Positions 1 through 64,000 of a stretch of 64,000 nucleotides of DNA are shown here, in pieces (position 1 is the stretch's first letter; every line of letters starts with the position of its first letter). Made by a program: the position numbers and the translations under genes. The DNA is from Icerya purchasi (taxonomy: Eukaryota > Arthropoda > Insecta > Hemiptera > Monophlebidae). The notes under the pieces are model-generated. The model worked only from the letters and a program-made list of their open reading frames with translations, was not told where the DNA came from and made no database searches. The stretch lies in contig CM077116.1 of the NCBI GenBank assembly GCA_039619475.1, forward strand, positions 19,589,443-19,653,442, given 5' to 3'.

Positions 1-95
1 AACCCTGAGGCGCACCTGAGGGGCAAGGAAAAGAAGGGGATTTACAGTTATAAATTTGAACATATTGCCTCCGATCCTGCAGGTAGTGCTAATAA

Positions 96-638
96 TCAGC
101 CAGAGAAACCAAAATTATTCAATTTTCGTAACAGAATTGAGTGATCAACTTTATCGAAGGCTTTTTGGAAGTCTGTGTGTATAACATCCACCTGGGAAGA
201 TTTGTCAAGCGCAGCAGAAACGTCCTCAGTAAACGCCATTAAGTTAGTCGTTACTGATCTACCTTCGACAAAGCCGTGTTGGTCAATTGAAATGTAATTC
301 TTTAGTGGTTCATAGATTCTTTTATAGAGAAGTAATTCAAAAATTTTAACAACTTGGGGAAGAAGAGATATTGGTCTGTAATCAGTAATATCATAAGCAT
401 GACGATTCTTAGGAATGGGCCAAATTTTGGAAAATGCCCCAGTACCTAGCACACAATTAAAGAGGTGTGTAAGAGGTTTAACAAATAAATCCCGACAAGC
501 TTTAAATATATATGAGGGTATATTGTCTGGGCCTACAGTACGTTTAGATTTAAGTTTCCTTAACGCACCATGAACCTCCATTTCCGCGATCGGTTCTATT
601 ATTTGATTAGTGTGGCAGGAGGAGCCAGAAAAGTTCAA
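96..638 (-). pseudogene. LINE reverse transcriptase fragment (jockey/CR1 type)
   Basis: A 180-residue open frame on the minus strand that carries the N-terminal half of a non-LTR retrotransposon reverse transcriptase. Visible in order: a GPDNIPSYIF block (near residue 37), ITDYRPISLLPQ (about 85-97), DQHGFVEGRSVTTNL (about 118-133) and the first catalytic block TDFQKAFDKVDH (about 155-166). The frame stops at 96-98, just after that block, so the FADD active-site motif and the rest of the domain are missing. No endonuclease is seen upstream. The block wording fits the jockey/CR1/L2 side of LINEs; the exact clade is inferred. It is a dead fragment. Bases 1-95 show nothing I can assign. Confidence 0.8.
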
Positions 639-2263
639 AATAGGAACTTAATTTCTCTGGGTGGGAGTAAATAAAATCAATATTTATACATCATTCGTTA
701 ATTAATACCTAATATATAAAATAAAATAAAAATAAAAACCGATAATATTAAAAAGACGAAAAAACATTACTTCTATGTCTCCGAGTACAATGATTCACGT
801 ATGTTACTGAAGAAAAGTCAAAATCGGGACAATTTTTGTTCTTTATATTTTAATTAAACAGTTTAAATAATAACTCAAAATATAGTCCCATTTCTAACGG
901 TGGTGGGGGGATATAAGCGTTCGAATACAATAATATTAAAAATTACCCAAAGTTTTTTACTTTCATCGCCGAAAATTTTTAATTTGTTTTCTTACAGTAA
1001 AATTATTAGTGATTTAATGACGGTTATGGTTCATTTTACCACAAGAACAGATACGAAAGAGCTGAAAAACATGTTGATAGTTTTGAAAAAACTTTAAAAC
1101 TGCTAAAAATTATATATTCGTCCGTTTTATTTTACGAGAATGTAATGAGCAACAAACGTAAAACTTCATTGCGTTCAAAAAGTAGCTTCTGAATTCCCGT
1201 AAGTTCAAAATCACTTAAAGGTTTCACTGATACAGCTTTTATCGTCCTGGTCAAAAGCTTAAACCTCTCCAAAGCTACCGCCTCTACTGATCTACTAAAC
1301 TCCTTTTAATAATATGCCAGAAGAGCATATAATAAATATCACTGAACGAAATATGTGATCAGAAATAAATAGTCTGAAATGTTATTGGTCAGAATGACAT
1401 AAAGTTTTGCTGAGCGCCTAGTCACTCAGAGGTTTAAATCTAAGTACGTTATGTATACCGTGGTCAAAGAAGCTGCCTCCAAATCGTATTCCTTTACTTC
1501 CATTATTTTGAGCTTCGTTCAAAAATCAGCTATCGGTACGTCAGATGAAAGCTTTAAAATAAGTTCCATGACACTTAATTCGCATTTAACCTTTTTAGAA
1601 CGATTCTACGTTGCCTTCTAGGTCAGTTATACAATTTTTAACATCGGTAGCCTATAAAGCGGCAGCGCCTTCAATTTAATTTCCGCTGTTTTACAAGAGC
1701 ACTGCGATAGCCACATTATTGTCGATTTTTTCGCAGGATATCACAGTCGCCTATTGTTTCGGTACGTCAATTTTGATCTCAGCAGAGGCCCATTGTTCGA
1801 TAAATTAATTTCCGTCCTCTTCTATTTCTCGTTAACACAAAAATAAACATATTTCCATTTATTTTATAATATATATCAATAGTATTTTACTCTAGCAACG
1901 TTGCTTTTTGATATCTTTAATTTATTGCATATTTTAATTAACCTACCTAGAGGTTCTATAATTTAGCTTTATTTTGCACAAGGATAATATTTTATCGACA
2001 TTTCAACCTGTTTGTTACAGTTATTATTTTTTTCATTTTCAATAAAATTCGATTTGATCTGATTTGATTATTACTATTATTATCGTTATTATTATTTATA
2101 ATCTGAATTAACGATTTTTACGGTACAAAGAATATTTTCAGTAATTGGGGTCAGTAACTCAGTGCCTAAAACTTCCAACAAAAGTAGAGATACAAGCTCG
2201 TAGAAGTATATGAGCGATTGTAAATAAATAAAATAAATAAATAAATAAACGTTTATTTATGTA
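639..2263. other. No gene seen; AT-rich intergenic
   Basis: About 1.6 kb of AT-rich sequence. The only open frame of note (900-1097, 65 codons) has no recognisable family. There are short ATT and TAAA simple repeats near 2070-2100 and 2221-2250. I see no splice-supported exon or RNA gene. Confidence 0.5.
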
Positions 2264-2464
2264 TTTAAAAAAGTAATCGATTCGCAATATTATGCCGAAC
2301 ATAAATAATAAAATCATCATACAAAAAATACACAAAACACATTGAAAATATTAAAAAGATGTTTTTTAATGTTTTTTAATATTTTCAATGTGTTTCGTGT
2401 ATTTTTCTATGATAATTTTATTATTTATGTTCGCTTTAATATTGTGAATAGATTACTTTTTAAA
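2264..2464. repeat. Long palindrome, 93-94-bp arms (MITE/foldback)
   Basis: 2264-2357 is followed after about 14 bases by its reverse complement at 2372-2464, with only scattered mismatches. The arms run from TTAAAAAAGTAATCGATTCG inward to TTGAAAATATTAAAAA, and the copy reads back out to GATTACTTTTTAA. A TA dinucleotide run follows directly (2465-2484), so a TA target is possible but cannot be separated from the microsatellite. Non-autonomous palindromic MITE is the likeliest reading. The 70-codon open frame inside it is a by-product. Confidence 0.8.
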
Positions 2465-3369
2465 ATATATATATATATATATAGTGCCAACAGTGCTCCA
2501 TTTAACTTTATATACGTTTATTTGCCTACATGGAATCCACCTAAACCCTGCTAATAATTTATCAGTCACAAATTAAAAAGTTTTTCGCTGTAATCACATC
2601 TACAACCACAAAACTGGCGGAAGTATTGTAACCCTCGTGCACTCATCATGATTGCACAAAATCTAAACATTAACTCATCAATACAGGTAATAGCCGTAAC
2701 TATCCACATAACTTACATCTCTCGATCAAAAATAGCTATATGTAACTATTACATACCTGCTGATTATAACATCGACGAAAATCAGTTTGAAATATTAGTA
2801 AATTAACTTCCTGATCCAAAGCTGGTATCGGCAGCTTTAACGCACATTCCTTGTTGCGCGGCTCGACTTTCAGTAATGACTGTGGATCTATATCATCGTA
2901 AACGCAGTTTTAAAATTTCGTAATAAAGAGCTGTAGACTAGTAAGAAAATATCTAATGCATTTTCCAAATACTTCGTATATGCAGTACGGCTTATAACAT
3001 ATAGAATAGCCTTTCAGTAAACAATAATATTAATTTACATTATAGAACTAATAATGCATGTCATGAGGCTACAGAAAATTTCGAAATGGACACTAGATGC
3101 GGGCAGTTTGCCATCTATACTATTTAAAATACGCAGTAGTACATTAGAAAAATTATTAATATTCCGGCAGTTTTATTAAAGCTGAGGTATTTATGACATG
3201 AATCTTTTAAAATTGGAAGGATTATCAACCACCAATTTTAAAGTTTAATGTTCGACAATTAATCGGGAATTACCGCTTTATTATGACCCAAGTCGCTCCC
3301 AGGTATAGACCCCTAATCTGAACTTGAATATTGGTTATACCAGAGAATTATCTGATGGAAAGTAAAGGC

Positions 3370-4583
3370 GGATAATCCAAAAGTAGGAAGGAACTGGTCC
3401 CCTGCTCTCATTAGTGCCGTTGGGCGTAGTATATTATGAAAAGCTTAATTTCACAGTCCATGATACCTAATCCAGGATATTCATGGAACTTTCTTTACTT
3501 TACTAGCATTGTATTATCAACTTCAGCTGAGACATTAGCAATCAATAATATACACAAGGTTATAAAACTTTATTGTGCGAAGAATTTAGTATCCAAATGA
3601 CATGACTTTGTAAAGCATAAATTAACAGCTGACTTAGTAATGCACGTACATGAAATGAATGAATAGTCAGAGAAAGAATTTTAGGTAGATTATATTTGTA
3701 CTGATTTTAGTAGAGCCTTCGATAAGGTAAATTATTTACTTTTAATAAGAAATTAAAAATCTGCGGAATAGCAGGTAGTTTTATCAAACTAATTAAATTC
3801 TATCTTCATTCCAGTAAATCGTGTGTGCCTTATAATCGGTATCATTCTGACAAATATGTGGTCACATCAGGAGTTCCACAAAACTCACATACCTTGTGAT
3901 CTATTATTATTTCTCATCTTTATTAACGATATTGATAGAAGTATATATTAGCAACAGATTTCTTACGTTATCAGATAATTTAATAATTTATACATCAAAG
4001 TAAAAGACCTAAGTTTTAATTATTTTAAATGCGCTTGTATTACATTTTGTCGCAAGAAACGGAAACATTCATATAATTACTTAATAAAAGGCCTGCTAAT
4101 AAGAAGCGATAGGCGTACTCCAGATTTAGAACAGTATGTGGGTTCTGCGCTAACATTCTCAACGCACATAAATTATATTTGTAAACGGGCATATAAATGT
4201 TTAAAATTTCTTATTCCTAATTCCAAGTTATATATTGGGATAAAAACACACTTATCTTTCTTTACAATAGCCTTGTAAGAAATTATAGAACAAATTCAAT
4301 TCCCGTTTTTCAAAAAACTTATATAACTAAGGTTTATCTGAAATATATTATGTATGTTAAAACTCTAGAGAGTAGAAAAACGGTAGGTAAATTAAAATTT
4401 GTGCATAATATACGTAATAATAGAATCAATGATGATTATCTTCGTTTTAAAATATTTTTTAAAGTACCTAAGCCTAGCGTTGGAGTTTCGCGTGTCCTTT
4501 TGGTTCCTCAATTCCATACAACTGGCATAATGAGCTCTTCTTTAGTATCTTCATTAAATTTATACAAAAGAACACTTACGTAA
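3370..4583 (+). pseudogene. Decayed LINE reverse transcriptase, jockey/CR1-like
   Basis: Translations of the plus strand, with many frameshifts, give RT blocks in the right order: HDFVKHKLTADL near 3598-3640, YICTDFSRAFDKV near 3690-3730, a GVPQ-like stretch near 3870-3900 with FLIFINDID after it, and a C-terminal block (4350-4583) ending in the VPKPSVGVSRVLLVPQFH type of tail found after the RT of CR1/L2-like LINEs. The TDF.(K/R)AFDKV wording matches the fragment at 96-638, so both may belong to one family in opposite orientation. No intact frame remains. Confidence 0.6.
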
Positions 4584-4665
4584 CACCTGGAATTGCGATA
4601 ATTTTATAGCCTACAGGGTGTAGTCTCTTTTATTTTATTTATGTTTTACTTTTTATTCATCAAGG

Positions 4666-6984
4666 TTTTTTTTTTTCCATTGTACCGACAGCAGTCTGCC
4701 GTAAACAATGGTGATATAAGAATATAAGGGGGGGGGAGTGGAATGAATAGAAAAGGAAACGGAAACGAATATTAACCTGACAGTTCCAACGAAATACCCG
4801 ATTCAGGTCTTAAGAAGAAAATGGTTTATTTATCCTTTTTTTATTTATTTATTTTTTTTATTTATTTTTTTTATTTTATTAATTTATTTATTTTCACACT
4901 ACATAACGATTATGCGTAGTGTCTCCGAGAGCAATATAATAGCGCTTAAGTTATCGGAAGTGCATCCCGACACCACTTTTTCCTTTTCAGTCGCCGGCTG
5001 GAACATCAATAGTGAACATTCGGTATATAAGTGGATTCGAGCTAAACTGAAGTTTCTCAAAGAACTTTTTGTACTGTTCCGCATAAACATCATTCACGTA
5101 TGGAACATTCAAGTCCGCATGCAATGTGTCGTTGGATACGAAATAAGGCGCAGATACCATTATACGGAGAATCTTGGACTGCTGTTGCTGTATCCTAAGG
5201 AGGTTGCTTCGACATGTTGTTCCATATAGCTCTAATCCATATCTCCATATTGGAGCGATAACCGATAAATATACATTCCGCTTTACGGCCAGGTTTAGAA
5301 CTTGATCACGCCACGTTAATCGTCTATCCATATGCATTCCAAGATAGCGCACGGAGTCTACTTTTGGAATTTGCGAGTTCTCAAATTTCAAGTGTGAACA
5401 TCTTACTCGTCTGTTTGTGAATAAAATGTGACGACATTTAGTTGGGTTGAACGATATGCGCCAGAGGCATGCCCATTTCTCTAGCCTATTCAGATGATTT
5501 TGAACAGCAGCGTTTGCATACGTAACATTCGTATTAGATGCGAGTATCGCAATGTCATCAGCGAATGTAGCTAGTAACGTTAGATTAGAAATTGGTACGT
5601 CCGCGGTATAGACGGAATACAATAAAGGCCCTAGCAAACTGCCTTGAGGTACTGACGATCTGATTGAATGTATTTCCGAGAGTGAATCCTTTATTTTAAC
5701 CACAAACGAGCGTTCGGACAAGTACGATTTGAGTAACAGATAAATATCTTCATTAAGAATTTGCCGAAATTTATACAGAAATCCTGGATGCCAGACCTTA
5801 TCGAATGCCTGCGTGACATCTAAAAACACCGCGGAACATACCTCGCGTTTCTCCAACGTTAACGAAATTGCGTCTACTAATCGGTGACACTGGCTAATCG
5901 TAGAGTGATCCGTGCGAAAACCAAATTGATGATTCGGTAGCACATCTCGGTTACTTATAACTGGATCAATACGATTTAAAATTAGCTTCTCCAAAACCTT
6001 TGATAAAGGGGAGAGCAAGCTAATCGGTCGATATGATGAAAGCTCTGTCCGCGGTTTCCGCACTTTATGAACCATCATTATAATCGACTTCTTCCATATT
6101 TTAGGGAAGTACCGCATCCTTAGAACCGCATTAAAGATATAACAAAGAAGAATAGCTGCTCTCCGCGATAGTCGCGAGATTATTTCTCCAGTAATTCTAT
6201 CGAAGCCAGGAGCCTTACGTAGTGGTATATTTCGAAGGCATACGAGAACTTCTCTCGGCGAGAAGACCTTAGTAGTTTGTTCACACCGACGAGGTTTTTC
6301 CAATGCTCTTTGTATATAGTCAGAATGCTCCTTATTGCGATCAGAGTGTGGTGTAAAGACCGTGTCAAGATGGTCCGCAAAAGCATTTGCCTTTTCCTTG
6401 TCTGTTTTAACCCAAGTGTTGTTCGATCTAATATTATATGGTTCTTCTGATTGACTTAACAGTTTTTTAACTGACGTCCATACAGGCTTTTCCCCATCGT
6501 TAATGGACTGCGTGTAATGATTAAAAGTTTTATTTTTGTACTCCTTGATTCTGATCTTTAGTTTGTTTTGCAACTCTTTGTATCTGTTGTATAAGGATGG
6601 GTAACGACCACGCTGCCATCTCCTTCTTGCTGACCTGGTTTCTTTTATTAATTTTCTTATTTCTACGGGTATATACAGGTTTTGAAAAGATTTTTTTGAT
6701 ACGTGATTGGTAGAATTATTACACGCATATTCTATGAGATTAGAAAAGTTCTTGACGACTATGTCAATGTCATTTGTGTTCTTTAGTTTGATCTTCAAGT
6801 CAATATTATTTTCAATTATACTTGAAAAGATATTCCAGTTAGTGGTATGATTTTTAAGTCTCTGCTGATTGAGTACGGTTTTAGGACTTATACCTAAGGT
6901 GGCAACCACTGGAACATGATCGGATGACAGATCGATGATTGTTCTGCATTCCCTGTCGTATCTTTGAAGGCCACGATGGTACAT
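4666..6984 (-). mobile_element. Jockey-clade LINE, 5'-truncated copy 1
   Basis: The minus-strand 3' end is the T run at 4666-4676 (a poly(A) tail on the minus strand). A 3' UTR and the ORF2 C-terminus follow, and the copy stops at about 6980 inside the endonuclease domain, keeping only its last block (SSDHVPVVATL). It is a diverged relative of the copy at 46010-49900: same ORF order, same C-terminal KWCRDALPIT, similar UTR start. Truncation at the 5' end is the usual product of incomplete target-primed reverse transcription. I could not identify a target-site duplication. Confidence 0.85.
4987..6984 (-). pseudogene. Jockey ORF2 (endonuclease tail + reverse transcriptase), copy 1
   Basis: A 665-residue frame. 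Residues about 18-34 hold the end of the AP-type endonuclease (DLSSDHVPV). The RT runs from about residue 240 to 510: YRPISLLSPLSKVLEKLI, FGFRTDHSTISQCHRLV, VFLDVTQAFDKVWH, SSVPQGSLLGPLLYSVYTAD and the catalytic FADDIAILAS, all intact. Compared with the second jockey copy it lacks about 23 residues between RRLTWR and VKR in the C-terminal region. A frameshift after VPAGD puts the conserved ending KWCRDALPIT out of frame (it is readable at about 4951-4980). There is no start codon of its own; the element is dead as it stands. Confidence 0.88.
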
Positions 6985-7239
6985 TCAGATATTATTATTT
7001 AGATAGTCTATATTAACGAGAATTTTGCAATACATCTCAGTACGATTATTGTGTGGATATAAAAGTGGAATATGTACAAATTATAAATGCGATATTTTTG
7101 TGTAGATTAAATTGGTTATTATTAAATATATTTGTATGAATGATTAATATTAAAGGATTAAAATCTGTATCGCTCATATCTGTAAAATAAATAAAATATA
7201 TCGCTAATGCCAAAACAATTGAAAAAATGGTTAATAGAC

Positions 7240-9080
7240 ATCTCCTCTTCTTCCTAGAACAAAATAGTCTCCTTTCTTAAATCTAAGCCGGAAAGTGCAA
7301 GATCTGCAATCAATCACTTATTGAGCCTATAAAGGCAAATACTATCAAGCTATTAATATGTTGAACCTTACATTTGCTATATTCTTTGACCTGAAAAGAG
7401 CTTTGATCGGATATGACGAAACGGTTTATTGTTGAATATGTTACTCGCTAGCATAATCGGCATAATGGGCAGTTACACAAACAGTTTTTTTAAGCAACAG
7501 GACGTTCCATGTTAAGATTAGTTCGTCATCGTCACAACCTGCTCGAACTGAAAATAGTCTACCACAAGTATTTACTCTTAGCGTTACTCTATTCATACTT
7601 TATATAAATGGCATACCATGTAACCTGCTGCTTGAAACAAACCAGTTATGTATAGACGATCTCAATATTTCATTATCTTTAAATATCCCATCTAGTGCTC
7701 AAAATATACTTCAGAGTACCATCAACGGATTGCAAAAGTGGTCGGATGATAACAGTCTCGCTTTTTTTTTCTCATTCAAAACTACTTTTATAGATTTTTA
7801 TAAGGGGCTTCAAAATTCAAAATTTATCCTCAACTGTCTACTCACTTTTGAGGACATTATAAAATACATTAACCTTATGTTCGATTCAAAGCTCGCATAG
7901 CGTCAACACACATCCCGACTAAAAACCAAATGCATGAATATCATTCTTATACTAAATTACTTATCTAATCCGAGATACAAGATTCAACCGAAATTCCCTT
8001 TAAACGTATAGAACTCCTTTATCCTTTCCACAATTCATCACGGCTGTCAAGTACACTTATCATCCATAACTCCTCTCTCCGAATTATACTAGGTACGCAT
8101 AGGACCACGTCGGCTTTCAACATGTACATTCTAACCGACTGCCTCTGTTATCATATTACAGAAGACTATGGTTTTCGCGGCGTATATCATTTCCTCTCAT
8201 AATCATTTATCTCCAATCCGAATAAGTGGTCTCTTCGCTCTTCAATTTTTCTAAGAAACCAATTGCCATTAGTTATTGCATATTAACAGAATACAACATT
8301 GTAACAATACCAGATACCAAAACTACAAAGCAGAATATCGCCGAGAGGGACTCTATTATTTGCACAAATACTCTGGTCACACAAATATTTATACTAATGA
8401 TACAAAAGCAGAAGGAAAGCGGACCAATTCCAAACAACTTACACTTTTGTAATAAATAATAAGGCCATACGATTTCTGCATGAACGATACATATTCTGTA
8501 CTAGGCGAGGAGTTACATGGAATAAAGTACGAGCTCTAATACTTACTGAAGTTAAGTGACAGACCAATGAAGATACCGATGCTTAAATCAGTATACCTTG
8601 TGCACGATCAGCGAACCAGCTATTTTATTAGTAATGGAAATAAAAAAATTGCATTTTCAGTTTACCAGAACAAACTGCGCAGTGACATTTTTATGGATTC
8701 TTGGCTACACCAACAAACCTAGCAATGAAAGGGCGGATCAATAGGCTCGTTCAGACATGTAGTCCCAAAACCTGCAGACACGGTGACTTCATCAATGATA
8801 CCACATGTCACCATGAATGACTGTACTCTTAACTGGGAAGACAAATAGAATACAGTTACTACGTTTCAGCAAAAAATTAAGTCGTTTATGAAACCTAGGT
8901 AGCCTCGGGAACAAACGTCTCGGAAGGATTTCAGAGTTCCGAGTCCACTTCGAGTAGATCACATAATTCTGTCACATGGTGACCCTATCTACGATATGTC
9001 CTTCCTGTACTCCGTGATTGTCGATATTCCTTGGTATCACAGAGTCCACTTAACCACGTAGGGAAGATTTCACAAATTCT
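7240..9080 (+). pseudogene. Heavily decayed I/R1-type LINE with RNase H
   Basis: Broken plus-strand translations follow the same order as the better-kept element at 23805-25875. DDLNISLSLNIPSSAQNILQ near 7660-7720 corresponds to DDLNISLPSNFPANVMSILQ there. KCMNIILILNYLSNPRYKI near 7930-7990 and GCQVHLSS near 8040 follow. A late SNERADQ.AR block near 8715-8745 resembles the last RNase H motif, followed by an R.R..H-type C-terminal region near 8940. Stops and shifts are everywhere. The 77-codon frame at 8226-8459 is part of this remnant and not a gene. Confidence 0.6.
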
Positions 9081-10163
9081 CTTAAATAATCCTTAGTTGG
9101 CAACAAATATGTTACACTTCGTTGAGCAAATAACTTAGTATATTATACATATAAGTAAATTCTGATGTTTCACTTCAGTATAGTCCAATAGCCGTATGGT
9201 AGTTATCCTTTGAAAATTTACATTATGTAAAAAGCTGCTATGAAAACCCTACTTACAGCCCAGTCGTTCTTCTCAGCATCGAACACATAGAGTAGAATCC
9301 AACCGAGCACCACTTGTAAGATTGTACAGTGTTATACGTCGACGATGTGGTCCTTGCAGGAATTTAGCCAGGTCGAGTTATTTCTTTTTTATCGTTTTCG
9401 TAATTATTTTTAATATTCAGATCAGCGCGTCTCATTTCTAATCAATTAATGAAATGAAATATGATTAATTATGAATAGATTCCTAATCTTTCAGTATTGA
9501 TGCAGATATTTCTAAAGGTAAATCTATGTTGACACAGTTTATCTCAAAAATATTGCAGTTAGTTCTGGCAATAAAAGTTATACAAATGAGAGATGCAATT
9601 CTGTTAAACGAGATAATACAAGTATTCTCGAAAATCAGTTACTGTGGGTTTTTAATTTTTTAACCGCATTCAGTCTTCATCCCTCTACTAATTGTAAGTG
9701 TTTTTTACCAACTACTTTCCAATCGCTAGATTTAATGATCGCGCGAAAAATCCAATGATTTTCCCTTAGCAGATTTCGATTTGGTTTTTCGTTTTTTTAT
9801 TGGCACCACATTCACCAGCTAATTTTCGCTTCACTTTCATCACGTTCGTCGTTATCCAAGCAGCTGTTTCCTTTCCAAGATTACTGTCCGATGCTTTCAC
9901 ACATTTCCAAGCTTTATTTTCCGGTATTCTAGCGGCTTTTGCATGATCCGCAGTATATTCATGCTTGCGACGTACTCTTGCGCAACCTCATCCAATCTGT
10001 TCACCGTGCCTACATCAGGTCTCGGCTGATTTTCGTATCTGGTACTGGGTCCTAAATAATTCTATCCAGAATACGTCTATAACACTATTTCCCGAGACCT
10101 GGTTTGCTTTAACATTTGTTTGTTTTCTCATAAATTTGAAAAAAAATATTTTCTTATATATAT
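9081..10163. other. No gene; unassigned decayed coding stretch on minus strand
   Basis: Most of this stretch is AT-rich and featureless. On the minus strand, about 9990 down to 9770 reads without a stop for some 70 codons (…HAKAARIPENKAWKCV…, then GKETAAWITTNVMKVKRKL). The amino-acid composition is gene-like (W, C and K in a regular mix), but I do not recognise the family. It may be the remains of a retroelement ORF or of a host exon. Confidence 0.35.
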
Positions 10164-12320
10164 CAGGGGCAGCTCGTCCTAGGGGGCTCAAGAACGTGAG
10201 CCTCCCTCTGTGTTTTTAAAAAATACATAATATTTAATTACTTCAAGAAAAAAAATCAGTGTTACGAATAGAATTTTTAATTTTGAAATAATTTTTTTTG
10301 CAAGAGTGCAATTTAATAAAAATAATTGTAAAATACGCATTTTGCGCGATTTGTTAAACGAACAGCTGAAACATCCGATAACAGTTATCGGGTTCATGCT
10401 TACTGCGCTGGAACTGTACGATCTACTCGTAGTGTAGTGTACCGTCAAGTTCGTTAACAGCTGATTTTTTGGTCACTTGGTATTAGCAACCAATAATGTA
10501 CTATGTGGAGTCAGAATATTTGAGCCTCCAAACCGCATATAAAATATATGCGAAAAACGAATAAAACCGAAGTTTCCCGAGCGTAACTTAAAGGCGTCTG
10601 TGGCCTCTCGAAAAGTGAGCCCTCGTCAATTTTACACGTGATTATAACCGGTTTTAACAATACATCCTCGTCGCGCCTCGCATTTTTATCCTTGTTTCTC
10701 TTTTTTAAATAATACATTTTGCGATACAGATTTTGTTACTTTTGAATGCAAGCACTGCTTTTTGCCGACACTTGTTTTACAGTGATATCTCAAACGTTCA
10801 ATATTTTTCATTTATCTAATTAAACGTTTTAAATTTAATTATAATTAACGTTAATTTTGAAAAAATGATGGATAATAAAATTAGTAATATTTTAAAAGGA
10901 AATTTTAAAATGCTTCCATCATCAGAAAAAGTTAGAATTAAGAAACTAGGGAGGCCTACACCCATATTAAATTTGAACCAGCAATATAAAATCGGTACAT
11001 GTACTTTTACAACACATTTTCGAAAAGAAACTTATAACAAATTCAAATGAATTTGTGCATGTGAGGTAATTAATCGCTTGTTCTGTTTTATTTGTGTACT
11101 TTTCATTAAAGATAGAACCGACATGACATGGACACGATTAGGATTTAATGATTTAAAACATTTAAATCAAAGAGCAAAAAAGCACGAACTATCAGCTCGT
11201 CACATGAATTGTTGTATATGGAACTAGATTTAATGGGTTCTGTAAATTTTGCTCTTAAATTAAATTCTGCTTATAGGTTAAACGTAATGAAACATAATAA
11301 AAATAAATAGAATAATTAGCTGCATAAAGTTTTGTGATAAGCTAAAAATGGCTCTAAGAGGACATGATAAATCAGAAGATTCTCAGAATCGTGGAGTTTT
11401 CAGGGAATTAATTGACTTTTCATCAGAATTAGATATCATTTTTAAATAAAACTGAAATACTGCCACCACTTTCAAAGGTACGTCTAAGATAATACAAAAT
11501 GACATCCTACTCGTAGAAAGTATATTGGAAGTGTGTCAAGAAGAAACTAAAAAAGAGATTAAGGAAAATTAATTTTTAGCCATTCAGTGCGACGAAACCA
11601 CAGATGTATCAAATCAGTATCAAATGGTAATAATACTAAGATATTTACATAATGAAAATATGCATGAACGGTTTTGGAGTTTTTTAAGAGTAACTGATAG
11701 GTCAGCTGATGGTTTAACATAATGCATAGGAACTGAATTAGATAAATTAATTGGAGACTCACCTTTTAAGCTTAGTGCTCGAACTTACGATGGAGCAAAT
11801 GTAATGAGCGGTTCTAGAAATGGTGTACAGGCGGAAATAAAACAGAAATATAAATACGCTCATTTTATTCATTGTTATGCGCACTAGTTGAATTTAATTA
11901 TACCAAAAGCAACGAGCCAGGATTCCAAAATTAGATCTTTTTTTCAAATTTGTCCGCTATAGCAAGCTTTTTTTCAAATTCTGCTCATAGATGTGATGTA
12001 CTGCAAGAAATTGTAACCCGGAAATTACCTAGTACAGGTTGGAATTATAATATGCGCACAGTGAATATTGTTTTCGAAAATCGAGAAAAATTAATAGAAT
12101 ATTTCGAAGAACCGGAAGAAAAATGTAATAAAAATATTACATGCAAGGAAGCGTATAGTTTAAGAAGAACCTTAGAAGACCCGGATTAATGCATTAAACC
12201 AGTTTTATTTAGTTTAAAACGTGGACAAAAAAGCAAGGTAAGTTTATGTCATTACACTTTTTAAATTATTGTAATTTTATATTAGAGCCCCCCAGGTTTA
12301 CTTGACACGATCCGCCACTG
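10164..12320 (+). mobile_element. hAT transposon (TTF zinc finger / DUF4371 type)
   Basis: The left end reads CAGGGGCAGCTCGTCC and the reverse complement of the right end reads CAGTGGCGGATCGTGT, a typical hAT terminal inverted repeat. Flanking 8-mers ATATATAT (10156-10163) and ATATACAT (12321-12328) differ at one base and fit a hAT target duplication, though the AT-rich context weakens this. Decayed transposase pieces lie between. A second, rearranged copy of the same family lies at 37982-38885 in the opposite orientation. This element ends 20 bp before the outer transposon that starts at 12341. Confidence 0.82.
10865..12189 (+). pseudogene. hAT transposase remnant, TTF-type zinc finger and DUF4371
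   Basis: Pieces in order: the N-terminal GRPTPILNLNQQYKIGTC block (10950-11000); a TTF-type zinc-finger region with FCFICVLFI, DLKHLNQRAKKHE and SARHMNC (about 11080-11215); MALRGHDKSEDSQNRGVF (11348-11400), the hallmark of DUF4371/ZMYM-like hAT proteins; then AIQCDETTDVSNQYQMV (11582-11630) and YDGANVMSGSRNGVQ with FIHCYAH (11788-11886) from the hAT catalytic core. Several stops and frameshifts separate them, so no transposase can be made from this copy. The hAT dimerisation C-terminus is not clear. Confidence 0.75.
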
Positions 12321-12897
12321 ATATACATATATGTATATATTAGGGTGGCCCTTAGTTATAGATGACGGAATTTTTTTTTTTTCAAAAATTAGGTGTCGCA
12401 ACCGGTAGAATTGTTCTCTTATGTGAAAAAATCATACTGTTCAAATTTTAGCTCATTTGGTCAACTTTAAAACGTGCCGAAAAGCGTTTCGGTGAAACAA
12501 GCGTACATGCGCGCCGAAAATACTGCTTTCCCTCGTTACAGTATACTAGCAACACAGTCTAGTTCTGATGCGATATTTCTGATCAGTATCATCATTTGTA
12601 TATCTCTTCTAAATGTGTATGGTAAGGATTCTCTACTGCAGTGCTTTTCAAACTTTTTCTTGTCACGACCCCCCCCCCCCCCATGATCGAAATAAAACTT
12701 GCAGCCCCCACATCACAAACATTTTACAACATTTTTTACAATAAGAATGTTTTACCTTTGTCAAGTGTCTTATTGGTAGATATGGCCGTAATATATGTCT
12801 TGTCGATAACACAAAAAACTAAGCCGACTCTAATGTACAAGTAAGTCAAAGAATTATTAAATAAAACAGATTCGGATGTTCAAACGAATGAATCGTT

Positions 12898-13076
12898 AAT
12901 AATAACCGGGTAACCGAAAGAAAAAATATAATAATTAATGATACAGGGTTCAAAATGAGAAACTTGCCGAATTAACTTGGTTATGAATTCAACGTTGCTA
13001 ATTGAATGGGTTTTTCATCTTGAACCTTGTATTATTAATTATTATATTTTGTCTTTCGGTTACCCGGTTATTATTT
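12898..13076. repeat. Palindromic MITE, about 60-bp arms
   Basis: 12898-12959 (AATAATAACCGGGTAACCGA… to GGTTCAAAATGA) is the near-exact reverse complement of 13016-13076. The loop between them is about 56 bp. It lies inside the hAT element and has no coding content. Confidence 0.75.
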
Positions 13077-13109
13077 TTGTTATTATGAACCGAAACGAAT
13101 TTAACAAAG

Positions 13110-13300
13110 AAATCGTTGCTACAAAAGTGATCTAAAAGTACCAAACTTTATGGCCTGTCAAAAAATACAGGAGGTGTTTTCTTTGCCAGTACTGACTCGC
13201 CTACTTACGAGCTGTTCAAATGGTTAGCCAAAAAACTCGCACCATTTGTAGGTGGTACTGCATCTATCGTCAAGGACTCATATCACTGCAATTGAACAAC
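13110..13300 (+). pseudogene. Penelope-like element reverse transcriptase fragment
   Basis: Two frames carry consecutive Penelope RT motifs. KVPNFMAC near 13127-13160 is a decayed form of the K.YGLPKIHK-type block, and then STDSPTYELFKW and LAKKLAPFVGG with SIVKDSYHC (13182-13293) form the conserved block that follows it in Penelope-like elements. A frameshift separates them, and nothing of the GIY-YIG endonuclease is seen here. Confidence 0.65.
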
Positions 13301-13494
13301 TAACAATGGGTGAGTTTTCATGTGATATCACTATTCACCAGCATACCCACAATAAACAAGATCTTAATTGTAGAAAATTGCAAGAAATTAATCGATTAGG
13401 AAAATGCAAGCATTCTAAGTGCAGAAAGTAAGACCTCCAAACGACTTATCGGAGAACCCAAACGATGGAGGACGTCTTGTAAAAATTTAAAAGG

Positions 13495-15685
13495 TTTATC
13501 CAGGCGCAGAATGCGGGAGTGACCATAGATTACTAGTCATGAAATTATGTGGAAAAATAAAAGTCCCAGCAGCGAGATTATGCGCACAGCAGAAAATGGC
13601 AATCACAAATAAAACCGAATTTGTACAAGAATTCCAAAACATTGTCGCAGATACAGATATTACAAAGAAGCCCCCAAATGAACAATGGAAGTGGTTTAAA
13701 GCGTGTGTAACGCGTGCATGTCGAAAATCTGGAAAAGTACAATTCCCGATTACGCCACGAAAACCATAGCTGTCAGAAGGTACACTGAAACTTATCGAAG
13801 AATGGAGAAATATGATAATGGAAGGCCCCAGGATAGAAGAGCAATTCAATAGGATTAACAAGAAGATAAAAAGGAGCTGCAGGAAAGACAAGAACAGATT
13901 TATTACCACAATATGTGAGGAGATACAAAAACATGAAGAAAAAAATGAACCTAGAAATCTCTACAAGAAAGTCAAATTTCTGAGCAGAGAATTTAGACCA
14001 AAAAAATTGGGCAATGGAGAACAAACAAGGACAACTGAAAACAGGCCGCAGTGAAATAATTGAAATCTGGAGAGAGTATTGTAAGGATTTATATGATCAT
14101 GAAGACATGAACGAAGAGGCAATAAATTTAGATGCAGAATTAGAGCCGGAAATCCTAAAGATAGAAGTAGAAGACGCCATACGGTTATTAAAGAATAACA
14201 AGTCAGTTGGTATAGATAGAATTCCGGCGGAGTTCATAAAACTGATAGGGCAGTCAGGAATTGATATAATGCATTCATTATGTAATACGATATGGAAAAC
14301 TGGGAAGTGGCCAGAAGAATGGTGTAGATTCATATACGTACCACTGTTCAAGAAAGGGAAGAGAACGCAATGTAAAAATTATAGAACGATTTCCCTTATC
14401 CCACATGCAAGTGAAGTAATGTTACATATAATTAATAGACGTTTATATGGACTAATGAGCTGTCAAATTGCGAACGAACAAGCGGGATTCATGAAAGGAC
14501 GTGGTACGCGAGAACAAATATTGAATTTAAGATTGATGATAGAAAAGACTCGCGAATATGAAATACCATTAATTCTCTGTTTTGTCGATTTTAACAAGGC
14601 GTTCGATAATGTTATATGGAGCAAGTTATGGTCTGTGCTCATACAAATGGGAGCACCCAAACACATGGTTAACCTAATACGGAATTTATATGAAAATAAC
14701 GGTAACATCGTTAGGATAGACCGTAATCTACAAACGAAGGAATTTAATACAAAAAAGGGAGTCCGACAAGGATGCATTTTATCGCCCATTTTATTTAATC
14801 TGTATTCCGAACATGTCATGAGAATTGTTATTGAGCAATGGACGGGCGGTATATTAATGGGAGGAAGAAAAATCTCAAATCTGCGATATGCAGATGACAC
14901 GACGCTAGTCGCTGCCGACATGAAGGAAATGGAAGAACTACTGAAGAAGTTAGTGGATATTAGCATTTCATATGGCTTGAGCATAAACCAAACCAAAACA
15001 AAAGTTATGGTAATAGACAGAGGGAACACAATACCATTAAATGGGAGAGTGGTTTCCGGGTATGAAACGGTAGACAGCTTCGTATATCTCGGATCTCTGA
15101 TAGAAAGTAATAGTAGCTCAGAAGAGGAAGTGAAACGTCGTATACAAATTGCCCGTGGCGCTATGTCCAGACTGAATAAGATATGGAAAGATGGTTCTGT
15201 AACGAAAAATACAAAAGTGAAGTTGGTCAACACACTGATTTTCTCGATCTTACTGTACGCGGCAGAAACTTGGACACTGAAAAAGGCAACTATAAGACGA
15301 GTAGATAGTTTCCAGATGTGGTGTTGGCGAAGAGTTCTTAAAATACCCTGGACGGAAAAATGAACTAATACATCCGTAATAGAAGAAATCGGGACTGCGC
15401 AACGATTATCCAGTATTGTACTCAGCCGTAAGATGAAATTTTTTGGACACCTTATGCGCAGAGAAAATGGAATGGAGCGCTGGCTGATACAGGCGAAAGT
15501 GGAAGGCAAAAGATCCAGAGGTCGACCACCAGCGCGATGGACCAATGCGATACAGGATGTAACGGGTCTGAGCTTACAGATGAAAGCAGAGAATCGCGAG
15601 CAATGGCGAAAAATAATTAAATCGGCGTCGCCATGATCACGACACCCCTCTGGGGTTTTCGACCAAATGATGATGATAAAACAAG
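13495..15685 (+). mobile_element. RTE-clade LINE, 5'-truncated
   Basis: It begins inside the endonuclease (just before the block that in this clade ends in SDHHLL; here decayed at 13510-13535) and runs through RT to a short tail ending in TGATGATGATAAAA at 15666-15680. RTE elements typically end in short tandem repeats such as this rather than a poly(A) tail. It sits inside the hAT at 12639-20907. Confidence 0.83.
13539..15636 (+). pseudogene. RTE ORF2: linker, reverse transcriptase and C-terminal domain
   Basis: Three frame segments. 13539-14054 is the linker after the endonuclease, with a stop at 13767-13769 and a frameshift near 14014-14054. 14014-15363 is the RT: KSVGIDRIPAEFIKL, FKKGKRTQCKNYRTISLI, EQAGFMKGRGTREQILNLR, FVDFNKAFDNV, GVRQGCILSPILFNLYSE and the active site LRYADDTTLVA at about residues 290-300. 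A single in-frame TGA at 15361-15363 (an Arg CGA in related elements would explain it as a CpG change) separates the conserved C-terminal part, 15364-15636, with KMKFFGHLMRRENGMERWLI and GKRSRGRPPARWTNAI. Close to intact but not functional. Confidence 0.87.
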
Positions 15686-15907
15686 CTGCTTGCGTGGTTT
15701 TCTGGATAAAAAGAATTATGTGCTGAAAGGTGCATATTCGCACGTATGAATATGCTTAAATTAATAATTACCGTAAGAGAATCGAAAGATGAAACTTAAA
15801 ACTTTTGATTTACAAATTTAAATATCGGAACGATTATACATATTTTTTTCTTTTTTGTGGGCGCGCCAGCGGCATTGACCCAACAACAAGAAAACTAAGC
15901 TAAGAAA

Positions 15908-16822
15908 TTAAATAACTAAGCGGTCCGAAATGGACGCAACAAAGGACAGCAGTGTGGACACCACAAAAGATGAAGGAAAGGAGAGGATAAAGGAAGAATT
16001 ATAGGGAGTAGGGAGACCTAACGACAGCAGTTGACTGTATAAAAGGCAGCGTTCGTTACGAAGAGCAGGACACTCGAAGAAAATATGATCAGCATCACAT
16101 GTACGAGGAGGATCACAATCGTGAAGAGAACAATAAGGAAAAGGCGACAAAGCAAATCGAAAGCGAGAGGAGGGGAGGAGAGAATGATTGATCCGGAGAC
16201 GAATTAAGGAGACAATAGAAGAGCGACGACCGAAAGGAGTAGAATGGAACCAAGACATGGAACGAGGAATCGGCTGAATAAAACGGTAATGCGAATGACG
16301 ATTAGAAAATAGGGAGGGATAAATATCCCGCCAAAGTCTGGCGTGATTGGAGGTGGATAAGGAAAGGATATCTGAAGAAGGGAAATGGTTGAGGAATGAA
16401 TCAAGGCGACCAGCAGAACGAGCCAAAGAATCGGCTGCGTCATTGCCATCAATTCCGGAGTGACTGGGGCCCCTTAAAAAATCAATAAGAATAGAACGGG
16501 AAGACTGCAGAGTGGAGGTAAGAGAACGAATTGAGAGAATAATACTATCAGAGGAATGTGAAGGAGGAGAGGATAGGGCTTGAAGGGAGCCCTTAGAGTC
16601 CGAAATAACGTGGAATTGGGAAAGATCGCTTAAAGAGGAAATAAAAGAGATAGCCTGAAGGATGGCGATCGACTCGGCAGAAAAAATAGAGCAGAAGGAA
16701 GGAAGCCGGAAGGACTCAGAATACCGAAGCGACGGAGCAGTAAACGCACCACCCACGCCGTCCTCGCTCCAGGAACCATCAGTATAGATCAATACATGAG
16801 CAGGAAAAGAGGAATTCAACAA
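15908..16822 (-). pseudogene. RNase H and zinc-knuckle C-terminus of I-type LINE
   Basis: 304 residues. RNase H residues are visible in order: IYTDGSWSEDGVGG (first Asp, about residue 14), SAESIAILQA (Glu, about 49-58), VISDSKGSLQAL (second Asp, about 72-83) and GPSHSGIDGNDAADSLAR (last Asp, about 117-134). The C-terminal R.R.NHS … CSLHDC…CDADHIFFEC segment (about 207-252) is the metal-binding tail usual after RNase H in I/R1-type LINEs. It is in a different frame from the RT upstream; the shift lies at 16816-16822. Confidence 0.85.
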
Positions 16823-18453
16823 ATGAATAAATTCATTGTTGACTGCACCGCGAGAGGAGGAATTGGCTCGAAGTGGGAGAGAGGAAAATTTGATAGGCTA
16901 CCACAGGCTATTGAAGTCATGAAAGAAGTACGGGAGAGTGTTGTAGGAGAGGACAACAGGAGAAAAATTAGAAAGACGGGGGTAGCAATGAGCGACAGAA
17001 TCGGGATTTTATGAGGAGAAAAACGCCAGCGGTTTTTAATATATAGATCGGAGGAAATAAGTTTGGACGAGGAGATGGGAAGCCACTTAATTAAGAAGCG
17101 ATACCCAAGCTGAGAACGGCGAATAAACAGTGGTTGGGTAACCGACTCTGATAGAACTGCGGAAATGGGGGAGGATTTCAAGGCTCCAATGCACAAACGA
17201 AGGCAGGAGTTCTGGATCGCGTCAAGTTTAGAGAGGAGAGACTTGGAAGAATTACCGTAAATAAAGGAACAATAGTCGAGCTTGGACCGGATGATGGCTT
17301 TGAAAATAATTCGAAGAATAAACGGATCGCCTCCCCATCTGAGGAGAGAAAGAGATTTAAGGAGATTAAGTCTTTTAAGACAGGATTTATAGAGAAAATT
17401 AATGTGCTCATGGAATGTGAAGCGGCTATTTAAAAAAAGGCCAAGATAGCATATGGAATTGACAACGGGGATAGTAATACCAGATACGGTGATGCGAGTT
17501 AGAGCTCGGTTAAAGGGGCGGAGAGAAAAAATGATACAAGACGACTTAGTAGGAGAAAGGGAAAGGTGAAGACGAGAAAGAGAATTATTACGAATGGGCA
17601 GCGAATTATTCAACTCATCAATAGCGGCGGACAGATTGTCACAGGTGGAATAGACCAAAATGTCGTCAACGAAGAGGAGGGAGGAAGAAGAAATAGGAAG
17701 AGAGTCGATATCAAAAGAGTAGATATTAAAAAGTGTAGGACTCAGACAGGAACCCTGTGGGAGCCCACGATAAACGCATCTGGAGGAGGAAAGGGAGGGA
17801 GAAGAAATAAAAAGAGTTCTGTTCTGGAAGAGGTTGATTATGAGAATGACGACGACGGGAGGGAGGTTAAGAGAAAATAGTTTGGAACCCAAAGAGGGAA
17901 GATGCACATTATCAAAGGCAGCAGAGACGACCACAAAGGAGGCAATGGTGAATTTTTTAGTTAGGAAAGACTTATAGACATCTGAAAGGAAATAACTAAT
18001 ACAATCAACCGGTCCAAGCCCAGGGCGAAAACCAAACATATTAGAAGGGACTAGATTATTGTGCTCCAGCCACCACACGAGACGATTGTTAATTAAACCC
18101 TCAAAAAGTTTACGCAGACAAGAAGCCAGGTAAATGGGACGGAAAGAACACTGATTTCTTTTAGGAATAGGAATAACAATAAAGTCGTTCCAGGGTTTTG
18201 GAGTAGAACCAGAAAGGAGAAAAGAATTAAAAATATGAAGAAGGAAAAGCAGCGCAGCAGGAGAGAAATTTTTAAGAATAAGGAACGAGAAACCGTCCCG
18301 GCCAGGAGCAGACAAGGTGGATTTATTAAGAATGAATGAAAGCTCATCGTAACGGAATGGAGAAGACAGGAAGTGAGGCTCAGAGTCGACAGGAAGAGAA
18401 GGAAGAACAGTTTCTTCAAAAGAGGGGACATAGGCGGAAGCAATAGAATCCAA
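16816..18453 (-). pseudogene. Reverse transcriptase of I-type LINE
   Basis: 545 residues. Blocks: SAPGRDGFSFLILK (about 47-60), PIPKRNQCSFRPIYLASCLRK (about 94-114), NMFGFRPGLGPVDCISYF, FVVVSAAFDNVHLPSL (a degenerate first catalytic block: the usual Asp of the D.(K/S)AFD type is replaced), YRGLPQGSCLSPTLFNIYS and LLFVDDILVYS, where FVDD replaces the common FADD. It then runs through the thumb region and loses frame just before RNase H. The missing first catalytic Asp suggests a copy inactive for a long time. Confidence 0.85.
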
Positions 18454-18503
18454 GAAGGACTCCAGCTGGTGTTTGGAAGGGTTATATTACACACCATGAA
18501 CAT

Positions 18504-18762
18504 TTTCTAAAGCGATGTGCCTTCGCATGTTTAGTGAGTTCACGCACACGATCATAGCACACATAATGAATGGAACGGGCACAATTATGTGTGGTGTTTG
18601 TGTGTTCATGTATAAAAATCTCGTTTATAAAAATACCTTTCAGGTAAAATAAAAACATCTCGCGTGTAAAACTAGTTTAATCGTCAACATTTCGTTTCGC
18701 TTAGGCGTGCCAAAAAAAGTTTCGCTTAAAAAATCAGATTTTAAGTTGAACGACGTTCTCGT

Positions 18763-18766
<4 letters not shown>
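18504..18766. other. hAT interior, no gene seen
   Basis: About 260 bp between two inserted LINEs, presumably part of the host hAT. I can assign nothing in it. Confidence 0.35.
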
Positions 18767-18810
<44 letters not shown>

Positions 18811-19709
18811 GCCCGAACAGAACAGTTCATTTGGCCAGCAAACTACGACACGACTAGATATTAAAAAATACTAATAATAGAAAATTCAGGAAGAGAAATT
18901 TCATTCATTCTACATTATGGCCGCAACTGCTGGCAGTGCCCACAATGCTCAATGAAACAAAACAGAAACAAACAAGATTTTTCCATTCTGGAAAAAGGAG
19001 CAAAAGAAAAAATAGATAAGTAGATAAATATTTCTATCTCACATTATGACCACAGTTGCCTGGCAATGCTCACAATGCATTATGAGAAAAAGGAGGTAGT
19101 CACAGCCACACTGGACAAAGACTACAATAATGTAAGAAAAAAAAATAAGTAAAATAATGGAGAGAAAAGAAAAAAAAGAAAAGAAAAAAAAAAAAATCAA
19201 ACAACAATCCTGTTTCTTTCAATAAACCTAAAAAGGACAAATAAAATTTTATCACTGGAACAGAGAAGATGAAAAACACACAATGGAGAATAAACACCAC
19301 AGGACATGAGGTCCTTAGAAAACGCAAGTCTCGCGTCATCGAACTGGGTGCAATTAAATAACAAGTGATTAATGTCTTCTCTAAAATTTTGTCGACAATA
19401 GATATTACAACCGGTGCAGTGCCCAGTGTTTGAAAAATTTAAACCCAATCGGCAATGGCCGGAGCGGAGCCTACACACAACGGTCACAAACCTACGGGTC
19501 AAACTAACTGGGACACTAATGCGGTAAAACCAAGGTATGGACGGCAAAGATGGTTGGACCATATAAAAATATTTACCAGGTCCTTGCTCTCTACAAATAA
19601 GACTTATCCAATCCGCATGATTATTTCTTTTGGCTTTATCTAGAAGATCGAAGGATGGGATAAATGGAAACTTAATACCTGAAAACTTCAGATTTATTCG
19701 ATTGCGCAT
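18767..19709 (-). mobile_element. 3' end of a second I/R1-type LINE with 43-nt poly(A)
   Basis: An uninterrupted T run (18767-18809, 43 nt) is the poly(A) tail of a minus-strand insertion. Bases 18810-19199 are its 3' UTR, and 19197-19709 encodes the last 170 residues of the ORF: PWFYRISVPVSLTRRFVT, CRLRSGHCRLG, then C..C….C and EDINHLLFNCTQF. That is the RNase H-distal zinc-binding tail. The long pure tail suggests a more recent insertion than most others here, though the ORF is only a C-terminal stub. Confidence 0.8.
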
Positions 19710-19729
19710 GTAAAGGGGAGGGGGTTATG

Positions 19730-20734
19730 TTCAGTGGCAGTTGTTGGATTGTGGCAACGGAGCAATCGCCCCACCGAAAAATATTCGATAATTTAATTTT
19801 TATATCTGCATTAATAAAAGATGAAAGTTAATAATAAATACAATTTTATAGAAGTGCCTACAGAAGTGATCAAAATTGTGAACTCTATTAAAGGTAAAAC
19901 TTTACAAACTCGGTTGTTTCGAAAAACTTGTGAAGACATGGGTTCGCTTCACGAAAATCTTTATCATACAGAGGTCAGGTGGCTTTCGAAAGGAAAGGTA
20001 CTGACACGAGTTCTGGAACTGAAAGCAGAATCGTTGATGTACTTACAAGATGCTAAATCTGAATATGTGAATCTTTCTTCTGATCCTGTTTGGCTATTAA
20101 AATTGGCATACCTTGCCGATATATTTGACTATCTGAACATTTTAAACAAGAAGCAAAGGATAAAATCAGTGGGTTCGTTAAAAAAATTCGTTTATGGATA
20201 ACTTCCATGAAGAAAAATGTGTTTGAGTCATTTCCTTGTGTTGAACAGATTATTGAAGAGATCCCAAGTGATCAGTCAGTGAAAATTGACTTTGAAACTT
20301 TTAATATGATTGTAGGATTGCAAAATTTGAAGGACCAACTATTATCTGAAAATGACGATGAACAAAGATGGATCCTTAATCCTTTTATGGAAAAGCTGTT
20401 AAAACTAGCTAAACTTACTACAACGATGAAAGAAAAACTCATAGATCTTGCGTTTGACGGGATGCTTAAAATGGAATTTAATTCACAAAACATTGACGAA
20501 TTCTGTGTGAGACGAAAAGAAGAATACCCAGAACTTGCTAGGGAAGCTCTGAGGTTAATAGTACCATTTGCGACATCCTACATGTGTGAATTAACGTTCT
20601 CATCAATGGTACATTTAAAAAATAAATACAGAAATAGAATGGAATTAGAAAAGGACTTAATCGTTTGCGTATCAAAAATACAACCACGTTTTAACAAATT
20701 AGTAAAAGAAAAACAGAAACACCCATCCCACTAA
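19730..20734 (+). pseudogene. hAT transposase, ZBED5/SCAND3-like, C-terminal half
   Basis: Two frame segments. 19821-20201 carries ENLYHTEVRWLSKGKVLTRV (about residues 47-67), a hallmark of the ZBED5/GTF2IRD2/SCAND3 branch of hAT proteins, and LAYLADIFDYLNILNKK. After a frameshift near 20202-20206, 20207-20734 carries FCVRRKEEYPELAREALRL, then the dimerisation region IVPFATSYMCELTFSSM and IQPRFNKLVKEKQKH. The N-terminal zinc finger and first half are absent, replaced by the LINE insertions upstream. This is the original gene of the 12639-20907 element. Confidence 0.85.
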
Positions 20735-21029
20735 TAATTAATTAATGATAAGTAACTAAAAACATTTCATACTTGATTTTGTGTTGTTTTTAATTTTTAA
20801 TAAATCATTCAATTTTATTCGTGTTTTTTTTTCAATTTATTTATAATCGGCGACCCCCTTATGTTTCGTTCGCGACCCCCCAGGGGGTCGCAATTTGAAA
20901 GACACTGCTCTACTGCATAATGACGCAAAGAAAAAAGTGAAGAGATTTGTTGTGGTTGCTTATTCCTATTTATTCCGCAATTGTAAGTGAGAATATTGTT
21001 TTGTGCTTCATATTGATACGGATTCAGTA

Positions 21030-22227
21030 ATTGCAGTGCTATCGTTTAGCAATGTCCGAGGTAGAAAATATTCTCCGAAGTGTCATTAATTCACGATCTT
21101 TCGGACATCGTTCATTTTAGCAGTCGCTTTGCCTTGTCAAGAACGCTTACTCGGCCAAAACCAAAAAATTTTTTGATACAACTGCTGTTAATACTGGTGA
21201 CAAAGGAGAGACTTGTGTTCGCTTGGAACGGTTCCTCAACCGCAATTTATTACATTTGGCGTGTCGTCACCATATGTTTGAAATGATTGTAAGAACTGTT
21301 TTCAAACTGAAAATGCCTCGCAATTCTGGTCCAAATGTTGCTATTTTTAAAGAATTCCAAAACAAGTGGTCAAAGATGAATAAAGAAAATTTTCGCTCAG
21401 CATTAATAGAAGAAGAAATGAAATCAGTATTTAACGACGACGGAAAATCCCAATTGATTACATTCCTACAGCATACACTTGCTACACATCAGCCTCGTGA
21501 CGATTACCAAGAATTTTTAGAATTATGCTTAGTATTTCTAGGAGAAACTCCAAATAATTTTTCATTTCGATATCCATGCACCATGCAAGGTGGATGTCTG
21601 AATACACTCCTTGAAAATGTATTTATTTCGCTATGAATTTAAGTTGAAAACTTCAGAAGCGAAAGGTTTAGCTGGTATTTGTATTTTTATTGTGACAACT
21701 TATGTGGAAGCGTGATTTTCAGCTCCGGTTACTATAAAAGCACCAAATTCAGATTTTAATTTTCTAAAAAAACTGAATTCTTACGAAAAAATAGACGAAG
21801 AAGTTTCAAATGTGGCTGTAAATTAATTTATTCGCCATTTATGGTATCCACCTCCGGAAGCAATTGGCTTCGCTTTCTTTGATAATGATGTCATGAGATA
21901 AAAGAAAGAATGTACAAAAATCTGGATCTCGACGCAACAAAAGATGACGACATGAGCCGATTGCAGATTAAATTTTCGGACGTGGAAAATTTATGCCAAC
22001 GAGATCTAGATCAATTCGTTAATTCGCTAACGAAGAACTTTTTTGAGAGATTTCGCATTAACACTGATTTTCTTCTCAGAAGTCCATGTAAATGGGAGCA
22101 GGATGAATTAATCTCCAAAATGAAAGTGGTCAATGACGCAGCTGAACGCGACGTACAATTAATTGAACAATACAACAATAAACTGACTCGCAAAGAAGAT
22201 CAAAACCAGTATTTTTTTTTTTTTTAG
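21030..22227 (+). pseudogene. Transposase of the outer AGGGTGGCCC transposon
   Basis: Pieces: AYSAKTKKFFDTTAVNTGD (about 21143-21200, frame shared with what follows), ERFLNRNLLHLACRHHMFEM (21223 on), KMPRNSGPNVAIFKEFQNKW, HQPRDDYQEFLELCLVFLGE and FRYPCTMQGGC up to 21636. After a shift come FIVTTYVEA, SAPVTIKAPNSDFNFLKKLN, then NSLTKNFFERFRINTDFLL (about 22020-22080) to a stop at 22225. I know this as a transposon-encoded protein seen in many insect genomes, but cannot give a superfamily. At least three breaks. Its position next to the right TIR supports ownership by the outer element. Confidence 0.7.
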
Positions 22228-22720
22228 GATTGCCAGTCGAGGGCATTACCCAGCACAAAACCAGTACCTGCTTTACGTGATAGCGTAATATCGAAAAAAA
22301 AAAAATCAACGTTCATGTCTGGCATTAATACTCCACTTTCTTAGTCTATTCTGTGGCAAATTGTAAATGTGTTTTCAACAATTTTTTCATTCTTATCAAT
22401 AAATTATTCACCTGAGAAAGAAGGCTAAGAAAAAAATTGTGATATTTCAAGTATAGTCTCAACGTTTTAAGCCTGTAATGAGAGTTCCTGTTTTTTTGCG
22501 TAACACCCGCTAAACCACTCTGTCTAGTAACCAGCGGAAGTGTACCTTAGCGCGTGCGCTGAGTTGCGGTATTGGCGCTATCTTCTTCGCCATATCGGCA
22601 CTCTTAAAGTTGACCAAATTAGCTAAAATTTTAAAGCTATGATTTTTTCATATAAGAGAACAAGACTACCGGTTGGGAGATTAAAAATTTTAACCTTGAA
22701 AAATAAGGGCCACTCTAATA

Positions 22721-22739
22721 TATATATATATATATATAT
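22721..22739. repeat. (TA)n microsatellite
   Basis: A TA dinucleotide run that separates the right end of the outer transposon from the 3' end of the RTE remnant on the other side. RTE tails and TA-target transposons both favour such sequence. Confidence 0.9.
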
Positions 22740-23640
22740 CGTCCTACGTAAGGACGTGGTGACATCATGATGTGATCCGTGCTGTAATTTGTTTTTTTCT
22801 TTCTCAGTCTTCGGCCTTTCGAAATGCTGCCGACAGAGTAAATCCCGTCCGTACCTTTATCTGATCCGTCCAGTGTGTGACACATTTTCCCTTTAGGCGT
22901 TTACCATTCACTTTGCCTTGTAGTATTGTCCTTTCAATTGATTATATTCTTCTTGCTGCATGTCCAAAGTATCTATCCCGATTTCTGTTTATTTTTGTTA
23001 AGAGCCTAGTATCTCGATAATGGACCTATTACTTCGACGTGCTGTCCATAGTACTCGAAGCATTCTCCGATATATATCCATTTCAAAGGCATTTATACGA
23101 TTTGCGCCCGCTTTTTTAATGCACCAGGTTTCAGACGCATATGTTGCATGGGAAGATTATGGTATTGACCAACTTTAATTTTATGGCTTTCGTTATGCAG
23201 GAGTCTTTCCAAATTCTACTTAATTTTTTCATGGTAACTATTGCTGCTGCAATTCGCCTTCGTATTTCATCTTCGCAACCTCCTGCATTTGTTGTTATTG
23301 CACTGAGGTAGTTAAATTGATGTACTACTTGATAACCGTCAATTTTCTTAGTCTCCGGTTGATTACTTTTAGCTCTGTCAATAATCATCACTTTTGTTTT
23401 AAATTTTTTTACTTTAATATTATAATTTTCGCTTATGTCTTCCAGCTTTCTCATCATGTTTTGAAGTTCTTCTTTTAAGGGGGCTAGTAATATTATATCG
23501 TCAGCATATCGTAGATTAGTCATTTTATGACCTTCTATTGCCATGCCTCTTTCGCATCTATCGAGTACTTGAAGCATGATGCACTCACTATACTCGTACA
23601 TGTTAAACAAGATAGATGATATGATACTTGTCTAACTCCA
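22740..23640 (-). pseudogene. RTE-clade LINE remnant, minus strand
   Basis: The best piece (23131-23610, 160 residues) reads YSECIMLQVLDRCERGMAIEG at the start (a longer run is broken here), NLRYADDIILLAPLKEELQNM (active site at about residues 33-46), and RIAAAIVTMKKLSRIWKDS. Downstream, lower-coordinate translations recover RYFGHAARRI and NGKRLKGKC (about 22890-22990) and an end reading CACCACGTCCTTACGTAGGA at 22740-22760. GVRQ appears just upstream (near 23640) in another frame. Two or more frameshifts are present. Confidence 0.78.
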
Positions 23641-23654
23641 GCTTCGATTTTAAA

Positions 23655-23788
23655 AGGTCGTAACTTCTTGATATTGTGATAAGCCTTACAATATTCGTAT
23701 AATTTCTATATAGATTGCTAATGATCTCCAATCTACATAGAAATAATACAAATACTGTAAGGTTTACCAATATCAATTTACGACCTTT
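23655..23788. repeat. Imperfect inverted repeat inside the RTE remnant
   Basis: 23655-23718 (AAAAGGTCGTAACTTCTTGA… to TAGATTG) is repeated in reverse complement at about 23731-23788 with roughly 85-90% agreement by eye. The repeated stretch is itself RTE coding sequence (the NLYRNYTNIVRL region), so it is an inverted duplication of element DNA and not a MITE. Confidence 0.65.
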
Positions 23789-23804
23789 TATCAACTAAAC
23801 TGCA

Positions 23805-25875
23805 ACATAAGGAATAGCGCACCTGGAGTTGATTCCATACATTCCTTTATGCTGAAACATCTTCCTACATCTGCTGGATTATTCCTGCTTTGCATCTACA
23901 ACCAAATTTGGTCTTCTGGTTTTATCCCGCAATCCTTAAAAACAACTCCCCTTATCCCGATTGTCAAGTTGAACAAAAACCCCTTCCTTCCTCATAGCTA
24001 TAGACCGATCTCGTTGATCTCAGTCCTTTCTAAGGTAATGGAGAAAATGGTGAACCGACGCCTCTATTTCTATCTTGAATCCAAAGAGATCCTTTCTCCA
24101 ATCCAAGCAGGCGGCCGAAAATATAAATCTGCACTCGTTCATCTTCTTAGCCTACAAAGGCAAATCCTAACAGCCCACAGTAGATCAAAGCATCTCTACT
24201 CGGTCTTTTTTGACATAGAGAAAGCTTACGACCGCATATGGCGATATGGAGTGCTTAAAAAGCTGAAGAACGCCGGAATTAGTGGTAATATGGGCAATTT
24301 TATCTAGAGCTTCCTCACTGATAGAACTATTCAAGTAAGAATAGGCTCTTCAGTATCTTCATCCTTCACGACTGAAAATGGAATTCCACAGGGTTCGCCT
24401 TTAAGCGTAACCTTGTTTATCCTTTATATAAACTATATAGCAGAGTGCATAAGGCCGCCGGTAACGGCCCATTTGTTCAGTGATGACCTTAACATATCTC
24501 TTCCCTCAAACTTCCCCGCTAATGTGATGTCTATCCTACAGTCAACGATCAATAGATTACAAAACTGGGCGGAAAAGAATGGCTTGGATTTCTCGTCCTC
24601 AAAAACTGCACGTGTCCAATTCCTGAAGAAGCGTCGTCCCATTTCCAATCCTGATATCACCCTCTACCTAAAACATGTACCTATCCCATTCCTTCCTTCC
24701 ATAAAGTTTCTGGGTCTAACGTTCGATGAAAAATTATCGTGAGCTCCACACATGTCTATCCTAAAACGTAGTTGCATGAAATCCTTGTCCATCGTGAAAT
24801 GTTTATCCAACCACAAGTACAATATAGATCCAAAATTTCTGTTATCAGTATACAAAGCCTTTATCCTAAGTAAACTGTCATACGGTTGTCAGGTGTATTC
24901 TTCTGCTAATATAACTCTTCTAAAATCTATCGATCCTATCCATAATACTTCTTTACGTATTATACTTGGGGCGCACCGAACTTCTCCTTGGTTGGGCGTT
25001 TGTGCTTCGATGGGCCTTCCTCCTTTATCTATTATTCGCGATTATCTCACCTTTCGAGATTCTTTTCGTTATTCCTTACCAGATCAATTTTCCACCAGTA
25101 ACTTCCAAATCCCATTCCCATCCTTTCCTGGCGATCCATTGGTCAAGGCTTTAACTTTTCTTTCCAAGGTAGGCATAAACTGGAGCGACCACCATGTTAA
25201 TCCGACCGCTATAGCGCCCTGGATTCATGTCTCAACATCTATAAACATATCCTTAGCAGATCCCTTAAGAACATCTAACCTTTCTATATCCATGGCTCAA
25301 GTAGTATTAAATAAACTCGCCTCCTTCTCTAACTACATTCACATGTACACAGACGCAGCTAAAGCGAGTCCTACTAATTCTTCTTCACCAACTGCATGCG
25401 CGTATGAAATGGGAGATGTAATGTACACCGAACGCCTAAACGACTACTGCTCTACTTTAGAGGCAGAAATGTTTGGGATCCTTCTTTGTCTTGAGACATA
25501 TTCTTCCAACCCAGCGTCTCAAAATGTCCTTCTTATTACAGACTCACTTCAATTTATCAAAGCCATCCAGAGTCCAGACAATTGCGACTCTCTACTAATT
25601 AAAATAAAAAACCTCCTATTCCAACTTTCACGATCTGAGGTATATGTCACATTCTTATGGGTCCCTGGCCATGTTGGGGTTCCCGGCAATAAGCGGGTTG
25701 ACTTATGAAAATAATAGAACGAATGCGAAGGATATTGAAATCGTAAGAAGAGTGGGGAAGGAGAATTATTGATTGTAAAACGCTTTTGGCAATTGGAAAT
25801 TTTGAACTCTTATACTATGTTTGGCTGTCGTAGGCTAAGGACATACAATGCATATGTTGAAAAAAAAAAAAAAAA
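23805..25875 (+). mobile_element. I/R1-type LINE with RNase H, plus strand
   Basis: It starts within the RT N-terminus (…SAPGVDSIHSFMLKHL, about 23816-23863) and runs in one frame to 25708. Non-coding sequence with a 16-nt A run (about 25859-25875) follows, taken as the 3' end. The 5' half (ORF1, endonuclease) is missing. Confidence 0.82.
23849..25708 (+). pseudogene. RT–RNase H polyprotein of I/R1-type LINE
   Basis: One frame throughout, broken only by TAG at 24305-24307 and TGA at 24740-24742. RT blocks: YRPISLISVLSKVMEKMV, IQAGGRKYKSALVHLLSLQR, VFFDIEKAYDRIW, ENGIPQGSPLSVTLFILYIN and FSDDLNISL (FSDD in place of FADD). RNase H: MYTDAAKAS near 25345, LEAEMFGILLCLE near 25460, LLITDSLQFIKAI near 25530 and WVPGHVGVPGNKRVD up to 25705. 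The frame stops right there, so the ORF ends inside the RNase H, probably through a deletion. Both nonsense codons sit where related elements have Trp, so each is a single G-to-A change. Confidence 0.85.
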
Positions 25876-26483
25876 GATTGATTTTTATAGTTGATTTTAA
25901 AAAGATTTTATTTTTTACAACATTTATATGTTTTTAAGTGATCAGCAGATGTTCCTAGTTTTCGCTATCCTTGGGTTCATTGTAATTTGTTAAAATCAGT
26001 TTTTTTATTGTTTTATTAATTTTTTTTTTGGTTTTTAATATTTATTGATAACTCAATTTTAATTCATAATTCTAACATTGTACTTTTTTTAATTTCTCCG
26101 GGCAGAGTCGAAGAACACTTAAACTGAAGATCCCCTTTCGTGTTTAACCCCTTGTTTTACCAGTTTAGTTTCTTAAGTATTTCTTCGAATGTACGGGTAT
26201 AATTAAAGCCGTTGATAACGAATTTCTCCGACAAACACCTTTGTTCATTTCAAAATACTGTTTCCTCTACACCTGTTATTATTCCAACTCGTAGGTGTGG
26301 TTTAAAACAAATTATTCTATTTTTTGTACAATCTGTTATTTTTTTTTTTTTTTTCTCGTGAGAAGATGTTTTTGTTGTGAAGACTGGCTTGGAAGCGCTT
26401 TTCATTTCCTTACCCAATTAGGATCTTTGAGCGACACATGCTATCCTTCAATATCTAGTATATATTATTTGTAGTCCTTCACG
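25876..26483. other. No gene seen
   Basis: AT-rich sequence with T runs (for example 26340-26354) and no supported coding region. Confidence 0.45.
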
Positions 26484-26757
26484 TGATTCGATTGATGCCG
26501 TTTTAAGAACCAAGTTAAGTACTGCTCTTTACCGTAATGTGGGATGGAATTTATTGCAAGTAATAACGATAAATTTATATGAAGTAAATAAAATTCCTTA
26601 TAATTTATCTAAAGTGACCGCAATAAAATATTTACCGGTTATGTCTTACGATGTAGAGCGCTCGTTTTTTATACTGAAAAGTACTTTAACAGACGGGAGA
26701 CATAATTTCCTTGACGAAAATTTAATAGAACTCCTTAATTTTACGTGTAACAATTTT
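26484..26757 (+). pseudogene. hAT C-terminal dimerisation fragment (CGGBP1-like)
   Basis: Reading from about 26484: LRTKLSTALYRNVGWNLL, then IKYLPVMSYDVERSFFILKS and TLTDGRHNFLDENLIELL, ending at a stop at 26758-26760. The 'P…S.DVERSFS…K..LTD.R..F…NL' pattern is the C-terminal dimerisation segment of the CGGBP1-like hAT-derived proteins abundant in insect genomes. Only this last part is present, without TIRs. It could be a domesticated-gene exon, but decayed transposon is more likely. Confidence 0.65.
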
Positions 26758-26760
26758 TAA

Positions 26761-27484
26761 ATTTATATTTCTAATTTATCGCATTTTAAATACTCGTATA
26801 TATTTATTTAATATGAGAAAATTCAGTGCGCTCATAAATCTGAGGCGAAAGACGAGTTTTTTTTTAAATTTTTTTGAATATATACTATTGTGAAGTTTTT
26901 ACAACCATATTTTTGTGAATATTTTTAAAATTCACGTAAATCCGACTAGTTATATATTTATGTTGCAATTACGGCACGTTGGTAGTCGCTAGGTTTAATC
27001 CGCAAAAGTTTTAAATTCATTTGAATTAATTATCCCTTATCGTGTATCCAATTTATATTTCTTTGGAATATGTTATACGTACAATGATTAACCGATAATG
27101 TAATTAAAGCACTTATTAAACACAGCCCTGTAGTATTTTATTTTTTATCTTTTTTCTGTTAAACAATTATTAGAGCTTTTTTTCGTTTTATTTCGTCTAT
27201 TTCTTTTTTTTTTCTTGACAATTTAAAAGATATGCCTAATTATGCCAAAAAAATTAAACGTAATGGCTAATTAGCATTGATTTTTCCGCACTGACAAGGA
27301 AAAAATAATTGTTCACCGTAATTAGAAAATGATTAAACTAGCGACGTCGATGAAATCGTTTGATTAAAGAGCAATCGAAATTAATTTTAATCGTCTCGGA
27401 TTAGAAATAATACGCGTTCCTGAAAACAGTGCTAACGTACTTTTTTTGCGTTTCCTTTAAGAAATTCAATGTTACCGGTGTAAA
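26761..27484. other. No gene seen; upstream of the small secreted-protein ORF
   Basis: AT-rich, with T runs. No clear TATA box at a credible distance from 27485, and no family recognised. Confidence 0.4.
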
Positions 27485-27853
27485 ATGACGTCATTTTTTG
27501 TTACGCTGAATTCTGTTTTTGTTTTAATTTATTTTTTAACCGTTTCGTCTACAAGAATTTTTCAATCTACACCGACTGCTAATTCGATGCGGTCGATATC
27601 GAGAGGTGAACGTCACGATAGCCCAACGCGAATAGAATATTTTGAGGGATCAACGTTAAAATCTAAAAACGGATCTTCCACAACCGACGAACATGCAACG
27701 ATCGACCAGGCAGAAGGAAATTATACCGTTACGGAGGACGGTTTACAATCGGGATCGAGAATAAAAGATGTTATAAATCCGCCGTTATTACCTTGTCCGA
27801 AGGGTCAACGAAGAGACAACCACAAACAGTGTAAACATATTTTTATTACTTAA
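27485..27853 (+). CDS. Putative small secreted protein, 122 aa
   Basis: The frame begins with a classic signal peptide (hydrophobic core about residues 4-20, FFVTLNSVFVLIYFLTVSS). A Ser/Thr/Asp/Glu-rich, probably disordered middle follows, and then a short C-terminal motif LLPCPKGQRRDNHKQCK (about residues 100-116). Short secreted insect proteins often end in such a C-x-x-G-x-x-x-D…C pattern, which is why I think this is a host gene; the specific family is not named. The tail is ambiguous: the stop is at 27851-27853, but a GTAAAC donor-like site at about 27831 and a TTTTTAG acceptor at about 27892 would give a different C-terminus. No neighbouring gene shares its strand nearby. Chance ORF remains possible. 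Confidence 0.45.
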   Translation: MTSFFVTLNSVFVLIYFLTVSSTRIFQSTPTANSMRSISRGERHDSPTRIEYFEGSTLKSKNGSSTTDEHATIDQAEGNYTVTEDGLQSGSRIKDVINPPLLPCPKGQRRDNHKQCKHIFIT

Positions 27854-28471
27854 TATTATTTTTAAATTTCCCTAAAAATTCCTTTTATTTTTAGGGTTAA
27901 AACGTATGATTTTCGTGACGATAATTACAAATGCTCAGACCTTTATAGAATTACTGACCACGTAAGACTAAATGGAATTCTGATAAAAAAAAAAAACACA
28001 ATAATTACATTACTTCCAAATGTGTTTTTATCGATATTTGCCTTCAGTTGACATGTTATCGTGTACGCGCGACGATTGGACTATCTTCTAAAATCTGATA
28101 ACAATACAATCGATTTTTATAATTCCCGATACTGTTCTAAATCAAATTAAATTTTTTATCATTCAGTATGGTGTAAATATAAGTTTAAATATCCGAGGGA
28201 TTTCGTTCGCGACTATGATTTCTTTCCTGTTTTTTTTTTTTGTTTTTTTCGTTCGTTCAAAACATCAATTGTTTATAAATATACTTTTACAACTCGATTT
28301 TGATTTATTATCTGTTCAACTTTTATAACGAATTTTTATTAACAGCTACAAATATCTGCCCTTGTGAATTTTTGATTTTTTACTCTCTGAAGCTTTTCTT
28401 ATAGATCTAAAATAATTCATTATTCGAGATATTTTAACACGATTTATTAAGATATTATAATGAAAGCTCTT
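27854..28471. other. No gene seen
   Basis: AT-rich. It may hold an alternative last exon of the secreted-protein ORF starting near 27893, but nothing proves it. Confidence 0.35.
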
Positions 28472-28925
28472 GTTTTTTTTTGTTTTCTTTTTTTTGAGGC
28501 TTGCAGCCAGGGACTTCACCTGGAAACAATAGGAAAAAGAGCTAACTAATTAATTCTCAGTTCGATCAGAAATGGCAGAAATAAAGGAACTAACGGCAGG
28601 ACCAACAAACCGAGAAAGAAAGGACCGGATATAGGAAGCACAGTAGGGAGCAGGAAGCCTTAACTTTAAGAGGAGTAAATAAAGGGAAGAGCGTTCCGCA
28701 GAAAGAGCAGAACACTCAAAGAAAATGTGATTAACATCACAGGCAACTATTTCGTTATGATGTAGAGGGCAATAAGGAGAGGATACCAAAAAGAGACGAT
28801 AGCGGGACGAGAGCAATAAAGTGTGATTGAAGCGTAAGCGAATAATAGGGACAATAACAGAAAGTGGAAGAGAAGGGAATTCTGAGAACCAAGAATTAGT
28901 AAGAAAGTTAGGTGAATTGAGAGCT
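28472..28925 (-). pseudogene. 3' fragment of the I-type LINE family seen at 15845-18503
   Basis: The minus-strand frame 28550-28816 (88 aa) reads SRYRLFLVSSPYCPLHHNE then CDVNHIFFECSALSAERSSL, aligning with SRFRFALSPFPYCSLHDCD and CDADHIFFECPALRNERCLL of the larger copy. IIRLRFNHTLL lies just upstream (about 28815-28850) in the same arrangement. A T-rich run at 28471-28493 marks the poly(A) end. No RT or RNase H core is present. Confidence 0.78.
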
Positions 28926-29637
28926 TAAGCTATATCCAGTGAAATTTTTTGAAAAACTTTTACAATTTATTGCGGCGTGTTCGTTTTTTGTTTTTCTCTA
29001 ATAGGTTCGTTAGCCGAGAAATAGGAAGAGGAAGAAAATTAAATTGTATTCTTAAACGTTTGAATAAAAATAATTCGAGGGTTGGAATAACAGAAGCGGA
29101 AGGAAATGAGAGAATATAAGAAGCGCCAGAGTAAGGGGAATAGGGATACCAAATTATAGTAATGAAAAGTAAAAGAACGATTGTTCAGCAAAAAAGGTCG
29201 ATCATCCAAATAAAACATGATATCAGGGCATAAAGAAAGTATGTGAAAGGGGGATGAAAAAGACGAAATAAAGGAGATATAAATGAAAATCGAGGAAATA
29301 ATGCAGGAAGAATACTGCAATTAACCCTGGCTTTAATAGTTGACCAAAACAAATAATTTGTAAAAAAAAATAAATTCAAACTTTTGAAGTTTAAAAAAAT
29401 GAGCAAAAAGTTTCAGTTTTTTAACGAAACAAATACATGCTGAACAATTTGCTAAGAAAAATTGGATTAATTTTAATTTTGTTTGTGGCAAAAGAAGGAA
29501 GTCCCATTTCTAAGGTTACTGGCCAGACCACAACTTTGATTTAGTAACCATTTTACAACAAGAAATTATAAGAAAAAATTAGTTTCCATCATTATTATTT
29601 TCAGTCAAGTTTCGTTAGGAAATCAGATTAACCAAGA
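28926..29637 (-). other. Possible further LINE debris; no intact gene
   Basis: Minus-strand frames at 29039-29320 and 29185-29406 are Phe/Ser/Ile-rich like the neighbouring LINE family, but I cannot match them to named motifs. 29400-29637 shows nothing. Confidence 0.3.
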
Positions 29638-29665
29638 AATATATATACAAACATATATATGTATG

Positions 29666-29737
<72 letters not shown>
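29638..29737. repeat. Compound (TA)n(ATT)n microsatellite
   Basis: ATGT/TA repeats lead into a pure TA run of about 45 bp and then about ten ATT units. The ORF called through it (Ile-Tyr repeats) is an artefact. Confidence 0.95.
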
Positions 29738-30455
29738 TTCTTATTGTTGTTGACGTTTCTGCTTCTATGAGAGGACTAGATTTTCATATACGATCGACAT
29801 ACCGGAAACTTATCAGAAATAATTGCGAATCCGCTTCTCCGCACCACCAGTTCAATTAAAAAACAGCTTGTCTCAAAAAACGCGTATATTCGGTAAAAAC
29901 AACATTAATTCACATAAAAATTGACTGTGGTCGCGCGTACCCGAAAAATAAATGAGTTTTACAAGAAATTCGGCCAAAATTGCCCCGCACGAAATATTAC
30001 TATACGGCGACTAGGTTAACGTACTTTTTTTGACTAGTATTATGACGACTCGTTTCGTGCTCAATTCAACGGTAACTAACGGTACATTTATTTCACTAAA
30101 TCGGCTCGATAATAGTTTAACCAAACTAACGGTACATTGCCGAAATCCTTATCACTTAACATTACATAGCCGTTGTAACACTCATCTCACACGGCTCACG
30201 TGGCCGCCAGACGCTATCCTGTTGTCGCAGACCGCACATACCAGGACACTTACACAACCCCTTAACACTACCCGAGCCGAAAAATTCGACAAAAATCGGA
30301 AATAACAAATTCGGTCGTGTAAATATCCCGGCCGTATTCTCTGACGACGATGAATAATAGAATTGATGCCGAGAGATCGAAAATTAATGATTTTAATCGG
30401 AGAATAATTTCTAGCTCGACATCATCGCGCCAGGTAAAATACCGAATTCGTATCA
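29738..30455. other. Higher-GC block between two microsatellites, unassigned
   Basis: Clearly less AT-rich than its surroundings, with many CpG (CGACGAT, TCGCGCC and similar). It contains open frames of 91 codons (+, 30030-30305) and 62 codons (-, 30268-30456) without a recognised family. CCAG|GTAAAA near 30430 is a weak splice-donor look-alike. It could be a 5' untranslated exon or promoter of a gene outside view, or old repeat DNA. Confidence 0.3.
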
Positions 30456-30490
30456 ATATATATATATATTATTATTATTATTATTATTAT
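30456..30490. repeat. (TA)n(TTA)n microsatellite
   Basis: Same composition as the tract at 29638-29737. The two bracket a 0.7-kb higher-GC block. Confidence 0.9.
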
Positions 30491-30594
30491 TTGCTTCTCT
30501 TCATTTGTGAATAAATCTTTCACCTTTTATTAAACATTTCCGTGGAGAGGAGCTTATTAAGGAACAAAATAACATTTTTGGTGTATATAGACAT

Positions 30595-31361
30595 ATGTAT
30601 ATACACAGTGCGTCCCTTAAGTTGTGGAACTGCCTTTCTAAAATTAATATTACTTTATTTCGAATGTCAAGAATTAAATACGGAATCGGAATTTGGGGTG
30701 AAGCGAAAATTACAGAAATGAGGAAAATCAACAAACTACAAAAAAAATGTCTAAAACTGGTCTTACACAACGAGAACAAGACGGACGCATTAGATAACAT
30801 CACTTGGTGGAACAAAAATAACGAAATGTCAGCAAAAATGTTATATTATTACAGCAAATTACTCAGTGCTAAACTCGAAGATAGGCAGTTACCAACTAGA
30901 ACAAGAACGTACAGGACTAGAAATTGCGATAAACCTTGTTATATACGAACCAGAGGGATTAACAGTAAAATAGACAATGTAGAGGAAGAGTTATTAATTA
31001 AATTAGTGGGGAACATACCAAAAGAAATTCCAAATGAAAAAAATCTAGAGAGATAGAAAAACAAGGTTAGAATTTGGTTGATAGCATGGTGTAAAGAGCA
31101 ATAGAAATATAAAAATAATAATGAGTGGTGCAGAGTAGGGGTATCAATGATGTTGTCATCGCTTCAGCAGAGATAAATAATAAGCCTTAAGAATAATTTA
31201 AATATACGGATGGTAAAGTAGTATAAGTAACCATCTAAATGCTATCATACCTCAATGGGGGTGGACATTATAAATTAGAAGGCCTTATGCAAAGTAAAAA
31301 TAAATTAATGCCAATAATGGTCAATAGACCAGGGTGGTGTAAAAAAAAAAAAAAAAAAAAA
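30595..31361 (+). pseudogene. LINE C-terminal fragment with poly(A) tail
   Basis: From about 30661 the frame reads RMSRIKYGIGIWGEAK, then MRKINKLQKKCLKLVLHNEN and a Lys/Arg-rich tail to the stop at 31056. The 'YGI.IWG….L.KLQKK…' block is the thumb/C-terminal region following RT in CR1/L2/jockey-type LINEs. About 280 bp of 3' UTR leads to a 20-nt A run at 31340-31361. The part before 30660 (SASLKLWNCLSKINIT) may belong to other DNA. It could be the 3' end of the same family as the interrupted LINE at 33807-39600, which lacks a clear C-terminus; this is not shown. Confidence 0.62.
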
Positions 31362-31585
31362 CATTGTTAACTCAAATGTCGAACATGTTAATCTATTTAC
31401 ATTATTTCTCATGGTGTTTTATTCTTTCTGTTATCCTGTTATCCAAATTCTTTTAACATCGACCCTAAGTATTAGAATTTATGTCGTTACATCATCATTA
31501 TATAATCTAAATGTATCTTAAATATTTAAAGCTTTCACAGTGATTACTCATAATAAATAATTTTCGGAAACAACTGTGTTTTTAA
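31362..31585. other. No gene seen
   Basis: AT-rich spacer between a LINE tail and the foldback element. Confidence 0.4.
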
Positions 31586-31606
31586 AAAGATATTTATTCG
31601 CTTAAC

Positions 31607-31637
31607 GTTTCAACCAGCTTACACTGGCCATCATCAG
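31607..31637 (-). ncRNA. Hammerhead-like ribozyme core, left arm
   Basis: On the minus strand: CTGATGA (31637-31631), T, GGCCAG–TGTAAG–CTGGTT, then GAAAC (31611-31607). The stem II half is one base weaker than in the right arm (TT replaces TC). One unpaired T between the core and stem II departs from the consensus. Confidence 0.4.
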
Positions 31638-32889
31638 AAGCAAACTGAAGAACGGAGCGAAAATTGCGATCGACAATAACAATAAAATAAGAATCAGAAA
31701 TCATGAAAAACCCAAATCAAAACAGGATAACCTACCTCTAAACAGGAAAAACCCGACAAAACACATAATGACAGATAGATAAAATATAAAAACGTATGAG
31801 CAAAAAGGTAAAACAAAAAAAAAATATATATATAAAAAGAACACAAAATCTAAACAGGAAAAACCGACAAAACGCATAACATAGATAATGAAATGTAAAA
31901 ACATATGAGAAAAAAGGTATTAGAAAAAAAATATATAAAAGGAACAAGAAAAACAAAAAACAAAAAACAAAAAACAAAAAAACATCGGGTCACAGTTTGG
32001 GCAAGGGGGAAATAAAAACGAATAACAACTTATAAAAATAAAACTAAATACAGAAGCGGACACAAAGAGCGGCAACAAATCGAAAAAAAAAACGCTAACA
32101 AAGAACGCCACGGAAATCCCACAAGGGAAACGCAAAGAACAACCAACCGAACAAAACAAAAATATAAAATATTACAACAAAAACAGTTGAATTACCTGAA
32201 CATGGACTGGGAACTACCTGAAAACAGCTTGGAATCCTCACCTGAAAATGACTGTACACCTAGCCCAGTGAGTGAAAATTACAGGAACCCTGCCTAAAAG
32301 TTGACAACAAACCTTACCTGAGGACCCACTCGAAACCTATCCGGAGGAAGCACCAGAGGGCAAGGCTCCGGGCATCAGACCAATAGAAGCCAAACCAAAC
32401 GTAGTAAAGCAAAGCAAAACCAACCGAAAGAAGAAACCACTCGGACCGGCGGGATGAGGGAACAAAAAACCAAGAAGTGAAATACGGTGGCAGACGTCAG
32501 GGTACCTAAAGAGACACTCAAAATTAAAACCCCCTTGCCCAAACTGTGACCCGATGTTTTTTTGTTTTTTGTTTTTCTTGTTCCTTTTATATATTTTTTT
32601 TTCTAATACCTTTTTTCTCATATGTTTTTACATTTCATTATCTATGTTATGCGTTTTGTCGGTTTTTCCTGTTTAGATTTTGTGTTCTTTTTATATATTT
32701 TTTTTTTTTTTTGTTTTACCTTTTTTTCTCATATGGTTTTATATTTTATCTATCTGTCGTTATGCGTTTTGTCGGTTTTTTCCTGTTTAGAGGTAGGTTA
32801 TCTGTTTTGATTTGGGTTTTTCATGATTTCTGATTCTTATTTTATTGCTATTGTCGATCGCAATTTTCGCTCCGTTCTTCAGTTTGCTT

Positions 32890-32920
32890 CTGATGATGGC
32901 CAGTGTAAGCTGGTCGAAAC
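32890..32920 (+). ncRNA. Hammerhead-like ribozyme core, right arm
   Basis: CTGATGA (32890-32896) and GAAAC (32916-32920) flank a 6-bp stem GGCCAG/CTGGTC with loop TGTAAG. This matches the conserved hammerhead core seen in Penelope-like elements, but has an extra T before stem II. The cleavage-site strand that would close stems I and III is not obvious in a single copy. Motif resemblance only; activity is not implied. Confidence 0.42.
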
Positions 32921-32945
32921 GTTAAGCGAATAAGTATCTTTCTAA

Positions 32946-33806
32946 ATTTATCTTTTAAAAATTTGTTTGTACATTTTAATTCTACTTTTGCACTTAATCC
33001 CACAAATCAATCTACTATAACAATTGTTCTTTACTTTATTTTACACGATTTCTAGATTGTATTATAACTTTACGGTTCTGTAATATACTACCAAACCTTA
33101 AATTTACCCGGCTTGAATGCTCATATTAACTTTCATACATTAAATATGTAATATTTTTACTATGTTGTATTAAACTTTTTCATACTCTTATTCTGTATAT
33201 TATCCGAAATACCATATTACCGTTATAATGTAATTTAGTTACTATTTACTTATGCTTAAATATATATTAGTAATTTTCTCACTATGCTACTATGTTTACA
33301 TTATATCTATACTTACTTTCCTTTTGCAAGATGTATATTACATACATATATTTAAACCGCATTTTACTTATTTGATCTATGTAGTTTTTGATGTTTAACA
33401 CTAATCTTATTTCACTTAAGTTCATTCCGCTTTATGAATGCTCTTAATATCAATATTAAGTGCTCTTATTGTTTAGTTTAAATTTACTACCTAATTTATT
33501 TTTCATTGTTATATATTACATTTGCACTTACTTATTACTATAAATCAATATGTGATTACACATAAGTGTGATATTCTACGTTATTTCTTTATAGATTGCA
33601 TTTTAATTCTACGTTACTTTTAAATTCTAAATTTATATCTTACGAATACTAATATTAAATCTCGCTTGTTAAATATGTACTATTTACAAATATTGTATTT
33701 TCAATATTCGTACTTTCCATATTATATTTTCATTTTTAAATGATGTCTGAATTTCTTTCTCTTTTCTGTTAAGATAATATATTCACGTACTTAAACTTTC
33801 TTTTTA
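32946..33806. other. No gene seen
   Basis: Very AT-rich and without long frames. It may contain the 5' part of the LINE starting at about 33807, but no ORF1 is recognisable. Confidence 0.4.
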
Positions 33807-34117
33807 GATATTATCTTGAATAACATTAAACTTCTAAATTTAAACATCGGCGGCCTGCGTGCTTATTTCGACGAATTTAAACTGTTAGATGACCAAAATT
33901 TTGAGTATGACATAGTTCTTACCAAGACTTGGTTGTATAACGAAAAAATAATTAGAAATAACATACAGAGTTATGTAATATTTTCGCAATGTAAACGATC
34001 AGGGGGTGTAATTATTTATATCAGAGACATTTACGAATGTAAACATATTAGCATCAGTATGCAAACTGGAAATGAAGTTTGTTTGCAAATTAAATCACAA
34101 GGGTCTTTTCATATAAC

Positions 34118-34417
34118 CATGGGCGTCGCCAGCAGGTGGCAGGGAGGGGCAGGTGCCCCCCCCGGGAGCCTTGAAACTTTTTAATCAACATGCATTGATG
34201 AGTATTCATAGAAGCGTAATCATGAACAATTTGCCAGAAGTCCACGAAAATTATGTTTTAATTAAGATTTTATTCTTGTTTAATAAAATATTAAGCCTTT
34301 ACAACTTATAAATTTTATTTTTCCTATAACTCATATCCTCTTTCTATCATTATGCCCCCCCTGGCGGCTGGCAACCCATCTTGCCACTCCCTGGCTCATC
34401 GGCTGGCGACGCCCTTG
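34118..34417. mobile_element. hAT-type MITE, copy 1
   Basis: Ends CATGGGCGTCGCCAGC and, reversed, CAAGGGCGTCGCCAGC. Exact 8-bp target duplication CATATAAC at 34110-34117 and 34418-34425. 300 bp with no coding capacity. It interrupts the endonuclease of the LINE. Confidence 0.92.
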
Positions 34418-34549
34418 CATATAACTATTGTTTCTATCTATCGTTTCTGTCTTTCTTCATACAATGATTCTCTGGTGGAACTTAAGATGAGTTTAAAGTT
34501 ATTAACTGCCGTATTAGTTATAACAGGTGACTTTAACATAAATTTACTA

Positions 34550-36903
34550 TAGTCCGTTCAACGAAAATGTGCCGATGGAAAAGGTAGATAAAAGTCGATA
34601 TTACAGCGTTGTTGCCAAATGTTTAATATTTTTCAAATTCAAACTGGAATTTTTGTTTCTTTATTCAAAATGGCATATTTTTTAAATATATTTTACAATC
34701 ATTATTCCAATAAAAAAACATATTTATTAATGAAATTAATTAGTTCATTTTAGCGATATTTTGTTCATTCATTTTTCCTGGTTCATATATTTAGGCTCAT
34801 TGTGTAATCATTAATAAAACTGCATAATTTTTACTTCAATTATAAATACAAAAGTGAAAATTTTAAATAATAAAAATACCAAACAGTTATCATTGTTATT
34901 ATTATTTCATTTACACGTTTAATTAAATTAGACATAGTGATAAATGTATTTGAGTATTGATCGTGTAATGTCAACATTATTTTTATCATTTTTCAGTATT
35001 TTTGTTCGTAAATTTCATAATAAATGGAGGTAGACACAGACAGTCATGGCCGTCGCCATCGGGGCGGGGGGGGGCAGACCCCCCCCGGAGCCTTGAAACT
35101 TTTTAATCAACTGGCATTGATGAGTATTCACGTAATCATGGACAATTTGAAAACTTATGTTATAATTAAGATTTTATTCTTGTTTAATAAAATATTAAAC
35201 CTTTACAACTTATAAATTTTATTTTTCCTGTAACTCATATCCTCTTTCTATCATCTTGCCCCCCTCCTCCTGGCGGCTGGCAACTCATCTTGCCCCTCCC
35301 TGGCTCATCGGCTAGTGACGCCCTTGCAGGCAGTATCCATTTTAGTGATTACACTTATATTTAAGGTTTATTAGAAGGTGAATAAATTGAATTAATTTAC
35401 CATGGTAAGAAACAAATTGAAAACAAGTAAAGCTAAAATAAATTTATAATTTACATGGGGATTTTAAACATTACACCAATTAAAATACCCGGGTAGGTTA
35501 TTATGAAATTTGATTAAATGATACTTCATGAATTTTTTTTGTGTAACATAAAAATATATCAATATAGAAAAATAGCGTTATATTTGCAAATTTAACTTTC
35601 ATATTACATATATATTGCTATATTTTAAAATGTTTGTGAAATATATTAATACTTTGACTGATCTGAAAATTTTAAATAAATCGGAAGCAATGCTCGGTTA
35701 TCAGGTACTAGAATATTTGATTTTTATGTTATTATTTAAAAATTAACTATGTGAATATAAAAACTGAATACACATTGACTGCTATGTTTTCATTGAAATT
35801 GTTTAGTCTGGTAATTCATCTTTCTTGTTCATATGTTTTTTTGCAGCGTTCTACAAATAGTTTACTTTCTAATCCATCAATATTTTTTTTAACATCATAA
35901 ATGCTTTTTATTGCTGTTTCACATGCAGCAGCAGCGTTTTTTTTGTACTTGTTTAAAATTAAAATTTTTAACAATATTTGGGTTATCAGCTAAATTCTGG
36001 AAAAACTTATAAACATTTGCAATTATCATCTTGCTTCACTTACTGAAGTATTTTAAATCTGTTTTTGGTTCTGAATTTTTATGGGATAATTCTTCATTAC
36101 TACTGATGGTCTTTTTTTTTTTTTTTTTTGTTAGATGTTAAAAAAGTAGAACAAGGTGGAATCTATTACTGGTATAAACAAGAGTCCCGAGAAGAACTAT
36201 TTATAGAAGAATGAAACAAAAATGTCCCGCAAGAGACAAAAAGGATAAAGTAAATTAAGATAAAACTGGAAAAATACAAAAATAAGGAAATCAGAACTAG
36301 TGAAAATATTTTGAAAAAAATTAGAAGTATTAAGGAACAAGTAAATCAAAACTACAAAAATAAACACAATATCACATATATACTAAGAACAAAAAAAAAA
36401 CGGGAATTATTATTACAAAATTACAAGCGTATTCATCCCTTTAATAATTGTAATTTATTAACTAAGCAGAATTTGGTTACGAATAACATATTTTTGAAAA
36501 ATGAAATTAGTAATATAGAAACTTTTTGAAAATTTATAAATGTTGTGCTGGTATTCATTTTTTATGTTTTAATTTATTTCATTATTTCAATCACTTATAA
36601 TTAATCTAAATTTTGTTATTGTGTTTATAACAATTTTAAGCAAAAACTAATCAAACTTAAAATAAACGTTTAAGTCACAATTTAATTTTAATTAATTCTT
36701 CTATTAAAAATAATATTAATTAAATGAACTAAAACCACAAAAAATGAACTTCCTAAGATTTAAATGAACATTTAATTTTGACTTAAAATCATAATTACCA
36801 TTGGCAACACCACAGAATTTGCAGTGGCCGGGGGGGTAAGTGGATAAAAAATATCGATTTATATCGACTTTTTTCCATCGGCACATTTTCATTGAACAGA
36901 CTA
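34550..36903. mobile_element. TA-target TIR transposon, largely non-coding
   Basis: Left end TAGTCCGTTCAACGAAAATG, right end reversed TAGTCTGTTCAATGAAAATG, both continuing into TGCCGATGGAAAA and TCGATAT. TA flanks both sides (34548-34549, 36904-36905). The 2.35-kb interior holds another MITE (35045-35325), a 72-codon frame (36311-36529) and a minus-strand stretch near 35820-35955 (AACETAIKSIYDVKKNIDGL). None is recognisable as a transposase, so the superfamily is open; TA target suggests Tc1/mariner-like or a relative. Confidence 0.75.
35045..35325. mobile_element. hAT-type MITE, copy 2
   Basis: A second copy of the 34118-34417 MITE in the same orientation (shared GGAGCCTTGAAACTTTTTAA and GCTGGCAAC blocks). 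Target duplication CAGACAGT (35037-35044) against CAGGCAGT (35326-35333), one mismatch. It is inserted inside the TA-target element, so it is younger than that element. Confidence 0.88.
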
Positions 36904-36933
36904 TAAATAAAGATAACTGTACAGAGTATCTAA

Positions 36934-37904
36934 GGGAGAGCGCCCACTTAAGCGATACGATTCTGATACGACAGCGATTTTAAATCGTAAGCGATAGCAA
37001 CACGATTCCGATACGACGTAACGCCCGCTTAAGCAACACGATTTATCTGCTGGAGTAGCAACTTAATTTATGATATAATGTAGTAGTGTAAAAAATGTCA
37101 TATTTTTCTTCGTTTTCCTATTCTTCTTTTAGTGAAGAAGCAATGTATCGTTAATAAACCTTAACAATTTAAATCAAAAAAGAAAACAACGTTATTGAAT
37201 ACATCCATTTTTTCAAAAGGTTTATAAACACTGTATTGCTGTACTTAGCCAAATATACGTTCTGTTCTGTTCAAAAAAAAAAAAAAAAGTAACAGAATAA
37301 ACGCTTTATTGTTTGTAAAGAACTGAATATGTACCCGGAAAAGTTCTAAAGTTTTTATGGAATGAATAAGGAAACGTTTAATTGGTTAGTAAGGAAAATT
37401 GTCCCAAAAATTGTAAAAAAGAACACCCACTTTAGAACATTTATACACCGCAGAAACGTATTTTAATCACATTACGGGAAATACGCTTGTTAATTATGTA
37501 TACCTAATGCTTGGAAACATTTTCTATGCCATATACATATATATTGCTGTTAATTTATATTACATAACAAAATAAGAAAATGTAAATATTAATATTTATT
37601 TCATAAATATGAACTGTTTTTAAAAATATTCTGAAATAAATTTAAAACACCGATTTTAAATTGTTATTTTTGCCGATTATTCATATTACGCATAAAAATT
37701 CAGAATGTAAACAAACAATCGCTTGCTCAAACAACCAAAAATAAAATATGTAGCACTCGAGCGACGGCGATACGATAGTTGCTTATCGGTTGCTTGTCGC
37801 ATCGCGTAAGTGGGCGCTAACTCATATAATAACGTGGGTTATATTCTGAACTACATTTTGTTGCTATCGTATCGGAATCGTATCGCTTAGGTAGGCGCTC
37901 TCCC
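36934..37904. mobile_element. Harbinger/PIF-like MITE with 3-bp TAA target duplication
   Basis: Left end GGGAGAGCGCCCACTTAAGC, right end reversed GGGAGAGCGCCTACCTAAGC, flanked by TAA at 36931-36933 and 37905-37907. TIR and 3-bp T-A-A target fit PIF/Harbinger. Inside, the CGC..AC.TAAGCGA.ACGATTC unit recurs several times in both orientations near each end, as expected for transposase-binding subterminal repeats. There is no transposase. Confidence 0.78.
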
Positions 37905-37981
37905 TAAATTTGTTTATTCACATGGCTTCGTCAGTTTAATAAATGAGCCAACTTTCGTAAAATCGAATACAAACTACAGAT

Positions 37982-38885
37982 CAGTGGCGGCTCGTGACTA
38001 GTAAATCTGCGGGGCTCTAATGTAAAATTACAATAATTTAAAAAGTATCTTGCTTTTTTGTCCAAATTTTAAACTAAATAAAACTGGTTCAACGCACTCA
38101 AGTTCTGATTTAATTTTTAAAAAAATGTGAATGCATGTTGTATTTAGATTGAAATTTTTTAAATAATATTTTCTAATCTTTTCCTTATATAATGTACAAT
38201 CCTTTGCATTGAGTAAGTTTCACTGTTGACGTGTCCAAAAAAAAAAAAAAAAAAAAAATACATGTGGCATAATTTTATGAAATGAGGTAAGCCAAAATAT
38301 AAAATCCGGGTCTTCTAAGGTTCTTCGTAAACTATATATGCTTCCTTGCATGTAATATTTTTATTACATTTTTCTTCTAGTTCTTCAAAATATTCTATTA
38401 ATTTTTCTCAATTTTCGAAAATAATATTCACTGTACGCATATTATAGTTCCAACGTGTATTCTAGGTAATTTCCAATTTTTTGCAGTACATCACATCTAT
38501 GAGCAGAATTTGAAAAGAAGATTTTAATTTTAGAATCCTGGCTTGTTGCTTTTTGCATAATTAAATTCAACTGGTGCGCATAACAATGAATAAAATGACA
38601 GTATTTATATTTTTGTTTTATCTTCGCCTATACGCCATTTGTAGAATCGCTCATTACGTTTGCTCCATCGTAAGGTTAAGTAATTAGCTTAAAAAGTTAG
38701 TCTCTCCAATTGATTTATCCAATTCAGTTTCTAAAATGTTGAACGTTTGAGATATCACCGTAAAAAAACAAGTGTCGACAAAAAGCAGTGCTTCTTGCAT
38801 TCAAAAGTAACAAAACCTATATCGCAAAATGTATTATTTAAAGAAGAGAAGCAAGGATAGAAATAGAACAAAAAAAGCAGCAAAT
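37982..38885 (-). mobile_element. Internally deleted hAT copy, same family as 10164-12320
   Basis: Begins CAGTGGCGGCTCGTGA, and matches the right end of the 10164-12320 hAT in reverse (GGGGCTCTAATGTAAAATTA, then the TTTAAACTAAATAAAACTGG block). 38750-38880 matches the 10690-10800 region of that element in reverse. The stretch near 38300-38640 corresponds to the decayed transposase 3' half (around 11850-12180). The other terminal repeat is absent, so about half the family length and one TIR are missing. Confidence 0.72.
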
Positions 38886-39600
38886 TAAAACATTGTGCTT
38901 CACCGGATAAACGAACAACGCGGCGGAATCTATTACATAGAAAGTACAAATAGCCTCAATGTATATTGGTTATATTCTAGTAATTTAAACATTGATGTAA
39001 AATTTGAATGGTTTATAGATAAAATTAAGGTTATTCTAAATTGCTCAAAATTATTTAAATCTAGAAATAAGTTACCACGTAAGAGATCACAATGGGTAAC
39101 ACCTGAAATAATCAATTTATCTCAAGAAAAAAATATGTTTTATAAGTTATCTAAAGTTTCCTTCAAATAATAATTGGCTGTCAATGTTTAAGTTATTATT
39201 TAAGCAGGTTCAAAGACTGACCAAAATAGCCAAAAACAACTATTACTCAAGTCTTTTATACTAATGTGCTCACAACCCAAATAAATATTGGTCATTAGTG
39301 AATAATGTATTAGTTAGGAAAAAACCGATCATAGAGGAAATAATCGAAGGCAAAATATTATTGACCATGAAAAAGAAGCAGCATCTCACTTTAACAACTA
39401 CTTTTTAGATTCAGTTACTAGCTTAAAAGAAAACTCAAATTTTGAAAATTATACTATTAATAGTGAATATACGCAAGAAAACTCTTTTGATTTTATAGAC
39501 TTCATCATAGACGATATTAAAAATGCAATTATTTCCTTACCTAACAAGACAAGCTATCATACCAAATTAAAAAAATATACAAGGATAGAGGGCGGCGTAT

Positions 39601-40268
39601 ATGGGTGCAGTACTCTACAACTTACTTCCCAATACAAATTTTCAGTATATTTGATGCTTTTAAAAGCAAAACTACAAGGCTTTCTGACAATCCTGTCAGA
39701 ATACTAAAGAAAAAACAATACTGAGATGCGCTTTCTACCCAATAATAATAATAATAAAACACAAAATATTCATATGATTAAATAAATAATGAAATAGCAA
39801 AATACTTTAAATAAAAATTAGGCGCAGTTTTACAAAACTACGTTTTATGTGAAACTTTTTTGTTATAACCCTCCACGATTTTATTCTGAAATTGTCACAA
39901 GTACATAATTTTAATTGTGTCATTTCGGTTTAATCGTTATATCATTAATAGCCGATAAGAAAGTAAATTCGAAAACAAATATTTTTTCAGTTCTTTCATT
40001 TTAATAATCATAAATGTTATAAACGCAACAAGACGTTAGCTAAAATACAAAAGATATTATTTATAACAGAGGCTAATTTCGTTATACAATTTCATTATTC
40101 ATTTTACATTCACTGTCGGTTATGCAGTCTATAAGTGAGATCATCAATTGCAGATAACTGAAGTAGGCAAATAAGGATTTATTAATATATCTTGTAAGGG
40201 TCGCACCAATTAATTTACCATATTTTGTGGTCGATGCAGCCGGCAGTGCTCACCATCGTAAAATTAAG
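39601..40268. other. No gene seen
   Basis: AT-rich. A short AAT repeat lies near 39743-39757. I see nothing else. Confidence 0.4.
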
Positions 40269-40429
40269 TATAGGGTCTTTCAATAAGAATGCTCAATTTT
40301 TAAATATAAATAAAACAAATTGAATGCGGGATATCTAGTCAACTTTTTTTATTATTTGAAAAAATATTTCATGGCATTAAGTAAAGAATATAACACCGTT
40401 AAAATGTCCGCCGCGGCTTTGTTTCACGT

Positions 40430-41340
40430 ATATTTGAGAGGTCAAATTTTCGAAGACTTTGTCGCATAAACTGGCTGAATTTGCTGGATAGCGTTCGTTA
40501 TGTTGACTTTGGCGACATCAGTTGCTTGCAATTTATAGACCTGCGATTTAAGATAGCACAAAGGAAAAAATCTAGACGCGTTAAATCGCACGATTTCGGT
40601 GGCCAATTCAAGTCACCGTCACACGAGATAACCATGCCCTCAAATCACTCGTACAGAATGTTCATCGTAACATGCACTGTATGGCACGTGGCGCCGTCGT
40701 ATTAAAACCAGTATCCATATCATCCAGTTTAGGCTAACAAGAAGTTACTTATCATCGATCTGTAGCGCTCGCTATTGATCGTTATGACAATGTCAGTTTC
40801 GTTTTGACAAAAATATGGACATCGATTGTTCCGCCAGACCAAAATCCGCACCAAACAGTGACTTTTTCGGGATGTGTATTTGGTGCTGGCGTATCTCGTG
40901 TAGATTGGTATCGTTCCAAATCGGAAATTTTTTCTTGTTCGCACATCCATTCACCCAGAAATGGGCTTCATCGCTAAAGTTGATTTTTTTTCAAAATTTG
41001 ATTCAACTTTCAACTCCTCCAGAGTCCAATCAACGAACATGACGTTGCTTATTAGATCAGTTGGATTTTATTAGAGTGCAGGCCCAAGTCACGACACAAA
41101 ATTCGTCAAGTTGAAGTCTCTGAAAGGCCTAGTTTTTGTGAACGATGAGAAACTGACTGCCTGTGTCTCTCCCCCGTACACTCTCACACACAACAGCGAT
41201 GTTTTCAGCAGACCTTGCGTTTCGGTGACGTACGGGTGTTGGCTGATTATTTATCGAACTGACTAATTTGAATTTAACCACCAAACGTTAAATAGTCGAT
41301 ACTCGACAGGACAGTTGTGACGAGGATAAAAATCATGCAA
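40430..41340 (-). pseudogene. Mariner/Tc1-type transposase remnant
   Basis: Minus-strand pieces in shifting frames: VDWTLEELKVES near 41030, MKPISG/…WVNGC near 40960 (the second catalytic Asp region), KKVTVWCGF…GGTIDVHIF near 40800-40860, NSERYRSMISNFL near 40735-40775, and a 3' block with DGATCHT, ISCDGDLNWPPKSCDLTRLDFF and KPRRTF near 40410-40700. The last holds the 'WP..S.DL..LDFF' motif around the third catalytic residue of D,D-type mariner proteins. Several frameshifts and stops. Confidence 0.75.
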
Positions 41341-41502
41341 TGCGCGAAATGTTTTTCGAATGGAGCACTGATTATGAAAATAAAATGTGATGACTTACAC
41401 AACGCTATAATAATCTTCCATGGTGATTTGTCATACATTATTGATTTAAATTTAAAAAAAAAAAAAAATTTGTGGACATCTCACGCACAACTTGTTTAAC
41501 AT

Positions 41503-42209
41503 AGGCTGTCGCAAAGAAGGTAAGACTAAATTCCGTATGGACAGCCAGCGCTACCTATCGGGTGAAAAATATACTAGGATGAATGTTTGGTTCTCTATCT
41601 GTCTAGAAAGTGCTTGACGAGAATATTTCGTTGGAAACGAGCTGCTGTAGACTGTGTAAAAATAAGTTCTTATGGGAGCCCCTCCAAGATTTTTAATAAC
41701 GGAAATAAGCGAATGAAATACACCAATTTTTATTTGGAATCATTACCAGCAAGTAATCAAATATCTTTTTCAAAATATGACTCCTTCAAATATGAGTTCA
41801 TTCAGTCTTGCACTTCATGAACTTTTTTTAATAATTCGTCCTTAGGTATTGTCATGAAAGACTCTTCGTCTATTGTGAAGTTGCCTTAAGCTGCGAGAAA
41901 AGCCAAAAGTTGCATGGCGCCGAGTCTGGAGGATAAGGGAGAATACGAATTTATTTTGCTGGTAATGATTACAAATAAAAATTGATATACTATTTCATTC
42001 ATTTTTTTTACATTATTAAAAATCTTCGAGGGGCTCGTACAATACTTATATTTACACAGCCGTACAGCAGCTTGTTTTCAACGAAATAATCTCGTCGAGC
42101 GCTGATCGATAGTTAATAAACAAAATATTTATCCTAGTATGTTTTCGAGTCGGTAGGTTGTGCCTGGCTGTCTGTACTGAATTTAGTCCCAACTTCTTTG
42201 CGACAGCCC
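41503..42209. mobile_element. TIR MITE nested in the mariner-type element
   Basis: Ends GGCTGTCGCAAAGAAGGTAA and, reversed, GGCTGTCGCAAAGAAGTTGG. Similarity continues for about 75-80 bp to ATACTAGGAT. I cannot settle the target duplication (CATA against CATG). The 77-codon frame at 41587-41820 has no recognised family. Confidence 0.75.
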
Positions 42210-42256
42210 ATGTATTTACATTTAAAAATCAAGCGTCCTTACTGAAAGACTCTATA

Positions 42257-42995
42257 CTTCATTTAAATAATTACTTTAACAGAATGTTGTCTTTGAAAAT
42301 TAACATTAAAATCGCCACGAAAAATCATTGGTAATTGTGAATAATTTTGTGCAAATTAGAAAATTCTTGCTACCGGAAAAGAAATGAAAGCTAAATGAAA
42401 ATTTATAAAATCGAATTAACTTTTACATAAATTTGAGTTACACCTTTTTCACGCTTAATCAGTTTCACAAATGATAAATGAAAAATACGAATTTCAAAAT
42501 ATCAGTGACTTATGTAAAAAGGGAATTCTATAAATATTTCTCAATTAGACATGACACTCGACACGCAGAATCGAACGAAAAACGAAGGTAAATATTTTAT
42601 CAAATTTATAGAAATAGTTTCTCTTGTTAATATTTTAACACAGAATCACTAACAATTATTTAAATATTTCTTTACCTACGAAAATTTACTTACATTTACA
42701 GTCTTTCAACTATTTTGCACTGCATTAACTGACTTCGCCGATTTAACGTCACAATCTTTTCATCGAAGTTTTAGTTCGTTTTCGTTTATATTGATTTCTT
42801 GCAAATTGTTGTTGGTAAACTATGAAACATATCCCTTCCAATAACACCACATATATATACTTCACACTATTAGTTACTTTTTCAAATTTTTATTAATCTT
42901 ATGAAAATACAATACTGCAATTTCTACAAGAAAAAAGCTAACATTTACATCAATGAAATTACAATTCGCATTAATTTTACATTTTATTTATTTAC
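42257..42995. other. No gene seen
   Basis: AT-rich intergenic sequence, no supported feature. Confidence 0.4.
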
Positions 42996-43440
42996 CTAAT
43001 ACAAGGCACGAGCAATATTTGCATAGTAAATGTACAGTAATTGAATAATGGGATTAATTAATGCAGAATCATCATCGATTATAAATGTATTTATCTGGCA
43101 ATCTGAGGATCCATTAGCCGTATTCCTAAATAAAGCCGTCAAAACCTTCCCTTTAAGGTTACTGGTTAGGAAATGAACTTCGGGATACCTATGACCAAAC
43201 TCATCGAGGGCGAAGAAGTTTACTGCATAAAGTTTCCTATCCGCGACAATATTTAAAGTTGAATCTGCGCGCAGAATGCGTTTATAGCCATTCGCCATTC
43301 TTTTTAGTTACCGCTTTCTCTGCAAGTTTAAAGGAAACAGCTCATCGCAAAACCAGAATGCAATCAAGTAGTTTATGGTACTTCTGGACCAAGATTGCGG
43401 CTCGAATGGCACATTGCCTTCATGGCACCTATCTAACATT
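42996..43440 (-). pseudogene. MULE/ZSWIM-like transposase-derived fragment
   Basis: The minus frame 42996-43298 (100 aa) reads RILRADSTLNIVADRKLYAV, NFFALDEFGHRYPEVHFLTS and INTFIIDDDSALINPI. The 'DST..…..L…..D..G..YP….LTS … DDD.A…' pattern resembles the MULE-type DDE core found in ZSWIM1/3-like proteins. Upstream, 43300-43440 continues with CHEGNVPFEPQSW and a stop between. It is a fragment: an earlier N-terminus and a SWIM finger are not seen here. Confidence 0.45.
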
Positions 43441-44196
43441 TTAATATTTCGGGATAACTGATTTATTTCACGTAAATTTATAAAATGACCCTGCTATGGC
43501 TTATCTCCGTAATTTTTCTTATTCATCCCTTCATCTTCCTGTAGTATCTTCCGAATAACTGAAACGTCGCGAGGAACGAAGAAAAAAAGCTTTAAACTGA
43601 TAAAGGGTGAACGACGTCACCGTAATAGAAATGTTTAAGTATACTTTTGACCTAACTAAACTGTTTTCGATGCAGACCAATAATCTCGTTGGACACATAA
43701 TATACAGAACTTGACCAAACTTACGTTGACGGTAATTTTTGCTAATTAACCTTTCAGTGAAATTAAAATACGCTGCATCGAAAATTGGCGGGAAAAATAT
43801 TCATACTGTGTAAATTAATTTTTTTTTTTACTTTCTTTAATAAAATACGCATGACCATGTACTTGCAGAGTGTTCTTCCACTGTAAAAATTCCGAATAAC
43901 ACTGTAATTCTGTGAGAACAATTTTTGACGTTACCATATGATGCTTCTCCGTATAAGCAACCATTATGCTGAATCTCAAAAATATTATATTACAATCTGG
44001 TTACAAGCATATTATTCTAGGTTTTGGGTTTTTAATTTTTTTTTTACATTTATGATCTAATAATACTTTTCCGGAAGATGTTAAATTATATGTTATATTT
44101 AATTTTACCTATGTTACTTTACAATGATTATGGTCTTGCAAATGTGCCATTATAACGTCATGCTTTACATAATTATAGTGTATTAATGCGGAATTT
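43441..44196. other. No gene seen
   Basis: AT-rich sequence between two possible fragments of one decayed gene. No consensus intron boundaries could be fixed. Confidence 0.35.
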
Positions 44197-44490
44197 TTAC
44201 CTGTTGTTGTGTTTTTCAATAATGGTATTGTCAATGAAATCCTTATTTTCATTCAACTCGGATTTAGCACGCGCGAAATTATTAATTTTTGTCCTTCTAT
44301 TAACTTTAATCCCTTCAAAAATTTCTTCATACTGAAACATGTGAAATAAGCGACAGCCTAAAAAGTCGAATGGGACTCTATTAGTATATTCGTCGGTAGC
44401 AACGCAATATCCCACTGCTAGAGTATATTGAATATCGTGTATAGATTTCGATTCGTACACAGCGAAGTTCTCATACAATTCCATTAACAC
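44197..44490 (-). CDS. Unrecognised 97-residue ORF
   Basis: The minus-strand frame starts MLMELYENFAVYESKS and has normal globular composition (YTLAVGYCVATDEYTNR, FLGCRLFHMFQYEEIFEG), ending in a charged tail. Upstream codons stay open to about 44560 (REN.YKARENDALINIE). I do not recognise it. It may be an exon of the same MULE/ZSWIM-like locus or chance. Confidence 0.25.
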   Translation of the reverse strand: MLMELYENFAVYESKSIHDIQYTLAVGYCVATDEYTNRVPFDFLGCRLFHMFQYEEIFEGIKVNRRTKINNFARAKSELNENKDFIDNTIIEKHNNR

Positions 44491-44702
44491 TGTACTGCTT
44501 GTGGACTCTATATTGATTAATGCGTCGTTTTCTCTCGCCTTATACAGGTTTTCGCGGATGTATAATTTTATACTTCCGCGATATTAATTTTATCGTAAAC
44601 CTTCTTCGATATGCGTCCGCGGTTTTTTTTAATAGCGTTAAAGTCAATCCGCGGCATTCGCGTTTTAATGCTCTTTGTGCTTGCTTATTGCTTCATTATT
44701 TT

Positions 44703-45477
44703 TAACCGACTTCAAAAAAGGAGGAGGTATTCAATTCGACTGTATTTTTTTTTTTTTTTTTTTTATGTGTGTTACCACAAAACTTTCTTCTAGATGAACC
44801 GATTTTGATGATTCTTCTTTTATTTGAAAGGTGGCGTTTGTCATGTGGTCCCATTTAAATTTGATCAAGGTCCGACCGATAGTTTTTGAGTTATCCTTAA
44901 TAATGCGGGAGATTGAAGCTTTTTGGATGCTTTTCATTCATGATTGTTTTCACCGTCGGATTAGATTTTTGACTTAAAATACTATAAATTTGCCAAATTA
45001 CCATGGAAATGTAGCTTTTGGTGTTTTTACCGTGGAAATAAATGTTTTAATTTAATTGAATAAAAATGCACTAAAAAGTAAAAAATAAAATGCTTTTTTA
45101 CAAAAAATAAATACCGACTTCAAGGTTTATTATAAAAATTTAAAAATGCACTAAAAAGTAAAAAATAATTACTCCCGATAAAATATATATATATCAGAGT
45201 GATATAACTTAAAGTGATATCGTAATTCTTATACAACATTAATTTTTTGGAGTTGGCATCAAATTCATATTAAAAGAATAATTAAAAACTGCATTAAATG
45301 TTGATTAAATTGTTCCTAACATGAATTTAATTCCAACTCCAAAAAATTAATGTTGTATAAGAATTACGATATCACCTTAAGTTATATCACTCTGATATAT
45401 ATATATTTTATCGGGAGTAATTACTTTTTACTTTTTAGTGCATTTTTAAATTTTTATAATAAACCTTGAAGTCGGTA
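44703..45477. repeat. Dispersed insect repeat with ACCGACTTCAA termini
   Basis: It begins ACCGACTTCAAAAAAGGAGG AGG, then TTCAATTCGACTGTA, a T run and a block around ATGAACCGATTTTGATGATT. I have seen this arrangement as a common insect interspersed repeat. The right end is the inverted ACCGACTTCAA at 45467-45477. Non-coding; class uncertain. Confidence 0.5.
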
Positions 45478-45505
45478 TTTATTTTTTGTAAAAAATCATT
45501 TTATG
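45086..45505. repeat. Long near-perfect palindrome, about 183-bp arms
   Basis: 45086-45268 and 45321-45505 are reverse complements with very few mismatches, around a loop of about 52 bp. Landmarks: ATACCGACTTCAAGGTTTAT, ACTCCCGATAAAATATATAT and TTTTTTGGAGTTGG in both. Part of the left arm (AAAAATGCACTAAAAAGTAA) is also repeated directly just upstream at about 45063. Confidence 0.85.
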
Positions 45506-46009
45506 TATTATTCTTTTTCTTTATTACTTCTTTCTTTCTTCAAAATAAGGCAATAAGCAAATTACACCAGTAAAGAAACCAATCGATATATTACATGATT
45601 AAAAGAACATTAATTAGAAAAGTCGTAATAAATCACGTCAGAGGTTACCCTTTTTTTTATCGTCAACAGTAACACCTTCGATGCTGAATTTCAATGAAAT
45701 TCACGAATTCAAATTATAAATTAAGGCATTTCTTTGTATAATACTTACCGTCAGAAAAATTCAAATATGAAATTTGTTAACCGTTTCCAATTTATTACTG
45801 TCCCTCATAAAATATTTGTATCCTCATTTCACATAATAATATTACTATAGTAATATCATTTTTACATATTCTGCTACATACACTAATATCTCATTAAGAA
45901 AAATCTGCTCTTTCTTTGGTATATTATTAATTGATATTGATAATGTTATCATTCATTCTTTTCGGTTCCTGAAATTTGGAATTCTTCACAAATTTCGTAA
46001 ATCTAAGGG
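45506..46009. other. No gene seen
   Basis: AT-rich spacer before the poly(A) end of the jockey element. Confidence 0.4.
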
Positions 46010-46274
46010 TTTTTTTTTTTTTTCTTTTTTTTTTACATTGCACCGGAAAACCATAAGCAATGCTGATCACAAGACATGCTTAAAGGGAGTAGAGTGAAAG
46101 GGAGGAAAAGGGAATAGTAAACTGGGAACACCAAGGAAAAAGAAATAATTGGAAGGCCGATGATAAGTCTGGTAACCCCTATGGGACAACAGACTAAGTT
46201 TAAGGAAGATCAGACTCTAGTCATGGAGAGGTAACATCAGGAGACAGTGATATCTAGTCGGCAATCCGTATTTA

Positions 46275-48752
46275 CTAGGTGATCGGAAGTGCATCCCGAC
46301 ACCATTTTCTTCGTTTGAAACGTCTGGGCGGATTTCCTGGTACATTTGGTTGATACATACGGCTGATGTTCGGATTTGTACTGCACTTCAGCTTGTCGAA
46401 AAACTTCCTGTACTGCTCCACATAAATATCTTTTACAAATAGCACTTGCAAATCTGTGTGTAGTGTTAAGTTCGACACGTATCTTGGCGCGGAAGTAATA
46501 ATCCGAAGTATCTTTGACTGCTCCCTTTGAATCTTCAATAGATTTGATGTTGCAGTTGTCCCGTACAGTTCCAGCCCGTACCTCCAAATGGGCGCTATCA
46601 TTGTTAAATATAGTTGACGCTTGACATTTAAGCTCAAGGTCGATTTTCTTCCTATTAATGGATATAATAACCTACATCGATTAGAGACTGTTTTCTTAGT
46701 CTGAATGACATGATGCCTCCATGTAAGCCGTCTGTCCAAATGCATCCCAAGATAACGAGCTGAGTCAACTTGTGGGATTGTTGAATTACAAATTTTCAAA
46801 ACAGGACAGGTAACGTGTCTATTCGTAAATGTGACATGCTGGCTTTTAGCTGGGTTAAAACTTATACCCCAAAGCCGTGCCCAGTCTGCCATTCAATTTA
46901 TATGACTCTGAACTGCAGCATTAGCATATACTGAATTTGTGTTTGATGCTAGTATCGCTATGTCATCAGCAAATGTGGCGAGCACAGTCTGATTCGATCC
47001 AGGCATGTCAGCTGTGTAAACCGAGTATAATACTGGGCCAAGTATGCTCCCTTGCGGGACCGACGACTGAATGTTATGTTCTTCCGAGATTGAATCATTA
47101 ACTCTGACGGTAAATGTTCTACCATTTAAATACGATGTTAATAGCTTGTGCAGGTCAGAAGGAACGAACTGTTTGAGTTTGTATAGCAACCCTGCATGCC
47201 ATACCTTATCGAAAGCCTGGGCAGTGTCGAGGAAGACCGCCGAGCATACTTCATTTCTTTCAAATGTCGAAGAGATAGCGTCAACCAATCTATGGCATTG
47301 TTCAATAGTAGAATGTTCAGAACGGAAGCCAAATTGGTGATCCGGGATTATATGATATTTATTCAAAATTGGATGTAGACGACTTAAGATAAGCTTTTCG
47401 AAGACCTTTGAGAGAGAACAAAGTAAGCTAACTGGTCGGTAGGAGAATACATCTGTTTCAGGTTTTCCTACTTTACGAACCATTATAATCTCCGATTTCT
47501 TCCACATATTTGGAAAGTAGCCGATTCTAAGCGAGCTGTTGTATACATAACACAGCAGGATGGCCGCTTTACGCGGGAAGTGTCGGACAATTTCCGCCGT
47601 AATCTTGTCGCATCCAGGAGATTTCCTTAAAGGTGTATTTTGGAGGAATTCAAAAACCTCTCTCGGCGCAAATACTTTAGTCCTATTATGAGCCTGCGAG
47701 CGTTCCTCCAAGACCCTCTGCACTCGCTGTATGTGGTCTTGATCAGCATCTAACTGAGGTGAGAAGACTATAGACAAGTGATTTGCAAAAGCATTTGCCT
47801 TGTCTTTATCCGTTTTTACCCAGTTACTATTCACTTTTAAATTAAAAGGTTCTTCCTTCGTCTTCATCAGCTTCTTTGCTTTATACCATAGAGATCTATT
47901 ATCATCGTTAAATTGGTGCAACTTATAAGTAAGAATTTGATTCTTATATTCACTTAGTGCAGCTTTCAACTTGGCTTGTAAGGTAATGTACCTAAGCGTA
48001 AACGAGGGATAACGATTACGTTGCCATTTCTTTCTGGCCGCCCGGGTATCTCTAATTAATTTCCTTAACCCGATTGGGATAAAGATGTTATATCCAAATT
48101 TATTAAGATCATAATTTGTAGCCTTATTGCATGCATCTTGCACCAGAGAAGTGAAATCCTTCACTGCAGCATCAATGTCATTTGTACTTTTTAGCCTAAT
48201 CTTCAGGTTGGTATTATTCTCTATTATATTTGAGAAGATGGTCCAGTTTGTAGTTTTGTTGACGAGTGTCCGTTGTTGCGATATCATTTTGGGATGCGAG
48301 TTTACCACAGCAATCACAGGCACGTGATCTGAGGATAGATCAACAATGGTATTACAGTCTCTGTTGTATGACTGAAGACCGCGAATAATAAAGAAATCTA
48401 AAATATCCGGATGCCTGTCGCAGTGGCTAGGCCAGTACGTCGGGGTCGTCGGAGACAAAACACTAAGAAAGTTATCATGTATTGCTTTAGCTAGCCTTTT
48501 TCCCGATTGATTAGTTATCCGAGATCCCCACTCGCTATTCTTCGCGTTAAAGTCTCCGCCACAAATGAATTTATTCCCAAGGTGTTTAAAGATTGCATTA
48601 AATTCAGCCTGCGGTATACGAAACTCACCATGGCAATAAATCGCAGCTATTCCAAATTCACTCGAAAGTGTCTCCATATTCACTGCCACGATTTGGTATG
48701 CATCCGAGGAACGTGAGAAGTTTTTGTACTGTTTGTAACAGTTTTTAATCAT
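46275..48752 (-). pseudogene. Jockey ORF2: partial endonuclease, reverse transcriptase, C-terminus
   Basis: One frame with a single TGA at 46893-46895 (619 + 205 residues). It starts mid-endonuclease: FICGGDFNAKNSEWGSR (about residues 62-78), TYWPSHCDRHPDILDFF and DLSSDHVPV; the first part of the domain is missing. RT: YRPVSLLCSLSKVFEKLI, FGFRSEHSTIEQCHRLV, VFLDTAQAFDKVWH, SSVPQGSILGPVLYSVYTAD, FADDIAILAS. After the TGA (copy 1 has Arg there, so CGA to TGA is likely): MADWARLWGISFNPAKSQ to the end KWCRDALPIT. Reverse transcription is the role of the family; this copy is broken. Confidence 0.88.
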
Positions 48753-49798
48753 TAGCTTGCGGGGTGATTCCCTTCACATAGCGCACATATGGCTGGTTCT
48801 GATGCGTCCCTAGGACAAGATTTTGTATCGTGACGCCCAGCACATTTAACACATCTTGGCGGTAAGTTGCAAAAGTTTGCCGTATGACCCAGTAGCTGGC
48901 ACCTTTTACATTGATGCAGCCTAGAATTTTTATAGGGTTCTTCGACTACGACGACAGTGTTTAAAATACGAGTAACTTGAAATATGTCCTGATTTTTTGT
49001 AGATGGCTTTAAGTCCACGAAGAACATCGGAAGAGGTTGTTTGGTTTGATTTTTTAAGATATTAATAATTCTGATTACTTCAAATCCCTTTGTGCGTAAT
49101 TCATTCGTTATATCTGTTATGTCAGTAGAAGAGTGCAGGTTTTTTAAAACTACCCTAAATGGTTTCTCCTCCGCTAGTGAGTATGTATAATAAAAATAGT
49201 TATTTTCCTTTAAAGCTTTAATAACAGCGCGATAGCTTAACGGATTTTGTGTCTTTACTGTTATGCCCGTTAGAGTTGATTTTAACGAGAACTGAACATT
49301 TTGTAAAGTTAATAAAAATTTTCTAAAGTCAGTAAATTTTTGAATATTTTTTACCATTATCGGCGGTGGTAATTTTATATTTTTGTTAATACTGGGCTCA
49401 TTCATTTTATCGTTATTTACTTTAGTAACTTTTTCCCCACTTTCCACATCGCTTATGTTATTAATGGGAGCGTGTGTATCAGTTTGCATTTGATTTTCGT
49501 CTTCATTAGCGAGAAATTTAAATATGTTAACTTTCACCGGTTTATTATTATGAATGGAGACAGTAGTACTATTAGCTAATTTCGCCGTATGTTTTGGTGT
49601 TTGCCAAGTATCGTCGCTATCGCTTGTTTGCGTATTAGAATGCTGTCTCTTGACAGTGTAGCCGGTGTTATCCTGTTTACGAATAATTTTAACAGGACTT
49701 ACCCCACGTGAATTCGATGCAGAAGAAGAAGCAGCTACTGCCGTAGTAGACGCGCCAGTCGGCCGTTTTACAATAGAAAGAGTGGCCGGCGTTGGCAT
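48752..49798 (-). CDS. Jockey ORF1, gag-like nucleic-acid-binding protein, C-truncated
   Basis: 348 residues. A Ser/Thr/Asn-rich N-terminus (about 1-140) is followed by the PRE/C2HC-associated domain (about 150-280; FRVVLKNLHSSTDITDITNE, LPMFFVDLKPSTKNQDIF) and zinc knuckles near the end: CKRCQLLGHTANFC, CVKCAGRHDTKSC and the start of a third (CALCEGNHPAS). The frame ends right after this third knuckle, where jockey ORF1 proteins normally continue, because the internal deletion brings in ORF2 sequence. Stop and ORF2 start overlap as TAATG. The family packages the element RNA. Start chosen as the first ATG before the low-complexity region. Confidence 0.85.
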   Translation of the reverse strand: MPTPATLSIVKRPTGASTTAVAASSSASNSRGVSPVKIIRKQDNTGYTVKRQHSNTQTSDSDDTWQTPKHTAKLANSTTVSIHNNKPVKVNIFKFLANEDENQMQTDTHAPINNISDVESGEKVTKVNNDKMNEPSINKNIKLPPPIMVKNIQKFTDFRKFLLTLQNVQFSLKSTLTGITVKTQNPLSYRAVIKALKENNYFYYTYSLAEEKPFRVVLKNLHSSTDITDITNELRTKGFEVIRIINILKNQTKQPLPMFFVDLKPSTKNQDIFQVTRILNTVVVVEEPYKNSRLHQCKRCQLLGHTANFCNLPPRCVKCAGRHDTKSCPRDASEPAICALCEGNHPAS

Positions 49799-49920
49799 GA
49801 TAAGTTCGATTATTCGATAACTTGTCTGGTATAGAGAGAGTTATCGAAGTTAAAATAAATGCAATAAATACGAGCGGTCTGGCGGAGCCAGCCGATAAAG
49901 GAAAGATCTCACCTGCGTTA

Positions 49921-51009
49921 TCAGCGGTCGGCTATGTATTTCTGTTCGATCGAATGATAAGATAATATACAGCCCGGAATAATTACCGATGCGCGACTAT
50001 TATTACAGAGGCCGAAATATGTTCGAGAACAATAGCAAAGAATTAACATGCACGAACGCGATGAACAAGACTTCACTTTAACATAACTACGATTGGTTCC
50101 TCTAGCGTTTAAGATACTTAACTCTGGTGTTTGTAGTAAGCGATTCTGCAACTCCAGTAGCTGTTGCGTGGTGGTATTCGAGAATTCTAGCTCTTGTTCG
50201 TGAGGTGTTCTGGGTGGTAGAGGTTCCGCCGTATAGGATGTGGACACGATCTCCGTGGTTAAATTCGATGAATGTGGGGATTTGTGTCCATGTAAATCCT
50301 CGGCGTTTCCAGTCGGCGGCGTAACACTCCGCGTGTAATACGAACGTGTACCAGACTCCTTCTGATGGCGTTTCGTCCGTATCGCATGGATTGGTATCGG
50401 TCGTTTCCGTGGTGTGAATAGTTGACGGACAGTAGGTAGAAGTGGGTGTTGGAAGTTTCGAATTTTGTGTTGAATTAATGTGATCCAGTCCTGTGGTGTT
50501 GTCGCTAATGGGTGATGAGTGATTACGTTGGTTTGTAAATCGGTTATCTCTAGTTCCCGACTGAGGATTACATGTAGAACTTCTTCCGTCGTCGTTGTCC
50601 GATATGAGCGGACTGGTGCTTTCTCGTTTCCGAATTGGATGAACGTTTCCAATGGACGCGAAAATGCTGCCATCGTATCTAGGGTTTCTCGTATTAGCGT
50701 TTCCCTCATTATCCGACTGCTGATGTTGGTTAACGTTAATATCCAAATGTTCTGATATATGTGCCGGGCTAGTGTTATGTACGATATTAGTCGGTTCAGT
50801 GGTTCGTGGTATCGTTGGTGATCGTGGTGATCGTTGTATAGATCCATGAGCATGTTGAGAATCGATTGATTGTTCAGTTCGGTTGTGGAGGTTTTCGATT
50901 GTATTATTATCATGTACCGACGAGGTGCGATCGGGACTTGTTTGTTGTGTTTCAATATAGTCGGATATTCGGACGGAGTTTGCACTTGGTCTATCCATAG
51001 TAGCGCCAT
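49921..51009 (-). pseudogene. Overlapping ORF A of densovirus-like element (362 codons)
   Basis: It opens at the first ATG after the leader intron (51007-51009; MALLWIDQVQTP), 11 nt before the start of ORF B and in another frame, and overlaps ORF B over its whole length. It has a fairly normal composition with Leu/Ile-rich stretches (LMDLYND, YITLARHIYQNIWILTL). In densoviruses an NS2-type protein is read from such an overlapping frame by leaky scanning, which is the basis for this label; I do not recognise the sequence itself. Codons beyond about 50101 probably come from other DNA past the viral break, so the true length is uncertain. The ATG and first 51 codons are duplicated at 51998-52160. 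Confidence 0.5.
50102..50998 (-). pseudogene. Densovirus NS1-like N-terminal region (ORF B, 298 codons), endogenous viral remnant
   Basis: Starts at 50996-50998. Residues about 1-210 are a Ser/Thr/Asn/Asp/His-rich, probably disordered region. Residues about 214-298 look folded: GVWYTFVLHAE (214-224), a Trp/Arg segment, and HGDRVHILYGG (248-258), followed by a helix-like Arg/Ala stretch. Parvovirus NS1 proteins have a nickase domain with a His-hydrophobic-His type strand in this position. Assignment rests on this resemblance plus context (terminal hairpin, spliced leader, paired overlapping starts), not on a database match. The frame ends at 50102-50104, long before the helicase domain an NS1 would have, and no helicase or capsid coding is seen in the window. 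Defective. Confidence 0.55.
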
Positions 51010-51190
51010 ACTCTACAATTGAGAGGAGGAGGAGGATTAAAATTTTTACGATTAAATAATTTAACGGAGGTGTTAGAAGTTAGAAATTAACTCGCGGTGT
51101 ATAAAAAATTTGTTAGGACTTAGAAAAATTTCTACTTACCGATATTTATGCAATCTCGTAAAGCCGCTGTCGAACACGGGAAATTCGTGT
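50847..51190 (-). repeat. Inverted-repeat arm 1 (344 bp): leader, intron and start of NS-like ORFs
   Basis: It is the reverse complement of 51817-52160 with about two mismatches seen (one in the polypyrimidine tract, one in codon 46-47). It contains the short leader, the 127-nt intron and the first 51 codons of ORF A and 48 of ORF B. Beyond 50847 the two copies diverge abruptly. Confidence 0.95.
51013..51139 (-). other. 127-nt leader intron (arm 1)
   Basis: Donor ATCG|GTAAGTAG at 51140/51139; branch-like TTCTAAC repeated twice; a pyrimidine run (TCCTCCTCCTCCTCTC) and acceptor TTGTAG|AG at 51013/51012, just 3 nt before the first ATG. Reads as an intron in a 5' leader, removed before translation of the overlapping ORFs. 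Inferred from consensus, not from transcripts. Confidence 0.65.
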
Positions 51191-51270
51191 AGCAGTGAAA
51201 ACACGCGCAACTAGGAATGCCGTGTTCACAATTCGTGTGATGCGAACACTCGTATTGGAACATTATGTGA

Positions 51271-51277
51271 TTTTATA
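51271..51277 (-). promoter_or_regulatory. TATA box of the NS-like unit
   Basis: TATAAAA on the minus strand, about 130 nt before the leader donor. It lies in the minus-strand copy only; the plus-strand copy starts after this point and so lacks a promoter. Confidence 0.45.
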
Positions 51278-51449
51278 CGAACGGTACGGTATTATATAGT
51301 AAATTTCGCTGTTAAATACGTAATACCGATTCGTGTAGTAATGTAAACCACTTTTTAATAATTCCGTCCGATTTCTCAGTTAGTCAGGAAAAACCGGTGC
51401 TTCCTCATCCTCTTGAAGAGATCGGAGGTTAACTCCTACCTCCATAGTC

Positions 51450-51620
51450 TGGAGGAGGAGGACTGGTCGAAAAAACGGGAGTAATAAATTAAACGGAGGT
51501 TGTTGGAAATATCGGTAAGAAATGAAGGTTAACTGGAACGTATTTAAATGAGATGAATAAATTACGGACTTAGAAAAATTTTCGTAAATATTTCTGGTAA
51601 ATAAATTATTTAGTAGAAAA
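51450..51620 (-). repeat. Diverged extra copy of the leader-intron-ATG region
   Basis: On the minus strand it reads AAAATTTTTCTAAGTCC, CAACCTCCGTTTAAT and CCTCCTCCTCCAGACTATGG, the same order of blocks as in the arm 1 intron and start, with many changes. After that ATG (51454-51456) a 21-codon frame runs to a stop near 51391. It looks like an old tandem duplication upstream of the promoter. Confidence 0.5.
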
Positions 51621-51679
51621 ACAAAAACAACCTTCCGAACTAGTAGTCGCAGTCGATAGTCCGCCCTCCAAAAAAAAAG

Positions 51680-51815
51680 TTATTTTTTTTCTCTTTTCTT
51701 TGAAAGAATATTTACTATTTTAGTTAAAACATCTTTTCATAGAAAAGTAAAACATTGTTTTAATGTTTTAACTAAAATAGTAAATATTCTTTCAAAGAAA
51801 AGAGAAAAAAAATAA
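51680..51815. repeat. 136-nt T-shaped palindrome, parvovirus-type terminal hairpin
   Basis: A perfect 53-bp stem (51680-51732 with 51763-51815) encloses two contiguous small hairpins: CTTTTC-ATA-GAAAAG (51733-51747) and TAAAAC-ATT-GTTTTA (51748-51762). Every base of the 136 nt has a place in the structure. Parvovirus genomes end in palindromes that fold in just this T form and prime DNA replication. It lies 1 bp from arm 2 and about 490 bp from arm 1. Confidence 0.85.
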
Positions 51816-51816
51816 C

Positions 51817-52160
51817 ACACGAATTTCCCGTGTTCGACAGCGGCTTTACGAGATTGCATAAATATCGGTAAGTAGAAATTTTTCTAAGTCCTAACAAATT
51901 TTTTATACACCGCGAGTTAATTTCTAACTTCTAACACCTCCGTTAAATTATTTAATCGTAAAAATTTTAATCCTCCTCCTCCTCTTAATTGTAGAGTATG
52001 GCGCTACTATGGATAGACCAAGTGCAAACTCCGTCCGAATATCCGACTATATTGAAACACAACAAACAAGTCCCGATCGCACCTCGTCGGTACATGATAA
52101 TAATACAATCGAAAACCTCCACAACCGAACTGAACAACCAATCGATTCTCAACATGCTCA
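51817..52160 (+). repeat. Inverted-repeat arm 2 (344 bp), plus-strand copy
   Basis: Carries, on the plus strand, leader 51817-51867, intron 51868-51994 (donor ATCG|GTAAGTAG, acceptor TTGTAG|AG, also 127 nt) and the two start codons (51998 and 52009). It ends at 52160, where non-viral AT-rich DNA begins, 270 bp before the NXF1 start exon. Confidence 0.93.
51868..51994 (+). other. 127-nt leader intron (arm 2)
   Basis: Same length and splice sites as the arm 1 intron; one C-to-T difference in the pyrimidine tract. No promoter precedes it on this strand, but transcripts entering from the left could use its donor or acceptor. Confidence 0.6.
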
Positions 52161-52219
52161 ATAAAAAACTTATTTTATTCGAAATCATAAAAACTTACAT
52201 ATATATTATATCAACTTAA
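51998..52219 (+). pseudogene. Truncated duplicate of ORF A start (73 codons)
   Basis: The first 54 or so codons match ORF A (MALLWIDQVQTP…). After 52160 the frame runs into unrelated AT-rich sequence and stops at 52219. The ORF B start (52009) is also present and is cut off at the same point. A broken viral remnant. Confidence 0.8.
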
Positions 52220-52432
52220 GAAATACATTGATTTAATTGTACACAATAAAATAAAAAATTCAACATGTCGATATATATAATCGATTCTAAGTATATCCAA
52301 TATTGAATTCTGCAATTTCAAGGTTAGGTAACAAAATAATCTGTTTTTTTAGTTTTAGACTGGTTACCTGTGTACTTCTTTTGTTATCATTACTGTTGTT
52401 TATTTTATAATTTTAATTCATTGTAACAGTAC
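52161..52432. promoter_or_regulatory. Upstream region of NXF1, probable 5' UTR intron end
   Basis: AT-rich. TTTTAATTCATTGTAACAG|T at 52411-52430 is a good 3' splice site just before the first in-frame ATG pair, suggesting that NXF1 has at least one untranslated exon further upstream, possibly on the far side of the viral insert. No clear core promoter was found here. Confidence 0.45.
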
Positions 52433-55400
52433 ATGATGTCTAATTTTCAAAAAAACAGAAACCAATCTTGTAAGTAAAAACAACTTAATTTTAACTAACA
52501 CGGATGTGTTACGGTGGCATGTTTGATTTTTGTATGTAATAATTTCTCTGCTACATATGTATTTTTTCGACAATAATGTTTTGTAAAATAATTTAAAAAT
52601 TATCAGGGAGAAGAAATAATAGATTCGAATTTGATACTACTGTCCGCCATGTAACTTTTAAAAATGATGGTAATACTGGTGAAGGCCGTGGAGGCTACAA
52701 AAGGCGACCCCAAAAGTTTAATGAAAAACTTCGACAAATGATCGTTGATAATGACAGTAGTATACGTGATTTAACAGTTAATAAAACACGTTTGTAAGTA
52801 TTATTATATTACCCCGATTATATGCACTATAGATTATGTTAGAAAATTTTAAGCTTTATACGGTACTGAGTTAAATAATTACTAGTGTTAAAATTAAATG
52901 TTGGTCATTTGTATGCCACGTTTTTCAAATATTTGTAAAATGAAAAATAATAATGTTTAATATTTACAGTCCCCGTATATGCATGTTTATAAATGGAATA
53001 AGTGGAATATGTGCAAAAAATATTTCCAAAATTTAAAATATGTAAATGTATGTTAAAAAGTGTGGTAGGTAGTGTATATATTAAAATAAAAAACATGTTT
53101 TTCTTGTTACCCCTTAAGTATATATTAACATGTTGAATTTTCTTCTATTAAAGATATATGTATCGAAAAATTCAAAATTCAAAAATTACTCGACTTAAAA
53201 TACGAATTTATTACGAATTTTCAATATAAAACTTACGCTTTGCGTTCATTTAATTTTTCTTTACTATAATCTACGGTGCAATTGAATGGTATTAAATAAG
53301 CGATATTTTATATCCATAATGTGCGATATTAAAACAATAAAAAACACCGAATAAAATACCCTATTTTTATCCTTCGAATAAGGCAATGCATTATTTTATC
53401 ATTGGTTGAAAATTTAGAATCGTTAATGGAATGCCGCGACTCATTATCAAAATTTGCTCCTTCCACGTTGTAAAAAAAAAAAATAGTACAAAAGTAAAAA
53501 ACAAAAGAACTACACCAGTCTCGAATATAGCTTCAAATCGTTTTCTGGATGTATGTAGTATGCTCCCCTTGAAAATTGGTTACAATATAAGCACTTTTCT
53601 GTGAGTAATTTATTGCCGTTAATTAACATCTAATCATCGGACTAATTACGTTTAGCTTTATTTATGTCGCTATTCATTTTCTCCAATTTTGCGCTAGTAC
53701 ACGGGTAACTAACGTAATAAAAATATTAACATTCTAAAAAAAGTCGAAAAGTGAATATTTTTACGCATTTAAGTTATTTTTTTTAAGAAACAAAAATCTT
53801 TATTTAGAAAAAGGTATTTCTGTTCATAAAGATACAGTTACGATAAATACAGCTAAAGACATTTTAAAAACTGATTGTTTTCTTTGCCAATTCTTTCACG
53901 TCGCAATTTTCATTTTTTTTTTAAATTTTCCTCTCAAGATCAAAACATGAATCTATGTATTCTAATATAAGAAAATAAAACCGGTTTTTTATTTTATTTT
54001 AATACATACCGAAGAAGAATTTTATCTAAATAATAGACCGGAAAATAGGGGGAAAGATCCTCCAATTTTTTTTTTCTTAAAGGAATTTATAAATGCCGCT
54101 GACCATTTCAAAAATCTTAAATATATATTTTTCATGTGTATAATATACGCTGCTAACGAAATAAAAATACTGTTGAAAGTCTGAAGATTAAGAAAAAAAT
54201 ATAAAAACCTTTAAAGTTTATTAGTATGCACAAAAAGTTCATGGATATAATACCCTATTAAATTGGTATTTTATGAATCAAACACCTTTTAAAATCTTTA
54301 GAAACGAAATATCAAATCATTAATTATAGCAAAAAAAGCTTGCTTTATAAGCAGAGTTCGAATGTAAGTGATAGTATTTAAATTAAAGAGCATAAATTAT
54401 GATTCAATATAATATACTCTATATGAAATTTATTAATTTTTCAATTAGTATTATTTATTTATATTTTGCCAGTGAAGTTTTAATAAATTAGTTTCTTTTG
54501 TTTTTTCCCAGTGAACCATATAAAGGAAATCCACGTAAAAAGGATGGTCATGGCCTTCACGAGAGCCCTTCCTCTTGGTTTAAAGTTACAGTAAGTAATT
54601 CTTTTTTTCGATGTTTAGTGTTATTTTAAATGGAATTATATTAAGTTTTATTATCTGTAGAAAAAGTAATATTTAAAAAAAATAGTGCATTTTTATAAAA
54701 ATTACAATTTTCTGTTTTGTTTTTTTTTTCTTTTTCTTTTTAGTTAGCCAATGGTAAAAAGTATGATAAAAAGGAATTGATTAAAAAGCTACAAGCGTAT
54801 TTGCAACCAGTTCCATTATTACCGATTGGCGTAAGTAGATTTTATTCTATTTTATAATTATTGCATTGCATAGGGATGATTTATATGATTATAAAATCGT
54901 ATATCCCATTTAAAATGCTATGTTTCGTACATGTCTTTTGTAATATTATTTTTACGCTAAGTTTTCCTCATATTTAGTGAAGTTATGGTTTATTGGTTAA
55001 AATCATGTTCAAGAATATGTATACATTTCAAATATTGTTTATAATCATCTTAACACAAGATGTTATAGTTCAAATTTTAACGGTTTTAACTTCAATAACA
55101 TTAGTTTAGAATTGATTTATTATACATTTCTAACTTATTGTTCCAGTTTAAAATATTATATGTGCAATTTAGTTATTATATATAATTTTTAAATATATTG
55201 CAATATTTAATTTTAAATTATTGCTTTAAATGCCATGATGTAATATTTTATTCTATAAATTATATCTTCACACAAGCGTAACGCAATGAATTTTTATCAT
55301 CTTGTTTCATTTATTTTTACACTCCCACTTACTGCATTAATTATTGAATATTAAATTACATATATGTATAAGCGTTAACTTTGTCATTATCTTTATGTCA

Positions 55401-58400
55401 GTCTTGGTAATTATAACAGAAATATTTATTTTATCTTTTTAATGTATATCTTATCGGATTTAACTAATATTGCGCTGTTTAGTAATGAAATATCGTTTGT
55501 TACTTAAATAATATGCGGATGATTGTTATACCGTTTAATTAATTTGATTTGATTTTAGATGCTTTTTTTTTTTTTTTTTAAGAGAAATTTTACTTTTAGT
55601 CTTAATTGTCACAGTGTTAAATGATATTTTCTTCGATTAACTTCATAACTTTATATTCAAGGTTCGAAAATGTAAAAATTTTGAACCAAAATGAACTTCA
55701 AACATAAAATTAACTTTTTTATATTGAATATTCAGAGTTTACATAGACATTTTGATGAACTGTATATATATACCTAACAAGGTGTGAAACTGAGTATGAT
55801 ATCATTATCTTGCTTATAAATCAAATCGTCTAAGCTTTGTCTTACAACATGCGGATAAATTTTAAATTTCTATGCTCCAAAGTGGTACATTCATGGATCT
55901 CACTTTGCTAAAACCATGATGGCAGAGTTTATGACAGCTTTAATTTTCAATAAAATACTTGAAGTCTTGAAAATATATTTAAACAATTATAAAAAGCAGT
56001 ATAAGAAAATATCAACGTCTTTCTTTAAACATAAAATCTAGCTTAATCTATAAAAGTACCTTTTATTTACCGCATACCATACAAAGTATAAGTTTTAATT
56101 CAGATTGTTATTTGTTCAAATCTGCGATAATATATCCGCCACAATGAAATTTTAATATTTTTTTTATGTAATATTAATATATGTAAAATAAGTGAATTTA
56201 ACATTACTTTAGTTCAAATAACGCAAAAAGAATCGCGTCAATTATCAGACGTACAATATTTTTGAAACTCCTCAAAATAATATAAAATAGAAAAAAGTAA
56301 AACTCGTACAAAATCTAATTGTAGCATGGATTAAATAAGCGAAAATAATTAATTTTATTACCAACGGTCCAATAGGAAATATATTAGTAAAGAGAGAGCC
56401 AGTTTTGTTTTTAATTAGTCAGGTTACTGATTTTAATAAACTATTTGCTCTGAATAGAAATAGTTTCGTTACTTGTATGAAAATTTTAAAAATTTTAAAA
56501 TACAAAAAGTTACCGATTATTTGCTGGAGATAATAGATTATGTTTATTATGTTTTACATTTTTACTTATGATTTTTCGATATAATTTTTTTAGTAATCTA
56601 TATATTTTTTTTTAGAAATATTTTTTGTCATATAAAATATAATTATTTTCCTTTTAAAAATTTATATTTCACGGAATATGATTCGCGAGCCGTCACAAAG
56701 CTGTGCTTTTAGCTAGTTGTAAAACATTTTTAGCTATGCCATTTATAACTCAATTGTGAATATTGTATAAAATTTTATGGAAAAAACTACGATTATATTT
56801 AATTTTATTTTGTAAAGTTCGTTAATTGTGTTTATTTGATTTCAGCTTCGATTTGAAGATAGCGATTTAGTCTTTTACGTTGACAGTTACAAAATTGCTA
56901 ATTCATTAAAGGCGTGTAATTTTAAAATAGATTTAAAAGACGGTTGGAAGGTAAGCTAATTTTTTAAAGCATTTTCAAAAATAATTGTTTAATAAAAGAA
57001 GGGGGGAAACTATAACATATTTTTAAAATAATGTAAAGTTTTGTATCTTTTTTAACGATCTAGTAATAAGATGGCCATTCAACTGGAAATAAGCTGGAAA
57101 TTTCACAAAAAATGAACAAAAAATTTTCCAAAAAGAAAATAATTTAAAGAGAAAAATAAAAGCGTTTTTTAATAATATGTGGTTAAAAATGTTTAAATAA
57201 CTTTTTTCATTTTTTGTAATGCAAAAAAAAAACTTGCGTTTTATAAATTGATGTAAATAATAGTAACATCTTTTAAAGTCATGTATTATTTTATGAAAAG
57301 TATTAAGCAAGGAGCTGAAGGTTCTGTCTCAAAACTCTAAATTCTGCTCTAAATTATTATTTCAATTATGAATTTTAAATCATATTTGTATCGTTTTTAT
57401 TAAATTTTAAAATAGTCATGATTTTTATAACGGCTGTTGTTACTTGTTTCTTACAAATATAAAAAGCACGCGATAAATTTAAATGAAATTTGAAATATTT
57501 GTCCTCTCTTTATTTTGTTAAATGTGTTATTATATGAGCGGAACAACAAGGACACAGCTCATGTAATTCTGTTGACTGGAAAATCGGAAAATTATGGACC
57601 TAGGAATTTAAAAATCATATCGATGTGACCACACTGAGTAACTTATTTACTTAAAATATGAAATGTTTCAAACCGATTCTCTTTTTTATCTCTAGACTTC
57701 TTGGGAAAAAAAATTATAAAATACTTATTTTTAATATTATTGTCGTGTACATTACATATTTATTTAGTTATTATTTGTGCTGTTTAGAAAAAATTACTAT
57801 GTCCTATTTTAACATTTTTAGCTGCAAGTTCGAGTGAATCCGCAATCGTCCGTAACCGTAGATGTCGATAATAAACTAAAACAAACCATTAAACTCATTA
57901 TGGCTAAACGGTATAATGTTGTTGGTAACCTATTAGATCTCTCCAAATTTGTTATCGATGAAGGTAGAGTTATTTCCATTACTGTTTTTTTTTTTCTTGC
58001 TCTTTTAAAGGCTAACAGCTTGTAATTTGTTGATAAGTCTGTTTTATTTGAATTATTCCGCTTATTATCGTTTGTTAATATTATCATGTTTGTATTACAT
58101 GTAAAGAGTAGTAATACTTTATTAAATGATGTTTTATAGATTTTTTAAAAGAAGATCTTTTTGTTCCGTTAAATCGGCCAGAAATTTTGCTGATAGTCTT
58201 TCAAATAATTGGCGAAGACGTTCCACATTTAAATGGTTTAAATTTATCTGAAAATAAAATATATTCAACGGAATATTTTTCATTACTGAAGCAATATGCA
58301 AAAAGTTTAAAGATATTAAACTTAGCGAATAATCGGGTAAGATGAATTATTAGTTTTAAAAATCAGTAGAATTGCATTTATAGTGTATGTTTTTAATAAA

Positions 58401-61400
58401 GCAGCTTTTAAAGTGAATAATTTTTAAAATATTACGCGGAATATTTTTATTAGGAGTATTAGATTAAATTAATTGATATTGATCACTATTACTTTGTGCA
58501 TATATGTTTCTAGTAAAATATAAAATATCAGAATGTTTCTAAGCCATATTTTAAAAATAAAAAAAATATATAAGATACTTTTTTTAATGTGTATGTTTGT
58601 GTGAGCGTGTGTATTTATGCATATGAATTATATAGAGCCTTTTTATAAAAATAGTCAACTTGTTTTTAATTATAAAAAGTTTTTTGAAACATTATTTGGA
58701 AAATTTAACCCGTAAAAATAAAAGTACATAAATTATAAGTACCGAGAGAATTATTTCATAACAAAATTTAAAAAAAAAATGTTATATTGTTTAAATAATG
58801 ATAAATGATTAATAATTTGAATATGCCTAACATTAAAACTTCGTTTTATTAAACTCAAATTATTGGTTATTTATTTTGATTTAGCGGAGTAAATTACCAA
58901 TAATTTAAATACAAGAAATTCATTTACTGATACACTTTTAGTGTAAACTGTTTATGTGGCAAAACGGAAATGAATAGAGTTACGGCTAACGCGACCAAAC
59001 ACTAAAAGATCAACCGATAATTTTGTTTCAGATTCTTTTTTTTTCCTCTTTCGCGAATAGGATTTTCCCTTTTATATCTAAAAAATTCATAAGAGAAATG
59101 ATAATCTTAACTCGAATGACCGCCCAACCGGGAATAAGCCGGTAATTTTATTGTAAAACCAGGAAAAAGGGTAAAAATAGCCGAAAACGATATTTTTAAA
59201 AAGGAAAAATCATTTGAAGCGAAAAATGAATACAGTTATTAATCTACTTTATTTGAAATAAATTACGAAGTTCTGTTTTATTCGTATAAAATATGCCGCG
59301 GCGGTCAAATATTGCCAATAGTAATAAAAAAATTCCATTCTTATTTTGTGTATAATTCAAGTAATCGGTAAATCGTTGGACCGGGAAAACTTGGAATTTA
59401 AAAATTATATTTGAGTGGTCACCGTGTTAATTCGGAATTGCTAAACCAATCGAATACGATTTAACAAGTTAGTAGTAATAATGAATATGTAACATTCATA
59501 GCGCAAATGATTTTTCGGCAAATTTATAAACAATTAATAATATTCGGATTACGTGATTCACTGGATTATTCGGGCAAACTGAATACCGATAAATTAATAA
59601 TTATGTAAAATAAACGTATATAAACATTTTTTTGAATTACGAATTTATAATTAAGTGAAAGGTTTTTTTAATATTATTTTACCGAGGTTCTAACTTTAAA
59701 CATGTACCTTGTTGAAATTGTTTTTAAAATGCTCTGTTTAAACGGCTAATCATAATTTTGAAGATAATATTTTCGTAGTTATTTAGAAAAAGGCACTAAT
59801 AGTAAACCATTGCATAGTTACCTTTTTTATTTGATGTCATGAAGATTATTAACGTGATTTTGTAATACTGTTCGTTGTTAGATAAGAAATTTAAATGACA
59901 TAAAACAGTTGGAAGGATTGCCATTGGAAGAAATTTCGTTGGATAATAATCCTTTGTGCGAATCGTTTCGGGAAAAGACTCATTACATAAGGTAATAGTA
60001 GCGATCTCATACGCAGTATTTCAATGGAGAATACCATCGTTGGTGGAGTTTTGGAAATTATTACACTGCCAACTGATGTATTTATCTCTACATAACGAAC
60101 GCTTAATTTTTAATCGTACTTTACATATCATGTGCGTTTTGTACGTATTGCAAATATTTTTATGCCAATTTAAATGGAATGAAAAAAGTTTAATTAAGAT
60201 GTATCTGTTTAAGATTACATTTGTCTTTTCATCAGCAATTTCTATGTAACATCTTGTTCAAAATAACAAATATGCGCTACAGTATACCGCAATATAAAGA
60301 TTATTTCTTGTTTTCAATGATTTAATTAGTCTCTCGGGTATAATTTGTCTCACTATAAAAACAGTAAGTCATTTATGGACCAATATATTCATTATGTAGA
60401 TTTTGGATTTTAAGTTTATTTTGTTCTCCTTTTCCCAATTCAAACTTTGGAATTCAGTTTAAAAGAAAATATATATATAGTGTTCTTTTTTGATTGTTTT
60501 AATATATATGTATATATAATCTACCTAAATACTTTTTCATTTTTTTCTAAATTTCACATATTGTAAAATTTTGTTTTCGCTAAACATAAAAAGGCATGAA
60601 ACATGGAAGGTTACACTTTTTTCCATATTAATGTGTTATTGAAATATATTTTTTAGTATTTCAATCATAAAAGTTATGAATTGATTTCCTTATGGGCACA
60701 CTTCTTTTTAATATTGCCGGTTATTATTAAAAATGCTGCGGAAATTCTAACCCCGTGTAATTTTTTTTTTCTGTTTAATTATACGCATATTATTTCTTAG
60801 AACGTTCTTTAAAAATTACGTATCGTTGGTTGATAAAGGTAGAAATTTCAATTAAGTTGTTTGTTGTTAAGCTGGTAATGAAAAATGCAACAATTTTTCT
60901 CTTTTGTGATTGTCTTTTTAAAGTTAATAATGATTTCACTTTTATACTTCTGTTATTTATTTTTTTTTAAATTTCGTTGGGACTAAAAGTTATAAACTTC
61001 ACTTTATTCGGGGATTATAATCCGTTTCTTTTTAATTTCTAACAGGGAGTACTAAAACATACATTTTGCATTTAAAATTTTAAATTTAATACTTAGTAAC
61101 TTTTTAAAACTGAAAAATGATAATTGTTTTACTCCAATAATTGAAATCTTGCTCTTGGTCAAAATATAAACCTTGTGGTTTGTAACTTTCCCATCTTCGT
61201 GTATTCCTGTATTCCAGTTATTCTTCGGATTATTTACTGTTCTATTCTGCTCTGCGTTATAATTTATCAAATATGCTTGTGTCGTTTATTTTTTATTTGC
61301 AGGCAAATTCGCAAGTTATTTCCGAATATTCGACGTTTGGTAAGTACTAAATTGACTATTTTTTAATAGTGTGCGAGTGTTTTGTGTATTGAATGTATTT

Positions 61401-61667
61401 CAGTCATAAATATCTTATATTTCATCAAATTTGATGACACGTAATGTAAAGATCTGATCTTATTAAGCACTAAATTTTAATTTTATTCGGGAAACAAATT
61501 TTTTGATTACTCCTAAAAAATTTATTAGTTATACAAGGATGTAAGTTTGTTGTGTTGCTGATAAGTGATGAATGTGTCCGCATGTTCCAATGGAGCAGTA
61601 TTGTGAAAATAAAAAAAACGTTTATTTCAAATGCAAAAGTAACAGATGATACATATATATATAGATG

Positions 61668-61741
<74 letters not shown>

Positions 61742-63458
61742 AGATATATATGTGTGCGGAATTGTGTTACTTGCAAGTATAATAGATGAATAAATTGAGA
61801 ATAATCGAAATGACTTTTTTATATTAATTTACAATTGTGGTATTTTCAACTGCAATGGATTCTTTTTAAATTTCTTTATATTTTCCGTAGTTTGCTGAAT
61901 ATTTCTAATCGTTTATAATATGCTTCGGAAGTTGCTATTTTTTTTTCCTTTCTTTAAGCGATATTCAGTATCAAAATCATTTGTAATTAAGTTTTAAAAT
62001 TAAACACAAAAAATTTAACGATTTCAAATTTAATATTCCACCTCCTTTTAATACGAAATAATCGACTATTAAGGTACAATGTCTTTGATCAAGCTTTCAT
62101 GTTATGTCTTTTTTTTCTTTTTTTCGAGGTCAGCATTAAACCATTTTACCATTGACTAACATTTAAATTCTCTATTATTTTTATTTTTTAAGGCCGGGGC
62201 AACGCTCGTTGATGTTCGCATATTTAGACCATACAATTGCGGCGGCATTGTTTTAATTCTTCAGAGGTGGAATCTATAAGCTTATTTATTTTTTTAAAAA
62301 ATTTAGACCTCGAATAATAAATTATGGTTTTGATTCGTTTGACGACATTGTAGTGATCTTTTTCTCCTCTTTTACTAGTTAGTCTTTACTACAATCAACT
62401 ATAATTTTTTATAATAATCCGAATTCTTTATGTTATATGCGAATGTTCAAATGAATTAAAGAATATACTACTTTCATTTTACGAATATTTAGTTTAATAA
62501 CAAAAAAAAATTACGACGAAAGTGAAAAAATAGCGTAAAATTCATTATGCTACCTCATGATATATATCATGTGGCAACGTTCTAAATGTGAAATTTTTTT
62601 CGTGTTTAATAAAACCGTAATGATAAAATAATAAGTGGCTATCCCCGTGTGATATATACTATTCGATTGTGTAATAAAAATTTATGCGAACGCAGGAAAA
62701 AAAATTGTTTAGTAAATATGTTAATTACGTATTTATATTTTGAAATTTCCATACGATATCGTTTGATTAAAATCGTAAAGATGATAAACACTAATGCACT
62801 CGTAAGGATGTTGCGTAATATATAATTTGAAATATAATAAGTTTAATTTCCGCGAATTTGGTACGTATAAAGTGTTATTTTTTCTTTTTCTTTTTTTAAA
62901 AATAGGACGGGATTGAATTGCCTCCTGCTGTAACATTTGGAATAGAAGAGCAGATTTGTCAATTACCAGCTCCTCAAGCTTGTTACTTGTGTAACGCTGA
63001 AGCGCAAGTTGTTGTTCGCCAAATAATTGAACAGTATTATATGTTATATGACGGGCCTAACCGACAGGCTCTGATGCAAGCCTACCACGATGAAGTACAA
63101 TTTTCATTGTCTGTATTTTGGTCTCGGGGGTTAGTAAAGTAATTATATTTATTTTAAAAATGCACACTAGTTAATTTATACTTTATTTCTTGCGATAAAG
63201 GGGAATAGCATTTATTACATTACGGGGTTTTATTCTTTTTTTTTTTTTTTATTAATTGATTTATTATATTAATTTCTAATATGAAGGCCGAGCTTGTCAA
63301 AGTACGTAACAAACAGTCGAAACTTGATGAAAATATCTATCTCGCGAGGAATGAAGTTATTACATACTGGAAAAGAAAATGTGGTGAATTTCTTAGATAC
63401 TTTACCAAAAACAGAACATAATTCAGCTACATTCATTTGTGATCTTACCTACTGCGCG
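52433..63458 (+). CDS. NXF1: Nuclear RNA export factor 1 (NXF1/TAP), 5' part, 11 coding exons
   Basis: Exons by frame and GT-AG sites: 52433-52469, 52607-52793, 54512-54590, 54744-54830, 56846-56950, 57822-57963, 58140-58336, 59882-59991, 61303-61339, 62906-63129, 63287-63458; the gene continues past the window. Phases agree across all ten junctions. NXF1 exports bulk mRNA through the nuclear pore as a heterodimer with NXT1/p15, binding RNA with its N-terminal region and FG nucleoporins with its C-terminal domains. Seen here: basic N-terminus (RRNNRF, GYKRRPQKF), RRM-like fold, leucine-rich repeats and the start of the NTF2-like domain. The UBA-like domain is outside. Two ATGs in tandem (52433, 52436) can start the protein. 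This is the only clearly intact host gene in the window. An NXF2-type paralogue is not excluded. Confidence 0.9.
52607..52793 (+). CDS. NXF1: NXF1 exon 2: basic, RNA-binding N-terminal region
   Basis: Encodes VRHVTFKND, GRGGYKRRPQKFNEKLRQM and DSSIRDLTVNKTR. This Arg/Lys/Gly-rich segment corresponds to the RNA- and adaptor-binding N-terminus of the family. Acceptor TTATCAG|GG and donor CGTTT|GTAAGT. Confidence 0.85.
54512..57963 (+). CDS. NXF1: NXF1 exons 3-6: RRM-like domain and link to LRR
   Basis: 54512-54590 ends SSWFKVT; 54744-54830 reads LANGKKYDKKELIKKLQAYL; 56846-56950 reads LRFEDSDLVFYVDSYKIANS; 57822-57963 reads LQVRVNPQSSVTVDVDNKLK and then MAKRYNVVGNLLDLSKF, the conserved lead-in to the leucine-rich repeats. 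All introns are GT-AG; the intron 54831-56845 (2.0 kb) is the longest before this point. No frame breaks. Confidence 0.88.
58140..61339 (+). CDS. NXF1: NXF1 exons 7-9: leucine-rich repeats
   Basis: 58140-58336: LIVFQIIGEDVPHLNGLNLS, ENKIYSTEYF and LKILNLANNR; 59882-59991: LNDIKQLEGLPLEEISLDNN and PLCESF; 61303-61339 is a 37-nt microexon encoding QIRKLFPNIRRL. The repeats help bind constitutive transport-type RNA and adaptors. The codon split across 59991/61303 is AG|G (Arg), confirming the microexon. Confidence 0.88.
61650..61751. repeat. (TA)n/(GATA)n microsatellite in NXF1 intron
   Basis: ACATATATATATAGATGAT units lead to a pure TA run of roughly 50 bp and GATATA units. It lies in the 1.57-kb intron between the microexon and the NTF2-like exon. 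Confidence 0.95.
62906..63458 (+). CDS. NXF1: NXF1 exons 10-11: NTF2-like domain, first part
   Basis: 62906-63129: DGIELPPAVTFGIEEQ, then VVVRQIIEQYYMLYDGPNRQ and ALMQAYHDEVQFSLSVFW; 63287-63458: SLSKYVTNSRNLMKI, then VVNFLDTLPKTEHNSATFIC. The domain pairs with NXT1 and binds nucleoporins. Joining GG|G at 63129/63287 keeps the frame. It breaks off after DLTYCA; the rest of the domain must lie in further exons. Confidence 0.9.
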
Positions 63459-64000
63459 GTATGTTCCGTTCTTTTTTATCTTTTTAATTAATTCATAAGT
63501 GATTTTTTTTTTTTTTTTTTTTTTTAGATAAATTTATTATTATTTGTGTGCGCGTGTATGAAAAAGTGAATCTCTATTATTAATTCAAATAAATTTCAAA
63601 ATAATTCGTCGGTGTTCACAGTTTCGTAGATTTTGCTTTACATAATTCAAAGTTGTTGCTGAATTTTATTTAAATTACACGTAAAAATTCAGATCTTTTT
63701 GATTTCGTAGTTACTGTATTCATTGTACACAATGCAATTTAAGTTTAAGAGGAAATATTCGCTCGTAAAATTGTACATAATGTACATTTAAAGTACTTAA
63801 ATTAGCTCAACTAAATTACTGCACCTAGATAGGAGAACGCGTTTTCCCCGTACCTTGTTGAAAGTTTCATCATCTTAACCAGCTATTATGTTCAAATTAC
63901 GTATACTCTCTTTACACCCAGATTAGGTTCTTTTACTTAATATGTAACACACGAGTGAAGAAAAAAGAATAAGAGCTCTGTTCTTTAATTCTAGGTTTGG
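63459..64000 (+). other. NXF1: NXF1 intron (start), no further exon seen
   Basis: Donor GCG|GTATGT at 63459. A T-rich acceptor look-alike at 63510-63528 leads to sequence without an NXF1-like frame, so the next exon probably lies past 64000. Confidence 0.6.

Follow-up and report, generated by a model that had tools for sequence, protein, structure and literature searches.

A probable densovirus telomere with a T-shaped tip, and related copies, in the genome of Icerya purchasi

The window analyzed here is a 64-kb stretch of a 497-Mb scaffold of the scale insect Icerya purchasi, whose published assembly comprises 1,103.38 Mb in two chromosomes with a scaffold N50 of 601.66 Mb (PMC11183206). It contains, near a multicopy Jockey element, a sequence of 136 nt (51680–51815) that folds completely upon itself. 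The question is whether this hairpin is the end of a parvovirus and, if so, how such an end came to lie in a host chromosome. Endogenous parvoviruses are already well known in insects. We regard the hairpin as a telomere of an endogenous densovirus (parvovirus), with a probability of about 0.9.

The hairpin and the sequences around it

The fold of 51680–51815 reproduced the 53-bp stem and the two contiguous 6-bp hairpins with 3-nt loops that the original prediction had described. Its energy was −56.7 kcal/mol (z −17.1), and none of 200 shuffled sequences was equally stable. An extra pair, 51679/51816, lengthened the stem from 53 to 54 bp, giving a T-shaped hairpin of 138 nt (51679–51816, no strand assigned) in which the stem is perfect and the two side hairpins occupy 51733–51747 and 51748–51762 (both read on the plus strand). 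A pattern of two adjacent hairpins (arms 5–8, loops 3–5) above a mismatch-free stem of 10 bp or longer was matched in the full 64-kb window by this hairpin and by (AT)n repeats near 61.68 kb, whose stems measured 10–12 bp, and it was absent from 20 first-order Markov simulations of 64 kb. A known RNA family was rejected as the identity of the hairpin, since nothing at 50–53 kb scored above the Rfam gathering score.

Two overlapping open reading frames on the minus strand (49921–51009 and 50102–50998) ran away from the hairpin, which sits in the expected orientation relative to the starts of NS1 and NS2. The former included an NS2 frame (50104–51009) and the latter the N-terminal piece of a densovirus NS1 (50104–50998); both were open, and the homology of both stopped at about 50104. 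Because the window frames themselves matched no Pfam family (E up to 1, transposase families included), they were named through sister copies: NS2 and NS1 were 57 and 45% identical, respectively, to the copy at locus L009, and the nearest other genomic copy of NS2 was 67% identical. The NS1 frame had no relative in the phages or viral_contigs collections. With densovirus NS1 and NS2 starts adjoining the hairpin, the proposal of a parvovirus-type T terminus in a host chromosome was borne out.

The window copy had neither the helicase half of NS1 nor VP homology, and at two sites in its HUH nickase region it departed from residues invariant or nearly invariant in 13 aligned relatives (by eye). 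From the altered HUH positions and the missing helicase half and VP, we infer that a complete NS1 could not be made by this copy. The cut NS genes were abutted by a Jockey-type non-LTR retrotransposon (46010–50094, minus strand) with PRE_C2HC, endonuclease and reverse transcriptase, and no NS1 homology was seen on its far side. Four other Jockey copies compared were 98.7–99.3% identical to it, and the matches ended within 18 nt of the same point. All four held about 655 nt that were missing from the window Jockey at 48753/48754, between its two main ORFs. Near the 3′ end of this element, 45073–45518 formed a 446-nt palindrome (91%) with no match to the fetched viral loci.

The hairpin was flanked asymmetrically by an inverted repeat of 344 nt (50847–51190 and 51817–52160). 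Its arms were 99.4% identical, with two mismatches, at 50869 and 51021 against their partners. According to the inverted-repeat comparison, the first arm (minus strand) comprises the leader and the first codons of NS2 and NS1. The second arm (plus strand) repeats the leader and NS start in inverted form, thus holding a second NS2 start, and begins where the outer palindrome arm is cut. The remaining inner palindrome arm and the 5′ untranslated region, 488 nt in all (51191–51678, minus strand), were present on the NS side only. At the joint 51816/51817, the palindrome ended and the inverted leader began with zero shared bases (by eye). The viral portion stopped at 52160, and the sequence past this point matched none of the other fetched viral loci. 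Inspection by eye revealed no target-site duplication at 52160 or at either end of the Jockey element. The hairpin is therefore joined to an inverted viral copy, rather than forming the single clean end that had been assumed.

T tips and densovirus loci across the genome

A similarity search of the genome with the hairpin gave at least 13 matches at no fewer than 11 places, and NS or VP homology was present around all 11. Searching with NS2 yielded 116 matches; since 23 of them (manual count) belonged to the Jockey part of the query, about 93 were viral, counted as matches rather than loci. Loci were chosen by resemblance to the hairpin (L008–L012 and L017–L019), as neighbours (L013–L016 and L020), or by NS2 homology (L026–L037). 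Tips were scanned with up to 5 substitutions in 13 loci plus the window, and with up to 6 in 11 of L026–L037 (L027 left out), the counts covering the fetched loci. Eighteen T tips were found, in the window and in 13 of the 24 scanned loci, every one of them in loci with densovirus genes. The hairpin, which the original prediction had treated as unique, thus has similar tips at many places in the genome. Eight of the ten tips of the first scan were identical over 29 nt, and those of the second differed by 1 to 5. The Pfam family Parvo_NS1 (PF01057) was matched in L008 and in two pieces of L010, and AdSDV_VP1 (PF25662) in L008 and L010; the long NS1 frame of L009 matched neither. NS and then VP were colinear on one strand (monosense) in L008, L012, and L030.

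Several arrangements of viral genes were observed at these loci. A cluster of NS and VP pieces from at least two lineages was located at C1:525.04–525.16 Mb (L013, L008, L014, L015, L009, L010, L016, L035, and L036). The two L008 tips were 97.5% identical over 202 nt, and the matched parts of the adjacent units were about 66–69% alike. In the second lineage, an ORFx of 279–320 aa preceded NS (L010:6665–7624, L010:3194–4030, and L016:1451–2410), with no Pfam match for the 279-aa copy and no homologue of the 320-aa copy among 535 protein candidates. Head-to-tail units of 4,581 bp (NS, VP, and T tip) were found in L030 (C1:567.705–567.715 Mb), where two units differed at 9 sites and palindrome arms of at least 258 nt occurred at two joints. 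A tandem NS array with a period of 2,103 bp occupied L026–L027 (C1:534.233–534.253 Mb), and 10 NS2 matches recurred at this spacing. Among nine units compared, eight differed from the first at 5–10 sites, and the NS1 frame was stop-free in eight of the nine. No VP match was found in L026, and the array is possibly an amplified or co-opted NS gene. A tandem array of about 5 kb, with 7 NS2 matches, was seen in L029 and at C1:330.28–330.31 Mb, with no tip in the 10 kb scanned. In L011, inverted repeats of about 100 nt (4420–4520 and 6362–6455; 82%) bracketed an NS piece with long palindrome arms. They started just past the NS1 break, and the NS matches ran slightly into the inner copy. A second viral inverted copy was rejected here, as the outer side gave no viral tblastn match.

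The palindrome arms of the Icerya copies reached lengths of 156 to at least 258 nt. Both arms reached at least 156 nt in 7 of the 18 copies (L010, L011, L028, two in L030, L033, and L037). One arm was short in 10 copies: 62 nt in L017, 54 in the window, 48 in L032, 31 and 0 in L009, 24 at both L008 tips, 14 in L018, about 8 in L012, and none found in L035. In the first L030 copy, the arm was clipped by the fetched stretch. The short arm was the NS-distal one in 7 of the 9 copies with an assigned NS strand, the exceptions being the two L008 tips. The window terminus had been described as intact; it is incomplete, its outer arm stopping 54 nt from the tip. Breakpoints also cluster within the terminal hairpin in AAV-2, where 91.6% of the reported junctions lay in the outer 120 bp of the terminal repeat and viral–viral joints occurred, although AAV-2 is a human dependoparvovirus and the junctions came from a cell population rather than a germ line (PMC3918229). 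The short arms and this likeness indicate that the window hairpin represents the innermost portion of a longer telomere, which was severed where such telomeres tend to break.

Covariation was analyzed in 12 of the 18 tips. Near-duplicates (L008a and two of the three L030 copies) were taken out, and L009b, L012, and L035, which have no outer arm, were also omitted, an omission that favours pairing. Both sides changed in 16 of 20 stem pairs (12 of 20 in an earlier set of seven copies) and in the closing pair of each side hairpin, and 93.2% of the cells were paired. None of 500 shuffles reached four of the five measures and 2 of 500 reached the fifth, while pairing fell to 46–63% in slid controls. 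When a palindrome replicates, each arm serves as template for the other. The covariation therefore shows that every copy was truly palindromic at the time of capture, and it is not evidence of host selection.

Ten of the 12 side-hairpin pairs never varied among these copies, five of six in each hairpin, which suggests that the conserved tip may have been a recognised element in the virus. The motif GATAGTCCGCC lies in the NS-side arm of the window copy (51655–51665, plus strand) and is a candidate NS1 recognition or nick region. It or a one- or two-base variant was located 56–91 nt from the tip in 16 of the 18 copies; it was absent in L033, and L008b held only a distant two-base variant that was not counted. 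At the ninth stem pair from the tip, an A·A or T·T mismatch was seen by eye in both L008 copies, L009:5681, L011, and L012, and the position was paired in the window, L017, and L018. The mismatch could be a bubble. Bubbles occur in other parvovirus ends.

The tips were found in both orientations. Among the 16 with a manually assigned NS strand (two of the 18 were unassigned), 7 pointed one way in the NS sense and 9 the other. Because the three L030 and the two L008 copies are tandem duplicates, these represent about 7 and 6 independent events. L017 (427.98 Mb) and L018 (124.53 Mb) shared 94.7% identity across the 1,545 bp of NS and untranslated sequence that lead up to the tip; the 30-nt tip was inverted between them, and their outer flanks differed. 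The two loci are a natural flip/flop pair. Inversion of the terminal palindrome is an established product of hairpin transfer in parvoviruses (PMC12297876).

Affiliation of the source virus

The source virus is best explained as a monosense densovirus related to brevihamaparvoviruses and to Acheta domesticus segmented densovirus (AdSDV). The NS1 piece of L008 had 62 matches; those named at 39–40% were Mosquito densovirus HB-3 and Aedes albopictus densovirus, and two further matches were named Brevihamaparvovirus and "Ambidensovirus sp.", one each. In an NS1 tree built from 29 of 66 available rows, with no other parvovirus genus as named outgroup and a long-branch warning elsewhere in the tree, 8 of the 9 Icerya pieces formed one clade (100/100) and the L010 piece stood apart. 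A VP search gave four relatives, the best at 42% over 76%. Searches of viral_contigs with the sister NS1 or VP, the tip, and the NS1 alignment found nothing, so that this collection offered no free-living relative or known terminus for sequence comparison.

Mosquito brevihamaparvoviruses have a monosense NS–VP order and T-shaped ends. They include the best named NS1 relatives of the L008 copy, and the Icerya sister copies share the monosense order. However, the NS1 identity is about 40%, the Icerya pieces form a clade of their own, and the Icerya copies are endogenous. The termini of AdSDV are T-shaped and 208 and 220 nt long (PMC10267136), and VP of the PF25662 family occurs in the Icerya sister copies. 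The AdSDV genome is bipartite, and each of its two segments is flanked by T hairpins (PMC10267136), whereas NS and VP are colinear in Icerya (L008, L012, and L030) and the palindrome arms there extend over 156 to at least 258 nt.

Two other hemipteran systems were compared. A partial densovirus telomere was previously seen in the whitefly Bemisia tabaci, where an EVE of BtaDV carries a partial flip-flop palindrome (41/55 nt) and the NS1/NS2 start codons (PMC12297876). However, BtaDV is an ambisense member of Densovirinae with I-shaped hairpins, the report deals with one 1.4-kb integrant and shorter NS1 pieces, and no flip/flop pair is described in its available text (PMC12297876). The genome of the gall aphid Schlechtendalia chinensis, a sternorrhynchan, contains 115 endogenous parvoviral pieces, but these are mainly VP1-like and NS was reported as not detected; a text search of the available part of that paper gave no mention of inverted terminal repeats (PMC10759679).

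Origin of the inverted repeat and implications

Here, a densovirus is proposed to have multiplied in the scale insect through rolling-hairpin replication and to have been captured in the germ line. The end of a viral strand would fold into the T hairpin and prime copying, so that the copied end would transiently become a head-to-head turnaround in the order NS, leader, palindrome, leader, NS. A deletion or copy-jump before or during capture would have removed 488 nt of one side, taking the untranslated region together with the distal portion of one palindrome arm. The product would have been cut inside NS1 and joined to the chromosome. The remnant would comprise the NS1/NS2 start, the leader, the NS-side arm with the T tip, 54 bp of the opposite arm, and the inverted leader with its NS start. 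The structure probably derives from such a turnaround intermediate, and the order of events and the end joining are putative steps of this account. Another turnaround-like structure is L019 (C1:86.06 Mb), an older inverted NS arrangement with arms 69–77% alike (one part 97.5%) and NS matches on both strands.

A recent formation of the inverted repeat is favoured by the two mismatches in 344 nt between its arms. The insect mutation rate is about 3e-9 per site per generation. The arm divergence of 0.58% (2/344) would correspond very roughly to one million generations (Poisson range about 0.1–3.5 million), and gene conversion would make the repeat look younger than it is.

The repeat might instead have been produced in the host, by rearrangement of the palindrome after integration, with the hairpin still a densovirus telomere. 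It would fit this explanation that the 344-nt arms break off at no particular point within NS1 and that cruciform-forming palindromes are generally prone to recombination. However, viral–viral joints were reported in 15 of 100 AAV-2 integration sequences (PMC3918229), and an older inverted NS pair exists at L019; a host rearrangement is thus possible but doubtful. A fold-back artefact of assembly or sequencing is very unlikely. Palindromes can mislead long-read assembly, but the arms differ at two sites and one of the sides lacks 488 nt, unlike in a simple read fold-back. Similar palindromes were present at other loci, and the published assembly was made from PacBio HiFi reads with hifiasm (PMC11183206).

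It is extremely improbable that the palindrome belongs to a foldback element or another transposon with no relation to parvoviruses, even though inverted repeats abound in the window (1,258 pairs of at least 25 nt) and a retrotransposon abuts. The T tip with its covarying stem is common to densovirus loci, it was present in 6 of the 11 loci picked by NS2 homology, and the NS1/NS2 start adjoins the window hairpin. A foldback transposon was rejected on account of the viral genes at the tip-bearing loci. The original prediction had named the occurrence of this hairpin at many sites, next to the ends of unrelated transposons, as the finding that would speak against it; many sites were found, yet all of them had densovirus NS or VP homology, as judged from the 11 places of hairpin similarity (a lower bound) and the 18 tips in the fetched loci. 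Maintenance of the hairpin by selection, for example as an NS1 binding site or as a dsRNA source acting against related viruses, would account for the perfect 54-bp stem, the 99.4% identity of the inverted NS-start repeat, and the two overlapping frames that are still open. Youth alone explains all three, however, and some of the other palindromes come close to this perfection (in L028, one mismatch and one gap across 175 pairs), which makes selection quite unlikely. It had been suggested that an exact end indicated recent capture or selection: the two differences in 344 nt support the former, subject to gene conversion, and the latter was not upheld, as youth suffices.

It is also conceivable, though unlikely, that this densovirus lineage is a hairpin-ended mobile element, with working telomeres, NS1 supplied in trans, and endogenous copies that are re-copied and re-inserted. 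If so, it would yield dispersed near-identical flip/flop pairs such as L017/L018 and tandem arrays whose units are nearly identical (2,103 bp, nine units compared; 4,581 bp, two units compared).

From parvovirus biology, long T telomeres of either orientation are to be expected. The matches listed in a search of the open-access literature included neither densovirus elements with T-shaped ends in scale insects nor a single germ line holding long T telomeres of both orientations. In transfected cells, every JcDV integrant that was characterised was reported to be scrambled (PMC5978394). Integrated densovirus DNA is often rearranged, and the Icerya genome keeps a series of T telomeres that stem from diverged lineages and point either way; some of them are complete, and others have one arm cut. 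The parvoviruses known from aphids, mealybugs, and psyllids have been described as all ambisense (PMC12297876), and an AdSDV-related monosense lineage is now placed in a hemipteran. These germ-line copies allow the terminal structure, the conservation of the tip, flip/flop replication, and the breakpoints to be read, and together the captured pieces preserve how the virus copied and inserted its own ends.
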